Positions 1 through 64,000 of a DNA stretch of 64,000 nt are shown here, in pieces. The position numbers and the translations under genes were made by a program. Positions within the stretch are counted from its first letter, which is position 1, and every line of letters starts with the position of its first letter. A model generated the notes under the pieces. It was not told the origin of the DNA. It made no database searches and saw nothing but the letters and a program-made list of their open reading frames with translations. The stretch comes from Aliidiomarina sedimenti (GTDB taxonomy: Bacteria; Pseudomonadota; Gammaproteobacteria; Enterobacterales; Alteromonadaceae): assembly GCF_003986955.1 (NCBI RefSeq), contig NZ_PIPN01000003.1:124001-188000 (forward strand), read 5' to 3'.

Positions 1-53
1 GACCAAAGGGTTTAAAGCAGGGGCAGATGCCCGGCTAACACCTTGAATATGTT

Positions 54-80
54 AAAAAGCCAGCTTATGCTGGCTTTTTT
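54..80 (+). terminator. Rho-independent terminator
   Basis: An A-run leads into an 11-base stem (AAAAAGCCAGC) closed by a TTAT loop, its complement and a T-run. It ends whatever gene lies left of the window and separates it from the peptidase gene. The A-run and T-run make it potentially bidirectional. I see no gene in bases 1-53. Confidence 0.85.
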
Positions 81-116
81 GTTGGATTCAATCTGATCGA
101 TTGATAGGGGCATGGT

Positions 117-2177
117 ATGAAACCAGGTTTAAATTATTTACTGACGGCGTCGGCGGCGCTGGCAGCGTTCGCATGGCCGGTGTCTGCAGCTGAGAGTGAG
201 ATTAACCCACTGCAGTATGACGATGTCTTCGAGCTGGAGCTGGCAGCCGATCCGCAGGTCCATGCCAATGGCAATCACGTGGTCTTTGTTCGGCGCAGCA
301 TGGACCGCCAGGCAGACCGTATGGTAGGACGGTTGTGGCAGGTGGCTACTGACGGTTCGAACCTGCGTCCGCTGACCTCGGGTGAGGGCAATGAAAGCAG
401 TCCACGTTGGTCGCCTGACTTCGAACGGCTGGCGTATGTGTCTGACCAAAGTGGTAGCCAGCAAATCCATATTCGCTGGCAGGACAGCGGGCACACCTCG
501 CTGGTTTCTACGCTTCCGTTTAGCCCGGGTAGCCTGAGCTGGTCGCCGGACGGCGAATGGTTTGCCTTTACCATGTTTACGCCTGAATCACGCCAGGCCC
601 CGGTACAACTTCCGGGCAAGCCAGCAGGCGCAGAATGGGCAGAGGCCCCAACCTATATTGACAGTGTCCAGTACCGCCGCGATGGCGCTGGCTATTCCCC
701 GCAGGGGAACTCTCATCTGTACGTGATGCCCGTCGAAGGGGGCACACCTCGGCAGTTGACCGAGGGTGACTACGATGTGCGTGGAACGATAAGTTGGAGC
801 CACGACGGTGGGGCTATTTATTACAGTGCTAATAAGAACGAAAACCCGGTCACAGAACCAGTGAACTCGGATATTTATCGGGTCGAAGTAGACTCTGCAG
901 AAGTGCAGCGTATAACCAGTACCAATGGTCCGGCAAGCGAGCCAAAAGTGTCGCCTGATGGCCGTCAGATAGCCTTTGTCGGTTATCAAGATCGCCAGTT
1001 AGCGCATCAGGCAAACCGCCTCTACGTGATGAATACGGATGGTTCTGAGATCCGTAACCTGACCGAAGATCTTGACCGCAGTGTGAGTAGCTTTGAGTGG
1101 GCCCGCGATGGCCGTGGTATTTACTTTAGCTATGATGACGAGGGCGAAGGTCATTTGGCGCTGCATACGTTACGCGGTGTTGCCGAAACCCTGACTGACG
1201 GTGTGGGCGGCCTGTCTTATAGTCGCCCGTATACTGGTGGGCAGTTCTCGGTCGCCGACAATGGCAAGCTTGTATTTACCCAAATGGCAAGTAACCACCC
1301 CGCCGAACTTGCCTTCCTGGAGGGCAGTCAGACCCGCCCGATTACTCAGCTCAACCGCGATTTCCTTAGTTCATTCAGCGTCGGTGAGGTGGAGGAGTTC
1401 TGGCTCGAATCGTCGGTGGACGACACCCGGATTCAGGGCTGGATCATGTATCCACCGGGCTTTGATGAAAGCAAACAGTACCCAATGATTCTTGAGATCC
1501 ACGGCGGTCCCCATGCGGCTTACGGCCCTGCGTTCGCGATGGAACTGCAACTGATGGCGGCGCAAGGCTATGTGGTGGTCTACACCAATCCACGTGGCAG
1601 TACCAGCTATGGCGAAGACTTTGCTAATCTGATCCATCATAATTACCCAAGCAATGACTACGATGACTTGATGGATGCAGTGGATTTGGTGGTCTCGCGC
1701 GGTTTTGTCGATGAAGAGGAACTCTTTGTGATGGGCGGCAGTGGTGGCGGCGTGCTGACCTCATGGAGTATCGCTCATACTGATCGCTTTGCTGCGGCTA
1801 TGGTGGTGAACCCGGTTATAAACTGGATTAGCTTTACCTTAACTGCAGATATGTACCCCTATTTCAGCCAGTACTGGTTCCCGGGTTTGCCATGGGACAA
1901 TGTTGAACACTATATGGAGTATTCACCGATTAGCCATGTCGGCAAGGTCAATACGCCGGTACTGTTGTTCACGGGTGAGTCGGATCACCGTACTCCAATC
2001 AGTGAAACGGAGCAGTATTATCAGGCGCTCAAACTACGTGGGGTGGAATCGGCAATGGTTCGAGTGCCCGGTGCATCCCATGCTTTGCACCTGCGTCCGA
2101 GTAACCTGATGGCGAAACCAGCCTATGCGGTGTACTGGTTTGACCGTTTTCGCGCCAATGGCGGTGAAAGCAACTGA
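117..2177 (+). CDS. Secreted S9-family serine peptidase (prolyl oligopeptidase/dipeptidyl-peptidase type)
   Basis: Exported peptidase predicted to release short peptides. A signal peptide covers about residues 1-25 (hydrophobic AALAAFAW, then a VSAAES-like cleavage region). Residues about 35-400 contain PD40/WD40-like beta-propeller repeats (recurring SPDG and WSPD motifs). The C-terminal alpha/beta-hydrolase domain has nucleophile S542 in GGSGGG, D623 in GESDH and H655 in GASHA, which is the order and spacing expected of an S9 triad. At 686 aa it is a normal length. The start follows a weak GGGG; an earlier out-of-frame ATG at 112 leads nowhere. Its stop codon overlaps the ung start by one base, so the two are probably co-translated. 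The substrate cannot be read from the sequence; DPP5/acylaminoacyl-peptidase-like activity is possible. Confidence 0.93.
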   Translation: MKPGLNYLLTASAALAAFAWPVSAAESEINPLQYDDVFELELAADPQVHANGNHVVFVRRSMDRQADRMVGRLWQVATDGSNLRPLTSGEGNESSPRWSPDFERLAYVSDQSGSQQIHIRWQDSGHTSLVSTLPFSPGSLSWSPDGEWFAFTMFTPESRQAPVQLPGKPAGAEWAEAPTYIDSVQYRRDGAGYSPQGNSHLYVMPVEGGTPRQLTEGDYDVRGTISWSHDGGAIYYSANKNENPVTEPVNSDIYRVEVDSAEVQRITSTNGPASEPKVSPDGRQIAFVGYQDRQLAHQANRLYVMNTDGSEIRNLTEDLDRSVSSFEWARDGRGIYFSYDDEGEGHLALHTLRGVAETLTDGVGGLSYSRPYTGGQFSVADNGKLVFTQMASNHPAELAFLEGSQTRPITQLNRDFLSSFSVGEVEEFWLESSVDDTRIQGWIMYPPGFDESKQYPMILEIHGGPHAAYGPAFAMELQLMAAQGYVVVYTNPRGSTSYGEDFANLIHHNYPSNDYDDLMDAVDLVVSRGFVDEEELFVMGGSGGGVLTSWSIAHTDRFAAAMVVNPVINWISFTLTADMYPYFSQYWFPGLPWDNVEHYMEYSPISHVGKVNTPVLLFTGESDHRTPISETEQYYQALKLRGVESAMVRVPGASHALHLRPSNLMAKPAYAVYWFDRFRANGGESN

Positions 2178-2920
2178 TGCAAATGTCGGATCTGACCTGC
2201 CCGATTTGGCAGTCATTGCTGGCTGATGAAGCAGAGCAGGAATATTTCCAGACCCTGAGTGAAAAAGTGGACCAGGCCAGATCTGGTCCACTGCCGGTTT
2301 ATCCGCCGTCAGCTGATGTTTTCCGGGCGTTTCAGTTAACCCCCTATGCAAAGGTCAAAGTGGTCATTCTGGGGCAGGATCCGTATCACCAGCCTGGCCA
2401 GGCTCAGGGATTGTCATTTTCGGTGCCAGCAGACGTCAGGCTGCCACCGTCACTGCGCAATATATACAAGGCGCTGGCTTTGGACATTGAAAGCTTTGAA
2501 GCGCCATTGCAGGGCGATTTGAGCAGCTGGGCAGAGCAGGGAGTGTTACTGCTGAATACGGTACTGACAGTGAATGAAGGACAGCCTCATTCCCATGCAA
2601 AATGGGGGTGGGAGCAATTTACCGGGAACCTGTTGCGCTGCCTCAACGAGCACCCGCAACCTCTGGTATTTTTATTGTGGGGCAAGCATGCGCAGAATGC
2701 AGCCGCGGTGATTACTGACTCACGTCATCTAAAATTAAGCAGTGTGCACCCGTCACCATTATCGGCGCATCGGGGGTTTTTTCAGTGTGGCCATTTTAGC
2801 CAGAGTAATCAATTTCTGCTGCAACAGGGAAGAGACGCTGTGGAGTGGTGCAGCGTTATGCGGCAGCAGCCTGCAGACCCCGGGCAAAAACAATCACGCC
2901 AGCAAAAGCTGGCGTGGTAA
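2177..2920 (+). CDS. ung: Uracil-DNA glycosylase
   Basis: Family 1 UDG that removes uracil from DNA at the first step of base excision repair, in the cytoplasm. The water-activating motif GQDPYH is present (Asp at residue 68), as is the closing loop HPSPLSAHRGFF (His at 191). The annotated ATG overlaps the peptidase stop by one base; an ATG two codons later at 2183 is equally possible. At about 245 aa it is slightly longer than the E. coli enzyme because of a Gln/Lys-rich C-terminal tail. That tail is encoded across the downstream terminator hairpin, so the stem doubles as coding sequence. Confidence 0.95.
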   Translation: MQMSDLTCPIWQSLLADEAEQEYFQTLSEKVDQARSGPLPVYPPSADVFRAFQLTPYAKVKVVILGQDPYHQPGQAQGLSFSVPADVRLPPSLRNIYKALALDIESFEAPLQGDLSSWAEQGVLLLNTVLTVNEGQPHSHAKWGWEQFTGNLLRCLNEHPQPLVFLLWGKHAQNAAAVITDSRHLKLSSVHPSPLSAHRGFFQCGHFSQSNQFLLQQGRDAVEWCSVMRQQPADPGQKQSRQQKLAW

Positions 2921-2925
2921 GTTTT
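2895..2925 (+). terminator. Terminator-like hairpin overlapping the ung 3' end
   Basis: A perfect 9-bp stem (CACGCCAGC, AAAA loop, GCTGGCGTG) is followed by a short T-rich stretch. The ung stop codon lies just past the stem, so the hairpin is within the last codons. The U-tract is short (four T after a spacer), so efficiency is uncertain. Confidence 0.6.
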
Positions 2926-2948
2926 AGTGTTTGAGTGTGTAGCAACTA

Positions 2949-3119
2949 CTAGAGTTCAAGCTCTTCGAGCTCGCAATCGAAGCAGTAGTCGATGTCCATC
3001 AACTCTTTGCGTAAGCTATGACGTTCTTTCAACGCTTCGATTTCACGCCATTTGCGCTTGTTCGCACGAGACTTACTGGTTTTTTCAGTGACGTTTTTTA
3101 GTTCTTCTGAATGGTCCAC
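2949..3119 (-). CDS. DUF3545 family small protein (GTG start)
   Basis: A 56-residue ORF on the minus strand starting at GTG (3119-3117). A strong GGGGG ribosome-binding site lies seven bases upstream, and the stop is TAG at 2951-2949. The product is highly charged, with a basic middle (KSRANKRKWREIEALKER) and an acidic end with two Cys (CFDCELEELEL). The KRKWREIEA...ELMDID pattern resembles what I remember of DUF3545, a short protein of unknown function in Vibrio, Shewanella and relatives. The gene is monocistronic, faces ung convergently, and has an AT-rich region upstream (3131-3235) that could hold its promoter. The function is unknown; the reading frame, RBS and family pattern make it a real gene. 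The family name is from memory and was not checked by a search. Confidence 0.75.
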   Translation of the reverse strand: MDHSEELKNVTEKTSKSRANKRKWREIEALKERHSLRKELMDIDYCFDCELEELEL

Positions 3120-3274
3120 TGGGCACCCCCTTTGTCTAACGAATCATTAACAAAATGCTAACGTATTAACCTTTTACCACATCTGAACCGATTGTAAAAC
3201 TCTTTTGTTGCAGAATTATTAACATATTTCGTAGTGCAGGTGCGGGAGTGGATCACTGACAATCTTTTGCGGAC

Positions 3275-3303
3275 ATAAAAAAGCCCAGCACTGGGCTGGG
3301 CTT
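3275..3303 (-). terminator. Terminator of suhB
   Basis: Read on the minus strand, a 9-bp GC-rich stem (AAGCCCAGC and complement, 5-base loop) is followed by a run of six T. It sits 35 bases beyond the suhB stop codon. Confidence 0.85.
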
Positions 3304-3337
3304 GCGAGGTTCGCGCGGTATTTTAAACGCTGATCTA

Positions 3338-4141
3338 TTACTTGCGCAGGCTGGCAGGGAGCAGTGTACGCATTTGGGTAACCATCATTTGCAGTACTTT
3401 TGGGCTAGCTGCAACAATGTTACCGGAGGTTTCGTGATTCATCCCTCCAGCAAAGTCGCTGACCATGCCACCCGCTTCGCGAACTAGCAACTGACCAGCC
3501 ATCAGATCCCAGGGTTTCAGGCCTGCTTCCCAATAGCCGTCGTATCGTCCGGCGGCTACATAGGCTAAATCTAGTGCGGCAGAGCCCATGCGGCGGACGT
3601 CTGCAGCCTGTTCGAAGAATTTAGTGAACACCGCCTGGTACTCAGGCAGGATATGCTTCATGCGGAAAGGGAAGCCTGTGGCGAGGATAGTGCCGTCCAG
3701 ATCTTTGTTTTTGCCGGTGCGAATGCGGTAGCCATTGAGCTGAGCACCGGCACCACGGCTTGCACTAAAGAGTTCGTCACGAACCGGATCGAAAACTACG
3801 GCTTGCTGTACCTGACCTTTGACGACCAGTGCTATAGAGATACAAAAATGGGGGATTCCACGCATGAAGTTAGTCGTGCCATCGATGGGATCGATGACCC
3901 AAAGGTAATCACTGTCACTACCTTGTTGGTCGCCAGACTCTTCAGCCTGAATACTGTGGTTGGGGTAGGACTTGCGAATGGTATCAATAATGACGCTCTC
4001 CGCCGCTTTGTCGATATGAGTGACGAAATCGTGTTGGCCTTTGCCTTCAATGATCAGCTTTTCGCCCTGAGCCACTGATTTCATGACTACTTTTCCGGCC
4101 GCGCGCGCAGCGCGCACCGCGATATTAAGCATCGGATGCAT
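3338..4141 (-). CDS. suhB: Inositol-1-monophosphatase family protein SuhB
   Basis: Mg-dependent phosphatase that hydrolyses inositol-1-phosphate. In E. coli SuhB also joins the rRNA transcription antitermination complex, which may be the main role here. The inositol monophosphatase signatures are clear: DPIDGTTNF for metal binding and WDLMAGQLLVREAGG near the C-terminus. I chose the ATG at 4141 (protein MHPML...) rather than the upstream in-frame ATG at 4177. This gives 267 aa, the same as E. coli SuhB, and has an AAGG eight bases upstream. The gene is transcribed alone, divergent from trmJ and followed by its own terminator. Confidence 0.95.
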   Translation of the reverse strand: MHPMLNIAVRAARAAGKVVMKSVAQGEKLIIEGKGQHDFVTHIDKAAESVIIDTIRKSYPNHSIQAEESGDQQGSDSDYLWVIDPIDGTTNFMRGIPHFCISIALVVKGQVQQAVVFDPVRDELFSASRGAGAQLNGYRIRTGKNKDLDGTILATGFPFRMKHILPEYQAVFTKFFEQAADVRRMGSAALDLAYVAAGRYDGYWEAGLKPWDLMAGQLLVREAGGMVSDFAGGMNHETSGNIVAASPKVLQMMVTQMRTLLPASLRK

Positions 4142-4253
4142 GGTGATTACCTTTTGGTTGCTAAAGAACGTGAGCATTTTTTCATCAAAAAACGCCGGCG
4201 CATTATACGTGATGCAGCACCCAACGTAAACCGAATATGACCGAAAGGGCGGC

Positions 4254-4266
4254 CCTGTGTTAGAAT
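4254..4266 (+). promoter_or_regulatory. Possible promoter of trmJ (-10 element)
   Basis: A TG-N motif followed by TTAGAAT lies about 75 bases upstream of the chosen trmJ start and resembles an extended -10 element. No convincing -35 hexamer is visible. Sequence inspection only. Confidence 0.3.
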
Positions 4267-4336
4267 CCAGGTCTCTTTTTTGTAGACTCTCATGGACGAA
4301 TTCCGTGGGAGCGAACCCCAGGTTTGTGAGATCGTC

Positions 4337-5092
4337 ATGTCAGTCGCTGTTTTAGACAATTTACGCATTGTGCTTGTTAACACGTCCCATCAAGGCAACA
4401 TCGGTTCTGCCGCCCGCGCCATGAAGACCATGGGGCTTTCCGAGTTGGTTCTGGTCGACCCGGTGGAAGCGCCGCAAAGTCACGCCTCGGCGTTGGCCGC
4501 TGGTGCGACCGATATTCTGGCTCAGGCACGTACCGTTCCGACCTTGCAGGAAGCGATTGCGGACTGCCATCTGGTCTTAGCGACCAGTGCCCGCTCACGC
4601 ACACTTGACTGGCCGATGCTGAACCCGCGTGAAGCGGGTAAGCAGGCGGTACAGGAAGCCGCTCGCGGCAAAGTCGCGCTGGTCTTTGGGCGTGAAAATA
4701 GCGGCCTGACCAATGAGGAGCTGCAGCTGAGCCAGTACCATGTGCATATTCCGGCAAACCCTGACTACAGTTCATTGAATCTGGCGATGGCTGTGCAGAC
4801 ACTCAGCTATGAAGTGCGTATGGCCTGGCTGGCCAGTGAGAACGAGCAGCAGGGGGTGCAACAGGAGCCATCTGCGTACCCACGGGGCGACGATCTTGAG
4901 CGTTTCTACCAGCATTTAGAGCAAAGCCTGACGCAGTCCGGCTTTATTGTCCGCCAGCATCCCGGGCTGGTCATGAATAAGTTACGTCGGTTATTTAACC
5001 GTGCGCGGCCCGACGAGAACGAACTGAACATCTTACGTGGCATTTTGTCGACCTATGACAAACGCATGCTAAGTGACAAAACCAAAGGTTAG
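4337..5092 (+). CDS. trmJ: tRNA (cytidine/uridine-2'-O-)-methyltransferase TrmJ
   Basis: SPOUT-class methyltransferase that 2'-O-methylates position 32 of several tRNAs. Recognisable motifs are [19 protein letters not shown] near the N-terminus, [13 protein letters not shown] (SAM-binding knot) and [17 protein letters not shown]. The frame is open from an ATG at 4292, but ATG 4337 gives a start that aligns with E. coli TrmJ, whose conserved domain begins within a few residues of Met. The sequence before it looks like leader, and no strong RBS decides between them. The gene is followed after three bases by the cysteine desulfurase, so the two form an operon. In E. coli iscR lies between these two genes; here it is absent. 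Confidence 0.92.
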
Positions 5093-5095
5093 ACA

Positions 5096-6271
5096 ATGAA
5101 AACGCCCTTATACTTTGACTATGCAGCGACGACACCGATGGACCCTGAAGTGGCCGCAACCCTGTGCCGCTATCTGACCGCCGATGGTGTTTTTGGTAAT
5201 CCGGCCTCGCGTTCGCACCGCTTTGGCTGGCAGGCGGAAGAGGCGGTAGATAACGCTCGTGAAGACCTTGCCGATTTAATCAATGCAGATCCGCGCGAAA
5301 TCGTCTTCACCAGTGGCGCGACTGAATCGAATAACCTGGCTATTAAAGGCGCGGTTGAGTATCTGCAGCGACAGGGTGGTCATGATCCGCTGCATGTGGT
5401 GACCCTGAAGACCGAACATAAAGCGGTGCTGGATACCTGCAACGATCTGCAGCAGCGAGGGGTTGAAGTAACCTACCTTGATGTGCAGCACGACGGTCTG
5501 CTTGATTTGGCTGCGTTGGAGCAGGCACTGCAACGGCCAACGGCTTTGGTCAGTGTGATGCACGTCAATAATGAAACCGGGGTGGTGCAGGATATTGCCG
5601 CCATAGCAGCGCTGTGTCACCGCAGTGGTGCGTTGTTGCATGTCGATGCGGCGCAAAGTGTGGCCAAGCTGAAGGTTGACGTGCGCGCACTGGATGTCGA
5701 CCTGTTATCGGTATCCGGCCATAAAATGTATGGCCCGAAAGGGATAGGTGCACTTTTTGTCCGCCGCAGCCCGAAGGTCATGCTGCATGCCCAAATTCAC
5801 GGCGGGGGGCACGAGCGGGGGATGCGTTCAGGTACCCTGGCGACCCACCAGATTGCGGCATTCGGCAAGGCAGCCGCTATTGCACAGGCTGGACTTGCAG
5901 ATCAATCGGCACGCATTGAAAAGCTGCGGGAGCAATTGTACAACGGGCTGTGCGCTATTGGTGAGGTCACTTTGAATGGCCACCCGACTCAGCGCGTTGG
6001 CGGTATTCTTAATCTGCAGTTTGCCAAGGTGGATGGTGAAATGTTGCTGATGGCACTGAAAGACCTGGCGGTGTCGACTGGATCGGCCTGTAATTCTGCC
6101 AGTGTCGACCCGTCGTTTGTGTTAACCGCAATGGGGCTGGACCGTGACCAGGCTCACCGTTCGATCCGCTTCAGTGTCGGTCGCTTTACGACGGACGAGG
6201 AAGTCGCTCAGTGTATTGAGGTGGTCAGTGAGGCAGTGACCCGGCTACGTCAGCAGCCGAGCCCCTGGTAA
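5096..6271 (+). CDS. IscS-type cysteine desulfurase lacking the IscS C-terminal tail
   Basis: PLP-dependent class V aminotransferase-fold enzyme that takes sulfur from cysteine as a persulfide for Fe-S clusters and thio-modified tRNA. The PLP lysine is K210 in [10 protein letters not shown] and the catalytic cysteine is C332 in TGSACNSAS, both four residues later than in E. coli IscS. At 391 aa it ends just after the [14 protein letters not shown] region, so it lacks most of the extension with which IscS holds IscU. No iscR, iscU, iscA, hscBA or fdx follows; the next gene, msrA, is convergent. It could still be the general desulfurase or could serve mainly tRNA thiolation. An RBS (AAAGG) is embedded in the end of trmJ. 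Confidence 0.9.
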
Positions 6272-6304
6272 ACAAGTTGGCGGTAGAGCCCGAGTTGACC
6301 CGAT

Positions 6305-6895
6305 CTAGGCTGACGCTGAGTCGGGTTGTTTCAGGCGTTTAGCGAACGTTTGTTTGAATTTCGCCAGTTTCGGACCAACCACCATCGCGCAATAAGGTTG
6401 CTGCGGGTTGTTAGCGTAATAATCCTTATGGTATTGCTCGGCCGGATAGTAAACCGGCAACGGTGCGACCTCAGTAACCACCGGGTCCGGCCAGGTTTGG
6501 TCGGCACCCATTTCAGCAATAATCGCTTCTGCTTCGCTACGCTGTTGCTGATCATGAACAAATATCACTGACCGGTACTGAGTACCAATATCGTTACCCT
6601 GACGGTTCAGTTGGGTTGGATCATGCAGGGCAAAAAAGATCTCGAGCAATTCCCGATAACTAATCTGGTTCGGGTTGTAGCTCAGGCGAACGACTTCTGC
6701 ATGGCCTGAGTCGCCATTGCAAACCTGCTGGTAGCTTGGGTTTTCAATGTGGCCGCCGGCGTACCCTGATTCCGCATCAATAATGCCCTGAACTTCTTTA
6801 AACGCAGATTCAATGCACCAAAAACAGCCGCCACCAAGCGTGGCATGCGCCAGATCCGGGGTGTCACTGGAATTACTGGAAACTAGATCGGTCAT
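6305..6895 (-). CDS. msrA: Peptide-methionine (S)-S-oxide reductase MsrA
   Basis: Repairs oxidised methionine in proteins. The catalytic signature GGGCFWCIE is present near residue 25, and the fold continues through the usual GYAGG, GHAEVV and YY..EQYHKDYY motifs. The ATG at 6895 is preferred over the upstream in-frame ATG at 6976 because an AGGAG sits eight bases before it; this gives 196 aa, typical of the family. The gene is monocistronic, convergent with the desulfurase gene and divergent from ndk. Confidence 0.94.
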   Translation of the reverse strand: MTDLVSSNSSDTPDLAHATLGGGCFWCIESAFKEVQGIIDAESGYAGGHIENPSYQQVCNGDSGHAEVVRLSYNPNQISYRELLEIFFALHDPTQLNRQGNDIGTQYRSVIFVHDQQQRSEAEAIIAEMGADQTWPDPVVTEVAPLPVYYPAEQYHKDYYANNPQQPYCAMVVGPKLAKFKQTFAKRLKQPDSASA

Positions 6896-7045
6896 ACGTA
6901 GAACTCCTGTTGGTTTTGGCGCGTATGTCGAAGACGTACGTTGCTGCACATTGTCGACTTGCCACCGCCACATCACGGTGGGCGTATAGACGTCTATATT
7001 AGATCGGTAAGGATAGGATGAAAAGCCTTTTTTAAGAAAGTTTTA

Positions 7046-7075
7046 TTGGGAATTAGCGACCTATTCGCGTATAAT
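7046..7075 (+). promoter_or_regulatory. Sigma-70 promoter of ndk
   Basis: TTGGGA (7046-7051), an 18-base spacer and a perfect TATAAT (7070-7075). Transcription would begin near 7082, leaving a leader of about 65 bases that includes a small CCGCG...CGCGG hairpin before the ndk RBS. Confidence 0.7.
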
Positions 7076-7146
7076 TCGCGCGAATTTATGAATCCAGGTG
7101 GTGCCGCGTGACGCGGGCCCTCAGCAAATCGAATTGGAGTTACAGC

Positions 7147-7578
7147 ATGGCTTTGGAACGTACCCTGTCAATCATTAAACCTGATGCAGTTGCTAAAAAC
7201 GTGATCGGCGCAATCGTCAACCGTTTTGAATCTGCGGATCTGCGCATCGTGGGTCAAAAAATGATGCACCTGAGCAAGGAACAGGCTGAAGGTTTTTATG
7301 CAGAACACAGCGAACGTCCTTTCTTTGGCGCGCTGGTTGAATTCATGACCTCTGGTCCTATCGTAGTGATGGTACTTGAAGGTGAAGGCGCGGTACGTAA
7401 GAACCGTGAAATCATGGGTGCAACGAATCCAGCTGAAGCGGCTGCCGGTACGCTGCGTGCTGACTACGCTGAAACGATCGACGAGAACGCGGTACATGGT
7501 TCAGATGCTCCTGAGTCTGCGGCTCGTGAAATCGCTTATTTCTTCTCTGATGAAGAAGTGTGCTCACGCACTCGTTAA
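7147..7578 (+). CDS. ndk: Nucleoside diphosphate kinase
   Basis: Equalises nucleoside triphosphate pools by passing a phosphate from ATP through a phosphohistidine to NDPs. The active-site histidine is H117 in [12 protein letters not shown]. The protein begins [14 protein letters not shown] and ends EVCSRTR, matching the family end to end. Translation from ATG 7147 (GGAG about eight bases upstream) gives 143 aa, exactly the E. coli length; an in-frame GTG at 7108 is only leader. It stands alone, with its own promoter and a double stem-loop downstream. Confidence 0.97.
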
Positions 7579-7593
7579 GAGTTGCCTGACCAT

Positions 7594-7685
7594 GCAACGT
7601 CCAGCCTGGCAGGACGTTGCCACTTTGACAGAGAAAGGACTTCCCGTAAGGGAATTAAAAAGGGCGCAGCAGGGGCCCTTTTTTT
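7594..7685 (+). terminator. Tandem stem-loops ending the ndk transcript
   Basis: First a 9-bp stem (GCAACGTCC, 7594-7602, with 7612-7620) without a U-tract. After a small CTTCCCGTAAGGGAA hairpin comes a classical terminator (7657-7685) with stem AAAAGGGC/GCCCTTTT and a long T-run. The second is the true terminator; the first may protect the 3' end or pause polymerase. Confidence 0.85.
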
Positions 7686-7753
7686 ATAAATTTTTGTTGT
7701 AGAGATATAACTGCGACGGCAGTGACGGTTGAAGTCAAACCGCGGAGGTGCAC

Positions 7754-8878
7754 ATGGCGACCACAAACGAAAAAGTGAACTTGTTGGATTTAGACCGGCA
7801 AGGGATGCACGATTTTTTCTCCGAACTGGGTGAGAAGAAGTTCCGTGCCGAACAGGTAATGAAGTGGTTGCATCACTATTGCATTGACGATTTCGATGAA
7901 ATGACCAACCTCAACAAGGTCCTGCGGGCTAAGTTGAAAGAGATCGCCGAAATCCGCGCACCTAAGATTAAACGTCAACAGCAGTCATCTGATGGCACCA
8001 TTAAGTTTGCCATGGAACTGTTCGACGGGCAGGAAGTTGAGACGGTCTGGATCCCGGAAGATGACCGCGCCACGTTGTGCGTCTCGTCGCAGGTTGGCTG
8101 CGCGCTTGAGTGTACATTCTGCTCGACTGGCTATCAGGGCTTTAACCGTAACCTGCGTGTGGCCGAAATTATTGGTCAGGTATGGCGGGTTAACCAACTG
8201 CTGGGCCCCTTTGGCAAAACCAATGTCAAAGCTGTGACTAACGTGGTCATGATGGGAATGGGCGAACCATTGCTGAACATGAAGAACGTCGTCCCAGCGA
8301 TGGAGCTTATGCTCGACGACTTAGCGGTCGGCCTGTCCAAACGGCGGGTGACCTTAAGTACCTCAGGGGTGGTGCCGGCGCTGGATATGTTGCGCGAGAA
8401 AATTGACGTGGCTCTGGCGATTTCGCTGCATGCGCCAGATGACGCATTACGTAACGAAATAGTGCCTATCAATAAAAAATATCCGATTAAAGAATTTCTC
8501 GCGTCGGCAAAAGCCTACGTGGATCAGTCTAAGGCGCAGAAACAAGTCACCGTTGAGTATGTGATGCTGGATCATATCAATGATTCAACGGATCAGGCGC
8601 ATGCACTAGCACAAACGTTAAAAGATACGCCGAGTAAAATTAATTTGATTCCGTTCAATCCCTTTCCGCAGTCGCCATACGGGCGCTCGAGCAATTCACG
8701 AATTGATCGCTTCGCAAAGGTATTGATGCAACACGGTTATACCGTTATGGTTAGAAAAACCCGGGGCGACGATATTGATGCCGCCTGTGGGCAGTTAGTC
8801 GGCGACGTGGTCGACAGAACCAAACGTTTGCTAAAAAAACAACAACAACAGCAATCCATCGCCATCAAGAGCGTGTGA
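7754..8878 (+). CDS. rlmN: Dual-specificity 23S rRNA/tRNA adenine-C2 methyltransferase RlmN
   Basis: Radical-SAM enzyme that methylates C2 of A2503 in 23S rRNA and A37 in some tRNAs. The [4Fe-4S] ligands are C116, C120 and C123 (CALECTFC). The two mechanistic cysteines correspond to C109 (ATLCVSS) and C345 (DAACGQL). ATG 7754 follows GGAGG by five bases, so the GTG six bases earlier is not the start. The 374-aa protein ends in a polyglutamine/lysine tail. It heads the conserved run rlmN-rodZ-ispG-hisS-yfgM-bamB-der; the pilF gene often found after rlmN is absent. Confidence 0.96.
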
Positions 8879-8900
8879 TTCACGTGAGGCCAATATACGC

Positions 8901-9998
8901 ATGACGGATCAACAACCGCACCAGGACGTGTCGGAAGATGCGGTGCAGCGACCTGCGCCGGAATCTCCTGGACGTCTGCTCAGAGAAGGGCGCGAGCGCC
9001 TTCAGTTAACAACGCAGCAAGTGGCAGAACGTTTGCGACTGCGGCACCAGATTATTCTTGATCTGGAAGGGGACTTATTCAGTAAGTATGTGGCGGGCAC
9101 CTTTACCCGTGGCTACCTGAGATCCTATGCCCGGTTAGTCGACGTGGATGAAGAAAAAGTTCTCGCGGCCTATGCGTCGCAGGGCATCGAAGAGCCGGTT
9201 GATCAGACCATGCAAAGCTTTTCCCAGCGTGCCCGTGAACAAAGTAACGATAATCGGCTGATGCTGGTCACTTATATTATCGGCGCCGTTATTATTGGCT
9301 CTGCGGTTATATTCTGGCTGCAAAATAAAGACAGTGAAGTAGAACCGGTAGCCCAGGGCATGGCCGAACGCATGGTGTCTGAACAGGATGCCAGCGTCGA
9401 GCTTGAACCTGCCTCCAGCGAAGCCGAAAGTACCAGGGCGACCCGTGACCCCATTTTTATTGACGCCAGTGTGGTAGCTGACCGAGCTAATCGTGACCCG
9501 GAGACGGCGAGTGGCGATGCTCCCCGCAGTGCTGATGTGATTGAAAATGATCAAGCCAGTCGCGATGTCGCTGAGCGTAGCAGCGAGAATAATGCGGAGT
9601 CAGCAACCCCAGAGCCCGCCAATAGCGCGCAGGGCGACGCAGTCGAAAATGAAGCTGCAACAACGGCTGAACCTGTTGAGCCAACACCTGCCCGACAAGC
9701 GACGCCGCAACCAACTGAGGCGGAAGCTGAAGAGGCACCATTGCCGTTACCGGACGCTGAACTGGTGTTACGTTTCTCCGATGATACCTGGATTCGGATC
9801 GAGGATAACAACGGCGATGCGGTTGCATTTGGGGTGAAAGGCAGTGGTCATATTACCGAATTGAATGATCAGGGGCCGTACCAGGTTACTCTGGGCGCTC
9901 CGGAAAACGTTGAAATGTACTATCAGGGAACTTTGGTTGACTTGTCGGGCTATCGGCCTGGTCGAGTTGTTCGGATGACCCTGCCTGCAGACGAGTAG
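8901..9998 (+). CDS. rodZ: Cytoskeletal membrane protein RodZ
   Basis: Links the MreB cytoskeleton to the elongasome and maintains rod shape. The N-terminal Cro/C1-type helix-turn-helix covers about residues 22-90 ([24 protein letters not shown]). One membrane helix lies at about 120-141 ([18 protein letters not shown]), followed by a long acidic, low-complexity periplasmic linker (about 150-275, rich in Glu, Ala, Pro, Thr). A C-terminal beta domain of the DUF4115 type begins near residue 280. At 365 aa it is slightly longer than E. coli RodZ. The gene lies 22 bases after rlmN and 11 before ispG. Its RBS is weak, with a GAGG rather far upstream. Confidence 0.93.
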
Positions 9999-10009
9999 TA
10001 ATAGTTATC

Positions 10010-11161
10010 ATGCACCCAGAATCACCGATAAAACGTCGCCCCAGCCGTCGCATCTACGTCGGCAATGTGCCAATAGGCGACGGTGCACCTATCGCGGTGC
10101 AGTCTATGACCAATACCCTGACCACCGATGTAGCGGCCACCGTTGCGCAGGTTAACCGGTTGGCTGATGCCGGTGCTGATATTGTGCGGGTGTCCGTGCC
10201 CACTATGGATGCGGCAGAAGCGTTTAAATTAATAAAACAACAGGCGAAAGTGCCGTTGGTGGCCGATATTCACTTTGATTATCGGATCGCGTTAAAAGTT
10301 GCCGAATATGGTGTCGACTGCCTGCGTATTAACCCGGGCAACATCGGCAATGAAGCGCGTATTCGTTCTGTCATTGACTGTGCCCGCGACCACAATATTC
10401 CAATTCGGATCGGCGTCAATGGCGGCTCATTAGAAAAGGATTTGCAGGAAAAATACGGGGAACCCACAGGGCAGGCATTGCTTGAATCAGCCATGCGTCA
10501 CGTCGATATTCTGCAAAAATATGATTTCCAGGACTTTAAAGTCAGTGTCAAAGCCTCTGACGTTTTTCTGGCCGTCGACGCCTACCGCTTGTTAGCCAAA
10601 CAAATCGACCAGCCGCTGCATCTGGGTATTACCGAAGCCGGTGGCGCTCGCGCTGGTGCGGTGAAGTCGGCGGTAGGGCTTGGAATGTTGCTTGCCGAAG
10701 GCATTGGCGACACCCTGCGGGTGTCATTGGCCGCCGACCCGGTCGAAGAAATCAAAGTGGGCTTCGACATTCTGAAATCGCTGCGCATTCGCTCACGGGG
10801 CATCAACTTTATTGCCTGTCCGAGCTGCTCACGCCAGGAGTTCGATGTTATCGCCACGGTCAATGCGCTGGAAGAACGCCTGGAAGATATTACCACGCCG
10901 ATGGATGTCTCAATTATTGGGTGCGTGGTGAATGGGCCGGGTGAAGCGCTGGTTTCAGATCTCGGCCTGGCCGGGGCAAAGACTAAATCCGGTTTATATG
11001 TCGATGGTGTTCGGCAGAAAGAACGCCTGCGCAATGACGATCTGGTGGATACCCTGGAAGCTCGCATCCGTGCCGCCGTGAAAAAGCGCGATGCTGAACA
11101 ACCGATCGATATCACCATGGTCGAGGGAACGGTAGACGGCGATAGCAAGCAGCCCCTATAA
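10010..11161 (+). CDS. ispG: 4-hydroxy-3-methylbut-2-en-1-yl diphosphate synthase IspG (GcpE)
   Basis: Penultimate enzyme of the MEP isoprenoid pathway; reduces MEcPP to HMBPP with a [4Fe-4S] cluster. The cluster ligands fall at C270 and C273 ([11 protein letters not shown]) and C305 ([10 protein letters not shown]), with the cluster-coordinating Glu at the end of that motif. These are the same numbers as in E. coli. The 383-aa length is normal for the short bacterial form. It is in operon with rodZ upstream and hisS 33 bases downstream. Confidence 0.96.
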
Positions 11162-11194
11162 TGCCGACATTTTTGACTGCAGGAAAAGACTAAC

Positions 11195-12466
11195 GTGGCC
11201 AAACAAATCCAGGCAATTCGTGGAATGAATGACATTCTGCCAGAGCAAAGCCGTCGCTGGCAGTATATAGAGCAGGTAGTGCGCACTATCGTTGCAAGCT
11301 ACGGTTATGAAGAAATTCGTATGCCTGTGGTTGAGCAGACCGATTTGTTTAAACGCTCGATTGGCGAAGTCACCGATATCGTTGAAAAAGAAATGTATAC
11401 CTTTGAGGACCGCAATGGCGACAGCCTGACCTTGCGTCCGGAAGGGACTGCCAGTTGTGTCCGCGCTGGCAATGAACACGGCCTGCTATACAACCAGCAG
11501 CAACGGCTATGGTATATGGGCCCGATGTTCCGCCATGAACGCCCACAAAAAGGGCGCTACCGTCAGTTTCATCAGGTTGGCGTTGAGGTGTTTGGCCTTA
11601 ACGGACCGGATATTGACGCCGAACTGATTATCATGACTGCGCGATTGTGGAAGCAATTAGGACTCAGCGAGTACCTTACGCTGGAACTTAATTCACTGGC
11701 CTCGAACGAGGCGCGGGCAGACTACCGCGACGCCTTAACCGCGTATCTGACCGAGCACGAAGCGGTACTGGACGAAGACAGTAAACGTCGTCTGCAGAGT
11801 AACCCACTGCGTGTGCTTGACTCCAAGAACCCGGCAATGAGCGACATGCTCAGTCAGGCACCAAAGCTTTCAGAGTACTGGGATGACGAATCACGCAGCC
11901 ACTTTGCTGCGTTATGCCAGCGCCTCGATGCGCTGGGCATTCGTTATGTTCATAACGAGCGACTGGTGCGTGGTCTGGATTATTACAACCGCACGGTATT
12001 CGAATGGGTGACCGATAGCCTCGGCGCTCAGGGTACTGTCTGTGCGGGCGGCCGTTACGATGGTCTGGTTGAACAACTGGGTGGTAAAGCGACCCCGGCG
12101 GTGGGTTTTGCGATGGGGCTGGAACGGCTGGTGCTGATGCTTGAGCAGCTCGATGCTGTGACCTTACCGCAAGCAGTCGATCTCTATGTCTCGGCAATGG
12201 GTGAGGCGGCGGAACTTCCGGCGGTGAACGTTGCCGAACGCCTTCGAGACCAGTTTCCGACGCTACGTGTGATGCAGCACTGTGGTGGTGGCAATTTTAA
12301 GAAGCAATTAAAAAGAGCGGATAAGTCTGGTGCCCGCCTGGCCCTGATTATGGGTGAGGATGAAGTGGCACGTGACGTTGTCAGTGTTAAGTTTTTACGC
12401 GAAGACACGCCTCAGCAAGAAATGAGCTGGGCACAGATAGTCGCGACCGTGAACGAATTAGTTTAA
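11195..12466 (+). CDS. hisS: Histidyl-tRNA synthetase (GTG start)
   Basis: Class II aminoacyl-tRNA synthetase. Motif 2 ([19 protein letters not shown]) and the histidine-A motif region ([15 protein letters not shown]) are clear; motif 3 is around [11 protein letters not shown]. The C-terminal anticodon-binding domain ends the 423-aa protein (E. coli 424). Translation starts at GTG 11195 with AGGAAA upstream; no nearby ATG fits. Member of the rlmN-to-der operon. Confidence 0.96.
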
Positions 12467-12486
12467 GAACTGAAGAGGATTTGCAG

Positions 12487-13104
12487 GTGGAACACGAAGA
12501 TCAACAGGTCGAACAGATAAAGCAATTTATGCGCGAATACGGCATCTGGATTGGTGCCGGTGTGGTTATTGGGTTGGGCTCGTTATTTGCCTGGCGTGCG
12601 TATGATGCCTCACAAATTGAAGCCCAGCAGCAGCGCACCGCAGCCTATGAGCAAATCTCACAACAGGTTCAACAAGGTGACGAGGAAGCGCTGGCGCAAG
12701 CCGAAGACGTGCTGAGTCAACTGGACGAATCCAGTCAGGCCGCCTTAGCTCACCTCCAACTGGCGCGTCAGGCAGTGGATGCAGATGATTTGAGTAGTGC
12801 AGCAGATCATCTCTACAGTGCCCAGCAAAAAGCCGGTTCCAGTGTTGTGAGTGGTTTAGCGACCACCCGCCTAGCTCGCGTGCAACTGGCACTGGGCGAA
12901 TACGATGCAGCACTGCAGAGCTTGCAACAGTCTTTACCGCAAAGCTTTACGGCTCAGGTAGAAGAGATCCGCGGTGACGTGTATCTGGCTCAGGGGAATC
13001 CTGAGCAGGCCCGTGCTGCCTATCAAGCCGCGGTCGATCTAGGTGGCGCGCAGTCGTCTCCTGGTCTGCAATTTAAATTTGAAAACCTGGCAGGTGAACT
13101 ATAG
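12487..13104 (+). CDS. yfgM: YfgM family protein, periplasmic chaperone ancillary factor
   Basis: Single-pass inner-membrane protein with a TPR-like periplasmic domain. In E. coli it associates with the SecYEG translocon and the chaperone PpiD to help outer-membrane and periplasmic proteins on their way. Here a hydrophobic helix lies at about 18-38 (WIGAGVVIGLGSLFAW), followed by Gln/Ala-rich helical repeats. GTG 12487 is chosen over TTG 12481 because AGAGGA lies seven bases before it, giving 205 aa. The stop codon overlaps the bamB start by one base, tying it to outer-membrane assembly. Confidence 0.9.
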   Translation: MEHEDQQVEQIKQFMREYGIWIGAGVVIGLGSLFAWRAYDASQIEAQQQRTAAYEQISQQVQQGDEEALAQAEDVLSQLDESSQAALAHLQLARQAVDADDLSSAADHLYSAQQKAGSSVVSGLATTRLARVQLALGEYDAALQSLQQSLPQSFTAQVEEIRGDVYLAQGNPEQARAAYQAAVDLGGAQSSPGLQFKFENLAGEL

Positions 13105-14291
13105 TGCGATTGTTGAATTGGCGAGTTGCGATAAGTGGCGTTCTGTTAAGTGTTGGGCTGGCAGCCTGTTCCAGCACCGAAGAGCCTGATTATGCCGAGC
13201 TGCAAACATTCGAAGAGCAAGTAAGTGTAAACGTAGCCTGGAAGGCCAATGTAGGGCCGGGGTCTGACGAACACTATTCCCGCTTGGCGCCAGTGTATGA
13301 CGATGGTGTTGTCTTCGCTGCTGAGCGGCATGGCAATGTGGTCGCGTTGAATGCAGATAACGGCCGACGTCTGTGGCGTCAGGACCTGACTCCAGCGACG
13401 GGGTTCTCGTTATTGGGCTTATTCCGTAAAGGGCCGCCGGCAAAACTAGCTGGTGGGCTGACGTTGGATGGCGATACCCTTTATGTGGGTAACGAGAGCG
13501 GCATGCTCTATGCGATCAATAAAGACAACGGCGAGATCCAATGGCAAAGCCAGCTCGAGGGCGAAGTAATTTCAGCCCCTGCGGTCGGTGAAGGCTATGT
13601 CGTGTTGCATCTTGGCAACGGCATGGTGGTGAGTCTGAACGCTGCTGACGGCGAAGAGCAATGGCGCCACGAAGAGGAAGTGCCTGCGTTGACTCTGCGC
13701 GGCAGTTCATCGCCGGTGATATCGGCCGGAGGCGTGATTCTGGGTACCAATAATGGGCGCGCGGCGGTATTAGTGCTGGAAAGCGGCCAGATGGCCTGGG
13801 ACGAACGCGTGGCGACTCCGTCCGGTGGCAGTGACCTCGAACGTATCGTGGATATTGATGCAACCCCTGTGGTACGTGGTGACCAGGTGTATATGCTGGC
13901 GTTTAATGGTGAGCTGGTTGCATTAGAACTGCGCACCGGTGAAGTGGTTTGGCGGCGTGATTATCAGGGGCATCGTACCCCACAGGTGGCAGGCAGTCGT
14001 ATTTTTCTGACCACCAGTGAGAGCCACGTGGTGGCGGTTGACCGGCTCAGTGGCAATGAAAGTTGGCGTTCGGCTGACCTTTACGGGCGTAGTCTGACAG
14101 AACCCGCGGTGCTTTCGGGTCAACTGGTGGTAGCCGACCGTTTTGGTTTCGTCCATTGGCTGGATCGCGATAGTGGCCAGATGATGGGACGCTACGAAGC
14201 AAGTGACCCTATCCAGGTAGCTCCCATACGGGCGGGCGATAAGGTTATTGTAATGACCATCGACGGCCGTCTAGTTGCGCTGACTGACTAG
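13104..14291 (+). CDS. bamB: Outer membrane protein assembly factor BamB (GTG start)
   Basis: Lipoprotein of the BAM complex that inserts beta-barrels into the outer membrane. A signal peptide ends in the lipobox LAAC with the lipidated cysteine at position 22. The rest is an eight-bladed PQQ-type beta-propeller, visible as repeated W-x(n)-G-x-x-V-x-A-L-x(n)-G-x-x-x-W units. The start is GTG in TAGTG, overlapping the yfgM stop by one base. At 395 aa it is the expected size. It is 31 bases upstream of der. Confidence 0.95.
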   Translation: MRLLNWRVAISGVLLSVGLAACSSTEEPDYAELQTFEEQVSVNVAWKANVGPGSDEHYSRLAPVYDDGVVFAAERHGNVVALNADNGRRLWRQDLTPATGFSLLGLFRKGPPAKLAGGLTLDGDTLYVGNESGMLYAINKDNGEIQWQSQLEGEVISAPAVGEGYVVLHLGNGMVVSLNAADGEEQWRHEEEVPALTLRGSSSPVISAGGVILGTNNGRAAVLVLESGQMAWDERVATPSGGSDLERIVDIDATPVVRGDQVYMLAFNGELVALELRTGEVVWRRDYQGHRTPQVAGSRIFLTTSESHVVAVDRLSGNESWRSADLYGRSLTEPAVLSGQLVVADRFGFVHWLDRDSGQMMGRYEASDPIQVAPIRAGDKVIVMTIDGRLVALTD

Positions 14292-14322
14292 TCAGCGCTT
14301 TCAGTTTTAGAAAGGAAATAGA

Positions 14323-15768
14323 ATGCTTCCGGTGGTTGCACTGGTGGGACGCCCGAATGTCGGCAAATCCACACTCTTTAATCGTTTAACACGTACCCGG
14401 GATGCCTTAGTTGCTGATTTCCCGGGCCTTACCCGTGACCGCAAGTATGGCCAGGCAAACTATGATGGCTATCAGTTTATCGTCATTGACACCGGTGGTA
14501 TCGAAGGCAATGAGGAAGGCATTGACCTGCACATGGCTAAGCAGTCACTGCAGGCAATTGACGAAGCCGATATTGTTTTGTTCATGGTCGATGCGCGTGA
14601 AGGGGTAACTGCAGCCGATATCGCACTTGCCGACCACTTACGCCGCCAGGACAAATCTGTCTGGGTGGTAGCCAACAAAATTGACGGTCTCGATGCGGAC
14701 TCTGCCGTTGCCGACTTCTATCAGCTTGGTCTCGGCGAGGTCTATCATATTGCCGCGGCGCATGGCCGTGGTGTGCAACAACTCCTGCAACGGACGCTTG
14801 AACCACTTCGGGAGACCTACCCGGATGTGATTACGCCGCCGAAAGAAGAGCGCGACGAAGACGAAGACACCCTGGTGCGCCAGGCTGAATACTATGCGGA
14901 TCAGCCGATTAAAATCGCCATTGTCGGCCGCCCGAACGTAGGTAAGTCAACACTGACCAATCGTCTGCTCGGTGAAGAGCGGGTGGTCGTGTTTGATATG
15001 CCCGGAACCACGCGGGATAGTATCTATATCGATATGGAGCGGGATGATCAGAAGTATGTGATTATCGACACCGCTGGGGTGCGTAAACGTGGCCGGATTG
15101 ACCTTGCGGTGGAGAAGTTCTCCGTTATTAAAACCCTGCAAGCCATTGAAGACGCCAATGTGGTGATGCTGGTGATCGACGCCAGAGACCAGATCAGTGA
15201 TCAGGACTTGAGTTTACTTGGGTTTGCTCTGAATGCCGGACGCTCAATTGTAATCACGGTGAATAAATGGGACGGGCTGGAGCAGGACGCTAAAGACTGG
15301 TTAAAGCAGGAACTCGACCGCCGCCTGGGCTTCGTTGACTTTGCCCGGATTCATTTTATTTCAGCATTGCATGGCACCAATGTAGGCCATTTGTTTGGCT
15401 CCGTTCAGGAAGCCTATAAGTCGGCCACCCAACGGGTTGGTACCGCCCAGTTAACGCAAATCATGGACATGGCTCAGGATGAACATCAGCCGCCGCTGGT
15501 TCGTGGCAGACGGGTTAAGCTTAAATACGCCCACGCTGGTGGTTATAACCCTCCGCTGGTGGTTATTCACGGCAATCAGGTGAAGTCATTGCCGAATACC
15601 TATAAACGCTATCTGATGAATTACTTCCGTAAAGCATTGAAAGTTATGGGTACGCCGATAAAAGTTGAGTTCCGTGAAGGCGCGAATCCGTATGAAGGAA
15701 AGAAAAATAAGCTGACGTTGTCGCAGCAACGCAAGCGCAAACGGATGTTACGTCACGTAAAAAAATAG
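14323..15768 (+). CDS. der: Ribosome-associated GTPase Der (EngA)
   Basis: Essential GTPase for 50S ribosome assembly. It has two tandem GTPase domains, with P-loops [12 protein letters not shown] at about residue 8 and [12 protein letters not shown] at about residue 205. The matching DTGG/DTAG switch II and NKID/NKWD base-recognition motifs are present, followed by a KH-like domain with a basic C-terminal tail ([13 protein letters not shown]). The 481-aa length is typical. AAAGGAAA lies just upstream of the ATG. It is last in its operon and runs straight into a terminator. Confidence 0.97.
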
Positions 15769-15790
15769 GCAGCCTGAGCTGCCTTTTTTT
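15757..15790. terminator. Bidirectional terminator between der and hslO
   Basis: GGCAGC-CTGA-GCTGCC is flanked by an A-run (within the last der codons) and seven T. It can end der on the plus strand and hslO on the minus strand; the hslO stop codon overlaps the T-run. Confidence 0.85.
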
Positions 15791-16652
15791 ATTGCACGCC
15801 GCTTTGCTGATAGCCCTGTACGGCGGCCACATCCTCTTCGTCGTAGACATACTCAGTCAGACAATAGTCACACGTCAGGCGGATGTCGCCGTCCTGCTGT
15901 AATATATCTTTCAACTCTGCGATCGGCACGCTGTACAATGCATGCATGCTTTTTTCTTTCGAACAGCCACAAAAGAAGCGCACCGGCACCGGTTCGAATA
16001 CGCGAAGGTCTTCTTCATGGTACAAACGGTGTAGGACAACGTTCGCTTCCAGCGTATGCAGTTCGTCGGCGGTCATAGTGGTGGTCAGCGTGGCGAGGTG
16101 ATCGAAACCACGCTCAGGATCGTCTTCACCTGGTAACGCCTGGAGCAGTAAACCCGCAACCTGGGTAGCCGATGTGTGCAGCCAGACTCGGGTGTTGAGC
16201 TGCTCAGACTGGGTGAAATAGCGTTCAATGACCTGACTCAGGCTGTGGTCATCTCGGCGCACTTCAACCAGCCCCTGATAACGTTCACCGTCTTTCGGGG
16301 TGAGGGTAATAATCAGGTACGATTTCGCGCCCATCAGAGCGGCAAAGCTGTCATCAGCCGGTGTTGCCGTGAGTCGCGCAACGCCGCGCAGTAACTGGTC
16401 ATGACTACCATTGACGGTGGCAAAATTGAGCGCGCCATCGCCTTGTATCTGCAGATTAATATGGCCGTCAAACTTCAGTGTCGCGGTCAGCAAACTGGTC
16501 ACCGCCATTAACTCACCGAGTAACTGCTGTACGCCAGCGGGATAGGCATGGCCTTCTACCAGACGCTGGTAGCTTTGCTGTAACTGCACGAGTTCACCGC
16601 GCACGGGCGCATTGGCAAAGGTATAACGAATTAGACTATCGGCTGACTGCAC
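15789..16652 (-). CDS. hslO: Redox-regulated chaperone Hsp33
   Basis: Holdase chaperone switched on by oxidation, when zinc is released and disulfides form. The redox switch is present near the C-terminus as CGC (in RFFCGCSKEKS) and CDYC, the C-X-C/C-X2-C zinc centre. Several GTG codons can start the frame. I prefer GTG 16652 (MQSADSLIRYTF...) because AGAGG lies eight bases before it; the GTG at 16661 overlaps that RBS. This gives 287 aa, near the E. coli length. The RBS overlaps the stop of hslR, so the two are translationally linked. Confidence 0.94.
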   Translation of the reverse strand: MQSADSLIRYTFANAPVRGELVQLQQSYQRLVEGHAYPAGVQQLLGELMAVTSLLTATLKFDGHINLQIQGDGALNFATVNGSHDQLLRGVARLTATPADDSFAALMGAKSYLIITLTPKDGERYQGLVEVRRDDHSLSQVIERYFTQSEQLNTRVWLHTSATQVAGLLLQALPGEDDPERGFDHLATLTTTMTADELHTLEANVVLHRLYHEEDLRVFEPVPVRFFCGCSKEKSMHALYSVPIAELKDILQQDGDIRLTCDYCLTEYVYDEEDVAAVQGYQQSGVQ

Positions 16653-16663
16653 TGCGACCACCT

Positions 16664-17077
16664 CTATTGGTTCTTGAATTTGATAATATCACGCCGCTGC
16701 TTTTTATCCGGGCGGCCTTGCGGGTGGGGATTATACAATGCATTGGCTTTGCGTGCAGACGCATTTTCCTCACGTTTTGCAATGCTGGCTTCGCTTTCCT
16801 GATACATTTGCTGGGCCTCGGGCGCACCGCGCCGCCGTTCGGACAGCTCAAGTACATGGACCTCCATTCGATCGTACCCACGGGGGATAACGATTATGGC
16901 ACCGACTTCGACTGCTTTAGATGGCTTGCTACGTTGACCATTGTAACTTACCTTACCGGATTGAACGGCTTCGCGGGCCAGGGCGCGGGTTTTAAAAAAG
17001 CGCGCCGCCCAAAGCCATTTATCGAGCCGCACGCTGGCGGTGCTTTGTTTAGACTGAGCAGCTTTTAAGGAACTCAT
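16664..17077 (-). CDS. hslR: Heat-shock protein 15, S4-domain ribosome rescue factor
   Basis: Small RNA-binding protein that binds free 50S subunits carrying nascent chains and helps recycle stalled ribosomes. An S4 domain occupies about residues 15-80 (VRLDKWLWAARFFKTRALAREAVQSGKVSYNG), and the tail is Lys/Arg-rich. The ATG at 17077 has CGGAG eight bases upstream. At 137 aa it matches family size. It forms a two-gene heat-shock operon with hslO and is divergent from the gsp operon. Confidence 0.94.
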   Translation of the reverse strand: MSSLKAAQSKQSTASVRLDKWLWAARFFKTRALAREAVQSGKVSYNGQRSKPSKAVEVGAIIVIPRGYDRMEVHVLELSERRRGAPEAQQMYQESEASIAKREENASARKANALYNPHPQGRPDKKQRRDIIKFKNQ

Positions 17078-17172
17078 AACGGGACTCCGAGTCTGAAGCG
17101 GGCGACTGTAGGACGATTGTCTTATTTAAAGTGTAACATAGAGTCTTTGTTAAACCCGCTGTTGACAATTTG

Positions 17173-17202
17173 TTGCTATGCTTTTGCCTGGCAGGCTAGA
17201 AT
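17173..17202 (+). promoter_or_regulatory. Possible promoter of the gsp operon
   Basis: TTGCTA (17173-17178), an 18-base spacer and TAGAAT (17197-17202). It lies between hslR and the likely gspC start. If used, translation from the ATG at 17178 is impossible, which is one reason for choosing a later gspC start. A perfect TTGACA at 17162-17167 has no matching -10. Confidence 0.4.
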
Positions 17203-17237
17203 GTCACGCTAAACGATATATAAAAACGATAACAGAT

Positions 17238-18146
17238 GTGCAGCTAATAGAATCCCGAATCCAGCAACATTTTACTCCATCCAGACAGCGTTTATTAGCG
17301 CTGAGTCTGGCGTGGCTGTTTAGCTTGATTGCCATATGGTGGTTGGCGCAGTTAACCTGGCGCGTGCTAACTCCTGCCGAACAGGTGGTGGTTGCTCCGA
17401 TTGCGCTTCAACAGCGCGTTGGAAATGTCGAAGGTGACGCCCTGGTCGCCGTTCAGCAGCTGTATCTTTTTGGCGACCGGGTGGCCGCCGCGGAGGCAGA
17501 CGCTGAGGTGTTGGATGCACCGGAAACAACGCTTAACGTGCGCCTGGTCGGCCTGGTCGCCAGTGTGGATCCAGAACGCTCAGCGGCTATTATTGAACAG
17601 TCCGGTACTCAGCGTACCTATATTATCGGCGAACGTATTGGAAATAGCCGAGCGACGCTGGATGCGGTATTCCCGGACCGGGTTATTCTCGACAACGGCG
17701 GGCGCAGGGAGGCTCTCTATATCGAGGGGCGGGACGGTTCCGAAGCGCAGCTTAGAATGCCAGCGTCTCCGGCTGCCCAGGTAAACCAGTCTGAAAACGA
17801 GTCGACACGCTCGGAGCAGGTGGATCTTAGCGCCAACCAAGAGCTGCTTGAGGCAGTCAGTAACGTTCGTGAGAACCCGTCAGAATTACTCGAAATTATT
17901 AATGTGTCACCAGTGCGCAATGGCCAGCAGCTGACTGGTTACCGGCTGTCGCCGCGCCAGAACCGGGCCTTATTTGATGCCCTCGGGCTGCAACCCGGTG
18001 ACATCGCGCTGGCTATTAATGGTTTTGATTTGACGGAGCCTTCCGAGGCTCTGGCGGCTATGAATGAATTACAAGATGCTACGCGCGCCATTGTGCAGGT
18101 GCAGCGAGGCAATAATATCATCGACCTGGAACTGCAGGTTCCTTAG
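17238..18146 (+). CDS. gspC: Type II secretion system protein GspC
   Basis: Inner-membrane protein that connects the type II secretion platform to the GspD secretin. A membrane helix lies at about 20-40 (LALSLAWLFSLIAIWWLAQL), then a homology-region domain near 90-155 (LNVRLVGLVASVDPERSAAIIE). A C-terminal PDZ domain contains LQPGDIALAINGFDLTEP. The frame is open from ATG 17178, but that lies within the likely promoter; GTG 17238 gives a 302-aa protein with a short cytoplasmic end, as in the family. The start is uncertain. First gene of a complete gspCDEFGHIJKLMN operon. Confidence 0.88.
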   Translation: MQLIESRIQQHFTPSRQRLLALSLAWLFSLIAIWWLAQLTWRVLTPAEQVVVAPIALQQRVGNVEGDALVAVQQLYLFGDRVAAAEADAEVLDAPETTLNVRLVGLVASVDPERSAAIIEQSGTQRTYIIGERIGNSRATLDAVFPDRVILDNGGRREALYIEGRDGSEAQLRMPASPAAQVNQSENESTRSEQVDLSANQELLEAVSNVRENPSELLEIINVSPVRNGQQLTGYRLSPRQNRALFDALGLQPGDIALAINGFDLTEPSEALAAMNELQDATRAIVQVQRGNNIIDLELQVP

Positions 18147-18162
18147 GGTAACAGGTACAGGA

Positions 18163-20301
18163 ATGCGTATTCTAACAACAACCATCGCCGTGGGCCTGAG
18201 TTCAGCCTTATTGGTTGCCGGGCTCTCACTTTCTCCGGTTGCCCAGGCGTTGCAGGCATCGCCGCAACAGGCAGAGCAGGGTGAGTTTTCGGCCTCGTTT
18301 AACAATACCGATATCAATGAGTTCATCCAGACGGTCAGCCGTAACCTGGAAAAGACCATTGTGGTTCATCCTGAAGTCCGTGGGCGGATTAATGTTCGTA
18401 GTTACGATGTGCTGAACCGAACTCAGTATTATCAGTTCTTCCTCGATGTACTTGAAGTCTACGGCTATGCTGTGGTTGAGTCTGACAATGGCACCTTGCG
18501 CGTGATCCGTGACCGTGATGCACGTAACACAGCACTGCCGGTGGTGGATGACGATAGCCAGACCGGTGCGGCGATGATTACCCGTGTGGTAGCGGTAGAG
18601 AATGTGTCAGTACGTGAACTGGCGCCTTTGCTACGCGGCCTCAACGACCAGTCAGGCGGCGGCAACGTGGTCAGCTATGACCCCTCGAATGTGATCATGA
18701 TTACCGGCCGTGCGTCGGTGGTAAATCAACTGGTCGAGATTATCCGGCGGGTCGACCGCGCTGGTGACCAGGACGTCGAACAAATTGAACTTGAACATGC
18801 ATCAGCTGCGGAAATGGTACGTATCGCCAGTGCCATATTTATTCCACAGAGCGCGGGCAATACGCCTGAACTACTGGTCCCGCGGATTGTTGCTGATGAA
18901 CGAACCAACAGCGTTCTGGTCAGTGGGGAACCGCGGGTACGAGCGCGCGTGGCACGGCTGATCCGCGAGCTGGATTCCGAACTCGAGACGAGCGGTAATA
19001 CGCGGGTGTTCTATCTTCGCTATGCCAAAGCCGAAGACATGGTCGAGGTGCTGCAAGGCATGACTGATACCATGCTGGCCGAAGAAGAGCGGCAAAGCCA
19101 GGGGCAGGGTAACGGGGGCCAGCAACGCAGCGCCAGCGCGGCACGCCGACAGACCGGCAACGAAGTCAGTATCCAGGCGCATGAAAGTACCAACTCACTG
19201 GTGGTAACCGCGCAACCGTCGATGATCCGGGCGATTGAAGGGGTCGTGCGTCAGCTCGATATCCGCCGCGCTCAGGTATTGGTTGAAGCGATTATTGTCG
19301 AAGTCTATGAAGGCGATGGAGTTGATTTCGGGGTGCAGTGGGCCAGCGACGAGTTTGGTTTAATGCAGCATAATAATGGCAATCTGGTCCCGCTGGGACA
19401 GATAGGAGTTGCGGCAGAAGCGGCTCGCGACCAGCCAGGAGCCGAATTTGAACGGGTCGACCCGAATACCGGACAGGTCGTGACCACCCGTGAACCGGAC
19501 CAACGTGGCGACTACTCGCTGCTGGCGAACCTGTTAGGCCAGGCCAACGGACTGATGTTCGGCACCGTGCAGGATGGCTGGGGCGCTGTGGTGCAGGCAG
19601 TGTCGACGAATACCAATTCAAATATTCTCTCGGCCCCCAGTATCACTACACTGGATAATCAGGAGGCAAACTTCCTTGTCGGCCAGGATGTCCCGACGCT
19701 GACCGGGTCAACAGCGGGTTCTAACAACGACAATCCGTTCCAAACCGTTGAACGGCAGGAAATAGGTATTCGGCTTCGGGTCACACCGCAGATCAACGAA
19801 GGCGATTCGGTGCAAATGGTTATCGAGCAAGAGGTCTCAAGTCTGGCCGGTGCCACCAGTGTGGATATCACTATCAACAAACGCGAGCTGTCGACCACAG
19901 TGCTGGCCCGTGATGGTGAAACCATTGTGCTGGGCGGGCTGATCGATGAAGACGTGCAGGAAAGTTTATCCAAGGTGCCAATTTTAGGTGACATCCCGAT
20001 CCTCGGTCATTTGTTTAAATCGACCAGTGTCACCACCCGCAAGCGTAACCTGATGGTCTTCATCCGGCCGACTATTATTCGTGATGACGCACGGATGGAC
20101 CAGTTAAGCAGCCGTAAGTACAGCTATATTCGTGCGCAGCAACTTGAACAACGCGAGCGCGGCCTGTCATTGCGCCAGGACAGTCGCATCCCGGTGTTAC
20201 CGGAGTGGGCTGACCATAAACTGCTGCCGCCGGGTTTCGAACCTTACGTTGATCCTGAAGCGAATGAGGATGAATCGCCACAACAGGACGACGAGGAGTA
20301 G
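18163..20301 (+). CDS. gspD: Type II secretion system secretin GspD
   Basis: Forms the outer-membrane channel for folded exoproteins. A signal peptide is followed by the N0 domain (FSASFNNTDINEFIQTVSRNLEKTIVVHPEV...), then N1-N3 ring domains with a Gln/Ser-rich loop near residue 320. The secretin domain has the VPTLTGS and GGLIDEDVQESLSKVPILGDIPILGHLF signatures. I start at ATG 18163 (CAGGA just upstream, signal peptide directly after) rather than the in-frame ATG inside gspC at 18064. The product is 712 aa. No lipobox is visible, so a pilotin or other assembly route is needed. Confidence 0.96.
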   Translation: MRILTTTIAVGLSSALLVAGLSLSPVAQALQASPQQAEQGEFSASFNNTDINEFIQTVSRNLEKTIVVHPEVRGRINVRSYDVLNRTQYYQFFLDVLEVYGYAVVESDNGTLRVIRDRDARNTALPVVDDDSQTGAAMITRVVAVENVSVRELAPLLRGLNDQSGGGNVVSYDPSNVIMITGRASVVNQLVEIIRRVDRAGDQDVEQIELEHASAAEMVRIASAIFIPQSAGNTPELLVPRIVADERTNSVLVSGEPRVRARVARLIRELDSELETSGNTRVFYLRYAKAEDMVEVLQGMTDTMLAEEERQSQGQGNGGQQRSASAARRQTGNEVSIQAHESTNSLVVTAQPSMIRAIEGVVRQLDIRRAQVLVEAIIVEVYEGDGVDFGVQWASDEFGLMQHNNGNLVPLGQIGVAAEAARDQPGAEFERVDPNTGQVVTTREPDQRGDYSLLANLLGQANGLMFGTVQDGWGAVVQAVSTNTNSNILSAPSITTLDNQEANFLVGQDVPTLTGSTAGSNNDNPFQTVERQEIGIRLRVTPQINEGDSVQMVIEQEVSSLAGATSVDITINKRELSTTVLARDGETIVLGGLIDEDVQESLSKVPILGDIPILGHLFKSTSVTTRKRNLMVFIRPTIIRDDARMDQLSSRKYSYIRAQQLEQRERGLSLRQDSRIPVLPEWADHKLLPPGFEPYVDPEANEDESPQQDDEE

Positions 20302-20304
20302 CGC

Positions 20305-21792
20305 ATGAGCGACACGGCAACCCCCGTCTTTACCCGCTTGCCGTTTGCTTTTGCCAAGCGAAATGGGGTGGTACTGATGCAAGTGGATGATCAGTTGGTG
20401 GTGCATTGCCGGCCAACGGTCACCCCGCACGCGCTGCATGAGGTGCGCCGTCTGCTGGGCCGGGCCTACCGGGTTGAACGCCATAATGAAGCTGAATTTG
20501 AAGCCTTGCTGACGCGTGCTTACCAGCGCGATTCGTCGGAAGCAAAGCAGTTGATGGAAGACATAGGCAATGAAGTAAACCTGTTTTCGCTGGCGGATGA
20601 ATTACCGCAAACCGAGGACCTGCTGGAAAGCGAAGACGATGCGCCGATTATCAAGCTGATCAACGCCATGTTAAGTGAGGCGATCAAAGAAGGTGCATCG
20701 GATATTCATATTGAAACCTTCGAAAAGGATTTGCTGATCCGTTTTCGTATTGACGGCGTGTTGCGGGAAATCCTGCGGCCGAACCGTAAACTGGCATCGC
20801 TGCTGGTGTCGCGGATAAAAGTCATGGCGCAACTCGATATTGCCGAGAAGCGGCTACCGCAGGACGGTCGTATCTCGTTGTTAATTGCCGGACGCGCGGT
20901 GGATGTGCGGGTGTCGACCATGCCATCGAACCACGGCGAACGAGTGGTACTGCGTTTGCTGGATAAGAACAACGCCCGTTTGCAACTGATTCAGCTGGGC
21001 ATGACGGAAGCCAACCGCAGTATTTTTGCCGAACTGATTCACAAGCCGCATGGCATTATTCTGGTCACCGGGCCGACCGGCTCAGGGAAAAGTACCACCC
21101 TGTATGCGGGACTGAGTGAAATTAACTCGAAAGACCGCAATATACTCACGGTGGAAGATCCGATTGAGTATGCCATCGACGGCATTGGCCAGACACAGGT
21201 GAACCCCCGCGTTGATATGACCTTTGCACGAGGGCTGCGGGCGATATTGCGGCAGGATCCGGATGTGGTCATGGTGGGTGAAATCCGCGATGCAGAAACC
21301 GCAAAAATTGGCGTTCAGGCGAGTTTGACCGGCCACCTGGTATTGTCCACTCTGCATACCAACACAGCCTCCGGCGCGATTACCCGTCTTGAAGACATGG
21401 GCATCGAGCCGTTTCTGTTGTCATCCAGTCTGCTGGCTGTGTTGTCACAACGTTTAGTGCGAACTCTTTGTAGTGAATGCCGTGAAGCCTATCAGCCCAA
21501 TGCCGATGAGCGCGCATTGCTTGGCATCACAGAGCAGGACCCAACAAAGATTTACCGCGCCGTAGGGTGCCCTGAGTGTAATCAGACCGGGTACCGCGGG
21601 CGTACCGGCATTCATGAAATGCTGGTGGTCGACGAAGTGATCCGTAGCCATATTCACAATGGCCATGGCGAGCAGGCGATAGAAAAGTATGCGCGGGCTA
21701 AATTCCCGGGGATCCGTCAGGACGGCTGCGATAAAGTGCTGGCCGGCATTACAACACTGGAAGAAGTGTTGCGTGTAACCCGCGAGGAGTAA
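20305..21792 (+). CDS. gspE: Type II secretion ATPase GspE
   Basis: Hexameric cytoplasmic ATPase that powers pseudopilus assembly. It has the N-terminal GspL-binding domain and Walker [10 protein letters not shown] near residue 258. The Asp box, Walker B ([12 protein letters not shown]) and His box ([13 protein letters not shown]) follow, then a four-cysteine zinc motif (CSEC...CPEC). At 495 aa it has typical length. Three bases separate it from gspD and gspF. Confidence 0.97.
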
Positions 21793-21795
21793 GCC

Positions 21796-23016
21796 ATGGC
21801 AGCGTATGAATATCAGGCCATGGATGCCAGGGGGCGACGTAAGAAAGGGGTGCTTGAAGGGGACAACGAGCGCCAGATACGCCAGCAATTGCGTGAGAAA
21901 GGGCTGATCCCGCTATCCGTCGAGGAAGCAGCCGGTAAGGACAAGGGACCCTCTTCTGGTAGCCGCTTATTTCAGGGCCGGGTCAGTGTCACCGATCTGG
22001 CGTTAATCTCACGCCAGCTTTCCACCCTGGTAGCGTCGGGTTTACCGTTGGAACAATGCCTTTTAGCAGTTGCAGAGCAGACCGATAAACCGCGTTTGCA
22101 GAAAATGCTGATGTCGGTACGCAGTAAAGTGGTTGAAGGCTACACCCTGGCTGAAGGTATGCGCGATTTTCCGCAGATTTTCGATGACCTGTATTGCGCG
22201 ATGGTCGCTGCCGGTGAAAAGTCCGGTCATCTTGACGAAGTCCTTGACCGACTGGCCGATTATACGGAACAACGTCAGCAAACCCGCAGTCAAATTCAGC
22301 AGGCTTCGGTGTATCCGGCGGTGCTGACACTGGTGGCGGTAGCAGTGATTATCTTCCTGCTGGCATCGGTGGTGCCGGAAATTGTCAGTCAGTTCGCTGA
22401 TCAAGGTCAGCAATTGCCCGGTGTTACCTTGTTTTTGATTGCACTGAGTGACTTTGTGCGTGATTACGGGCTTTTCCTTGGCCTCTTAATTGTCGTGCTG
22501 CTGGTCGCCTTTAAGCGGATGATGAACCAAGCTTCATTTCGCTACAAAGTGCATCGTAAATTGCTTTATACGCCCTTTGTCGGGCGCATTATCCGGGGCG
22601 TTAATACAGCGCGTTTCGCGCGAACTTTGAGTATTCTGACCGCCTCTGCAGTTCCCTTACTGGAGAGTCTGAAAATTACCGCTTCGGTAATGAGCAATAT
22701 GCGGATGCGCGAAGTGGTGGACGAGGCCTGTGACCGGGTCCGCGAAGGCAGTAGTTTAAGAGCAGCACTGGCCGACAGTAAGCTGTTTCCACCGATGATG
22801 CTGCATATGATAGCGTCAGGTGAAAAAAGTGGTGAACTGGAGCAGATGCTGAGACGTTGTGCAGACAATCAGGACAATGAGTTTTCCAATATGGTTAACG
22901 TCAGCCTGAAGATTTTCGAACCGGCGCTTATCATTACCATGGCGGGCGTCGTGTTATTTATTGTACTGGCCATTATCCAACCGATTATGGCACTTAACCA
23001 ACAGGTAGGACTATAA
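21796..23016 (+). CDS. gspF: Type II secretion inner-membrane platform protein GspF
   Basis: Polytopic platform protein that converts GspE motion into pseudopilin extraction. Two repeated T2SSF domains (about 70-195 and 270-395) are recognisable by GLPLEQCL...EKSGHLDEVL and SAVPLLESL...EKSGELEQML. Three hydrophobic helices lie at about 170-195, 220-240 and 375-400. At 406 aa it is a usual size. Confidence 0.96.
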   Translation: MAAYEYQAMDARGRRKKGVLEGDNERQIRQQLREKGLIPLSVEEAAGKDKGPSSGSRLFQGRVSVTDLALISRQLSTLVASGLPLEQCLLAVAEQTDKPRLQKMLMSVRSKVVEGYTLAEGMRDFPQIFDDLYCAMVAAGEKSGHLDEVLDRLADYTEQRQQTRSQIQQASVYPAVLTLVAVAVIIFLLASVVPEIVSQFADQGQQLPGVTLFLIALSDFVRDYGLFLGLLIVVLLVAFKRMMNQASFRYKVHRKLLYTPFVGRIIRGVNTARFARTLSILTASAVPLLESLKITASVMSNMRMREVVDEACDRVREGSSLRAALADSKLFPPMMLHMIASGEKSGELEQMLRRCADNQDNEFSNMVNVSLKIFEPALIITMAGVVLFIVLAIIQPIMALNQQVGL

Positions 23017-23019
23017 AAG

Positions 23020-23451
23020 ATGAAAACTGTGAAGCAAGGTGGTTTTTCACTACTTGAATTGATGGTGGTACTGGTAATTCTGGGGATTCTTGCCAGTCTG
23101 GTGGTGCCAAATGTAATGGGCAGCCGTGACGATGGGGAACGGCAGAAAGTCATTTCTGACATTGTTGCGCTGGAAAATGCGATCGACATGTATCGGCTCG
23201 ACAATGGCGTTTACCCGTCGACCGAGCAAGGGCTGGAGGCGCTGGTCTATGAACCACGCATTGAGCCACAGCCTCGTCGTTATCGCGAAGGCGGTTATAT
23301 TCGGCGTTTGCCGGCAGATCCCTGGGGCAATGAATACCAGCTGTTAAACCCGGGCGAGCATGGGCGGTTCGATATCTTCTCGTATGGCCCGGACGGACAG
23401 CCCGGTACTGACGACGATATGGGTAACTGGAACCTGCAGGATTATCAGTAA
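23020..23451 (+). CDS. gspG: Major pseudopilin GspG
   Basis: Main subunit of the type II pseudopilus. The prepilin peptidase site is G8|F9 (KQGG|FSLLE) with the conserved Glu at mature position 5, followed by a hydrophobic helix. The C-terminal calcium-binding loop contains SYGPDGQPGTDDD. The 143-aa length matches GspG. A separate prepilin peptidase (PilD), not in this window, is required. Confidence 0.97.
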   Translation: MKTVKQGGFSLLELMVVLVILGILASLVVPNVMGSRDDGERQKVISDIVALENAIDMYRLDNGVYPSTEQGLEALVYEPRIEPQPRRYREGGYIRRLPADPWGNEYQLLNPGEHGRFDIFSYGPDGQPGTDDDMGNWNLQDYQ

Positions 23452-23456
23452 GCACT

Positions 23457-24059
23457 ATGCGTACTTGCCCGTTGTCTGAGCTGGAGCCCGGCGGTCAGAG
23501 TTGCAACAGACGATCAGCGCAGCGGGGTTTTACCCTGCTCGAAATTCTTATTGTAGCTTTTATCCTGGCTTTGGTTGCGGGGACGGCTGTAGTTAATATC
23601 ACTCCGCGGGGGGACCGCGACGATGCGCAAACGGCGGCAGTGGTATTTAAAGAAAAGCTTGGCCATGCGCGGCAAATGGCGCTTATTCGTAACTGGGTAA
23701 TCGGTGTCGACGTTGAGGAGCATAGCTATGCTTTTTATTACTGGCAGCAGGGACGTTGGCAGGCGCTGCCCGACCCGGCTTTACAGCGCGTCGAACTGAC
23801 CGACTTACAACTTGACTTAAACCTCGGTGATTTCGCGCTGCTCGATAATATTATTGATGGTGACCGCTCGGCAGTGTTTCGTAGCGAACCGAGTGATCAA
23901 GATGACGACGAAGCACCCGTGCAGCCACGGCTGCTGATTTTTGAAAGTACCGACTTTGTTCCTTTCGTGGTGGAATTTCGCCATCTTCTCAGTGGTGCAG
24001 CCTATTTTGTCAATGGCAACGATGGCCTGCACGTACGGGTGGAGGAAATCGAGCCATGA
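23457..24059 (+). CDS. gspH: Minor pseudopilin GspH
   Basis: Pseudopilus tip component. The cleavage site is RG24|FTLLE with Glu at +5. The leader of 24 residues is unusually long; a TTG six codons in would shorten it, but no good RBS supports either start. The rest is a 176-aa GspH/FimT-type domain with an acidic Asp-rich loop (DQDDDEAP). The last four bases overlap gspI. Confidence 0.9.
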   Translation: MRTCPLSELEPGGQSCNRRSAQRGFTLLEILIVAFILALVAGTAVVNITPRGDRDDAQTAAVVFKEKLGHARQMALIRNWVIGVDVEEHSYAFYYWQQGRWQALPDPALQRVELTDLQLDLNLGDFALLDNIIDGDRSAVFRSEPSDQDDDEAPVQPRLLIFESTDFVPFVVEFRHLLSGAAYFVNGNDGLHVRVEEIEP

Positions 24060-24424
24060 GAGGCAAAACCAGCGCTGGGTTTACACTGATTGAAGTGATG
24101 CTGGCATTGAGCATTTTTACCCTGGCTGCTCTGGCTGCGTTGCAGGTTGCCAGTGGACATATTCGTAATATATCCCTCATCGAGGAACACACGCTGGCGA
24201 CCATGGTCGCCTCGAACCGTCTGGCTGAACTGCACAGCCTGCAGCAGTGGCCACCGCAGAATGGCGCCAGTGGACGGGTGGAGATGGCTGGCCGTGACTG
24301 GTTTTGGGAGCAACAGGTGGTGGAAACCGTCACTGACGGACTGCGGGAAGTCACCATTATTGTGCGTACCGAGGAAGACGGTGATGAGTCAGCGAGCCTG
24401 AGCGGCTATCTGGGGCGTCGCTGA
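24056..24424 (+). CDS. gspI: Minor pseudopilin GspI
   Basis: Initiates the pseudopilus tip together with GspJ and GspK. The prepilin site is SAG8|FTLIE with Glu at +5, and the following helix is hydrophobic. At 122 aa it is the normal small size. Starts in an ATGA overlap with gspH and shares one base with gspJ. Confidence 0.93.
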   Translation: MRGKTSAGFTLIEVMLALSIFTLAALAALQVASGHIRNISLIEEHTLATMVASNRLAELHSLQQWPPQNGASGRVEMAGRDWFWEQQVVETVTDGLREVTIIVRTEEDGDESASLSGYLGRR

Positions 24425-25077
24425 TGAACAAAAAATTAAATGGATTCACCCTGGTTGAGCTGATGCTGGCAATGTTTATATTTGCCTTGATTGGTCTCGC
24501 CAGCAGTGTGGTTCTTAATCAGATGCTAAGCAGTGATGCACGCGCCACAGAACGGCGCGAAGAGCTGGAGCAACTGCAATTCAGCTTGCTGTTGCTGGAG
24601 CGTGATGTGCGTCAGATGGTGATGCGTCCGGTGCGTCAGGTGCCAGCCGAGCAGCGTAACATCTATTTATTTAGTGATGGTCGCTACACCGATTCAGATG
24701 CTGATGGCCTGGCCTTCGTCCGTGCGGGCTGGAGTAACCCGGATGCGATGCTGCCGCGGTCGATGTTGCAACCCGTGGTTTACCGTCTGTGGGATGGTGT
24801 TTTACAGCGACTCAGCCACAGTTATGTCGATGATGTCAGTGCTGAACCAGCGATTCAGAACCTGCTCCATAACGTGACTGATTTTCGTGTTGAATTTATT
24901 GCCAACGGCGAACGGCGGGAAGACTGGAATGTCGCAAACCGGTTGCCGGACGTGGTGATTGTTAGCTTGCAAACCGACAGCTATGGCCGCATCGAGCGCT
25001 GGTTACTGACCAGCGGTGAAGGGCCGCTGGGTGCGGCAGATGAGCAGGGCAATCCGCAGGGCGAGGGCCTACAGTGA
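24424..25077 (+). CDS. gspJ: Minor pseudopilin GspJ
   Basis: Tip pseudopilin that binds GspI and GspK. Prepilin site NG7|FTLVE with Glu at +5, then a hydrophobic helix and a beta-rich globular part (ending LLTSGEGPLG...). 217 aa. Its stop overlaps the GTG start of gspK by four bases. Confidence 0.93.
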   Translation: MNKKLNGFTLVELMLAMFIFALIGLASSVVLNQMLSSDARATERREELEQLQFSLLLLERDVRQMVMRPVRQVPAEQRNIYLFSDGRYTDSDADGLAFVRAGWSNPDAMLPRSMLQPVVYRLWDGVLQRLSHSYVDDVSAEPAIQNLLHNVTDFRVEFIANGERREDWNVANRLPDVVIVSLQTDSYGRIERWLLTSGEGPLGAADEQGNPQGEGLQ

Positions 25078-26078
25078 ACCATTCAGGGAAACAGCAGGGC
25101 GTCGCTTTGATTACCGTGCTTTTGGTCGTCGCCTTAGTCACGGTCATAGCGGTCGGCATGAGCGGGCGCCTGCAAAGCCAGGTGACCAGGGCTCACTCAA
25201 TGGAGCAGGCTGAGCAGGGATACTGGCACTGGCTGAGCGCGGAAGAACTGGTGCGGCAGCTACTGCATGTTGAGTTGGAAAACGACGGGTATGCCCATGG
25301 CGGACAAAGCTGGGCCGAAGAGCAGGGGCCGTACCCGGTAGCCGGCGGACTAATTGGCGGAACAATCCGTGATTTACACAGCTGCTTTAATTTGAATGCA
25401 CTGTACCCGGGCACCGACGGCGATGGCAATGACACCGCCAGCCTGGCGCTGGCGCAGTATCAGGCGTTATTAAGGGCGCTGGAGTTTGATGATTTTACCG
25501 TCGAGCAGCTAAGTGCGACCCTGCTGGACTGGCTGGACGACGACACCGTACTGATTAATCAGTATGGCGCTGAAGATGCTGATTATGAGTCGATGCCGCA
25601 GCCGTACCAGGCGGCGAATGGGTTGCTGAGCCATGTGTCGGAAACGCGGCAGATTATTGGTTACACGCAGGAAGTTTACCAGCGCATCCGTCCCTATGTC
25701 TGCGTGATCCCGCAAAGCTCGACATTGGCGTTTAATATCAACACTATGGATGAAACCAAGGCGGAGTTACTCAGCGCTATCTTTTTCGGTGAACTGAGCG
25801 TCGATGAGGCCAGTAGTCTGCTTGCGAGCTGGCCCGAGACCGGGTATGAGGATGTCACTGAGATTATGGAGCTGGCGGAGCTGCAAAGTATTATTCCGGA
25901 AGGCGAAGAGGACCTGCCAGCCGGTGATTCATTGACCGTTGCCAGTGAGTATTTTGAATTGAGAGCGGCAATCAGGTTCGGCGAGACAGAATTTTTTGCG
26001 ACCTCCATTGTGCAGGCGCGCGGGGGCGAGGTTCGGATCTTGCACCGTTCAAGAAGAGGATATGACTGGGATGACTAA
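25074..26078 (+). CDS. gspK: Minor pseudopilin GspK (GTG start)
   Basis: Caps the pseudopilus. The cleavage site is QQG|VALITVLL; position +5 is Thr rather than Glu, as expected for GspK, which enters at the tip. The large globular domain (334 aa total) contains the Asp-rich stretch YPGTDGDGNDT that resembles the GspK calcium site. The start is GTG within GTGA at the end of gspJ, and the 3' end overlaps gspL by eight bases. Confidence 0.93.
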   Translation: MNHSGKQQGVALITVLLVVALVTVIAVGMSGRLQSQVTRAHSMEQAEQGYWHWLSAEELVRQLLHVELENDGYAHGGQSWAEEQGPYPVAGGLIGGTIRDLHSCFNLNALYPGTDGDGNDTASLALAQYQALLRALEFDDFTVEQLSATLLDWLDDDTVLINQYGAEDADYESMPQPYQAANGLLSHVSETRQIIGYTQEVYQRIRPYVCVIPQSSTLAFNINTMDETKAELLSAIFFGELSVDEASSLLASWPETGYEDVTEIMELAELQSIIPEGEEDLPAGDSLTVASEYFELRAAIRFGETEFFATSIVQARGGEVRILHRSRRGYDWDD

Positions 26079-27315
26079 GCAGCTGATTATACGCCTGCCC
26101 GGACAAGCTGACGGCAATATTCCCTGGCTTTTGTGGCAGGATGCAGCGGATGGAAAGTCGGCGCAGACCCTGGATCAGGGCGTTCTGGCTCACTCCGGGC
26201 AATTGCATGAACTGGCAGGCCAGGCGGCAGATGCACAGTTAACTGTGCTGGTGAGTAGTACCGAAGTTGGCTTTCATCAACTCGAGTTGCCGCCGGGCTC
26301 TCGTCGCCATTTAGCACAGGTCGTCCCTTACGCGCTGGAAGAGGAACTGGCGCAGGATATCAGCGAACTGCATTTCGCCTGGCAATTGCCGGCTGACAAA
26401 CAGGCGCATTTGCCGGTAGTGGTGGTCGCCAAGGCGCAGGTCGCGACCTGGCGTGACTGGCTGGATAATGCAGGCCTGACCTATAAAGCCTTGATCCCGG
26501 ATTTGTTTATCCTGCCTGTGGTAGCTGACGAATGGTCAGCAATGGAGCTGGATCACGATATTGTAGTGCGCCACCAGACCTGGCGCGGATTTGCCATTGA
26601 GCAAACCTTATTTGCCGAACTCTCTGGCTTGTTCAGCGACGCCTTACCCCCGCCGCAGCGTATTCGTTGCTGGGGCCAGGTTGAGTGGCCGCAGGCACCA
26701 GCTCAGTTGGTCCAGGCCGATACGGCAGACGACACCGCGCAGGAACCGGCTCTGGCACTGGCTCGTCACCTTGATCAGCGCACCAGCAAAGCGATTAATC
26801 TGCTGCAAGGGGAGTTCGCACTCAAACGTAAGCGCAAAACCAGCCTCGGTATCTGGCGTTGGCCAGCGACGGCGGCAGGTGTCCTGCTGGCTTTGCTACT
26901 GGTCGATCGCAGCAGCTACTTGTGGCAGCTGAATCAACAACAGCAGCAACTGGCCGCGGCGACCGAACAGCGCTATCGCGATACTTTTCCTGAGGAGTCG
27001 CGGGTAGTAAACGTGCGTGCTCAGTTAGGTCAGCACCTAAGCCGCTTGCAGGGCGGAGGTCAGGGTAGCCAGTTATTAGTGCTGTTGCAGCAGCTTACAC
27101 CGGCGTTTACCGCGACGGAACTGGACATAAGCCTGCTGCAGTTTGATTCCGGACGCAGTGAATTACGCATTCAGGCGTCAGCAGAGGATTTCATGACCTT
27201 TGAACGCTTTATTCAGCTAGCGCGCGAGCAGGAACTGGAGGTCGAACAAGGCCAACTGAACAGTCGTGGTGGGCGTATCGCCGGGACCATGGTAGTCCGC
27301 GGTCAGGGAGGATAA
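26071..27315 (+). CDS. gspL: Type II secretion protein GspL
   Basis: Bitopic protein that recruits GspE to the membrane and partners with GspM. It has a cytoplasmic actin-like domain (residues about 1-240), a membrane helix at about 265-288 (WPATAAGVLLALLLVDRSSYLW) and a periplasmic ferredoxin-like end. The frame is open upstream into gspK. ATG 26071 is preferred, 11 bases after AGAGGA; ATG 26062 lies too close to that RBS. 414 aa. Confidence 0.92.
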   Translation: MTKQLIIRLPGQADGNIPWLLWQDAADGKSAQTLDQGVLAHSGQLHELAGQAADAQLTVLVSSTEVGFHQLELPPGSRRHLAQVVPYALEEELAQDISELHFAWQLPADKQAHLPVVVVAKAQVATWRDWLDNAGLTYKALIPDLFILPVVADEWSAMELDHDIVVRHQTWRGFAIEQTLFAELSGLFSDALPPPQRIRCWGQVEWPQAPAQLVQADTADDTAQEPALALARHLDQRTSKAINLLQGEFALKRKRKTSLGIWRWPATAAGVLLALLLVDRSSYLWQLNQQQQQLAAATEQRYRDTFPEESRVVNVRAQLGQHLSRLQGGGQGSQLLVLLQQLTPAFTATELDISLLQFDSGRSELRIQASAEDFMTFERFIQLAREQELEVEQGQLNSRGGRIAGTMVVRGQGG

Positions 27316-27843
27316 ATGGATCAATTCAAGCAGTACAAACAACAGGCCCGATTGTGGTGGCAGAAACGTGAACCACGTGAACGGCAGTTGCTGGTCGTAT
27401 TAGCCGCATTGTTGGTTATTTTTATATTTTGGTACGGCCTTTGGCAACCGCTGCAAAGCAATATAGTTCGTGCCGAAAACCGCCTGGCGACGCAACAGGA
27501 AACCTTGCGTTGGGTCGAGGAGAATGCCGCGCGGGTCGAGCAGTTGCGTCAACAAGCAGGACCGCAGACCACCACGTCAGCAGAGCAACCGGTGCGTAGC
27601 GGCGAGCTTAACGCCTTTATCAGTCGCACCAGCGCCGAGTTTAATTTACAGGTGTCGCGCTTGCAGCCACAGAGCGATTCGTTGCTAGTAGTTTTTAATG
27701 ACGCTGACTTTGATCAGCTCCTACGGTTTATCGCCGAGCTGGAATCTCGTGCAGTGCAGGTAAATGCGGTCGATATTGCCGAAGGCGATGAACCAGGGAT
27801 GGTCCGGGTTCGTAGACTGGAAGTCAGGGCGGAGGCCGAATGA
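27316..27843 (+). CDS. gspM: Type II secretion protein GspM
   Basis: Small bitopic partner of GspL. A membrane helix lies at about 24-44 (RQLLVVLAALLVIFIFWYGLW), followed by a coiled region and a ferredoxin-like fold. 175 aa. It begins directly after the gspL stop, with GGAGG in the last gspL codons, and overlaps gspN by four bases. Confidence 0.93.
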   Translation: MDQFKQYKQQARLWWQKREPRERQLLVVLAALLVIFIFWYGLWQPLQSNIVRAENRLATQQETLRWVEENAARVEQLRQQAGPQTTTSAEQPVRSGELNAFISRTSAEFNLQVSRLQPQSDSLLVVFNDADFDQLLRFIAELESRAVQVNAVDIAEGDEPGMVRVRRLEVRAEAE

Positions 27844-28583
27844 AGAAACTGTTAATTGTGCTCGCGCTTATCGGGGCTTACCTGTGTGCGCTGGTGGCCT
27901 TACTACCAGCACGATTTGCGCTGCAATTTGTGCAGCTTCCTGCACAGGTACAGCTAGGGGGCGTGCAGGGCAGTCTCTGGTCTGGCAGTGTCGATGCACT
28001 GCGCGTGGAGGATAGTATGTTGCGCCAGGTAAGCTGGCGCCTGCAGCCCTTGTCGTTGCTACGCGGTCAGCTGGCGGCGGCGATTGAAGTTGGCGACCAT
28101 GTGGACAATATCCTGGTCGGCGACGCGGTGGTAAAAGCGTCTTCAGGGCAGTTACAGGTTGATAACCTGCAGTTGCAAGCGCGGCTAACTGACATTGCGG
28201 CGTTTGCTCCTCAGCCCAGCCCGTTGCCACTGCGCGGTGATGTAGAACTGAATGTCGCTCACTTCGTCTGGGGGCAACCGCTATGTACAGAACTGCAAGG
28301 GCAGATCCGGGTGCAGGGGGCTGCGGTTCAGGTTGGTCGCGAGTGGGAAGAATTAGGAATGCTGCAGGCGGAGTTAAGTTGTGCAGAGGGTCAGGTATAC
28401 GGTGAACTGAATGAACCGAACGACCTCGGCCTGTCGGCATCGGTGCAGGCATCGCTGCAGATGGCACAGGGCCACTTTCAGCTCAATCCGGGCAGTGATG
28501 CCCCGCGCTCAGTGCGTAACCTGATGTCACTGCTGCCGCAGCAAGCACGTCAGCAACAGCGCTTTAGTGTGCGTTTCCAGTAG
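27840..28583 (+). CDS. gspN: Type II secretion protein GspN
   Basis: Accessory type II secretion protein found in a subset of systems. One N-terminal membrane helix or uncleaved signal (LLIVLALIGAYLCALVALLPA) is followed by a GspN/AsmA-like beta-rich periplasmic domain (VQLGGVQGSLWSGSVDAL). 247 aa. Last gene of the gsp operon. No strong terminator follows before mscS. Confidence 0.92.
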   Translation: MKKLLIVLALIGAYLCALVALLPARFALQFVQLPAQVQLGGVQGSLWSGSVDALRVEDSMLRQVSWRLQPLSLLRGQLAAAIEVGDHVDNILVGDAVVKASSGQLQVDNLQLQARLTDIAAFAPQPSPLPLRGDVELNVAHFVWGQPLCTELQGQIRVQGAAVQVGREWEELGMLQAELSCAEGQVYGELNEPNDLGLSASVQASLQMAQGHFQLNPGSDAPRSVRNLMSLLPQQARQQQRFSVRFQ

Positions 28584-28663
28584 CTTGCCGGAAGCGCAAA
28601 TTTGCAACTGCCGGGCTTTTCATTAAGCTAATACAATATTGTCTGACAAAATAAGGAATTAGC

Positions 28664-29566
28664 ATGAACGAGATGTGGCTCTGGCTGGAAGAAAACCAAA
28701 GTATACTGGCGATGTATGCAGTGCGCTTTGTTATTGGTCTGGCAATACTAGTGGGTGGTTTTATTCTCTCCGGTATTATCAGCCGTAGCATGGTAAAGCG
28801 TCTTGATAAGAGCAAGATTGATAATGCCGTGGTGTCGTTTCTGGCCGGTATTGTACGGGCTATTATCGTCGCTGCCGCGATTATGATGGCGCTCTCCCAT
28901 GTGGGTATTCAGACCACCTCGTTTATCGCCATCTTAGGTGCTATGGGTCTGGCGATTGGCCTGTCATTGCAGGGCTCACTGGCAAACTTTGCCTCCGGGG
29001 TGCTAATCATGATCTACCGTCCGTTCAAGTCCGGCGACTATGTCGAAGCGGGCGGTGTGTCGGGTACTGTGATCGGGATTGAGCTATTCACCACGATTCT
29101 GAAAACCCCAGACAGTAAGAAAGTGGTGGTCCCTAATTCGCAAATCACTTCAAATCCGATCACGAACTACTCCGAACACCCGACGCGACGGGTCGATATG
29201 GTGATTGGGGTCAGTTACAGCGCGGACCTGAAAAAGACCAAAGAGGTGCTGATGGGCGTCCTTAACGACGACCCTCGTGTGCTGGAAGAGCCTGAACCGC
29301 GCGTCTCGGTGAACGAGCTGGCAGATTCTTCAGTCAACTTTATTGTTCGTCCCTGGGTTAACAGTGAAGACTACTGGCCGTTTTACTGGGATACCATGGA
29401 AACCATTAAGCTCAAGCTGGATGAAGCCGGTATTGGCATCCCGTTCCCACAAATGGATGTCCATTTGCATCAGGGTGGCAGCGACGAAGGTCCGATCCGA
29501 ATCGCTTCAACAGTGTCCCAAAGCGCGGGCAGTGACGCAGACAAGCAGCACGCCAATCACGGCTAG
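28664..29566 (+). CDS. mscS: Small-conductance mechanosensitive channel MscS
   Basis: Opens under membrane tension to release solutes after osmotic downshock. Two N-terminal helices are followed by the pore helix rich in Gly and Ala ([25 protein letters not shown]), then the beta domain starting at [14 protein letters not shown]. At 300 aa it is close to E. coli MscS (286). AAGGAATT precedes the ATG. The stop overlaps the convergent xseA stop by four bases (CTAG). Confidence 0.94.
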
Positions 29567-30915
29567 TCGAGTACTTTACTTTTCAGCTCGCCTTGACCAA
29601 GGCGGGTGGTAATAACAGCGCCGGGCTCTACTTGCCCGGCGTTTTTGATCACCTCACCAGTGTCAGTCTGAGTAATACTATAACCACGACTCAAGGTTTG
29701 TAACGGCGACACCAGCTGCAATGAGTGGGCGTTCGCGGCGGTGCGTTGCTGAGCCTGTTTGAGCACCTGCAGCATAGCCCGTTGCAATTGTTGTTCGGCA
29801 CGCAGGTGTTGCTGCCGGGCGCGATCGAGGTGGGCGGCCGGTTTGATTTGGCTAAGGCGCGCCTGCAAATGATGCTGTTGCTGACTACAGTGACGTAATA
29901 ATGCATGTACGCTTTGCTGAAGCCGACGTTGCAGTTCATCCTGCCGTTGCCCTTGTTGTTGCAATTGCTGGGCCGGGTGAAGCGGGGTTAGCCGTTGCTG
30001 CAATAAGGCCTGGCGGTGCTGAACCCGGTGCAATGCATGCTGCCAGGCACGCCACAGGCGTTGGCTAAGGTGCTGCTGTTGGGCGCGTAAATGACTGCGG
30101 TCCTGACTTAGCAATTCGGCGGCTGCAGAGGGGGTCGGGGCACGCAAGTCAGCGACGAAATCGGTGATCGCAAAATCCACCTCATGACCCACCGCAGAGA
30201 TGACAGGCAACCTACTGGTAAATACCACTCTGGCCAGAGTTTCGTCGTTAAAACAGGACAAATCTTCTAATGAGCCACCGCCGCGGGTGAGCAGAATAAC
30301 ATCGACTTCATTACGTCGGTTGGCTGTATTCAAGGCGCTAATCAGATTCTCAGCTGCCAGACTACCCTGTACCTGTGAGGGATACACAATCACTTCAACA
30401 CTGGCGTCACGACGTTTAAGGACTGAAAGCACATCATGCAAAGCAGCGCCACTGGCAGAGGTCACCACGCCGATACGGCGGATATCTGTGGGCAGTGCTT
30501 TTTTACTGGCGGGGTCAAACAAACCTTCGCTTTGAAGCTTGGCTTTAAGTTGTTCGAATTGCTGTTGCAGTAACCCGGCACCGGCATCTTCCATGTGCTC
30601 GACGATCAGCTGATAGTCACCACGCGGTTCATAGAGACCTGGTTTGGCCCGCACCATGACCTGTTTGCCATTGCCAACCTGAGTCATAACCCGCTGGTTG
30701 GCGCCTCTGAACATCGCGCAACGTACCTGCGCTTTGCTATCTTTTAAGGTGAAATACCAGTGTCCGGACGCCGGCGCTGAAAAGTTCGACAGTTCGCCGA
30801 CCAGCCAGACCTGACCGAAGTGACCTTCAAGTAACCGACGGACCGCCAGGTTTAGCTTAGAAACGCTGTAAATAGTGCGCTGTGGGCTGGATTCAGCTTG
30901 TTCGGGTGCAAACAC
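29563..30915 (-). CDS. xseA: Exodeoxyribonuclease VII large subunit (GTG start)
   Basis: Catalytic subunit of the single-strand exonuclease ExoVII. An N-terminal OB-fold (about 20-120, [24 protein letters not shown]) is followed by the catalytic core ([26 protein letters not shown]). A long Gln-rich coiled coil and a short C-terminal domain ending in SKVLD complete it. 450 aa. Start is GTG 30915, with AAGG seven bases upstream. Divergent from guaB; xseB is not in this window. Confidence 0.95.
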
Positions 30916-30950
30916 AATGAGGCCTTATTGAGAATCTGATAAAAACTAGT

Positions 30951-30978
30951 TTACTGGAGCCATGCTTGTGAGTAAAAT
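30951..30978 (+). promoter_or_regulatory. Candidate guaB promoter
   Basis: TTACTG (30951-30956), a 16-base spacer and TAAAAT (30973-30978), about 50 bases before guaB in the xseA-guaB gap. I looked for a PurR-type operator and did not find a convincing one. Confidence 0.4.
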
Positions 30979-31028
30979 ACCGCCGCAACATTGATCCAGC
31001 TCCCACCTTTCACAAGAGAGATGTTGCC

Positions 31029-32495
31029 ATGCTACGAATTGCTCAAGAAGCCCTGACTTTTGACGACGTTTTACTCGTTCCCGGTCACTCTACTGTTCTA
31101 CCTCATACCGCGGACTTACGCACGCGTCTGACGCGCAACATCGAACTCAATATTCCAATGGTCTCATCGGCGATGGATACCGTGACCGAAGCTGATCTGG
31201 CGATTGCGCTGGCTCAGGAAGGCGGCGTTGGGTTTATTCACAAGAACATGAGTATCAGCGAACAGGCTGCACATGTTCGCAAGGTTAAAAAATACGAAAG
31301 CGGGATTGTTAAAGACCCGGTCACTGTGACGCCATCGATGACCATTGCCGACGTGAAAGCACTGGCGGCAGAACATGGTTTCCAGGGTTTCCCGGTAGTC
31401 GATAATAAGCGCCTGGTTGGTATTGTTACCGGTCGCGATACCCGCTTTGAAGATGGCAGCCATACGACAGTCGCCGATGTGATGACGCCGGAAGAGCGCC
31501 TTATCACGGTCAAACAAAACGCCAAAAGCGAGCAAATCCTGGCCTTAATGCATCAGCATCGGATCGAAAAGATCCTGGTCACCGATGACAAGCAGACGCT
31601 GGTTGGCATGATTACGCTGAAAGACTTCGAAAAAGCAGCCAACAAACCCAATGCCTGTAAAGACGAGCAGGGCCGTTTACGGGTCGGTGCTGCGGTTGGT
31701 GTTGGTGCAGGCACTGAAGAACGGGTCGCTGCATTGGTTGATGTAGGTGTTGATGTGATTCTGGTCGACACCTCCCATGGCCATTCTGAAGGGGTGCTTG
31801 AGCGGGTTCGCTGGGTTCGCAAGAATTTCCCTGATGTGCAGTTAATTGCTGGTAACGTAGCCACCAAAGCCGGTGCGCTGGCGCTGGCCGACGCCGGTGT
31901 CGATGCCGTTAAAGTCGGTATTGGCCCGGGTTCTATTTGCACCACACGTATTGTGACCGGCTGTGGTGTGCCACAAATTACTGCTATTGCGGATGCAGTT
32001 GAAGCACTTAAAGACCGCGACATTCCGGTTATTGCCGATGGTGGCATCCGTTTCTCCGGTGATATTGCCAAAGCCATTGTTGCCGGCGCCAGTTGTGTCA
32101 TGGTCGGCAGTATGCTGGCTGGCACTGAAGAAGCGCCAGGTGAAGTTGAGCTGTATCAGGGGCGTTATTACAAATCCTATCGCGGCATGGGTAGCATCGG
32201 TGCGATGAACCAGAGCCACGGTTCTTCAGATCGTTACTTCCAAAGCAGCAACCAGGCGGAGAAACTGGTTCCGGAAGGAATTGAAGGCCGGGTTGCTTAT
32301 AAAGGACCGATGGCGACCATTATCCATCAGCAGATGGGTGGCTTGCGCTCGGCGATGGGGCTTACCGGCAGTGCCGATATTCTGACCCTGCGCACTAAAC
32401 CTGAATTCGTCCGGGTCACGTCTGCCGGCATGGGTGAGTCCCATGTGCATGATGTACAGATTACCAAGGAAGCACCGAATTACCGTTTAGGTTAA
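31029..32495 (+). CDS. guaB: IMP dehydrogenase
   Basis: Oxidises IMP to XMP, the committed step to GMP. The TIM barrel is interrupted by two CBS domains (about 93-205; [15 protein letters not shown] and [17 protein letters not shown]). The catalytic cysteine is C304 in [15 protein letters not shown]. The flap region carries RYFQ. 488 aa as in E. coli. An AGAG RBS precedes the ATG. It forms the guaBA pair with the next gene, which makes GMP from XMP. Confidence 0.97.
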
Positions 32496-32502
32496 CCCCT
32501 GG

Positions 32503-32554
32503 GGCATGCACTGCATGCCATCGCGCATTATCTGAGGGCAGGCAGGGTCTGCCT
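32503..32554 (+). promoter_or_regulatory. Two stem-loops in the guaB-guaA gap
   Basis: GGCATG-CACTG-CATGCC (32503-32519) and AGGCAG-GGT-CTGCCT (32540-32554) lie in the 120 bases between guaB and guaA. Neither has a proper U-tract. They may tune guaA expression or stabilise the guaB end; this is inference. Confidence 0.35.
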
Positions 32555-32615
32555 TCAGGCATTTTGTATCTATGGCAGGTTAGTTATGCCAGTCGCAACC
32601 AACACGAGAGAACCA

Positions 32616-34193
32616 ATGACCACTGACATTCACCAGCATCGTATTCTAATCCTCGACTTTGGCTCGCAATATACTCAGTTAATCGCCCGCCGTATCCGTG
32701 AAATCGGGGTCTATTGTGAACTCTGGGCATGGGACGTGGATGCCGCCGACATTAAAGCGTTTAACCCGCAAGGGATTATTCTGTCCGGTGGGCCGGAAAG
32801 CGTGCCGGAACCAGGTTCACCACGCGCGCCAGAGTACGTATTCGAGGCCGGTGTACCGGTGCTTGGGGTTTGTTACGGTATGCAAACCATGGCCGCTCAG
32901 CTCGGCGGACGGGTATTGGGTTCAGATGAACGTGAATTTGGGTATGCCCAGATTGAGCACGTGATCGAAAGTGAACTGTTTAAGAACATTGAAGATGCGG
33001 TCAGCGAAAACGGCAAACCGCTGCTTGATGTATGGATGAGCCACGGTGACAAGGTCATTGAAATCCCAGCTGGTTTCGAAACTGTTGCGCGTACCAAAAC
33101 CTGCCCGCATGCGGCAATGGCGGATACCAAACGTCATTTTTATGGGCTTCAGTTTCACCCGGAAGTGACCCATACCCGCCAGGGCCTGCGCATGCTTGAG
33201 CATTTCGTGAATGACATTTGCGGCTGTGAAAACCTGTGGACGCCAGCCACCATTATTGATGACGCGATTGAACGTATTCGCGACCAAGTCGGCAATGACA
33301 AAGTTATTCTTGGCCTGTCCGGTGGGGTGGACTCCTCCGTCACCGCGATGTTGCTGCACCGCGCTATCGGGAGCCAGTTAACCTGTGTCTTTGTCGACAA
33401 TGGACTGCTGCGTCTCAACGAAGGCGACCAGGTGATGGAAATGTTCGGCGACCATTTTGGCCTTAACATTGTGCGCGTGGATGCCGAAGATCGCTTTTTA
33501 AGCGAGCTTGCCGGTGTCAGTGACCCAGAGCTTAAACGCAAGACCATCGGCCGTGTGTTCATTGAGTTGTTCGATGAGCAGGCGACTTCAATCGAAGACG
33601 TACAATGGCTGGCACAAGGGACTATCTATCCCGACGTGATTGAGTCGGCTGGTTCCAAAACCGGTAAAGCACACGTTATCAAGTCGCATCACAACGTCGG
33701 CGGCTTGCCCGAAGACATGCAGTTGAGCCTGGTTGAGCCGCTGCGTGAACTATTTAAAGACGAAGTGCGCAAAATAGGGCTTGAGCTTGGTTTGCCATAC
33801 GACATGCTGTATCGCCATCCCTTTCCTGGTCCAGGCTTAGGGGTTCGGGTACTGGCTGAAGTGCGCAAAGAATATTGTGACTTATTACGCCGTGCCGACC
33901 ATATCTTTATCGAAGAGCTGCGCAACTCGGGCTGGTACGACAAAGTCAGTCAGGCATTTGCGGTGTTCCTGCCGGTTCGCTCTGTGGGCGTGATGGGTGA
34001 TGCGCGTAAATACGACTGGGTTATTGCCATTCGTGCAGTGGAAACCATCGATTTCATGACTGCGCGCTGGGCTCACCTGCCGTATGATTTGCTGGAACGC
34101 GTCTCAAACCGTATCATTAACGAAATTAATGGTATTTCACGGGTTGTGTATGACATTTCTGGCAAGCCACCAGCAACGATTGAGTGGGAATAA
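32616..34193 (+). CDS. guaA: GMP synthase (glutamine-hydrolysing)
   Basis: Aminates XMP to GMP. Class I amidotransferase domain with C86 in GVCYGMQ and the downstream His/Glu in [12 protein letters not shown]-pyrophosphatase domain with the P-loop [11 protein letters not shown]-terminal dimerisation domain ending in PPATIEWE. Of two in-frame ATGs (32586 and 32616) the second gives 525 aa and an N-terminus ([15 protein letters not shown]) that aligns with E. coli GuaA; the first adds ten unconserved residues. It lies downstream of guaB. Confidence 0.97.
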
Positions 34194-34207
34194 CGCGGTA
34201 AGTCACC

Positions 34208-35605
34208 ATGGACGGTAGCTGGTATAGCTTGCTGCCGTCATTATTGGCGATCGTATTCGCCATCCTCACCAGGCGGGTCATTCTCGCCTTGTTGGGTGGC
34301 GTGTTACTGGCCAATGGACTTTTCTATGCACCCGACCTGCTGAGCGCGTTTCTTGGCAGTGTGGTGTCGTTAAGTAGTGCTCTGGTCGACCCGGGTAATA
34401 TGCAAATCTGGGCCTTCACCCTGATTATCGGCGCCTTATTTGGTGTGCTGGAAGGGGGCGGGACGTTTCGCCATTTTGTCGCTGCGCTCGAGCGCCGCCG
34501 GTTGGGTAACTCGCCACGTAAAGCACGCCTGTTTACCTGGTTTCTCGGTGTGGCGGTCTTTATTGAGTCGAATGTCTCGATTATGACCTCGGGTACCACT
34601 TCACGTCCGCTCTACGACCGTTTGGGCATGTCCCGCGAAAAGCTTGCTTACCTGATTGATTCAACCTGCGCGCCGATTTGTATTCTGATCCCGCTGAACG
34701 CCTGGGGTGCTTTTAATCTGGGTTTAATCAGCGCGCAGGACATCGCCAACCCGCTGCTAACCTTTGCCCAATCGTTGCTATTTAACTTCTACGCCATTCT
34801 GGCTATTGTACTCGCACTTTGGGTCGCCTGGAGTGGCTGGAGCATTGGCCCTATGCGTAAAGCAGACCGACGCGCGCTCACGCAGGCCGAGCAGAACGCG
34901 GACGCAGCGACGCAGAGTGAGCCTGCTACAGCGGATTACAACTCCGCTGCAGCTCGCAGCGTGATGCTAAGCCTGCTAAGTATGATTGTACTGGTTCCGC
35001 TGATGCTATTAATCACGGGCAACGGCAGTATCGTGCAGGGCGCTGGCACCACCAGTGTGCTGGTTGCGGTCAGTTGTGCGCTGGCGTTGGCGGTATTCGG
35101 TGCGCGGATAAGTCTGCAAACGTCATGGCGTAAGCTCGGCTGGCACGCGTTGCAAGGGGCCCGTAAAATCCTGCCGTTAGCAATTATTTTGTGGCTGGCG
35201 ATGGTACTGGGCGACATGACACGGATGCTCGGCACCGCCAGTTTTATAACCAGCCTGATTGATGACAGTTTTCCGGTTTGGGTGCTGTTGCCGACCACCT
35301 TTATTCTGGCCGCGCTGACCGCGTTTGCCATCGGCTCGAGCTGGGGCACTTTTGCTATCATGCTACCGCTGGCGATTCCGCTGGCACTGTCACTGGGTTT
35401 ACCCCCCGCGCCTTTTATTGCGGCGGCTATTTCAGGCGGAATTTTTGGTGATCATGCCTCGCCGATTAGTGATACCACAATTCTGGCATCACTGGCTGCG
35501 GGGACGGAACATATTGACCACGTACGTACCCAGTTACCTTACGCCTTGCTGGCGGCCTTCGGCACCATTCTGCTTTATCTCACCTATGGCCTCTGGGTGA
35601 TGTAA
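34208..35605 (+). CDS. NhaC-family Na+/H+ antiporter
   Basis: Polytopic inner-membrane protein of about 11-12 hydrophobic helices (465 aa). Its motifs (GALFGVLEGGGTFRHF, FIESNVSIMTSGTTSRPLYDRLGMSREKLAYLIDSTCAPICILIP and GSSWGTFAIMLPLAIPL) are typical of the NhaC ion-transporter family. The late GDHASPISDTTILAS motif is also diagnostic. It would exchange sodium for protons, fitting a marine or halophilic lifestyle; the exact ion or substrate is unproven, since some relatives move organic acids. It starts 14 bases after guaA and ends at a strong palindromic hairpin. Confidence 0.88.
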   Translation: MDGSWYSLLPSLLAIVFAILTRRVILALLGGVLLANGLFYAPDLLSAFLGSVVSLSSALVDPGNMQIWAFTLIIGALFGVLEGGGTFRHFVAALERRRLGNSPRKARLFTWFLGVAVFIESNVSIMTSGTTSRPLYDRLGMSREKLAYLIDSTCAPICILIPLNAWGAFNLGLISAQDIANPLLTFAQSLLFNFYAILAIVLALWVAWSGWSIGPMRKADRRALTQAEQNADAATQSEPATADYNSAAARSVMLSLLSMIVLVPLMLLITGNGSIVQGAGTTSVLVAVSCALALAVFGARISLQTSWRKLGWHALQGARKILPLAIILWLAMVLGDMTRMLGTASFITSLIDDSFPVWVLLPTTFILAALTAFAIGSSWGTFAIMLPLAIPLALSLGLPPAPFIAAAISGGIFGDHASPISDTTILASLAAGTEHIDHVRTQLPYALLAAFGTILLYLTYGLWVM

Positions 35606-35645
35606 AAAAGACGATATTGGCGTCAATTGACGTCAATATCGTTTG
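35605..35645. terminator. Long palindromic hairpin after the antiporter gene
   Basis: A 32-base palindrome (35611-35642) pairs along all 16 positions with one G-U, around the centre GTCAATTGAC. It is preceded by AAAAAAG and followed by only three T. It probably ends the guaA-antiporter transcript. With almost no loop it can also exist as a cruciform. Confidence 0.65.
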
Positions 35646-35805
35646 CTAGCACTCCCGTGGCGACCGCTCAATCTCGCTAGACCCCTTATCTTTCCTGTGA
35701 TTTCAGTTTTTTGAAAAACTGGCGCGCCTCTTGCTAATAGATATAGGCAGATAACTGTACTCTATGTGCATAGTCGAATTCAGCTAAGCAATTAGCAGAT
35801 TAAAA

Positions 35806-36003
35806 GACCTTGGAACGGCTTACAGGGACGTAAGTACTGGACACCGCGTTAGGGAAGACGCAAGAGGACGCAGGGCTGGACGCCCCCATGGAAGACACCT
35901 ACAGGATGTAGCTATGCCAAAGGATTGGTGCCAATGGATGGCAGCTAAGGGACGCGCAGGAAAGATAAGGGACCAGCCCGCAGGATGCGGGCTTTTTTCT
36001 TTC
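35806..36003 (+). ncRNA. CsrB-like (CsrA-sequestering) small RNA
   Basis: No ORF explains this stretch, yet 14 GGA triplets occur between 35812 and 35985, about one per 12 bases, mostly as AGGA, GGGA or TGGA. Two lie in hairpin loops that fit the CsrA target consensus: CTTAC-AGGGAC-GTAAG (35819-35834) and CTACAGGATGTAG (about 35900-35912). The end is a strong terminator with AGGA in its loop and a run of T. This is the architecture of the CsrB/CsrC/RsmZ RNAs, which titrate the translational regulator CsrA under control of BarA/UvrY-type systems. The 5' end is approximate. I found no clear UvrY/GacA box (TGTAAG-N6-CTTACA) upstream. Confidence 0.85.
35975..36003 (+). terminator. Terminator of the CsrB-like RNA
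   Basis: AGCCCGC, loop AGGAT, GCGGGCT, then six T and a CTTTCT tail. The loop carries the last GGA motif of the RNA. Confidence 0.9.
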
Positions 36004-36018
36004 TGTCAGATAAATCCG

Positions 36019-36024
36019 TATACT
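36019..36024 (+). promoter_or_regulatory. Candidate tadA promoter -10
   Basis: TATACT at 36019-36024, directly after the terminator of the upstream RNA and about 35 bases before tadA. The -35 region is poor (T-rich). Confidence 0.35.
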
Positions 36025-36058
36025 AGACCTACCCTTTTCAATCGATACCCATACCTCA

Positions 36059-36586
36059 ATGCAAGACGACTATTACATGCAGCTGGCGCTGGAACTCGCT
36101 GATCAGGCCGAAGCCCAGGGCGAAGTGCCGGTTGGAGCCGTGATGGTTCATGACGGCAAGATAATCGGCCGTGGATATAATCAGGTGATCACCCTGGCTG
36201 ACCCGTCTGCGCACGCTGAAATGCAGGCGTTAAAAGAAGCCGCGCATTACCTGCAGAACTATCGGGTGCTCGACACAACGCTGTATGTAACGCTGGAACC
36301 TTGTCCAATGTGTGCCGGTGCCCTGGTGCATGGGCGGGTAAAACGACTGGTGTATGCTGCGGCGGATCTGAAGACAGGCGCCTGTGGAAGTGTGTTTAAC
36401 TTAACTCAGGACCCGCGCCTGAACCATCAGCTGGAAGTCACTGCCGGGCTGATGGCCGAGCCCTGCGCGGAAAAGCTGTCAAACTTCTTCCGTCAGCGCA
36501 GAGCCGCTAAAAAAGCGTTAAAAAAAGCGGCACGGGCGTATCAGTCGTCCTCTGATAGGGTCGGTTCGGATCCGTCCTCGTCCTGA
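36059..36586 (+). CDS. tadA: tRNA-specific adenosine deaminase TadA
   Basis: Makes inosine at the wobble position of tRNA-Arg(ACG). The zinc deaminase motifs are H52-A-E54 (SAHAEM) and C82-PM-C85 (EPCPMCAGAL). The RNA-binding C-terminal part contains FFRQRRAAKKALKK, followed by a Ser-rich tail; 175 aa in total. No good RBS precedes the ATG, but the conserved N-terminus (DDYYMQLALELADQA) fixes the start. Its last 46 bases overlap a small convergent gene. Confidence 0.95.
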   Translation: MQDDYYMQLALELADQAEAQGEVPVGAVMVHDGKIIGRGYNQVITLADPSAHAEMQALKEAAHYLQNYRVLDTTLYVTLEPCPMCAGALVHGRVKRLVYAAADLKTGACGSVFNLTQDPRLNHQLEVTAGLMAEPCAEKLSNFFRQRRAAKKALKKAARAYQSSSDRVGSDPSSS

Positions 36587-36729
36587 GCTTTTCGTTTTTG
36601 CGTATCCTGATAAAACCATTTGGTGCGGCGATCCGTTAAGCTCAAACGGTGCTTGCGCCAAAGCTGACGACGGCGTTCGTTGGGAATAATCCCTTTGCCA
36701 CGAGGGGTATTGCGCATGCCTCGTTTCAT
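36541..36729 (-). CDS. Small basic protein of unknown function, coupled to mltF
   Basis: 62-residue ORF beginning five bases after the mltF stop, with AGGAG and AAGG just upstream of the ATG, so it looks translationally coupled. The N-terminal half is strongly basic (MKRGMRNTPRGKGIIPNERRRQLWRKHRLS), suggesting nucleic-acid or ribosome contact; the C-terminus is acidic (DEDGSEPTLSEDD). Its 3' end overlaps the tadA 3' end on the other strand. I do not recognise the family. The good RBS and tight spacing argue for a real gene; the overlap with tadA argues for caution. Confidence 0.6.
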   Translation of the reverse strand: MKRGMRNTPRGKGIIPNERRRQLWRKHRLSLTDRRTKWFYQDTQKRKAQDEDGSEPTLSEDD

Positions 36730-36734
36730 TTACC

Positions 36735-38180
36735 TTACTCCTCTGACTCGTCAGCCTGATCCTCGCGCTGGACCAGGCGGTTGTCTCCAGGGTAGGGGAT
36801 ACGGTTTTGTGAATCTAGCCATTGCAGCGTGTCATAGTAGCGTCGGATATTGCCAACGTAGGTGACAGGCTCGTCGCCACGAGCGAATCCATAGCGAGTA
36901 TCTTTGTAGTACTGCTTTTGCCGCAACAATGGCAGACGCGCGCGAACGTCGACCCAATAGTCCGCGTCGCCTCCCTGGCGGGTGGTAATTTCACGCGCAT
37001 CATTTAAATGGCCGAGGCCCACGTTATAGGCTGCCAGGGCAAACCAGGTCCGGTCCGGTTCGGTGATGCGATCCGGCAGGCGTTGGTGCAAGCGCTCAAG
37101 GTAGCGGGCGCCGCCGCGAATGGCCTGTTCAGCATCCAGTCGACTGCGCACGCCCATCGAGCGAGCGGTCGGCAGGGTTAACATCATCATCCCTCGAACA
37201 CCGGTGGGCGAGCGCGCCCAGGGGTCCCACAGACTTTCCTGATAACTAATCGCAGCCAGCAGGCGCCAGTCCAGGTTGCCTGCATACTGTTGAAATAGTT
37301 CGATATATTGTGGCAAAGTCTCGTCTACAGCCTGAATAAACAGCTGCGTATCGACGTAATTAAAATGCTGAACATGGCCCCAGTAGCGATCGACCAGTTT
37401 AGTGATTTCGCCGCGTTCATGTTGGCGCCCGATGTATTCAATGGCGGCTGCATACAATGAGTCGTCTTCGGCGAGCGGGAATGCCCAGGCCAGCGGCACA
37501 TCAAAACGCACCGTAAAGGCTACACTCAGGTCAGGATACAGGCGCCGCTTGATATCCAGGGTATTGGTATCGGCAATAGTGAAATCAATTTCTTCGGAAA
37601 TGACCTTGGCTAGCAGTTCGTCGGCGTCGTAGAGCCGGGTCGCACGCCACTGTAAATCCGGATACTCGGCCTGGACCTCCTGCAAATATTCTTCGTGGCT
37701 GCTGCCTGAAACCACCACTAGCTCGCCCTCGAGGTCACTCCAGTCCCGCGGACGTTGACGGGTACCCTGTTTGAAAATCAGCCGTTGGTCAACACGGTGG
37801 TAGTACGGGGTAAAACGCATGTGCTTGCGGCGCTGGTCCGTCACATCGAGTCCGGCTGCGAGAAAATCGACGCGGCCGTGCTCTAAATGCTCGAATAAAT
37901 GCTCAATCTGGACTTCGTCGAGCACTCTGAGTTCAACGCCTAATTCGTCCGCAAGGGCCAGGGCCATTTCGTACTCAAAGCCGGTGGGACTCTCCCCGTC
38001 CAGATGGTAGCTCGATGAGTTCATAATCGTGCCCACGGTCAGATAACCACGCTGCTGTACCTCTTGCAGGTAATTTTGTTTAACCGGATCTGAATTACAG
38101 GCCGTTAATAATGAGACCGAAACGACTAGCAGACTAAGAGCCGCTAAGCGCAGGGATTTTTTTATATTTGGTTTTTCCAT
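36735..38180 (-). CDS. mltF: Membrane-bound lytic murein transglycosylase F
   Basis: Outer-membrane lipoprotein that cleaves peptidoglycan. The signal ends in a lipobox (LLTAC, Cys near 28). An SBP_bac_3 regulatory domain follows (about 50-265, GYLTVGTIMNSSSYHLDG...). The SLT catalytic domain has E315 in SYQESLWDPWARSPTGVRGMM and the LPTARSMG and YNVGLGHL motifs. AGAGGA lies six bases before the ATG. 481 aa. Divergent from purL, as in many gammaproteobacteria, with a small basic gene coupled downstream. Confidence 0.95.
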   Translation of the reverse strand: MEKPNIKKSLRLAALSLLVVSVSLLTACNSDPVKQNYLQEVQQRGYLTVGTIMNSSSYHLDGESPTGFEYEMALALADELGVELRVLDEVQIEHLFEHLEHGRVDFLAAGLDVTDQRRKHMRFTPYYHRVDQRLIFKQGTRQRPRDWSDLEGELVVVSGSSHEEYLQEVQAEYPDLQWRATRLYDADELLAKVISEEIDFTIADTNTLDIKRRLYPDLSVAFTVRFDVPLAWAFPLAEDDSLYAAAIEYIGRQHERGEITKLVDRYWGHVQHFNYVDTQLFIQAVDETLPQYIELFQQYAGNLDWRLLAAISYQESLWDPWARSPTGVRGMMMLTLPTARSMGVRSRLDAEQAIRGGARYLERLHQRLPDRITEPDRTWFALAAYNVGLGHLNDAREITTRQGGDADYWVDVRARLPLLRQKQYYKDTRYGFARGDEPVTYVGNIRRYYDTLQWLDSQNRIPYPGDNRLVQREDQADESEE

Positions 38181-38269
38181 GCAATCCTCTATGCGTTACT
38201 ACGCTCTTTATACCATGCTAAAAGTTCCACTGCATCGTCATTTATGTCGCAAAATATGGCCACTTTCTT

Positions 38270-38275
38270 TATAAT
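38270..38275 (+). promoter_or_regulatory. purL promoter -10
   Basis: Perfect TATAAT (38270-38275) 47 bases upstream of the purL start. The -35 region is not well matched. A nearby GTCGCAAAATATGG only faintly resembles a PurR box, and I do not call it. Confidence 0.45.
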
Positions 38276-38321
38276 CGCAGCCACCAGACACCTGCTCAAT
38301 TAACCTGCGGAGTCCAGACCA

Positions 38322-41300
38322 GTGCAAATTTTGCGTGGCGCGCCTGCCTTATCCGATTTTCGTCAACAAAAGCTGATAAACCGTATGCAACAAGCGGGCC
38401 TTGATGTCCGTTCTGTTAGCGCGGAATTCATTCATTTATATACCGCTGAACCTGCGCTTAGCGAGCAACAGCAAAATGTATTGCAGCAGCTGCTAACCTA
38501 CGGCCCGGCCCGGGAAGAAAAAGCAGGCGGCGAGCAGCAAGTTTTTGTCACCCCACGGCAGGGAACCATTTCCCCGTGGTCGTCGAAAGCTACCGATATA
38601 GCTCATAATTGTGGGCTGGTAGCGGTGAAGCGGGTTGAGCGGGGCATTCTGTATCACTTGGAAGGTGAATTTACCGCTGAACAATGGGAACTCGCGAAAG
38701 GCTTTTTGCACGACAGGATGACTGAAAGCACGTTCGCCACTTTGGCTGAGGCCGACGTCCTGTTTGCCCATGCGCAACCGGCGCCGCTGAGCACCGTGGA
38801 TATTCTTGCCGATGGCCGTCACGCACTGGCAACGGCAAATATTAATTTGGGTCTGGCATTGGCAGAGGATGAAATCGACTACCTGGTTGAAAATTTCCGT
38901 GCCCTTGGCCGTAATCCCAATGACATCGAACTCTATATGTTTGCGCAGGCAAACTCAGAGCATTGCCGGCATAAAATCTTCAATGCCGACTGGACGATTG
39001 ATGGCGAAGAGCAGGCCAAATCACTGTTTGGGATGATTAAAAACACCTTTAAAAGCACCCCGGACTACGTCCTGTCTGCCTACAAAGACAACGCCGCGGT
39101 GATGGAAGGCTCTGCAGCCGGACGTTTTTTCCCGGCACCATTTGGCAGCGCCGATCCGGGTGAGTACGGTTACAGCAACGAAAATATCCACATTCTGATG
39201 AAAGTGGAAACCCACAACCACCCGACTGCCATTTCACCTTATCCAGGTGCGGCCACCGGCTCGGGCGGTGAAATTCGGGACGAAGGTGCCACGGGTATTG
39301 GTGCCAAGCCAAAAGCTGGGCTGGTTGGCTTTACCGTGTCCAACTTACGCATTCCTGGTTTCGATCAGCCGTGGGAAGAAGATTTCGGCAAACCTGACCG
39401 TATTGTGACCGCGCTCGATATTATGCTGGAAGGTCCATTAGGAGGCGCCGCCTTTAACAATGAATTTGGCCGCCCGAATATTCTCGGCTATTTCCGTACC
39501 TACGAAGAAATGGTTGCAAGCCATAACGGCACCGAACTGCGTGGCTACCATAAACCCATTATGATCGCCGGTGGTCTCGGTAACATCCGTGAAGACCACG
39601 TTGAGAAAGACGAGATCCCGGTTGGCGCACCGCTGGTCGTATTGGGCGGTCCAGCGATGAATATCGGTCTTGGTGGCGGTGCTGCGTCGTCAATGACCTC
39701 GGGTACCTCATCGGCTGAACTTGATTTCGCCTCCGTGCAGCGTGAAAACCCGGAAATCGAACGCCGCTGTCAGGAAGTGATCGATCGCTGCTGGCAGATG
39801 GGCGCCGATAACCCCATTGTCTTTATTCATGACGTTGGTGCAGGTGGCCTGTCCAACGCGATGCCAGAGCTGGTCAATGACGGTGAACGTGGCGGTCAGT
39901 TTAAGCTGCGTGCAATCCCGAACGATGAGCCTGGCATGAGCCCGTTGGCAATCTGGTGTAACGAGTCCCAGGAACGCTACGTGTTGGCCATCGACCCAGC
40001 TAAACTGGCGATATTCAGCGCTTTGTGTGAGCGCGAGCGCGCGCCGTTCGCGGTGGTAGGTGAAGCAACCGAAGAGCGTCACCTGAAACTGTACGATGAG
40101 GTTTTTGATAACTACCCGGTCGACATGCCACTAAACGTACTACTGGGTAAAGCACCAAAAATGCATCGCGACGTGACCAGCCGCAAAGCCGGGGGTGACA
40201 ACTTTGCGACTCAGGGTATTACTGTCGACGACGCCGTAGGACGTATTTTACGCTTGCCAACGGTGGCTGAAAAAACCTTCTTGATAACCATCGGCGACCG
40301 TTCTGTGACCGGCTTAGTGGCTCGTGACCAAATGGTAGGACCATGGCAGATCCCAGTCGCAAACTGTGGTGTAACCGCTGCGTCGTATGACAGCTATGCC
40401 GGTGAAGCCATGTCGATGGGCGAACGCACCCCAGTGGCGTTGCTGGATTACGCTGCCTCAGCCCGTTTAGCGGTTGCCGAAGCGATCACCAATATCGCAG
40501 CCAATGCGATCGGTGACTTAAAACGAATTAAATTGTCAGCAAACTGGATGGCCGCCGCCGGTCACCCCGGCGAAGATGCCGGTTTGTACGAAGCCGTAAA
40601 GGCAGTGGGTGAAGAACTTTGCCCGGCGCTTGGCTTAACCATCCCGGTCGGCAAAGACTCAATGTCGATGAAAACCCAGTGGCAACAGGACGGTAAAGAC
40701 ACTGCCGTGACCTCGCCGCTGTCGCTGGTTATCACCGCCTTTGCCCGGGTCACCGATGTACGCAATGCGATTACCCCGCAGTTGCAGCCCAGCGCGAACG
40801 AAGACGACAACAAGCTATTCCTGCTTGATTTAGGCCGTGGTCAGAACCGTTTAGGTGGCTCCGCCCTGACTCAGGTCTATCGCTCAATCGGACAGCAGCC
40901 AGCAGATCTCGACAGCGCAGAGGATTTAAAAGGCTTCTTCCATGTTATTCAGACCCTGATCGCCGATGGCCAGCTCAGTGCTTACCATGATCGCTCAGAC
41001 GGCGGACTCTTTACCACGTTGGCAGAAATGGCGTTTGCCGGTAACTGCGCCCTGGATGTTGAGTTGCCCGCGAACACCGATGCTGTAGCCGCACTTTTCG
41101 CTGAAGAGCTGGGCGCAGTGGTTCAGGTCACCGCGGCCGGCGCTGCGCGTTTGCAGACCCTGTGCCAGGAACACGGCCTCGACAATGTACTGGTGGAGCT
41201 TGGTGTAGTTAGCGCAGGCGATGAAGTGCGCATTCGCCAGCAGGGCGAGACCGTCTTCAGCGCAAGCCGCTCCAGTTTGCGAGCGATCTGGGCCGAAACC

Positions 41301-42224
41301 ACCGACCAGATGCAACGTCTGCGCGATAACCCCGAATGCGTCAGCGAAGAATGGGCGATTAAAACCGATACCAGCAACCCTGGTTTGCACGCCGACCTGA
41401 CCTTCGATCTCAACGAAGACATCGCCAGCCCTTATATTAATAAAGGTGCAGCGCCGCAGGTTGCGATATTGCGCGAGCAAGGCGTTAACTCCCATTATGA
41501 AATGGCAGCGGCATTTGACCGCGCAGGCTTCAAAGCGATTGACGTACACATGAGCGACATTCTCAGTGGACGGGTCAGCTTAGAGCAGTTCCAGGCGCTG
41601 GCAGCATGCGGCGGCTTCTCATACGGCGACGTACTCGGCGCCGGTGAAGGCTGGGCAAAATCAATTCTGTTCAACCAGCAAGCAAGGGAGCAATTCGCCA
41701 CCTTCTTCGAGCGCAACGACACCTTGTCACTGGGCGTCTGCAACGGCTGCCAGATGTTGTCCAACCTGCACAGCTTGATCCCAGGCGCTGAAGGCTGGCC
41801 ACGTTTTGTGACCAACCGTTCCGAGCGTTTCGAAGCCCGCGTCAGCATGGTCGAAGTACAAAAATCACCGTCCCTGTTGTTTGCCGGTATGGAAGGCTCA
41901 CGCATGCCAATCGCCGTGTCACACGGTGAAGGCCGGGTCGAATTTAAAGATGCCAATGGCGCCGCCAGCCTAAGCCAGGCCGGCCAGGTGGCACTGCGTT
42001 ACGTCGATAACTACGGCAAAGTCACCGAGCAATACCCAGCCAACCCGAACGGTTCAACCGGCGGCATGACAGGTATCACCAGCAACGACGGCCGCGTCAC
42101 CCTAATGATGCCGCACCCTGAACGGGTCTTCCGCACCGTCGCCAACTCCTGGCACCCCAGCGAGTGGGGCGAAGACAGCCCATGGATGCGCATCTTCCGC
42201 AACGCCCGCAAAGCCATCGGCTAA
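38322..42224 (+). CDS. purL: Phosphoribosylformylglycinamidine synthase (GTG start)
   Basis: Large single-chain FGAR amidotransferase of purine synthesis. It has an N-terminal domain, a tandem AIR-synthase-like core ([28 protein letters not shown]...) and a C-terminal class I glutaminase with nucleophile C1140 in LGVCNGCQ. 1300 aa, like E. coli (1295). The start is GTG 38322, with GGAG nine bases upstream and protein [13 protein letters not shown] as in the family. Monocistronic. Beyond its stop lie two large palindromic elements instead of an ordinary terminator. Confidence 0.97.
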
Positions 42225-42247
42225 GCAAAAAGGCCCGCATCGCTCGG

Positions 42248-42400
42248 GGAGGGTGACACTGGCTGCTTCCCGGGCAGGTGGGGGTTCTGTTTTGGGAGAC
42301 GCCGTAAACCCGTCCCTGGGGGCTTGACGGCCGCATCCCTGCGGCCGACACTCCCAAAAGCAGAACTCCCCACCCGCCCGCGCAGCCAGCGTCACCCTCC
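42248..42400 (+). repeat. Large palindromic element E1 (plus orientation)
   Basis: Left arm 42248-42298 pairs with right arm 42351-42400, with few mismatches and several G-T pairs. Between them a core of about 50 bases carries two small hairpins (ACCC...GGGG and GGCCGC-ATCCCT-GCGGCC), so the whole can fold as a long stem with a three-way top. It lies 23 bases after purL. It shares its core with E2-E4 in this window. No coding frame in it looks real. It may act as the purL end signal. I do not recognise it as a named family. Confidence 0.85.
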
Positions 42401-42545
42401 ACTCAACACCTGTGCGCTATTTAACGAATCCATAAACTAACAACGTCACTGTTTCTTGGGCCACGTCTTTCGTGGCTTAACATGTGTTATTTGTTGGAGT
42501 AAGGGAGTCACGGAGAAAGACCGACGTGGGCTATGGACGCTTGCC
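42401..42545. other. Spacer between palindromic elements E1 and E2
   Basis: Non-coding, AT-richer than the elements. It contains one modest hairpin (GCCACG-TCTT-CGTGGC near 42461-42476) and nothing else I can assign. Confidence 0.5.
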
Positions 42546-42696
42546 GGGCGTAGGATTGGCCGCGCGGAGGGGTGGGGGATTCTGCTTTTGGGGGCGTTGA
42601 GCGCATGGATGCGCGAACCGAGCCTACATGGATGTACTTGCGGCGTCCCCCAAAACAGAGCCCCTACCTCTCCGCAAAGCGGTCAACCCTACGCCC
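42546..42696 (-). repeat. Large palindromic element E2 (minus orientation)
   Basis: Same family as E1, reverse orientation. Outer ends GGGCGTAGG (42546-42554) and CCTACGCCC (42688-42696) pair, and the stem continues through the GGAGGGGTGGGGG region and TTCTGCTTTTGGGGG on the left. The core read on the minus strand is GACGCCGCAAGTACATCC...GCGCATCCATGCGC. It faces E1, so the gap between purL and phoA holds an inverted pair. Confidence 0.85.
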
Positions 42697-42700
42697 CCCA

Positions 42701-42721
42701 CAAAGCCAACCTTTACCGGGC
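42701..42721 (+). repeat. Orphan arm fragment related to element E4
   Basis: These 21 bases match the outer right arm of E4 (61357-61377) at 20 of 21 positions, but no complementary left arm exists here. It looks like the remnant of another element or the product of recombination between elements. Confidence 0.65.
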
Positions 42722-42736
42722 CCTCCCACGGGGCAG

Positions 42737-42762
42737 AAAAAAGCCCGCGGCGCGGGCTTTTT
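42737..42762. terminator. Bidirectional terminator at the phoA 3' end
   Basis: AGCCCGC-GGC-GCGGGCT between an A-run and a T-run; ends phoA on the minus strand and can stop plus-strand read-through from purL. Nearly identical to the hairpin after flgP. Confidence 0.85.
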
Positions 42763-42764
42763 GA

Positions 42765-44159
42765 TTAGTGGGCTTTTATCCACTCGATGAATTGGTTGGC
42801 GATGTCGGTGTGGTCCTGACTGCCACGGAAGCGGTCGGCCCATGGACCGGCGGCGATAACGGGGACGTCTTCGCCGGTGTGGCCACCAGTGGTCCAGCCG
42901 GCGCGGGTGTGGTAGTTGAGAATGTCGCGCAGGACGTCGTTGATTTTGTTGCGGCGATCATCGCCCTGGTATTCGGCGACGTCGGCGATGGCTTGCTGTT
43001 GATCGGTGCTTAGCGGGTATGGCAGATGGGTTTCGATGTAGCCTTCCCAGTCGATCCAGGGCATGTCGTTGAGGTCGATTGCCATGCTACGCAGGGCGCG
43101 GCCCTGGCGGCGTACTTCAGCGGCGCGGAACTGATAAGCACCGTCTGCACCCAGGGTCAGGCCGCCGGTTGAATGGTCAGCGGTGACCACCAGGGCGGTG
43201 TCGCCTTGCTCTTCGACGTATGGGATCAGGAATTCCAGTAGCTCGTCGAGCTCGGCCATTTCGTGCATGGCGCAACCGATGTCGTTGCCATGACCACACC
43301 AGTCGATCATTGAGGCTTCGATCATCAGTACATAAGGCTTGTCGGCATTGTTAAGCAAACGCAGGCTTTGTTCGGTCATGTTCTTGAGGCGCGTCTGATC
43401 GTCGATGACGTTCGGCAGGTTGCGCTCTGCAAAGAGGCCAATCAGGGGCAGGCGTTGCTGGGTCGCCAGTTCTTCGAAGCTGGTGACGACGCGCATGCCG
43501 TTGTTGCGAAAGTATTCGAGGTGATCAACGGCGTCATGCTCGTCGCTGGCAGGGCGAACAAAAAAGTCTTCACCGCCGCCAAGGAGTAAGTCAAAGCGCC
43601 AGTTGCCATTGTCATCGAGGCTGGCGAACTGGTCGGCAATGTCATTTTCCAGGCGGCGGCTTTCGCTATGGGTAAAGAAGGCGGCGGGCGTGGCATGGGT
43701 TACCTGCACGGTGGCAATGGCCGCGGTTAACATATCGCGCTCATTGGCATAGGCCATCATGCTTTTAACGGGGTCCCGGTCAGGATCTACACCGATGGCA
43801 CCGTTGTAGGTTTTGACGCCGGAGGCAAGGGTGGTCGCACCGGCTGCGGAATCTGTGACCAGGGTTTCGTCAGCGGGATAGGTTGAGGCAGCGCCGACCA
43901 GATACTGGTCGAAAATAGTCTGTTCAATGTCGGCACGGTCGGTCATGCCGCGGCCGTCTTTAAAGTAGCGATAGGCGCTAAGGTATGGGAAACCCATGCC
44001 GTCACCGATAACCAGGATCAGGTTGCGCGGGGTTTCAGCGCCAGGTTCTGCCGTTTGCGCAAAACTGGTAGCCGGGGTGGCGGTGGTGAGCGCCGCGAGG
44101 ATAAAGAGGCTGCTGAGCAGCGGCTTGGTGATTACTTTATTAAACATCATTGATCCCAT
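42765..44159 (-). CDS. Alkaline phosphatase (PhoA family)
   Basis: Periplasmic phosphomonoesterase with two Zn and one Mg. A signal peptide (about 1-35, ending TSFAQ-A) is followed by the metal motif LILVIGDGMG and nucleophile S104 in TDSAAGATTLASG. Later ligands are in EASMIDWCGHGND and TADHSTGG. 464 aa. Three Met codons (44159, 44150, 44147) compete; a GGGA close upstream favours one of the latter two. It lies 35 bases after smrA and probably shares its transcript. Assigned to the family; no Pho box is evident, so phosphate control is unproven. Confidence 0.9.
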   Translation of the reverse strand: MGSMMFNKVITKPLLSSLFILAALTTATPATSFAQTAEPGAETPRNLILVIGDGMGFPYLSAYRYFKDGRGMTDRADIEQTIFDQYLVGAASTYPADETLVTDSAAGATTLASGVKTYNGAIGVDPDRDPVKSMMAYANERDMLTAAIATVQVTHATPAAFFTHSESRRLENDIADQFASLDDNGNWRFDLLLGGGEDFFVRPASDEHDAVDHLEYFRNNGMRVVTSFEELATQQRLPLIGLFAERNLPNVIDDQTRLKNMTEQSLRLLNNADKPYVLMIEASMIDWCGHGNDIGCAMHEMAELDELLEFLIPYVEEQGDTALVVTADHSTGGLTLGADGAYQFRAAEVRRQGRALRSMAIDLNDMPWIDWEGYIETHLPYPLSTDQQQAIADVAEYQGDDRRNKINDVLRDILNYHTRAGWTTGGHTGEDVPVIAAGPWADRFRGSQDHTDIANQFIEWIKAH

Positions 44160-44194
44160 GTATCACAACTATAAAAACCGAGAGCGAGTGCTTG

Positions 44195-44788
44195 CTAGCG
44201 GCGCCGGTTACGTTCTTTGTTGGCTATCTTAGCCGCGTTATTTTTCCGTATCATGACATAAGTTGCACCTAATCCGCCATGTTCGGGGCGGGCGCTGTGT
44301 GCGGCCAGGACGGGCTCGAGTTGCGGCAACCATTGTCCGCAAAGACTTCTGAGCAAACCAGGCTTGGGTTGGCTGTGTTTGCTCATACCATGAATAATGA
44401 GTGCATTACGCACACCACGCTGATAACAGTCGTGAATAAAATTGGCTAAAGCATGCCGCGCCTGGGTCACGTTATGTTGCTGTAAACTAAGGCTGGCACT
44501 GGGCGTATAGTCGCCTCGCTTAAGGCTTCGGAAGACTCCATCCTGCACCCCGTCGTGACGCCAGCTGATAACTTCACCCGGTTCAAGCCAGTGTTGGATA
44601 ATTTCGCTCAAGGCGTCAGCGGGTTGATCCTGTGCTTCGGCTGCGGCGGCCTTCTGGCGTTCAAGCTGGGCTAGCGTTGGGGTAAACGCCTGACGGATGT
44701 CGCCTATCGTGTCATGTTTTAACGGAACGACGTCATCGCCAAGTAAGCTGTCAAAGCTATCGTCCTGAGAACGGTTGTTGTCGTACAT
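44195..44788 (-). CDS. smrA: Smr-domain DNA endonuclease SmrA
   Basis: Small MutS-related nuclease domain protein. The C-terminal Smr domain (about 95-190) has the family pattern SLSLQQHNVTQAR...GVRNALIIHGMS and ends HGGLGATYVMIRK, like E. coli SmrA; the usual HGKG turn is HGMS here. The N-terminal half is acidic and extended. ATG 44788 follows GGAGG by five bases; the Met at 44800 overlaps that RBS and is unlikely. 197 aa. Its cellular role is not established in the family. Confidence 0.88.
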   Translation of the reverse strand: MYDNNRSQDDSFDSLLGDDVVPLKHDTIGDIRQAFTPTLAQLERQKAAAAEAQDQPADALSEIIQHWLEPGEVISWRHDGVQDGVFRSLKRGDYTPSASLSLQQHNVTQARHALANFIHDCYQRGVRNALIIHGMSKHSQPKPGLLRSLCGQWLPQLEPVLAAHSARPEHGGLGATYVMIRKNNAAKIANKERNRRR

Positions 44789-44847
44789 AGGCACCTCCAT
44801 CCATATCGTATGGACCAGCGATTATATCAAAAGTGGCAGCAAGGAGG

Positions 44848-44876
44848 AAAAAAAAGCCGCCCTAAGAAGGGCGGCT
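44848..44876 (-). terminator. Terminator of the porin gene
   Basis: Read on the minus strand: AGCCGCCCT-TCTT-AGGGCGGCT followed by eight T. It lies 34 bases after the porin stop, separating it from smrA. Confidence 0.9.
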
Positions 44877-44909
44877 AAACAGGTTTGGACCTATGTAAAC
44901 GGTTTCAGC

Positions 44910-46082
44910 TTAGAACGAATACTGCGCTGAAAACTGCACCCGGTCCATGTTGCCGTCAGCGCCGCTAAGCAATTCACGGTTGGCGCTGCTATATTCGCCG
45001 CCGACGACCAGGCGTTCGTTGACCTGATACATCATGTTGATTGCGTAACGCTGAGTACTGTCGTTGGCTACCGGACCTGCGAGCTCCATCTGGTTGTCGA
45101 TGTCAGCACGTGAGTAAATCAGGTTGGTGCGCCATTTCTCGCTCCACACATGACGGTATGCAAACGAGAAACCAGTGACGTCAATCGCATCAAGATTGAG
45201 GTCTTCATTAATAATCGCACCGTTGGCGACATTAATACCGACGTAACGGCCTAACCCTGAACCATGCACCACACTGGTACGGATGTCGTGTGGGCCAATG
45301 TCCCATTTCATGGCTAAGCTGGCGCCGAACGCGTTCTCAGTGTCATCAACGCCTTGTTGACGCAACTCGAGGCGACGGTAGATACCGGCGATACTAAAAT
45401 AAACATTATCCAGCTTGGTTGCCCAGCGCGCCGTCAGGTCGGGCATGGCAGTGTCGCCGGAGGTGATGCGGCCGGTACCACCCTGATACGGCGTTACTGT
45501 GGTTTCCGGTGCTTCAACAGAGACTGATAAACCATTGTCAAAGGTGTAGCGGATTTGTGGCTGACGGTTAAACACGATGCCGTCGGCGACGCCAACGAAG
45601 TCCGGTGCTTCAGGAATGATCGCTGTCTCCTGGAAGTTACTCCAGAACTGGCCAACCCGCCAGTTGCGATAGTCAATGAAAGCATGACGGACGCGAGGGC
45701 TGTAGGAGTTGGTGATACGTTTATCACCCCCGGCGGTGCCAAGGAAATCGAACTCGACGTAGCCGCTGATGGTTTCACCATTGGACAGTGTTTGCTTAGC
45801 TTCGAAGAAGAAGCGCGATTCACGTGCGTGGAAATCTGTAACCGTGCTGGAGTCCCCACCACCTACAGGGGTCAGGCCGGGAATATAGAAATCACGGCCA
45901 ATACTACCACTGGGTAAAGTACCATCGTCAAAGTGGCTGGTCATAACGTCCAGCTTAATATACCCACCAACACGATAGTCTGTGTCTGCGGCGGCACTTG
46001 TCGAAACACCTAAGGTAGCTAGACTCAGAAGGGCGCCGGCTACAGCGCTCGAAACGAGGTTGTTGTTGCTCATTTTATTCAT
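44910..46082 (-). CDS. Outer-membrane porin, DcaP-like
   Basis: A signal peptide (about 1-32, ending STSAAA) is followed by a beta-barrel of alternating hydrophobic strands, ending in the C-terminal aromatic FSAQYSF required for BAM assembly. The start of the mature protein (DTDYRVGGYIKLDVMTSHF) and VGQFWSNFQETAIIPEAPDF resemble the DcaP trimeric porin group, which passes dicarboxylic and related acids. 390 aa. AAGGG precedes the ATG by about nine bases. It is divergent from acs and shares its upstream region, so co-control with acetate use is plausible but unproven. Confidence 0.82.
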   Translation of the reverse strand: MNKMSNNNLVSSAVAGALLSLATLGVSTSAAADTDYRVGGYIKLDVMTSHFDDGTLPSGSIGRDFYIPGLTPVGGGDSSTVTDFHARESRFFFEAKQTLSNGETISGYVEFDFLGTAGGDKRITNSYSPRVRHAFIDYRNWRVGQFWSNFQETAIIPEAPDFVGVADGIVFNRQPQIRYTFDNGLSVSVEAPETTVTPYQGGTGRITSGDTAMPDLTARWATKLDNVYFSIAGIYRRLELRQQGVDDTENAFGASLAMKWDIGPHDIRTSVVHGSGLGRYVGINVANGAIINEDLNLDAIDVTGFSFAYRHVWSEKWRTNLIYSRADIDNQMELAGPVANDSTQRYAINMMYQVNERLVVGGEYSSANRELLSGADGNMDRVQFSAQYSF

Positions 46083-46164
46083 TCTGCTAACCCTTTTTTT
46101 TAAGTAGAGAGAGTGAGAGAGTGTGAAGGTAAATCATCGGGCAAGGCGCCATTATAGGTCAATC

Positions 46165-46178
46165 TAGACTATGGTCTA
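46165..46178. promoter_or_regulatory. Palindrome upstream of acs, candidate CrbR operator
   Basis: TAGAC-TATG-GTCTA, an exact inverted repeat with inner sequence GACTATGGTC (46167-46176), 64 bases before acs and in the porin/acs intergenic region. The inner ten bases match the palindrome upstream of the DUF4212/symporter operon at nine of ten positions. The assignment to CrbR is inference. Confidence 0.45.
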
Positions 46179-46241
46179 ATAGGTTTTTGAGGGTCTTAGC
46201 GAGTACAACTAGTACCACATTTGAATGACGGAGGAGTAGTC

Positions 46242-48185
46242 ATGGCACAAGCTCATTATCCAATGCCAGCTGCACTAAAAGATGAAGCTCGCCTGGATGC
46301 TGCCAGGTACCAGGCGATGTATAACCAGTCGGTTCAGGACCCAGAATCCTTTTGGGCTGAACACGGCAAGCGGATTACCTGGTTCACCCCATACACTGAG
46401 GTGAAAAATACGCACTTTGGTAAAAATGACGTGCAAATTGAGTGGTTCCGCGATGGCACCCTGAATGCCTGTTACAACTGTGTGGACCGTCATCTGGCCG
46501 AGCGTGCTGATAAAACAGCCATCATCTGGGAAGGTGACGATGTCGACGAGCAGAAGCATATCAGTTACCGGGAGCTGCACGAGCAGGTCGCGAAATTTGC
46601 CAATGGTTTGAAGAAGCTAGGCGTTAAAAAAGGCGACCGGGTGGCTATTTACATGCCAATGGTGCCGGAAGCGGCCTATGCAATGCTCGCCTGTGCCCGT
46701 CTCGGGGCTATTCATTCAGTGATTTTTGCTGGTTTTTCGCCCAACGCGATTGCCGATCGGGTGAATGACTGTGGCGCTAAAGTGGTTATTACGGCCAACG
46801 AAGGGCGTCGCGGTGGTAAAGGTGTGGCGCTGAAAACCAATGTTGATAAAGCAGTTGCAGACAATGCATGCCCATCAGTTAGTAGTGTGGTGGTCTTCAA
46901 ACATACCGAAACAGAGGTGCCCTGGAACAGTGAACTCGACGTGTGGTGGCATGAGCTGATTGGTGATTGCGACAGCGACTGCCCGGCCGAAGTCATGCAG
47001 GCTGAAGATCCGTTGTTCATTCTTTATACCTCAGGCTCAACCGGCACACCAAAAGGTGTGCAGCATACGACGGGTGGTTACATGGTGTATGCCGCTATGA
47101 CCCATGAGTATGTGTTTGACCTGCGCGAGGACGATGTCTATTGGTGTGCCGCCGATGTGGGCTGGATTACCGGGCACAGCTATATTGTGTACGGTCCGTT
47201 GGCCAATGGTGCAACGACACTGATGTTTGAAGGGGTGCCTACCTATCCTGACGAGACGCGGATTGCGAAGATCGTCGATAAGCACCAGGTTAATATTCTC
47301 TACACAGCACCCACTGCGATCCGCGCGTTGATGGCGAAAGGTGACGCAGCGGCGCGGGGCAGTAGTCGTGACAGTTTGCGCATTCTTGGCTCGGTCGGTG
47401 AACCGATTAATCCGGAAGCCTGGGACTGGTATTACAACTGCATCGGCAATGGCAAGTGCCCGATTATGGACACCTTCTGGCAGACGGAAACGGGCGGTAT
47501 CATGATTACGCCATTGCCAGCGGTGAAAGATATGAAGCCGGGTGCGGCGATGACGCCATTCTTCGGCGTGCAGCCTGCACTGGTGGACAACGAGGGCAAT
47601 AAGCTTGAGGGCGTGGCCGAAGGCAATCTGGTGATTGCCGATTCCTGGCCAGGTCAGGCGCGTACCCTGTGGGGCGACCATGAGCGCTTTGTGCAGACGT
47701 ACTTCAGCACCTACGAAGGGTATTACTTCACCGGGGATGGTGCCAAAGTCGATGAAGACGGTGACTACATGATTACCGGTCGGGTCGATGATGTGTTGAA
47801 CGTATCCGGACACCGTCTGGGCACCGCTGAGATTGAAAGTGCGCTGGTTGCTCATGAAGCGGTGGCGGAAGCGGCCGTGGTCGGTTTTCCGCATGATATC
47901 AAGGGGCAGGGTATTTATGTCTATGTCACTGTGGTGGAAGGAACCGAGCCGACTGATGAGCTGCGCAAAGAATTGATTCAATGGGTGCGCACGGATTTAA
48001 GCCCGATAGCGACCCCGGATCATATTCAGTTCTCACCAGGATTGCCGAAAACACGTTCGGGTAAAATCATGCGCCGGATCCTGCGTAAGATAGCCGCTAA
48101 CGAGCATGATAGTCTGGGTGATACATCTACGCTTGCTGATCCGAGTGTGGTAGAGTCATTAATCGAAAACAGACTAAATAAGTAA
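46242..48185 (+). CDS. acs: Acetyl-CoA synthetase
   Basis: AMP-forming enzyme that activates acetate to acetyl-CoA, the main route for scavenging low acetate. Adenylation motifs are [22 protein letters not shown] and [16 protein letters not shown]. The lysine that is reversibly acetylated in the family is K608 in [11 protein letters not shown]. 647 aa. ATG 46242 follows GGAGGAG; the upstream in-frame codon at 46221 is not needed. It is followed 38 bases later by the response regulator gene, with a small hairpin (GCCGTC...GACGGC, 48187-48207) between. Confidence 0.96.
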
Positions 48186-48223
48186 GGCCGTCAGTAGTTT
48201 GGACGGCGCAGGTTAGAGGCGTT

Positions 48224-48883
48224 ATGACCAAACTATTAATAGCGGACGACCATCCTTTGTTTCGCGAGGCGCTGCAAGGCGCTCTCGCGACTCATTTAGA
48301 TAACCTTTCTATTGTTGAAGCTGACAGTCTTGAAAGTACCCTCGAGGTGCTGAACGACGATGACGACATTGATCTGCTGCTACTCGATTTACATATGCCG
48401 GGCAGCGGTGACCTGTATGGTTTAATTCGGATCCGCGAAGACTTCCCCTTGCTACCTGTAGCTATTATCAGCGGCACCGAAGACCCGGCGGTGATTGGCC
48501 GTTGTATTGGCTTTGGCGCGCTTGGCTTTATTCCTAAATCGATGTCCTCTCAGCAAATCGCTGAAGCCATTGGCACTATTCTGGAAGGTGATGAGTGGGT
48601 GCCGGAGAGTTTACGCTCGCAGATGCAGGCGTTGTCCCAGGAAGACATTGAGCTGGCAGACAAGGTGGCCGCGCTAACGCCACAGCAATACCGAGTGCTT
48701 TACCATGTGCATGAAGGCCTGCTGAATAAACAGATTGCCTATCAGCTTGGCATTACTGAAGCTACCGTGAAAGCGCATATGACCGCAATTTTTCGCAAGC
48801 TGGACGTCTACAGCCGTACCCAGGCGGTGCTTTTGGCCGAACGTCTGCAGCTGGCGCCGCCAGATGATAATACCCGTGTCTGA
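48224..48883 (+). CDS. crbR: LuxR/NarL-type response regulator, CrbR-like
   Basis: Two-domain DNA-binding response regulator. The receiver domain (1-125) has the acidic pair ADDHP, phosphoacceptor D55 in LLLLDLHMPG and the switch Lys in GFIPKSMS. The C-terminal LuxR-type helix-turn-helix reads LLNKQIAYQLGITEATVKAHMTAI. 219 aa. Its place between acs and a transporter/kinase hybrid gene, and its NarL-type architecture, identify it as the partner of CrbS, which activates acs in Vibrio and Pseudomonas. The symbol is inferred from context as much as sequence. Confidence 0.85.
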   Translation: MTKLLIADDHPLFREALQGALATHLDNLSIVEADSLESTLEVLNDDDDIDLLLLDLHMPGSGDLYGLIRIREDFPLLPVAIISGTEDPAVIGRCIGFGALGFIPKSMSSQQIAEAIGTILEGDEWVPESLRSQMQALSQEDIELADKVAALTPQQYRVLYHVHEGLLNKQIAYQLGITEATVKAHMTAIFRKLDVYSRTQAVLLAERLQLAPPDDNTRV

Positions 48884-48941
48884 TGTTTAGAGCGTTTAAA
48901 AAAACAGCAAAGAATTAACAAAGATTACAGTTTTAAGTGTT

Positions 48942-48947
48942 TATAAT
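48942..48947 (+). promoter_or_regulatory. Candidate -10 for the chemoreceptor gene
   Basis: Perfect TATAAT 35 bases before the chemoreceptor ATG, within an AT-rich stretch. No good -35 at standard spacing, and no sigma-28 consensus is evident. Confidence 0.35.
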
Positions 48948-48982
48948 TGCGCCAATTTTAACCAGTTGGAAAAGTTTTTTTT

Positions 48983-50818
48983 ATGCGCTCCCTTTCTATT
49001 AAACATCGTTTAATCCTCAATACCGCCATTTTAGTGGTTGGTTTGTTGATTATTCTTGGCCTGAACCAATACCAGGCATCACAACAAACGGAACTGGGCG
49101 AAGCGCAGCGACTCAACGAACGACTTGTGGCCGATATGCTGATGTTGCGTCGCAATGAAAAAGACTTTTTAATGCGCGCAGAAACGCGTTACCTGGCTAC
49201 CTTTGATAGCAACGTCAGCACATTGCAGACGCATCTGCAGCAGCTTGCAGATATTCTTGAAGAGCAGCAAATTGACCGTTCTCATTTAGAATCCTTTCGC
49301 CGCAATATCCGTCAGTACCAGCAGGGGTTTTCAAAGGTCGTCGCGGCCACGGAAACACTCGGTTTAACCGATGAAGACGGCAGGACTGCGGAGCTGTTAC
49401 AAAGCGCGAATCGACTTGATAACGCGGCATCCGCGGAAGCACGCGTTGCTATCATGCAATTGCATGCACTGCGCACCAGTTTCATAGTAAACCCGGATCC
49501 GGCTTTACGTGCTGAATTTGAACAGCAGGCTAATGCCCTGAATTCTCAATTATCATCGTCTGCACAGCCGTTGCTGACTCGCTACCAACAGGCATTTGCG
49601 CGCTATGCCAGTCAACGTGAGGTGCTTGGTGTGGATGAACGCAGCGGATTGATGGGCGAGATGCGAGCCGCGGTTCATCAAACTGAGGTCAATCTTGAGG
49701 AGTTGAGTGAGGTGGTCGAACAGGCGTTGGCCAGCAGCACGCAAAATTTATCGCGGATGATCCTGTTGGTGTTTGCCCTGGTTCTGGGACTGGTTGTTTT
49801 ATTTAACTTACTGATAAGCCGGAGTATTATTCGGCCAATTCTGAGCATGCAAAGCGTCATTCAGCAGATTGCGGTGAACAAAGATCTGTCGATACGTCTT
49901 GATACTGAGGGCAACGATGAGGTGTCGTCGGTGGCAGTCAGCTTCAACCAGATGATGACAGACTTTGAGAGAGTCATCGGCAATATGGCGACGGCGGCGA
50001 ATCAACTGGCAGCGGCGTCCCAGGAACTCAGTACCGTCAGTGATGAAGTCAGTGGTATTGCCCACAATCAGGAAGAGCAGACGGCAATGATCGCGACGGC
50101 AATCACCGAAATGGCGGCGGCTATTCAGGAAGTTGCCGGCAACGCACTGGCGGCTTCAGAAGCGGCGGACAAAGGCGCGACCGAAGCAAATGCGGGGCAG
50201 CAAAGTATTACCCGCAATATCGATTCGATGGAGCAGCTGCAAGGCGCAGTCACTGGCACCAGCGAGCGGCTTCAGGTACTCAATGAACGAACTCACGAAA
50301 TCAGTAAAGTGGTCAATGTTATTCAGGATATTGCTGAGCAAACCAATTTACTGGCACTCAATGCAGCCATTGAAGCGGCACGTGCCGGAGAGCAGGGCCG
50401 TGGTTTTGCGGTAGTTGCAGATGAAGTCCGTACCCTGGCTGCCAATACCAAAGCCTCCACGCAAACCATTCATGAAACGACCGAGCGGTTGTTACGTGGC
50501 GCCCGGGAGGCGATGGAAGCGATGCAAGTGTCGGCTGATCAGGCGAGTGAAAGTGGCAACCTGGCGGCGCAGGCCGGTGATTCATTTGCCCGCGTGTATG
50601 ACTCGATTCAACAGGTTACCGAAATGGGTATCCAGATTTCTACCGCGACTGAAGAGCAGTCGTCAGTGGCGCATGATATTACTGAAAATGTGAATAAAGT
50701 TGCTGACAGTGTCCGTCAGGTTGTGACCGGTGCGCATCAGTGCGCCTCGTCTAGTCAGGAGCTGGCGCGCCTTGCTGCGGATTTGCAAGATGAGGTAGCG
50801 CAATTTAAAGTAAGCTAA
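48983..50818 (+). CDS. Methyl-accepting chemotaxis protein with HBM-like sensor domain
   Basis: Transmembrane chemoreceptor. Helix 1 lies at about 10-27 and helix 2 at about 259-282, enclosing a periplasmic, wholly helical region of about 230 residues. That region begins with the pattern [20 protein letters not shown], typical of helical bimodular (HBM) sensor domains. A HAMP domain follows (about 283-335), then the signalling domain with hairpin tip [35 protein letters not shown]. 611 aa. HBM receptors such as McpS of Pseudomonas putida bind TCA acids and acetate, which fits its place between crbR and crbS. The ligand is inference. The RBS is weak. Confidence 0.88.
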
Positions 50819-50840
50819 CAATAAAAACACTAGGATGCAG

Positions 50841-53800
50841 ATGAGCTGGATACTGATTGCCTCAGGGCTTGCTTATATAGGGCTGCTGTTTGTCATTGCA
50901 GTCTGGGGTGATCGGCGCAAGACCAGAGGTTACCGCTGGAGTCTGCATCCGAGTGTATACGCGCTGTCTCTGGCCATTTATTGCACCTCGTGGACCTACT
51001 ATGGTGCCATCGATAACGCAGCCACCAATGGCTGGAGTTTTCTGCCTATTCTGCTTGGCCCTATGCTGCTGTATATATTTGCGCTGCCCATCGTGCGCAA
51101 GCTGGTGGCGGTCAGTAAGCAGCAGAATATCACCTCCATCGCGGACTTCATTGCCTCGCGTTATGGCAAGCGGCATAAAATGGCACTGGTGGTTACTATC
51201 ATTGCCGCGTTGTCGATTATTCCCTATATCGCACTGCAGCTTAAAGCGGTGGGGATCAGTTTCACCACCATCCTCGGCACCGACGATCCGACCGCCGCCT
51301 ATTCATTAAAAGAACTCGCCGTGGCTATCCTGATGGCCGCTTTCGCGATCATGTTTGGAACCCGCCATATTGATGTGACCCAGTACCGTAGCGGCATGAT
51401 GCTGGCGATTGCATTTGAGTCCGCGGTCAAGCTGTTGGCACTGGTGGTGTCCGCCATCGTCGCCTGGTATCTGCTGCGTAGCGGGACTTCATTAAGTCTG
51501 ACTGCTCAGTTGCAGACCCTGAACCTGGGTGAAGGCTGGAGTTTTAGTCAGGCGCTGACGCCCATGTTCATGGCGCAGCTGTTCATGGCCGCTGGTGCTA
51601 TTTTGTGTTTACCACGTCAGTTTCATGTCACTGTGATTGATAATGTGCATTTGTCACACCTGAATACCGCGCGCTGGCTATTTCCACTCTATTTAATGCT
51701 GACCTCGCTGGCTATCGCGGTTATTGCGATTGCCGGGGTGACCCTGTTGCCGGATGCAAGCGGCAATTATTCCTTGCGCCTGCCGCTTTCGCAGGGCTTT
51801 GATGCATTGACAGTGTTTGTCTATGTCGGTGGTATCTCAGCGGCCACGGCGATGGTGGTGATCGCCACGCTGACCCTGAGCACTATGGTCAGCAACGACG
51901 TGATTATGCCGCTGGTTCTGAAACGTGATGTGACCAGAATGCCCCAGGCGCGGCGTTTTTACCGCAAGCTGTTGCTGGTCCGGCGGATTGCGATTACCAG
52001 TATCCTGCTGATGGGCTGGTTATGTTACCACCTGCTGTTGGCGCAGCTCGATCTGGTAAGTATGGGCTTACTCGCATTTTCGGTGGTGTTGCAGCTCCTT
52101 CCCGCCGTACTTGGTGGTTTGTACTGGCGACGCGGGCATGCTCAGGGGGTTTATGCCGGTCTGTTAGTTGGCTTTGGGGTGTGGCTGATGACCATTTTTC
52201 TGCCCATCGTCAGCAGTGCAAATCTGAGTGAGACGCGGGTTGATGAGATCATTAGTTTTGGTGCCATGTATAGCTTCGCCGCCAATCTGATTGCGTATGT
52301 TGTGTTCAGCCTGATTGCGGTGCCGAGCCTGATTGACCGGATTCAGGCAATGGCGTACGTGCGTCCGCGGGAGTCTGCTCCCCAAAGTGAGGGCACCCGT
52401 CACCACAGAGCACGTGGACGCGATATGAAGATGCTGATGCAGACCTTCCTCGGCCGTGAGCGCACGGAGCAGCTGGTTACCGACTACACCCAGCGCCATG
52501 AACTGCAACTGAATGCGGTCGCTGATGAACAGTTTATCGACTTTACCGAACGCGCGATTTCCGGCGTATTAGGCGCGGCAACTGCACGTTCGCTGGTGCG
52601 CGCTGCGTTAAATGACCGGCGTCTGAACATTGAGGAGGTGGTTCACTTTTTCGATGACACCACACAGGCGCTGCAGAACCAGCAGTCAATTATGTTCAGT
52701 TCGCTGGAGAACCTGGCGCAGGGCATATCTGTAGTCGATGCAGAACTGCGCCTGGTGGTCTGGAACAAACGCTATCTGGATCTGTTTGAGTACCCCGACG
52801 GGATGGTGCAACCGGGGCGCCCGATTGCGGATATGATCCGTTACAACGCCGAACGGGGCGAATGTGGACCGGGAGACATCGATGGGTTGGTAGAAAAACG
52901 ACTGCGGCACATGCAGCAGGGCTCACCCCATCGCTTTATCCGTCGTCGCAGTGACGGACGTATTATCGAAATGGTCGGCAATCCGTTGCCAAGCGGCGGC
53001 TTTGTCACCAGTTTCACCGATGTGACTGAACATATCGAAACCCAGCAGGCATTAGAAGATGCCAACATTGACCTGGAAGCGCGGATCGAAAGCCGGGCCC
53101 GCCAGGTGCGCGAGGTCAACCGCGAGCTGACCGAAGAAATCGAACGCCGACGTGAAACGGAAGAAGCACTGAAAGGCGCGAAGGCAGAAGCGGAGGCGGC
53201 TAACGCCAGTAAAACCCGTTTTCTGGCGCTGGCCAGTCACGATATTTTGCAGCCGTTGAATGCAGCCCGCTTGTATCTGGAAGCGATCGATCACGGTCAG
53301 CTGGATAGCAGAAATAACCAGTTGCTGAATAAAGTCGATAACGCGCTGGATTCAACAGAGAATCTGCTGTCGACCCTGCTGGCGATCGCCAAGATGGAGC
53401 AGGGCGCCCTGCAACCGAAATTAAAACACGTCGATTTGGATACGGTGTTACAGCCATTAGTGGCCGAATATTCGGTGCTTGCGGAGCAGCGTAAACTCGA
53501 CTTCCGTGCCTACACGCGTTCACAGGTGGTGGTGCATACAGACCCCACCTATCTGCGCCGTATCGTACAAAACTTTTTATCCAATGCGATCAAATATACC
53601 GAGCGTGGGCGGGTTGTGCTGGGTGTTCGGTTACGTGGCCGGCTGGTGGAAATCAATGTGTGGGACACCGGGCCAGGTATTCCGGAGCAGCAGCATGTAC
53701 GAATTTTTGAAGCCTTTATTCGCTACCACAAAGGCTCAACCAGTGGTGTGGGCCTTGGTCTGTCGGTGGCGCAGCGGATGGCTAAACAGCTGGACTGTCC

Positions 53801-54293
53801 GATCCGCGTGCGTTCGGTGCTAGGCCAGGGGAGCTGTTTTTCGGTGCGCATACCGATGGGCGAAGCGGTCCACGTGGTGCGGCAGAAAGCACAGACGGTC
53901 AGTCGGGTGCAGACTTCGGCAATGCATTTCGTCTGTGTCGATGACGATCCGGAGAATCTCAATGCATTGCGAGCTTTATTGGAGAAATGGGGCTCGACCT
54001 GCAGCCTGTTTACCCGCGCTGACGATGCCATTGAATATGCTAAGTGTCATCCGAAACCGGATGGTGTCTTATTAGATTATCAGCTGGGCCATGAAGGTGA
54101 CGGCCTGACCCTGGCAGCTGAATTATTGCAGATATGGGGTAAACCCTTGCAGGGTGCGCTGGTGACGGCGGTGCGTGAACCTGAGGTAAAAAAAGAAGCG
54201 CGCAAGTTGGGACTGCAGTTTGTCGCTAAACCGGTTAAACCGGCACAACTCAAAGCTCTGCTACAGCATGTGCAGCGAGCTAACCGGCGTTGA
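50841..54293 (+). CDS. crbS: CrbS-type hybrid: sodium:solute symporter fused to PAS, histidine kinase and receiver
   Basis: A 1150-aa membrane sensor. Residues about 1-510 are a sodium:solute-symporter-like domain of about 13 helices. A PAS domain follows (about 615-740, LENLAQGISVVDAELRLVVWNKRYLDLF), then a coiled coil and HisKA with H800 in ASHDILQPLNAARL. The HATPase part contains NFLSNAIKYTERG and GVGLGLSV. A C-terminal receiver has D1079 in LLDYQLG. This is the CrbS layout, the kinase of the acetate switch. ATG 50841 has AGGA six bases upstream; ATG 50835 is also possible. Whether the symporter part transports or only senses is unknown. Confidence 0.9.
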   Translation: MSWILIASGLAYIGLLFVIAVWGDRRKTRGYRWSLHPSVYALSLAIYCTSWTYYGAIDNAATNGWSFLPILLGPMLLYIFALPIVRKLVAVSKQQNITSIADFIASRYGKRHKMALVVTIIAALSIIPYIALQLKAVGISFTTILGTDDPTAAYSLKELAVAILMAAFAIMFGTRHIDVTQYRSGMMLAIAFESAVKLLALVVSAIVAWYLLRSGTSLSLTAQLQTLNLGEGWSFSQALTPMFMAQLFMAAGAILCLPRQFHVTVIDNVHLSHLNTARWLFPLYLMLTSLAIAVIAIAGVTLLPDASGNYSLRLPLSQGFDALTVFVYVGGISAATAMVVIATLTLSTMVSNDVIMPLVLKRDVTRMPQARRFYRKLLLVRRIAITSILLMGWLCYHLLLAQLDLVSMGLLAFSVVLQLLPAVLGGLYWRRGHAQGVYAGLLVGFGVWLMTIFLPIVSSANLSETRVDEIISFGAMYSFAANLIAYVVFSLIAVPSLIDRIQAMAYVRPRESAPQSEGTRHHRARGRDMKMLMQTFLGRERTEQLVTDYTQRHELQLNAVADEQFIDFTERAISGVLGAATARSLVRAALNDRRLNIEEVVHFFDDTTQALQNQQSIMFSSLENLAQGISVVDAELRLVVWNKRYLDLFEYPDGMVQPGRPIADMIRYNAERGECGPGDIDGLVEKRLRHMQQGSPHRFIRRRSDGRIIEMVGNPLPSGGFVTSFTDVTEHIETQQALEDANIDLEARIESRARQVREVNRELTEEIERRRETEEALKGAKAEAEAANASKTRFLALASHDILQPLNAARLYLEAIDHGQLDSRNNQLLNKVDNALDSTENLLSTLLAIAKMEQGALQPKLKHVDLDTVLQPLVAEYSVLAEQRKLDFRAYTRSQVVVHTDPTYLRRIVQNFLSNAIKYTERGRVVLGVRLRGRLVEINVWDTGPGIPEQQHVRIFEAFIRYHKGSTSGVGLGLSVAQRMAKQLDCPIRVRSVLGQGSCFSVRIPMGEAVHVVRQKAQTVSRVQTSAMHFVCVDDDPENLNALRALLEKWGSTCSLFTRADDAIEYAKCHPKPDGVLLDYQLGHEGDGLTLAAELLQIWGKPLQGALVTAVREPEVKKEARKLGLQFVAKPVKPAQLKALLQHVQRANRR

Positions 54294-54305
54294 TGTTGTT
54301 GTAGA

Positions 54306-54400
54306 TTCAATGGGGGCGAGCGCGGGGCTTGAACGTTGAATTGGTGGGTTTGGTTGGGTTCAATGAGGGCGAGCGCGGGGCTTGAATATTGAATTGGTGG
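54306..54400 (+). repeat. 42-bp direct repeat after crbS
   Basis: Two copies (54306-54347 and 54359-54400) start TTCAATG, share GGGCGAGCGCGGGGCTTGAA and end GAATTGGTGG, differing at three positions. They are spaced 53 bases start to start and non-coding. Confidence 0.85.
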
Positions 54401-54425
54401 AGCTAATTCAATATTCAAGCCCCGC
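54375..54425. repeat. Perfect 21-bp inverted repeat
   Basis: Arms 54375-54395 and 54405-54425 are exactly complementary with a nine-base loop (GGTGGAGCT). The left arm is part of the second direct repeat, so the right arm is an inverted third copy of the repeat interior. It forms a very stable hairpin directly after crbS. Confidence 0.9.
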
Positions 54426-54436
54426 ACTCTCAACAG

Positions 54437-54494
54437 ATAGTCGTAGAAAAGGGGCAGTACGACCTTGGTCGTACTGCCCCTTTTCTACGACTAT
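54437..54494. terminator. 58-bp near-perfect palindrome, probable bidirectional terminator
   Basis: Arms 54437-54464 and 54467-54494 are exactly complementary over 28 bases with only TT between. The inner part is GGGGCAGTACGACC and its complement, flanked by AAAA and TTTT, so either strand gives a terminator-like hairpin with a short U-tract. It separates crbS from the symporter operon. Such a long perfect palindrome is unusual. Confidence 0.8.
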
Positions 54495-54498
54495 AGTC
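54489..54498. promoter_or_regulatory. Palindrome GACTATAGTC upstream of the symporter operon, candidate CrbR operator
   Basis: A perfect ten-base palindrome overlapping the right edge of the 58-bp hairpin, 89 bases before the DUF4212 gene. It matches GACTATGGTC upstream of acs at nine of ten positions. A possible -10 (TATAAC, 54548-54553) follows. The operator role is inference from co-occurrence at two target-like promoters. Confidence 0.45.
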
Positions 54499-54586
54499 CA
54501 ATTCCCGTTTTTCCATTCACTGATAAAGTCGCTAATGACCCAATAAGTATAACTTTCACAACAACAACTAACTGGAGGGCGTTCAT

Positions 54587-54853
54587 ATGGCATTTGAATC
54601 TGCAGATCATGCCAAAGCCTACTGGAAAGAAAACCTGTCGCTGATGGTCAAACTACTGTTTGTCTGGGCGCTGGTTTCTTTCGGATTCGGCATATTCCTC
54701 GTTGACGTACTGAACCAGGTGCAGTTTTTCGGTTTTAAACTGGGCTTCTGGTTCGCACAACAGGGTGCGATTTATACCTTTATCGTACTGATTTTTATCT
54801 ATATTCGGCAGATGAACAAGCTGGATAAAAAATACCAGGTCGACGAGGAGTAA
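54587..54853 (+). CDS. DUF4212 small membrane protein, symporter accessory subunit
   Basis: 88-aa protein with two membrane helices (about 20-42, LLFVWALVSFGFGIFLVDVL, and 55-75, FAQQGAIYTFIVLIFIYI) and short polar ends. DUF4212 proteins are encoded directly before a sodium:solute symporter and are thought to be its small subunit. GGAGGG lies eight bases before the ATG, and the symporter begins three bases after its stop. Confidence 0.92.
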   Translation: MAFESADHAKAYWKENLSLMVKLLFVWALVSFGFGIFLVDVLNQVQFFGFKLGFWFAQQGAIYTFIVLIFIYIRQMNKLDKKYQVDEE

Positions 54854-54856
54854 TCG

Positions 54857-56566
54857 ATGGATATTCAAACATTAACCTTTATCGTCGTTGGCCTGACGTT
54901 TGCCCTTTATATCGGAATTGCGATTTGGGCTCGCGCGGGTTCAACCAACGACTTCTACGTAGCAGGCGGTGGTGTTCCACCAGTAGCGAACGGTATGGCA
55001 ACCGCTGCTGACTGGATGTCAGCTGCATCCTTCATTTCGATGGCCGGCCTGATTTCATTCATGGGGTATGACGGAAGTGTCTACCTGATGGGCTGGACCG
55101 GCGGTTACGTATTGCTGGCGCTTTGTTTAGCTCCGTACTTACGTAAATTTGGTAAGTTCACAGTGCCAGACTTTATCGGCGACCGTTATTATTCACAAAC
55201 GGCGCGCACGGTAGCTGTATTCTGTGCCATCGTGGTGTCCTTTACTTACATCGCAGGTCAGATGCGTGGTGTTGGTGTAGTCTTTAGCCGCTTCCTCGAA
55301 GTTGATATCACCGCCGGTGTTCTTATCGGTATGGCGATGGTGTATTTCTACACCTTGCTGGGTGGTATGAAAGGCATTACCTACACCCAGGTTGCGCAGT
55401 ACTGCATTCTGGCATTCGCTTATACCGTCCCTGCGGTATTTATTACCTTCCAGATGACCGGGCATATCCTGCCGCAAACTGGTTTCGGTGCAACCCTGGC
55501 TGACGGCTCTGGCGCTTACCTGCTGGAACGTCTTGACGGCTTGTCACGTGAGCTAGGTTTTGCCGCGTACACCGAGGGGTCACGGGCAACACTGGATGTG
55601 TTCGCGATTACGCTGGCACTGATGGTAGGTACAGCTGGTTTACCACACGTTATTATTCGCTTTTTCACCGTTCCTAAAGTAAGTGATGCCCGTCGTTCTG
55701 GCGGTTGGGCGCTGGTATTTATTGCTGTGGTTTATACCACTGCGCCGGCCATCGCATCGATCACTAAGGTGAACGTGCTGGATACTATCAACGGACCTGA
55801 TCAGCAAGGTGTAATGTATGAAAATGCACCAACCTGGATCTCAAACTGGGAACAGACAGGACTGATTCAGATCAGTGAGGAAGCTCGCGCAGGCGAAGAG
55901 CCAATGTTCTTCTCCAACGATGACCGTGCTAACACCAATGTCGATGCTGATATTATCGTTCTGGCCAGCCCGGAAATTGCGAACTTGCCTAACTGGGTCG
56001 TAGCCCTGGTAGCAGCTGGTGGTGTAGCCGCCGCACTGTCTACGTCGGCAGGCTTACTGTTGGTTATTTCCAGTTCGGTCTCGCACGACTTACTGAAACG
56101 GACCTTTAAACCAGATATTACTGATAAGCAGGAGCTTTTGGCGGCACGTATTGCGGCAGGCTTCGCGGTTCTTATCGGTGCGTACTTTGGTATTAACCCT
56201 CCCGGATTCGTGGCGCAGGTGGTCGCCTTCGCGTTCGGTCTGGCAGCGTCATCCTTCTTCCCTGCGATTATTATGGGTATCTTCCATAAGCGCATGAATA
56301 GTACGGGTGCGATTGCCGGTATGGTGACAGGTATCGTGTTTACCCTGGCATACATTATCTACTTCAAATTCATGAACCCGACGGCGGGACCAGATGAATG
56401 GTTCATGCAAATTTCGCCGGAAGGAATTGGCACTGTAGGTATGCTTCTGAACTTCATCGTTGCTAATATTGTGCTGAAGTTCACGAAAGAATCGCCAGCG
56501 GAAATCCAGGAATTGGTCGAGTCTATCCGCTATCCAAAAGGATCGGGTGCGGCGACAGGCCACTAA
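54857..56566 (+). CDS. Sodium:solute symporter family protein (ActP-like, probable acetate/monocarboxylate uptake)
   Basis: Polytopic transporter of about 13 helices (569 aa). Family motifs are FYVAGGGVPPVANGMATAADWMSAASF near the N-terminus, GTAGLPHVIIRFFTVP in the middle and AAALSTSAGLLLVISSSVSHDL. This last one includes the Ser-rich sodium site. With the DUF4212 subunit and the neighbouring acs-crbSR genes, acetate or a similar short carboxylate is the best guess for substrate; this is from context. The transcript ends at a hairpin that abuts the next gene. Confidence 0.88.
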   Translation: MDIQTLTFIVVGLTFALYIGIAIWARAGSTNDFYVAGGGVPPVANGMATAADWMSAASFISMAGLISFMGYDGSVYLMGWTGGYVLLALCLAPYLRKFGKFTVPDFIGDRYYSQTARTVAVFCAIVVSFTYIAGQMRGVGVVFSRFLEVDITAGVLIGMAMVYFYTLLGGMKGITYTQVAQYCILAFAYTVPAVFITFQMTGHILPQTGFGATLADGSGAYLLERLDGLSRELGFAAYTEGSRATLDVFAITLALMVGTAGLPHVIIRFFTVPKVSDARRSGGWALVFIAVVYTTAPAIASITKVNVLDTINGPDQQGVMYENAPTWISNWEQTGLIQISEEARAGEEPMFFSNDDRANTNVDADIIVLASPEIANLPNWVVALVAAGGVAAALSTSAGLLLVISSSVSHDLLKRTFKPDITDKQELLAARIAAGFAVLIGAYFGINPPGFVAQVVAFAFGLAASSFFPAIIMGIFHKRMNSTGAIAGMVTGIVFTLAYIIYFKFMNPTAGPDEWFMQISPEGIGTVGMLLNFIVANIVLKFTKESPAEIQELVESIRYPKGSGAATGH

Positions 56567-56607
56567 CTTCAGACAGCGTGATTAGTCATGCACTCTGATA
56601 ACAATGG

Positions 56608-56641
56608 AACCCCCGGGCGTTAAGCTCGGGGGTTTATTTTT
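56608..56641 (+). terminator. Terminator/attenuator overlapping the next gene's ribosome-binding site
   Basis: AACCCCCG pairs with CGGGGGTT (56627-56634) around an 11-base loop and is followed by TATTTTT. The downstream start codon is at 56642, so the only good RBS (GGGGG) lies in the 3' arm of the hairpin. The hairpin may end the symporter transcript and also mask the RBS. Confidence 0.7.
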
Positions 56642-58486
56642 ATGGCTCTAGATTTACAGGATATGGCGGATTTTCTAAAGCAAACGCCGCCTTTTGATGC
56701 ACTCGATAACGCCCGGTTTGACTACGCTCTGGACCATGCTGAAGCGGTGTATGTCAATCAACACAACCGCGAAGAGATACTGCGCGAGGGACACCCAACC
56801 TTATACGTGGTGCGTTCGGGTACCTATGACCTGACCGATAAGCACGGCAAGTTTATCGAACGGCTGGAAACGGGCGATGTATTTGGTTTTCCGGCACTAC
56901 TTAGTGGGCGGACGATTACCAACCAAATAGAAGTGCTGGCTGATGGCATCCTATTTTGCTGGGATGCAGCCACCTTCGCCTATCTGCGCCGCTACTCTGA
57001 ACCCTTTGAGCGCTACTTTATGCAGGCGCAGGAGCGCCGGTTACTGGTCGAGCATCGTGGCGAGGATTCGACCCCAGACTGGACTGAGCGCGATATAGGG
57101 AGTGTCATTTCACGCCCTCTAATCAGTATTGGCAGTGACACCAGCATTCAGCAAGCAGCGATTTCAATGAGTGAGAATAAAGTGTCAAGTTTACTGGTAG
57201 TGGATGAAGGACACCTTCGCGGGATTATCACCGACCGTGATATCCGCAACCGGGTTGTGGCCAAGGGTATGGATTACGGGGTGGCGGTAACCGCCGTGAT
57301 GACCCAGATGCCGGAAGCGGTCTACACCCGGCAGAGTTTATTTGATGCACTGACAATGATGAACCAGGCAAATATTCACCACTTACCTGTGTTGGATGAC
57401 GAAGAGCGGCCGGTCGGAATGATCACCACCACTGACCTCATGAAGCAGCAGCGCAGCGAGCCGGTGTTCTTAATGAATGCGCTGTTTAAAGCGCAAAGCC
57501 GCGAAGCGTTGGTCGAGGAAGCACAGAACATACCGCATTATCTGCGTACTTTTGCCACCCGGGTCAAAGACATTGGCATGGTCGGCCGGTTACTGGCCTC
57601 ACTGACGGATGGCATGACACGCAAGCTGATTCGCTTGTATGAGCATGAGCATGGCGCCGCACCCGTTGCCTATGCATGGATGGCTTTTGGCTCGCAAGCA
57701 CGCGAAGACCAAACCCTGAGCTCGGATCAGGACAACGGTCTGCTGTTAGCCGATGGGGTCAAAGAGGGGCAGCGCGAGTACTTTCATAAGCTCGCTGAAT
57801 TTGTCTGCACAGGTCTGGCGGACTGCGGCATTCGTTTGTGTCCGGGTGATGTGATGGCGATGAATCCGAAGTGGAACAAAACCTCGCTGGAATGGCAGCA
57901 GCAGATTAAAAAATGGGTTCAGTCGCCGACGCCCGATGCGATAATGCATAGTATGATTTTCTTCGATAGCAGAATGATAGCGGGCAACCAGCAGCTCTAT
58001 CGACGACACCGTGAAGCCATTGGCAAAATTGCCCAGCGCGATATTTTTCTGGGTAATATTGGCCGTCATATTGGGGAGCTAAATGTCCCCCTGGGGCTTT
58101 TTAACCGCTTGCGCACGAAAAGTGAAAAGGGCGGTGATTACATTGATATTAAAACCCAGGGCGTTGCCGTTATTAACGACATTGTGCGCCTGTACTCATT
58201 AATCGAAGGCTTAACCATGCCAGCGACTCCAGCGCGGTTGCAGGCGCTGCAGAGCCATAAACTGCTCACGGCCAAAGATAATCAGAACCTGCTTGAAGCC
58301 TGGCAATTTTTAACCCAGCTACGGCTGTCGCATCAGTTAAGGTTGCAGGGTGACTCCACTGAGCCGGTGAACTCCATTGACCCGGAAACTTTAAGCACGC
58401 TACAGCGACGCCAATTGAAGGCTGCTTTTAGTGTGATCAAAGATGCGCAGCAAGGGGTTGGTTTCAAAGTGGGGCGAGGGCTGTAA
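56642..58486 (+). CDS. Cyclic-nucleotide-binding-like, CBS and DUF294 putative nucleotidyltransferase protein
   Basis: 614-aa soluble signalling-type protein. The N-terminal cNMP-binding-like domain covers about 15-130 (LYVVRSGTYDLTDKHGKFIERLETGDVFGFPALLSG). A CBS pair occupies about 155-280 (ENKVSSLLVVDEGHLRGIITDRDIRNRVV; HHLPVLDDEERPVGMITTTDL). The DUF294 nucleotidyltransferase domain follows (AFGSQAREDQTLSSDQDNGLL, near 350), with a DUF294_C tail. Proteins of this layout often sit beside acs, symporter and DnaQ-like genes. By resemblance to GlnD-type enzymes it may modify a partner protein, but no substrate is known. Its RBS lies in the preceding hairpin. Confidence 0.88.
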   Translation: MALDLQDMADFLKQTPPFDALDNARFDYALDHAEAVYVNQHNREEILREGHPTLYVVRSGTYDLTDKHGKFIERLETGDVFGFPALLSGRTITNQIEVLADGILFCWDAATFAYLRRYSEPFERYFMQAQERRLLVEHRGEDSTPDWTERDIGSVISRPLISIGSDTSIQQAAISMSENKVSSLLVVDEGHLRGIITDRDIRNRVVAKGMDYGVAVTAVMTQMPEAVYTRQSLFDALTMMNQANIHHLPVLDDEERPVGMITTTDLMKQQRSEPVFLMNALFKAQSREALVEEAQNIPHYLRTFATRVKDIGMVGRLLASLTDGMTRKLIRLYEHEHGAAPVAYAWMAFGSQAREDQTLSSDQDNGLLLADGVKEGQREYFHKLAEFVCTGLADCGIRLCPGDVMAMNPKWNKTSLEWQQQIKKWVQSPTPDAIMHSMIFFDSRMIAGNQQLYRRHREAIGKIAQRDIFLGNIGRHIGELNVPLGLFNRLRTKSEKGGDYIDIKTQGVAVINDIVRLYSLIEGLTMPATPARLQALQSHKLLTAKDNQNLLEAWQFLTQLRLSHQLRLQGDSTEPVNSIDPETLSTLQRRQLKAAFSVIKDAQQGVGFKVGRGL

Positions 58487-58501
58487 GATGGTGGCTGAGC
58501 G

Positions 58502-59185
58502 ATGCTAATTAGCCTGCTCGATAAACTTGGCCAGCTCGGCCAGGGCATGCAGTCGAATATAATTAACAGCGATGGCCGCGAGCGGCAGGCCAGCCTTCAG
58601 GGGGCGTGGCAACAAGCCCGTTATGTTGCCCTGGACCTGGAAACCGATGGTTTAGACCCTGAGCAGCACCGGATTCTGGCGATCGGCTGGGTGCCCCTGA
58701 AGGTGCCACGGATTGCGCTGAATGCGGCGGATTACGGGGTGATTCAAAGTGACCAGCCGCTTAGCCAAAGCGCGGTTATTCACCAGTTGTCTGAACACGA
58801 TATTCAGGGCGGAGAAGCCCTGGCTAAGGTGCTTAAACGGCTGGCAAAAAGCCTGGATGGGGCGGTGCTGGTGGCGCATCATGCCGGGTTTGACTGGCAG
58901 TTTCTGCAGCGCGCTTTTAGTCAGCAGGGTATTGCATGTAAGCCACTGGCGCTGATGGACACGTTAAAACTTGAACAGACTCGTCTGCAACGCCAGAAGG
59001 ACTGGCTCGAGAAAGGCGAACTGACACTGGCGGCGTGCCGGCAACGCTATGGATTGCCGCCAGTGCGGCAACATCATGCCTTAAGTGACGCTGTGGCCTG
59101 TGCCGAGTTGTTTCTCGCTCAGGCCTATAAGATAGTCGGTTCGCAAAAGACCTCGCTGAAAGGACTATTGCGCTACTCGAGGTAA
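58502..59185 (+). CDS. DnaQ-like 3'-5' exonuclease
   Basis: 227-aa DEDDh exonuclease domain protein. Exo I is VALDLETDGLDPEQHRILAIG, Exo II is in VLVAHHAGFDWQFLQRAF, and Exo III is HHALSDAVACAELFL. It resembles the epsilon subunit proofreading fold but lacks the polymerase-binding tail, so it is not the replicative dnaQ. It begins 15 bases after the DUF294 gene, so the two are probably one transcript. This pairing recurs in gammaproteobacteria; what the exonuclease does there is not known to me. Confidence 0.87.
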   Translation: MLISLLDKLGQLGQGMQSNIINSDGRERQASLQGAWQQARYVALDLETDGLDPEQHRILAIGWVPLKVPRIALNAADYGVIQSDQPLSQSAVIHQLSEHDIQGGEALAKVLKRLAKSLDGAVLVAHHAGFDWQFLQRAFSQQGIACKPLALMDTLKLEQTRLQRQKDWLEKGELTLAACRQRYGLPPVRQHHALSDAVACAELFLAQAYKIVGSQKTSLKGLLRYSR

Positions 59186-59197
59186 GCAGTGTGGTGC

Positions 59198-60367
59198 TTA
59201 TCGCACCACTACCCGGTCATTGACCTGAATGTTACTGCCGACTTCGTCATCTGCGACACGGGTCAGTGCGGAAGAACGTTCGACCTGGGCGACAGTCAGC
59301 TGGTACGGGCTGAGCACCCACTGTTCACGATAAATGCCCTGATCATCAATGAAGTTGCCACGATGGTAGATATGCAGGTTTTGTCCTTCGTCGACCCCAT
59401 GATTAGCGCCCAGATTGACGGTGACCTGGTTACCACTCACTGCGATGACCTGGCCCTGAGGCTCTTCGCAGGACAGCCGTTCATCGACACCATAGACCAA
59501 ATCCTGCATCCGTTCCTGAATCAGGTTGCCATAGGCACTGCTCCAGAAGCGCTGGCCGAAGGGGTCAACTTCTTCGTTGTAATCAAAGTCCCACACTGTC
59601 TGCCCACGGACATTGGCGCGGGTAATTAAGTCACCACTGGATGCTTCAAATACATACAACGTCAGCGCCATATTGCGGTTCTGTTCGGCAGGTGTCCAGA
59701 AGGTGTAATTGGTTCCGCGTTGCTCGGTGCTAATGTCATCAAAAACCGCCGCCATCACATATTGGGCATCCGTTTCTTTGCCGATACGGCGGGCAAATCC
59801 AGCCATCGCCTGATCGTTGTTAGCGGCACGCATATCGGTCAGGCCGACTTTGCGCTCAATCCGGTGTTCCAGGAATAAGGTGTTGCTGTGCTGTGCCAGC
59901 ATTTCTGCGAAACGTTGTGAGGCCGCGCGTTCAAGATCCCATAATGCACCATGGCGCGCCTGTTCAGCCCGCGCCAGTTCAAATGGTACAATCGACACCC
60001 CTTTGCGGAAACTTGCTGCCGGGCAATGTTCTTCGTCCTGACGGATATTGGCGCGGATGGTGACCTCAATGCGGTTATCACGTATCCGTTCGCGGACAAT
60101 CTCTGCCTGCTCAATTGAGCCTTCAGCACTCCATTCAAAAAAGTCGCCGGTCAGCACACCATCCACGACCTGCTCGACACTGGCGACCCGACCGCCTGAA
60201 AAATCAAGGCTTTGCCGCAGCGCACTGGTCACGGCCTCAGAACGTGCCGTTTTAACGTCATTGTTTACAATCGGCGCACTACCGGTACTCTCGTACCATT
60301 CAGCCTGGGCCGGTAAGGCCAGGCTAAGTAAAGTGAGCAGGGCACTGAATAAGAAAACTTTCTGCAT
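59198..60367 (-). CDS. flgT: Flagellar assembly protein FlgT (H-ring)
   Basis: Periplasmic protein that builds the H-ring around the LP ring of sodium-driven, sheathed-type polar flagella in Vibrio and relatives. A signal peptide (about 1-21, ending ALPAQA|EW) is followed by three domains, the last with QVIAVSGNQVTVNLGANHGVDEGQNL. ATG 60367 has GAGGAAA seven bases upstream and directly precedes the signal peptide; the upstream ATG at 60439 is rejected. 389 aa. Divergent from flgP and convergent with the exonuclease gene. Confidence 0.92.
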   Translation of the reverse strand: MQKVFLFSALLTLLSLALPAQAEWYESTGSAPIVNNDVKTARSEAVTSALRQSLDFSGGRVASVEQVVDGVLTGDFFEWSAEGSIEQAEIVRERIRDNRIEVTIRANIRQDEEHCPAASFRKGVSIVPFELARAEQARHGALWDLERAASQRFAEMLAQHSNTLFLEHRIERKVGLTDMRAANNDQAMAGFARRIGKETDAQYVMAAVFDDISTEQRGTNYTFWTPAEQNRNMALTLYVFEASSGDLITRANVRGQTVWDFDYNEEVDPFGQRFWSSAYGNLIQERMQDLVYGVDERLSCEEPQGQVIAVSGNQVTVNLGANHGVDEGQNLHIYHRGNFIDDQGIYREQWVLSPYQLTVAQVERSSALTRVADDEVGSNIQVNDRVVVR

Positions 60368-60392
60368 GGGTCTTTCCTCACGAAATTTGTAC

Positions 60393-60419
60393 TCAACTAT
60401 GCAGCTTTTGTGCCGATAG
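60393..60419 (+). promoter_or_regulatory. Sigma-28 (FliA)-type promoter of flgP
   Basis: TCAA (60393-60396), exactly 15 bases, then GCCGATAG (60412-60419); the consensus is TAAA-N15-GCCGATAA. Two mismatches in twelve. It lies 43 bases before flgP in the flgT/flgP divergent gap. Confidence 0.65.
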
Positions 60420-60462
60420 AGAATAAACGCTAGTAACAATACACTAGATCAAGGAGTCGAGC

Positions 60463-60918
60463 ATGTTACGCAACCTTATTATTGCCGCCAGTATTGGCTT
60501 ATTGTCTGCCTGCAGCAGTATGGACCGGCATGTCGAATACACCACAGTAACCCCAGAGTCATTCCCGGAGCTAACCGCTGTTGGCTACGCCCCCATTGCC
60601 AAGCAAAATGGTGGGACAGAGCAGGAGCGAGTGCTGCAGGCAATGCGTGCATCGCGCCTTGAAGCGTACCGTGAACTGGTTGAGCAAGTGCAAGGCGTAC
60701 GCATTAGCGGAACCAGCGAAGTCAGCGACATGATGCTTCGCGACGACCAGTTCCGCAGCCAAATCAGTGGCGTTATCCGCGGTGCCGAAGTAGTCCGCAG
60801 TTACCCAGTCGGCGACGACTACTACGCCACCGAACTGCGCCTCGACTTCGAACAGGTCCACAACCTCTACATCGCAACCGTACGCCCCACCAAAGTCGAT
60901 CGGATACTCTACTACTAG
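60463..60918 (+). CDS. flgP: Flagellar outer-membrane lipoprotein FlgP
   Basis: Lipoprotein of the LPP20 type needed for full motility in Vibrio and for outer disk structures in other polar flagellates. The lipobox is LLSAC with Cys 17. The rest is one small domain (ASRLEAYRELVEQVQGVRISGTSEVSDMM...). 151 aa. AGGAG precedes the ATG by six bases. In Vibrio flgO is usually the partner of flgP next to flgT; here no flgO is present between flgT and flgP. A terminator follows at once. Confidence 0.92.
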   Translation: MLRNLIIAASIGLLSACSSMDRHVEYTTVTPESFPELTAVGYAPIAKQNGGTEQERVLQAMRASRLEAYRELVEQVQGVRISGTSEVSDMMLRDDQFRSQISGVIRGAEVVRSYPVGDDYYATELRLDFEQVHNLYIATVRPTKVDRILYY

Positions 60919-60933
60919 TAACCACTCACCACC

Positions 60934-60958
60934 AAAAAGCCCGCGCCGCGGGCTTTTT
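60934..60958. terminator. Terminator of flgP
   Basis: AGCCCGC-GCC-GCGGGCT between A5 and T5. Nearly the same hairpin as after phoA; in both places it borders a pair of the large palindromic elements. Confidence 0.9.
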
Positions 60959-60972
60959 GCGTTGGCGCGCAG

Positions 60973-61181
60973 GGCGGGTGCCGCTGGCTGCGCGGGCGCG
61001 GTGTGCAGGGCTGACCGCTTTGCGGACGGGCAGGGGTTCTGTTTTGGGGGACGCCGCAAGTACGTCCCTGTAGGCTCGGTTCGCGCATCCATGCGCTCAA
61101 CGCCCCCAAAAGCAGAATCCCCCACCCGCCCACGAGGTCAACTCTGCGCACCTACTACCCGCGCAGCCAGCGACACCCGCC
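60973..61181 (+). repeat. Large palindromic element E3 (plus orientation)
   Basis: The longest copy, 209 bp. The left arm (from 60973, about 78 bases) pairs with the right arm (to 61181) with few mismatches; paired blocks include CGCTGGCTGCGCGGG and TTCTGTTTTGGGGG. The core is almost identical to that of E2 read in reverse (GACGCCGCAAGTACGTCC...GCGCATCCATGCGC). Non-coding. It begins 14 bases after the flgP terminator. Confidence 0.87.
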
Positions 61182-61229
61182 TGGCCATGAAAGATTGGTC
61201 ATAACTGAATCGAGTAAGAAGCAGTGAGA
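61182..61229. other. Spacer between palindromic elements E3 and E4
   Basis: 48 bases of AT-richer sequence with no feature I can support. Confidence 0.5.
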
Positions 61230-61378
61230 AGCCCGGAAAAGGTTGGCGCGGGGGATGAGGCGATGTGCTTTGCTGGGCGTCTCGCGCATGGATGCGCGAG
61301 CCGAGCCCCCAGGGATGGGTTTACGGCGTCCCAGCAAACACATGCCTTGTCCCCCGCAAAGCCAACCTTTGCCGGGCT
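61230..61378 (-). repeat. Large palindromic element E4 (minus orientation)
   Basis: 149 bp. Outer arms AGCCCGG (61230-61236) and CCGGGCT (61372-61378) pair, then AAAGGTTGGC with GCCAACCTTT, and on to GTGCTTTGCTGGG with CCCAGCAAACAC. The arm sequence is quite different from E1-E3, but the core (read on the minus strand GACGCCGTAAACCCATCC...GCGCATCCATGCGC) is the same family. It faces E3 and ends 17 bases before the flgN stop. Confidence 0.87.
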
Positions 61379-61395
61379 ACCGCTAAGCTGCGAGT

Positions 61396-61821
61396 TTAGG
61401 CTTTGATGCTGGAGCCGGATGGGCCGGTCGAGGTTTTGCCTTTGTTGGTGTAGGTTACTGTGGTGCCGGTGTAGGCAGCCTGAATGCTTTGTTTTAGGTT
61501 TTGAATGCGACCGAGTGTCATGCGTACGATTTGGCCGTTGACTTCGTTATTGGTCTGGCAGGATTCCATCAGCTGGATAATTTGTTTGCGCTTGTCGCGC
61601 AGTTGCGGATGGGTGGAGATGATTTCTTTTTGCGGATGCTCGGCGATTTGCTCGTCCAGGGTTTGGATCTGGTCGAGCAATGCCTCTTTTTGATCGGTCA
61701 AAGTTTCCAGCGCAGGGGCAGCGCGCTGGACTAGCAGTTGTTTCTCGCTCGCCTGTAGTTCCACCAGTTGCGTCAATTGCGCAATCTGCTGTTCTAATAG
61801 ATCAGCAAGCAAGGCAGCCAT
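61396..61821 (-). CDS. flgN: Flagella synthesis protein FlgN
   Basis: Export chaperone for the hook-filament junction proteins FlgK and FlgL. An all-helical 141-aa protein whose central coiled coil (LLEQQIAQLTQLVELQASEKQLL...) and RMTLGRIQNLKQ segment fit the FlgN family; the tail is Ser/Thr/Gly-rich. It lies 11 bases after flgM in the usual flgA-flgM-flgN order. AAGG upstream of the ATG. Confidence 0.9.
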   Translation of the reverse strand: MAALLADLLEQQIAQLTQLVELQASEKQLLVQRAAPALETLTDQKEALLDQIQTLDEQIAEHPQKEIISTHPQLRDKRKQIIQLMESCQTNNEVNGQIVRMTLGRIQNLKQSIQAAYTGTTVTYTNKGKTSTGPSGSSIKA

Positions 61822-61832
61822 GGGTAAGGGCC

Positions 61833-62141
61833 TTATTCTCCGTTACCGAACATGTCAGCTTCAAAACTGGCAATGTTGGCAGCGAGACGCTCAGCGTCAA
61901 TTGAATAGTCGCCATTGGCCAGCGCTTGTTTAATACGCTCGACTTTGGCTTCATCAACGCCAGAGTTGTTTTCTGCACGGCGCTGCAACTGCGCGAGCTG
62001 TTGCGCTTGCGGTGTCAGCGAAACCGCGTCCTGACGAGGTGCAGACTGAGTAGTCTGGGCTTCTGCCGGACGTGATTGTTGTTCAAATTTAGTGTTCAGT
62101 TGAGTGTTGTTGACACTCGAGTTTACGTTATTGATAGCCAT
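61833..62141 (-). CDS. flgM: Anti-sigma-28 factor FlgM
   Basis: Binds and inhibits FliA until the hook is complete, then is exported. 102 aa. The N-terminal half is disordered and Gln/Asn/Thr-rich, as needed for export; the C-terminal half carries the sigma-28-binding helices (DEAKVERIKQALANGDYSIDAERLAANIASFEADMF). AGGGG lies seven bases before the ATG. Expressed from its own sigma-28 promoter, which closes the usual feedback loop. Confidence 0.95.
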   Translation of the reverse strand: MAINNVNSSVNNTQLNTKFEQQSRPAEAQTTQSAPRQDAVSLTPQAQQLAQLQRRAENNSGVDEAKVERIKQALANGDYSIDAERLAANIASFEADMFGNGE

Positions 62142-62176
62142 AATTTGCCCCTAGTAATATCTAACCTACGCCAACC

Positions 62177-62203
62177 TTATCGGCGTTGCAGTAATAAACT
62201 TTA
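62177..62203 (-). promoter_or_regulatory. Sigma-28 (FliA) promoter of flgM
   Basis: On the minus strand, TAAA (62203-62200), exactly 15 bases and GCCGATAA (62184-62177): a perfect match to the FliA consensus. It includes the favoured GTTT after TAAA. It sits in the 73-base gap between flgA and flgM. Confidence 0.93.
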
Positions 62204-62214
62204 GTCGAATTTGT

Positions 62215-62919
62215 TTAAAAAACGACACGTACTTCATTGCTGCCTGAAACCACTGCCTGGACGTCCCGGTTGGAGCGGCTATTGCGCACGGTGATGCGGT
62301 CACCCATCAGGCCATCGCTGCGGGCAACCCCGGTTGCGCGAACTTCCAGCCCATTGGAACCGGAGATGATTGTAACATTCTGACCGCGGCAAACAAAGCA
62401 GGTATGACGCGCCTGGATTGCCTGGTTGGTACCAATTCGGCGTTTTATTTGCGCGCCGAGTAACTCGTCGATATTGGTGTGTGCTGAGTCGCGTAACTGG
62501 TGAATGTCGACGTGGTTAAATTTTACGTCACTACGGCCGATAACATCCCCAGGAGACAGCGGGCGCGCGGCTACTACAATGGCGCGCATTTGCTGAATAC
62601 GTACTGGAATAAACAGCCGCCAGCCTTCGTAATCATGGCACTGAATTAATACGGTGGTCTGGCGGTCGAGGGTTGCGTTGTTGGCCAGGTTGACGTCAAT
62701 GGGTTGCTGGCAGGTGCGGATACCCATACGTGGGTCGAGTGAGCCGGCGCTGACTTCAATTCGGTCATCGCTGGATTCACGCGCGATCAATGACTTGACG
62801 TGGTCTTCGGCCAGGGTAACCAGCTCGGCTGGGCCATACTGAGTGGCCTCGGTGCTGTGAGCACTGAGGGGGACAGCGACGATGGTCAGAAATAGCGTCA
62901 GCATTGTGACAGCTTTCAT
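62215..62919 (-). CDS. flgA: Flagellar P-ring assembly chaperone FlgA
   Basis: Periplasmic chaperone for FlgI. A signal peptide (about 1-22, ending PLSAHS) is followed by an N-terminal domain and a C-terminal SAF domain (MRAIVVAARPLSPGDVIGRSDV). A CFVC pair in the ARHTCFVCRGQNVTI segment is of a kind I associate with gammaproteobacterial FlgA proteins. 234 aa. GAGG lies about eight bases before the ATG. Divergent from cheV; flgM follows but has its own promoter. Confidence 0.93.
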   Translation of the reverse strand: MKAVTMLTLFLTIVAVPLSAHSTEATQYGPAELVTLAEDHVKSLIARESSDDRIEVSAGSLDPRMGIRTCQQPIDVNLANNATLDRQTTVLIQCHDYEGWRLFIPVRIQQMRAIVVAARPLSPGDVIGRSDVKFNHVDIHQLRDSAHTNIDELLGAQIKRRIGTNQAIQARHTCFVCRGQNVTIISGSNGLEVRATGVARSDGLMGDRITVRNSRSNRDVQAVVSGSNEVRVVF

Positions 62920-62973
62920 GCAGAAGGCCTCATGTTTTGTCCAGGTTGCCTGTGTTACATCACGTACATGTAC

Positions 62974-62988
62974 TGGACAGCACTATGC
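62974..62988 (+). promoter_or_regulatory. Possible sigma-54 promoter upstream of cheV
   Basis: TGGACAG-CACT-ATGC keeps the GG and GC dinucleotides at the right 12-base spacing for a -24/-12 element, but the rest of the match to TGGCACG-N4-TTGC is weak. It lies about 140 bases before cheV in the 209-base flgA/cheV gap, where I see nothing else assignable. Confidence 0.25.
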
Positions 62989-63128
62989 GACACGGGCAAA
63001 AAAAGGTATAACTAGACTAGTGTACGTCAATCTTCCGACGTAACAGGAATTAGCTGGAAAAGCATGCAATACCTGTGCCTGGTAGAGGGTTAGACAAGAA
63101 AACACAGCAACACATCACGGAGAGCAAC

Positions 63129-64000
63129 ATGGCAGGTATTTTAGACTCGGTAAATCAACGCACTCAACTGGTCGGTCAGAACCGTCTTGAGTTATTGTTG
63201 TTCAAGTTGCACGGGCGTCAGCGGTTTGGCATCAACGTGTTCAAAGTTCGTGAAGTTTTGCAGTGCCCGCGGCTTACGGCATTGCCTAAACGCAATGCAT
63301 TTATTCGTGGTGTAGCCCATATTCGTGGCCAGGCTGTGTCGGTTATTGACCTTAGTATGGCCACTGGTGGCAAGCCAATCGACGATATCCATAATCGTTT
63401 TGTGATTATTGCCGAGTACAACCGCACGGTGCAGGGTTTCCTGGTTGAAGGTGTCGAGCGCATTGTAAATATCAACTGGGAAGCGGTGATGCCGCCACCG
63501 AAAGGGGCGGGGCGTTACAGTTACCTGACGGCTGTGACTGAGATTGACAACGAATTGGTTGAGATCTTAGATGTCGAAAAAATCCTTGATGAAATCAGTC
63601 CATTGAGTACCGATGTAAGCGAAAGCGTACGTGAGCAGAGTAATCCGCAAACACTCGAAGACGTGACCATTTTGGTCGCAGATGACTCGACAGTGGCGCG
63701 GAACCAGGTTAAACGAGCATTGAGTTCGCTGGGCGTAAAAATGGAAGTGGTAAAAAACGGACGCGAAGCGCTGGACTGGTTAAAGGCGAAAGCAAAAGAG
63801 GTGGGCGGCGATATTTCGCCTCACGTACCGCTGATGGTTTCGGATATAGAAATGCCGGAGATGGATGGCTACACGCTAACGGCTGAAGTCAAAGCGGACC
63901 CGGATTTGAAAAAAATGCATGTCATTTTACATACGTCGCTCAGCGGTGTGTTTAATCAGGCGATGGTAAAAAAAGTCGGTGCTGATGACTTTATTGCTAA
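63129..64000 (+). CDS. cheV: Chemotaxis coupling protein CheV (3' end beyond the window)
   Basis: Hybrid coupling protein. The N-terminal CheW-like domain (about 15-160; LLLFKLHGRQRFGINVFKVREVL, VIDLSMATGG) is followed by a receiver domain from about residue 178, with ADDSTVARN, phosphoacceptor Asp in MVSDIEMPEMDGY and the Thr/Lys switch region (LHTSLSG). GGAG lies six bases upstream of ATG 63129. The frame is open to the window edge after 290 residues, and only the last part of the receiver is missing. Often found next to flgA in polar flagellates. Confidence 0.95.
   Translation, partial: MAGILDSVNQRTQLVGQNRLELLLFKLHGRQRFGINVFKVREVLQCPRLTALPKRNAFIRGVAHIRGQAVSVIDLSMATGGKPIDDIHNRFVIIAEYNRTVQGFLVEGVERIVNINWEAVMPPPKGAGRYSYLTAVTEIDNELVEILDVEKILDEISPLSTDVSESVREQSNPQTLEDVTILVADDSTVARNQVKRALSSLGVKMEVVKNGREALDWLKAKAKEVGGDISPHVPLMVSDIEMPEMDGYTLTAEVKADPDLKKMHVILHTSLSGVFNQAMVKKVGADDFIA

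Follow-up and report, generated by a model that had tools for sequence, protein, structure and literature searches.

The window analysed here, 64,000 nucleotides from one contig of Aliidiomarina sedimenti, raises the question of what four large palindromic elements, E1 to E4, are, and why their tops stay alike while their stems change. All four were found at the positions given by an earlier note, with arms and fold in agreement, and its statement that they are non-coding was confirmed, since no credible gene was seen and the open reading frames that cross them are merely mechanical. The elements, of 149–209 bp, form two inverted pairs, E1/E2 and E3/E4, and once oriented alike they have in common a head of about 55 bases, carried by a stem that is long and imperfect. 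G-strand is used here for the strand whose loops read GGA, which is the minus strand in E1 and E3 and the plus strand in E2 and E4.

42248–42400, minus strand: E1, whole palindromic element; G-strand (GGA loops) minus; head at 42283–42365.
42401–42545, no strand: spacer of the E1/E2 inverted pair, which is flipped as one unit in G010, a close relative.
42546–42696, plus strand: E2, whole palindromic element, its extent taken from the fold; G-strand plus; head at 42580–42662.
42601–42614, plus strand: hairpin 2 of E2, GCGC-ATGGAT-GCGC (CANGGANG).
42624–42637, plus strand: top of hairpin 1 of E2, CTAC-ATGGAT-GTAC, with 10 of the 12 positions of the CsrA SELEX consensus RUACARGGAUGU, missing only both R.
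60973–61181, minus strand: E3, whole element with two-layered arms (by eye); G-strand minus; head at 61035–61117.
61230–61378, plus strand: E4, whole element; G-strand plus; head at 61263–61345.

Along the G-strand the head runs through the outer stem, hairpin 2 (e.g., GCGC-ATGGAT-GCGC), a short linker, hairpin 1, and GTC. Hairpin 1 is made of GCC, three variable pairs, an ANGGAN loop, a one-sided bulge of five nucleotides (YTTRC) and GGC, its GCC/GGC base sitting under the bulge. The pairs reported earlier were recovered, i.e., CCC/GGG in hairpin 1 of E1 and E4 and TAC/GTA in that of E2 and E3, as well as GGCCGC/GCGGCC in hairpin 2 of E1 and GCGCAT/ATGCGC in that of E2–E4. The outer arms are 95% complementary in E1 (42248–42266/42382–42400), 96% in E3 (60973–60996/61158–61181) and 94% in E4 (61230–61247/61361–61378); in the three elements compared the arm ends are without TA termini, reading GG..CC in E1 and E3 and AG..CT in E4. 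Integron attC sites, for their part, carry RYYYAAC/GTTRRRY core sites at their ends. Folding of the two elements that were scored gave a z-score of -12.5 for the minus strand of E1 and -10.2 for the plus strand of E4 (200 dinucleotide shuffles each), and no shuffle was as stable as either. The core pattern, with up to three mismatches, has four matches in the window versus 0.06 expected. That the repeat family and its fold are real is near certain.

In the genome of this strain (2.85 Mb), a pattern search and R1, a covariance model made from the strain's own copies, gave nine strong copies at five places, namely four complete inverted pairs and one place with a full copy beside a cut-off copy; a tenth match of R1 had an E value of 0.5. 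Seven of the nine copies lie inside 70 kb of one contig, and their neighbours, as identified by reading translations and without a family search, include purL, alkaline phosphatase, and flagellar and chemotaxis genes.

The earlier note knew of no named family for these elements; however, their head is that of YPAL/RU-2, printed in Table 1b of PMC2759123, so an already named repeat family does match. In local matches to RU-2, 41 of 47 positions are identical in E2 (RU-2 70–118), 46 of 52 in E4, 39 of 47 in E3 and 41 of 56 in E1, with scores of 54, 49, 44 and 32, respectively; the highest score among 200 shuffled versions of E4 was 25. The local match ends at the head, leaving the outer arms unaligned, and RU-2 itself has the loops AAGGAT and ATGGAT. 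Model R1 also finds the copies of Yersinia similis, two of the three compared being identical to RU-2 at 164 of 167 positions and the third at 160 of 167. Judged from these alignments, E1–E4 are very probably kin of YPAL/RU-2, and because the head is homologous while the arms and the pair layout are different, they are best described as a variant of the YPAL kind. The main paper on YPAL is reportedly that of De Gregorio in 2006. The accounts considered here, each available in part, are those of PMC2229807, PMC2267715, PMC2847712 and PMC2759123. In the available portion of PMC2229807, YPAL is described from Yersinia and Erwinia carotovora as a repeat of about 168 bp, with target duplications of variable length (3–26 bp) and with targets located at sites of dyad symmetry or beside them; a table in the portion of PMC2847712 also counts three in E. 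coli. As far as these extracts go, the likeness extends to the homologous head, a similar length (167–168 bp in YPAL), a long hairpin, intergenic location, often near terminators, and presence or absence among relatives. In contrast to YPAL, the elements here stand mostly as inverted pairs of fixed orientation, some of them flipped, and the hosts of their kin reach far outside Yersinia and Erwinia. In the open-licence literature no paper contains both words YPAL and CsrA. Rfam gave no match in the window at gathering score; the sub-threshold matches, mostly of microRNA type and led by mir-4891 (E 5e-8, 43.5 bits versus a gathering score of 100), were discarded. The Rfam model Ysr224 (RF02770, Yersinia sRNA 224) matches all five loci tested, L001, L002, L004, L006 and L007, weakly, below its gathering score (E 0.011–7.7).

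Model R1, built from the nine copies of the own genome, has matches in 28 of 58 near genomes, the own one included, and in 15 of 17 of the genus; across the class it has them in at least 75 of 369 genomes (67 of 272 genera) and across the phylum in at least 30 of 398, none of the 30 lying outside the own class. The presence of the family in many other gammaproteobacteria is thus borne out, well beyond the four copies of the earlier note. At most 12 candidates per genome were scored in the class scan and at most 11 in the phylum scan, so that carriers and copy numbers are lower bounds and some genomes counted without elements may have some. The exact head pattern occurs in at least 118 stretches of named genomes, which include members of Stenotrophomonas, Yersinia, Erwinia, Pantoea, Vibrio, Marinobacter, Methylomonas, Arenimonas and Ectothiorhodospira; Pseudidiomarina (loci L123, L200 and L202) is also a named carrier. 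Where up to 150 candidates were scored in each genome, copies number 132 in S. maltophilia SJTL3, 86 in Y. similis and at least 150 in Methylotuvimicrobium buryatense 5G. A BLAST search of plasmids and phages with the 83-base head of E3 gave no match, a weak test given that heads diverge. Some congeners have same-strand tandem arrays (L063, L064 and L065 in G015, L066 in G016) with spacings of about 150–250 bases, frequently 174; short CCAACGCGGTGCGTTGG palindromes accompany some of them. Two elements (206–288 and 1964–2046) were also seen in L218, a contig of a Desulfobulbaceae MAG labelled as outside the Gammaproteobacteria, which may be a binning error.

The proposal that compensatory changes keep the fold while the sequence changes held up on both alignments examined. 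In a MAFFT alignment of 34 heads, hand-picked for diversity and not fitted to the structure, 89.0% of the cells pair and 26 of 29 pairs have two-sided changes, with 278 two-sided cells versus 91 (sd 8.5) after shuffling and at most 100 when partners are slid. In the model-fitted alignment A5 (95 distinct of 96 rows) these values are 96.3% and 27 of 29, with 904 two-sided cells versus 264 (sd 20) and at most 175, respectively. Likewise, two-sided changes are found in 17 of the 30 predicted pairs among the nine own copies. The covarying top of the fold is therefore strongly supported. A total of 304 matches were aligned (103, 105 and 96), of which 252 were used for the analysis of arms and wobble pairs, and in 163 of these 252 pairing continues in the arms outside the model.

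Template-switch correction of the DNA during replication can keep the arms of long palindromes complementary; for this reason, covariation of the arms alone is no proof of an RNA function, and such correction could be the source of part of the covariation. The stronger form of this explanation, that the covariation is mostly the product of quasi-palindromes being made perfect by template switching, with no RNA function needed, falls somewhat short of an even chance. It agrees with the finding that arms match within a copy at 0.59 and between copies at 0.38 (163 copies), although the within-copy value is raised because these copies were chosen for having arms. It also agrees with paired changes within one and the same element, where GTGGGG/CCCCAC in G000 corresponds to ATGAGG/CCTCAT in G010 (the PurL fragments of the own genome and G010 are 99% identical); these changes are compatible with both readings, at the RNA and at the DNA level. 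Nevertheless, correction of this kind cannot conserve unpaired loops or a one-sided bulge, nor can it make G-U outnumber A-C on one strand. Such an excess was found beyond the model, where the G-strand has 315 GT versus 229 AC (p 2.6e-4; by element 81 to 38), and it favours the view that the G-strand acts in single-stranded form, as RNA or as DNA. The larger excess in the outer stem of the model-fitted alignments (207 G-U versus 31 A-C) was set aside in favour of these counts because the model fit prefers G-U.

The CANGGANG loops are what the earlier note missed, as it did the inverted-pair rule and the inversions described below. All four elements carry CANGGANG in both loops, and the new observation is that this motif stands in both top hairpins on one strand while the stems vary. 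Among 137 distinct copies out of 148 found by the model, the full motif is present in hairpin 2 of 132, in hairpin 1 of 127 and in both of 123, in a sample that leans toward such loops since the copies used to make the model all had ANGGAN loops. At the successive fixed positions of CA.GGA.G, these 137 copies show C in 134, A in 134, G in 134, G in 135, A in 136 and G in 134 for hairpin 2, and 131, 135, 133, 134, 135 and 133 for hairpin 1, whereas the loop base after the first A is any of the four and the base after GGA varies. The pattern search fixes hairpin 1 and leaves hairpin 2 untouched; in the 155 distinct copies that it found (of 156), hairpin 2 has CANGGANG in 133 and begins its loop with A in 138, and both loops have the motif in 128.

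In the accessible part of PMC3791407, the target of CsrA/RsmA is given as ANGGAN, and in that of PMC7652899 the SELEX consensus is RUACARGGAUGU, mostly in hexaloops with AC/GU pairing, the selection having favoured weak stems. In the elements, hairpin 1 has three pairs above the bulge and hairpin 2 is longer. By sequence, the CANGGANG loops match the target motif of CsrA/RsmA and are kept while the stems vary; the resemblance of the tips to CsrA-bound RNA hairpins suggests that the repeats may feed into Csr control. As a comparison of how they would work, the CsrB, CsrC, RsmY and RsmZ sRNAs likewise present hairpins with ANGGAN loops closed by C-G; in contrast, the elements have two such sites instead of many, a long outer stem, a scattered distribution, and no promoter that could be found. 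The gene csrA was found in 70 of the 75 element-bearing genomes and in 243 of the 294 others of the class scan (p 0.02), and among good genomes in 60 of 61 versus 220 of 253 (p 0.006); of the five element-bearing genomes in which it was not found, four are less than 90% complete and one (G252) is 98% complete. This association is weak evidence because csrA is so common in the class. Overall, CsrA as the reason for the conservation of the head has, in our estimate, about an even chance of being correct.

The same window also holds a separate candidate for a CsrB-like RNA.

35773–36002, plus strand: candidate CsrB-like sRNA, separate from the elements; matched by the Rfam CsrB model with E 2.2e-6 and 29.7 bits, short of its gathering score of 71.

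With 14 GGA in 230 bases, this stretch is richer in the motif than any other of the window, whichever strand is read, and it has seven ANGGA and a terminator-like hairpin with a T run at its 3' end; its fold is no more stable than that of shuffled sequence (z -0.6), and it is matched as well in the close relative G010 (C8:4438–4667, E 5e-6). Its hairpins TTACAGGGACGTAA and GCCAATGGATGGCA can be set beside CTACAGGGACGTAC of E3 and GCGCATGGATGCGC of E2–E4; TTACAGGGACGTAA and CTACAGGGACGTAC differ in two of fourteen bases, and the heads therefore resemble parts of a CsrA decoy of the host's own type. Matches to the CsrB model at E of 0.001 or less were observed in 24 of 58 near genomes, nine of them over the cut-off, and in some relatives (G050, G042 and G044 among those with matches) two or more stand side by side.

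The reading that we prefer, with an even chance of being right, is that E1–E4 are non-coding, non-autonomous palindromic repeats of mobile type, belonging to the Gammaproteobacteria, whose heads would be conserved for binding CsrA/RsmA, with YPAL/RU-2 of Yersinia as the putative named branch of the family. The unit would consist of a long imperfect stem, specific in sequence to each copy yet complementary within it, capped by the conserved head. On the G-strand, the head would offer two ANGGAN hexaloop hairpins closed by C-G, that is, a two-site module of CsrB type for one CsrA dimer, kept stable by the stem. RNA copies of the G-strand could then bind CsrA/RsmA, acting as a decoy or protecting or marking the RNA that carries them. 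Transcription of the G-strand, binding of CsrA and any effect on the Csr system are steps that we infer from these features.

How the elements lie with respect to genes bears on which RNA would carry them. In 97 cases the genes on both sides run in the same direction, and relative to them the G-strand is antisense 60 times and sense 37 times (p 0.025, naive ORFs); the element closest to the end of purL is antisense in all nine genomes that have one there, which are perhaps not independent. Given this orientation, UCC would be seen more often than GGA in ordinary read-through RNA. The search for sigma-70-like promoters gave none at the E1/E2 or the E3/E4 pair, and the gene orientation and the missing promoters speak against a simple read-through sponge. 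An independent sRNA gene in the pair spacer was also rejected, there being no promoter and the spacer being poorly conserved (that of E1/E2 is hardly alike in G010). A replichore bias of single copies, with p 0.02 in one genome and 0.22 in another among the matches listed, was not used. In 219 classified copies, which include 46 with their midpoint inside an ORF of more than 150 aa and leave out two duplicates and 83 without usable flanks, convergent flanks exceed divergent ones (85 versus 37), and the elements read by eye stand soon after stop codons or terminators. Both observations would suit 3'-end mRNA elements that lie at terminators and stabilize or destabilize the upstream transcript, the GGA loops having no special role; a part in mRNA stability at 3' ends was proposed for YPAL in the portion of PMC2229807 available. 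This explanation does not account for the loops, whose positions rank with the best conserved although the stem sequence drifts, and we consider it rather unlikely.

The pairs, in turn, keep to a rule. Among the matches listed for S. maltophilia (108 of 132 copies), the G-strands diverge in 30 of 30 close neighbours, whose starts are 229–336 bases apart, and the four complete pairs of this strain are oriented in the same diverging way; in M. buryatense there is no close pair among the 42 copies listed. Compared with G010, the E1/E2 block (42248–42696) gives an alignment score of 537 inverted versus 246 uninverted and the E3/E4 block (60973–61378) 505 versus 295, and G010 keeps the order of the flanking genes at both (loci L077 and L078); the two other complete pairs are unflipped, so that two of four are inverted. 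By eye, the outer parts of the arms are in place and the inner parts are exchanged, and therefore the arms are mosaics. Just after purL a match is present in nine of 17 congeners (the own genome included, and one cut by a contig end) and there is none in eight; the empty sites show, by eye, a terminator-like hairpin in six of the eight and other repeats in one. Beside the E1/E2 pair two short stretches were marked by eye:

42225–42238, no strand: possible left target-site duplicate GCAAAAAGGCCCGC, half of a terminator stem by the purL stop codon (no statistic).
42733–42748, no strand: possible right target-site duplicate GCAGAAAAAAGCCCGC, overlapping the intact hairpin at 42738–42762.

The half terminator stem beside purL resembles, by eye, the intact one across the pair, making a duplicate of 14–16 bp inside a terminator possible at E1/E2; none was seen by eye at E3/E4.

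These findings would fit a head that serves as a DNA signal, i.e., as single-stranded DNA or a cruciform recognized by a transposase or recombinase, with the inverted-pair rule and the inversions as footprints of the enzyme and the likeness to ANGGAN a coincidence or a convergence. The fixed orientation, the block inversion at two of the four complete pairs and the nested, two-layered arms (by eye) point in this direction, as do the G-strand being without sense preference and the conserved YTTRC bulge and GGCGTC beside the loops, for which CsrA offers no explanation. On the other hand, the freedom of both N positions while A, GGA and the closing C-G are mostly fixed is the CsrA pattern, and no enzyme was found among the Y1 transposases. 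The latter were not found in six of the 28 element-bearing near genomes, and of 27 Y1 loci tested (10 of many places in near genomes and 17 of 17 of a second Y1 set) not one lies within 1.5 kb of a convincing element, and one has a weak match (E 0.08); in S. maltophilia SJTL3, all four Y1 genes lack an R1 element in that range. A DNA signal as the main reason for the head appears rather unlikely.

The Y1 loci also bear on whether the elements are REP/BIME or REPIN units moved by RAYT transposases, to which they are alike in being palindromic, intergenic and often in inverted pairs. The available part of PMC3733652 describes self-complementary inverted repeats around a Y1 gene of S. maltophilia K279a (TIRYT, ORF 1152), which are likened to E1–E4 as far as their description goes. 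Stretches of 15–33 bases beside Stenotrophomonas elements match Y1 loci (BLAST), and we read these as REP units outside the elements, lying beside both. REP units are, however, as the earlier note had rightly said, much shorter (20–40 bp), and in the extract of PMC3733652 they are tagged with GTAG and linked to RAYT; the elements have no constant GTAG tag (GTAG in E2/E3, GGGG in E1/E4), Y1 is not needed and no element was found beside it, and around nine Stenotrophomonas-type Y1 loci there are other, mostly short inverted repeats. Membership in this group was rejected on size, tag and lack of Y1 linkage, and is highly improbable. In the Stenotrophomonas loci L135, L184 and L233, by eye, the pair spacers have short REP-like palindromes and the elements have inner ends TTCGACAG/CTGTCGAA or a near form.

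A further, speculative and rather unlikely extension of the CsrA reading is that class-wide mobile palindromes captured a CsrB hairpin and became portable two-site docking places for CsrA. Copy number, from nine to at least 150, would then let a selfish repeat tune or exploit CsrA, a global post-transcriptional regulator of its host, and the lie or flip of an element would set whether neighbouring transcripts carry GGA or UCC, the latter of which could kiss the loops of CsrB.

With these results, a repeat described mainly in Yersinia becomes a widespread gammaproteobacterial family with a concrete, testable biochemical handle. Even without CsrA, the strict pair orientation, the flipping and the turnover of the arms would point to a mode of moving or rearranging hairpin DNA beyond the accounts of YPAL and REP cited here, as far as their extracts go. 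If CsrA does bind the heads, transcriptome and CLIP studies may have overlooked a large and variable pool of CsrA sites, and the copy number of the repeat would act as an inherited setting for the Csr system.
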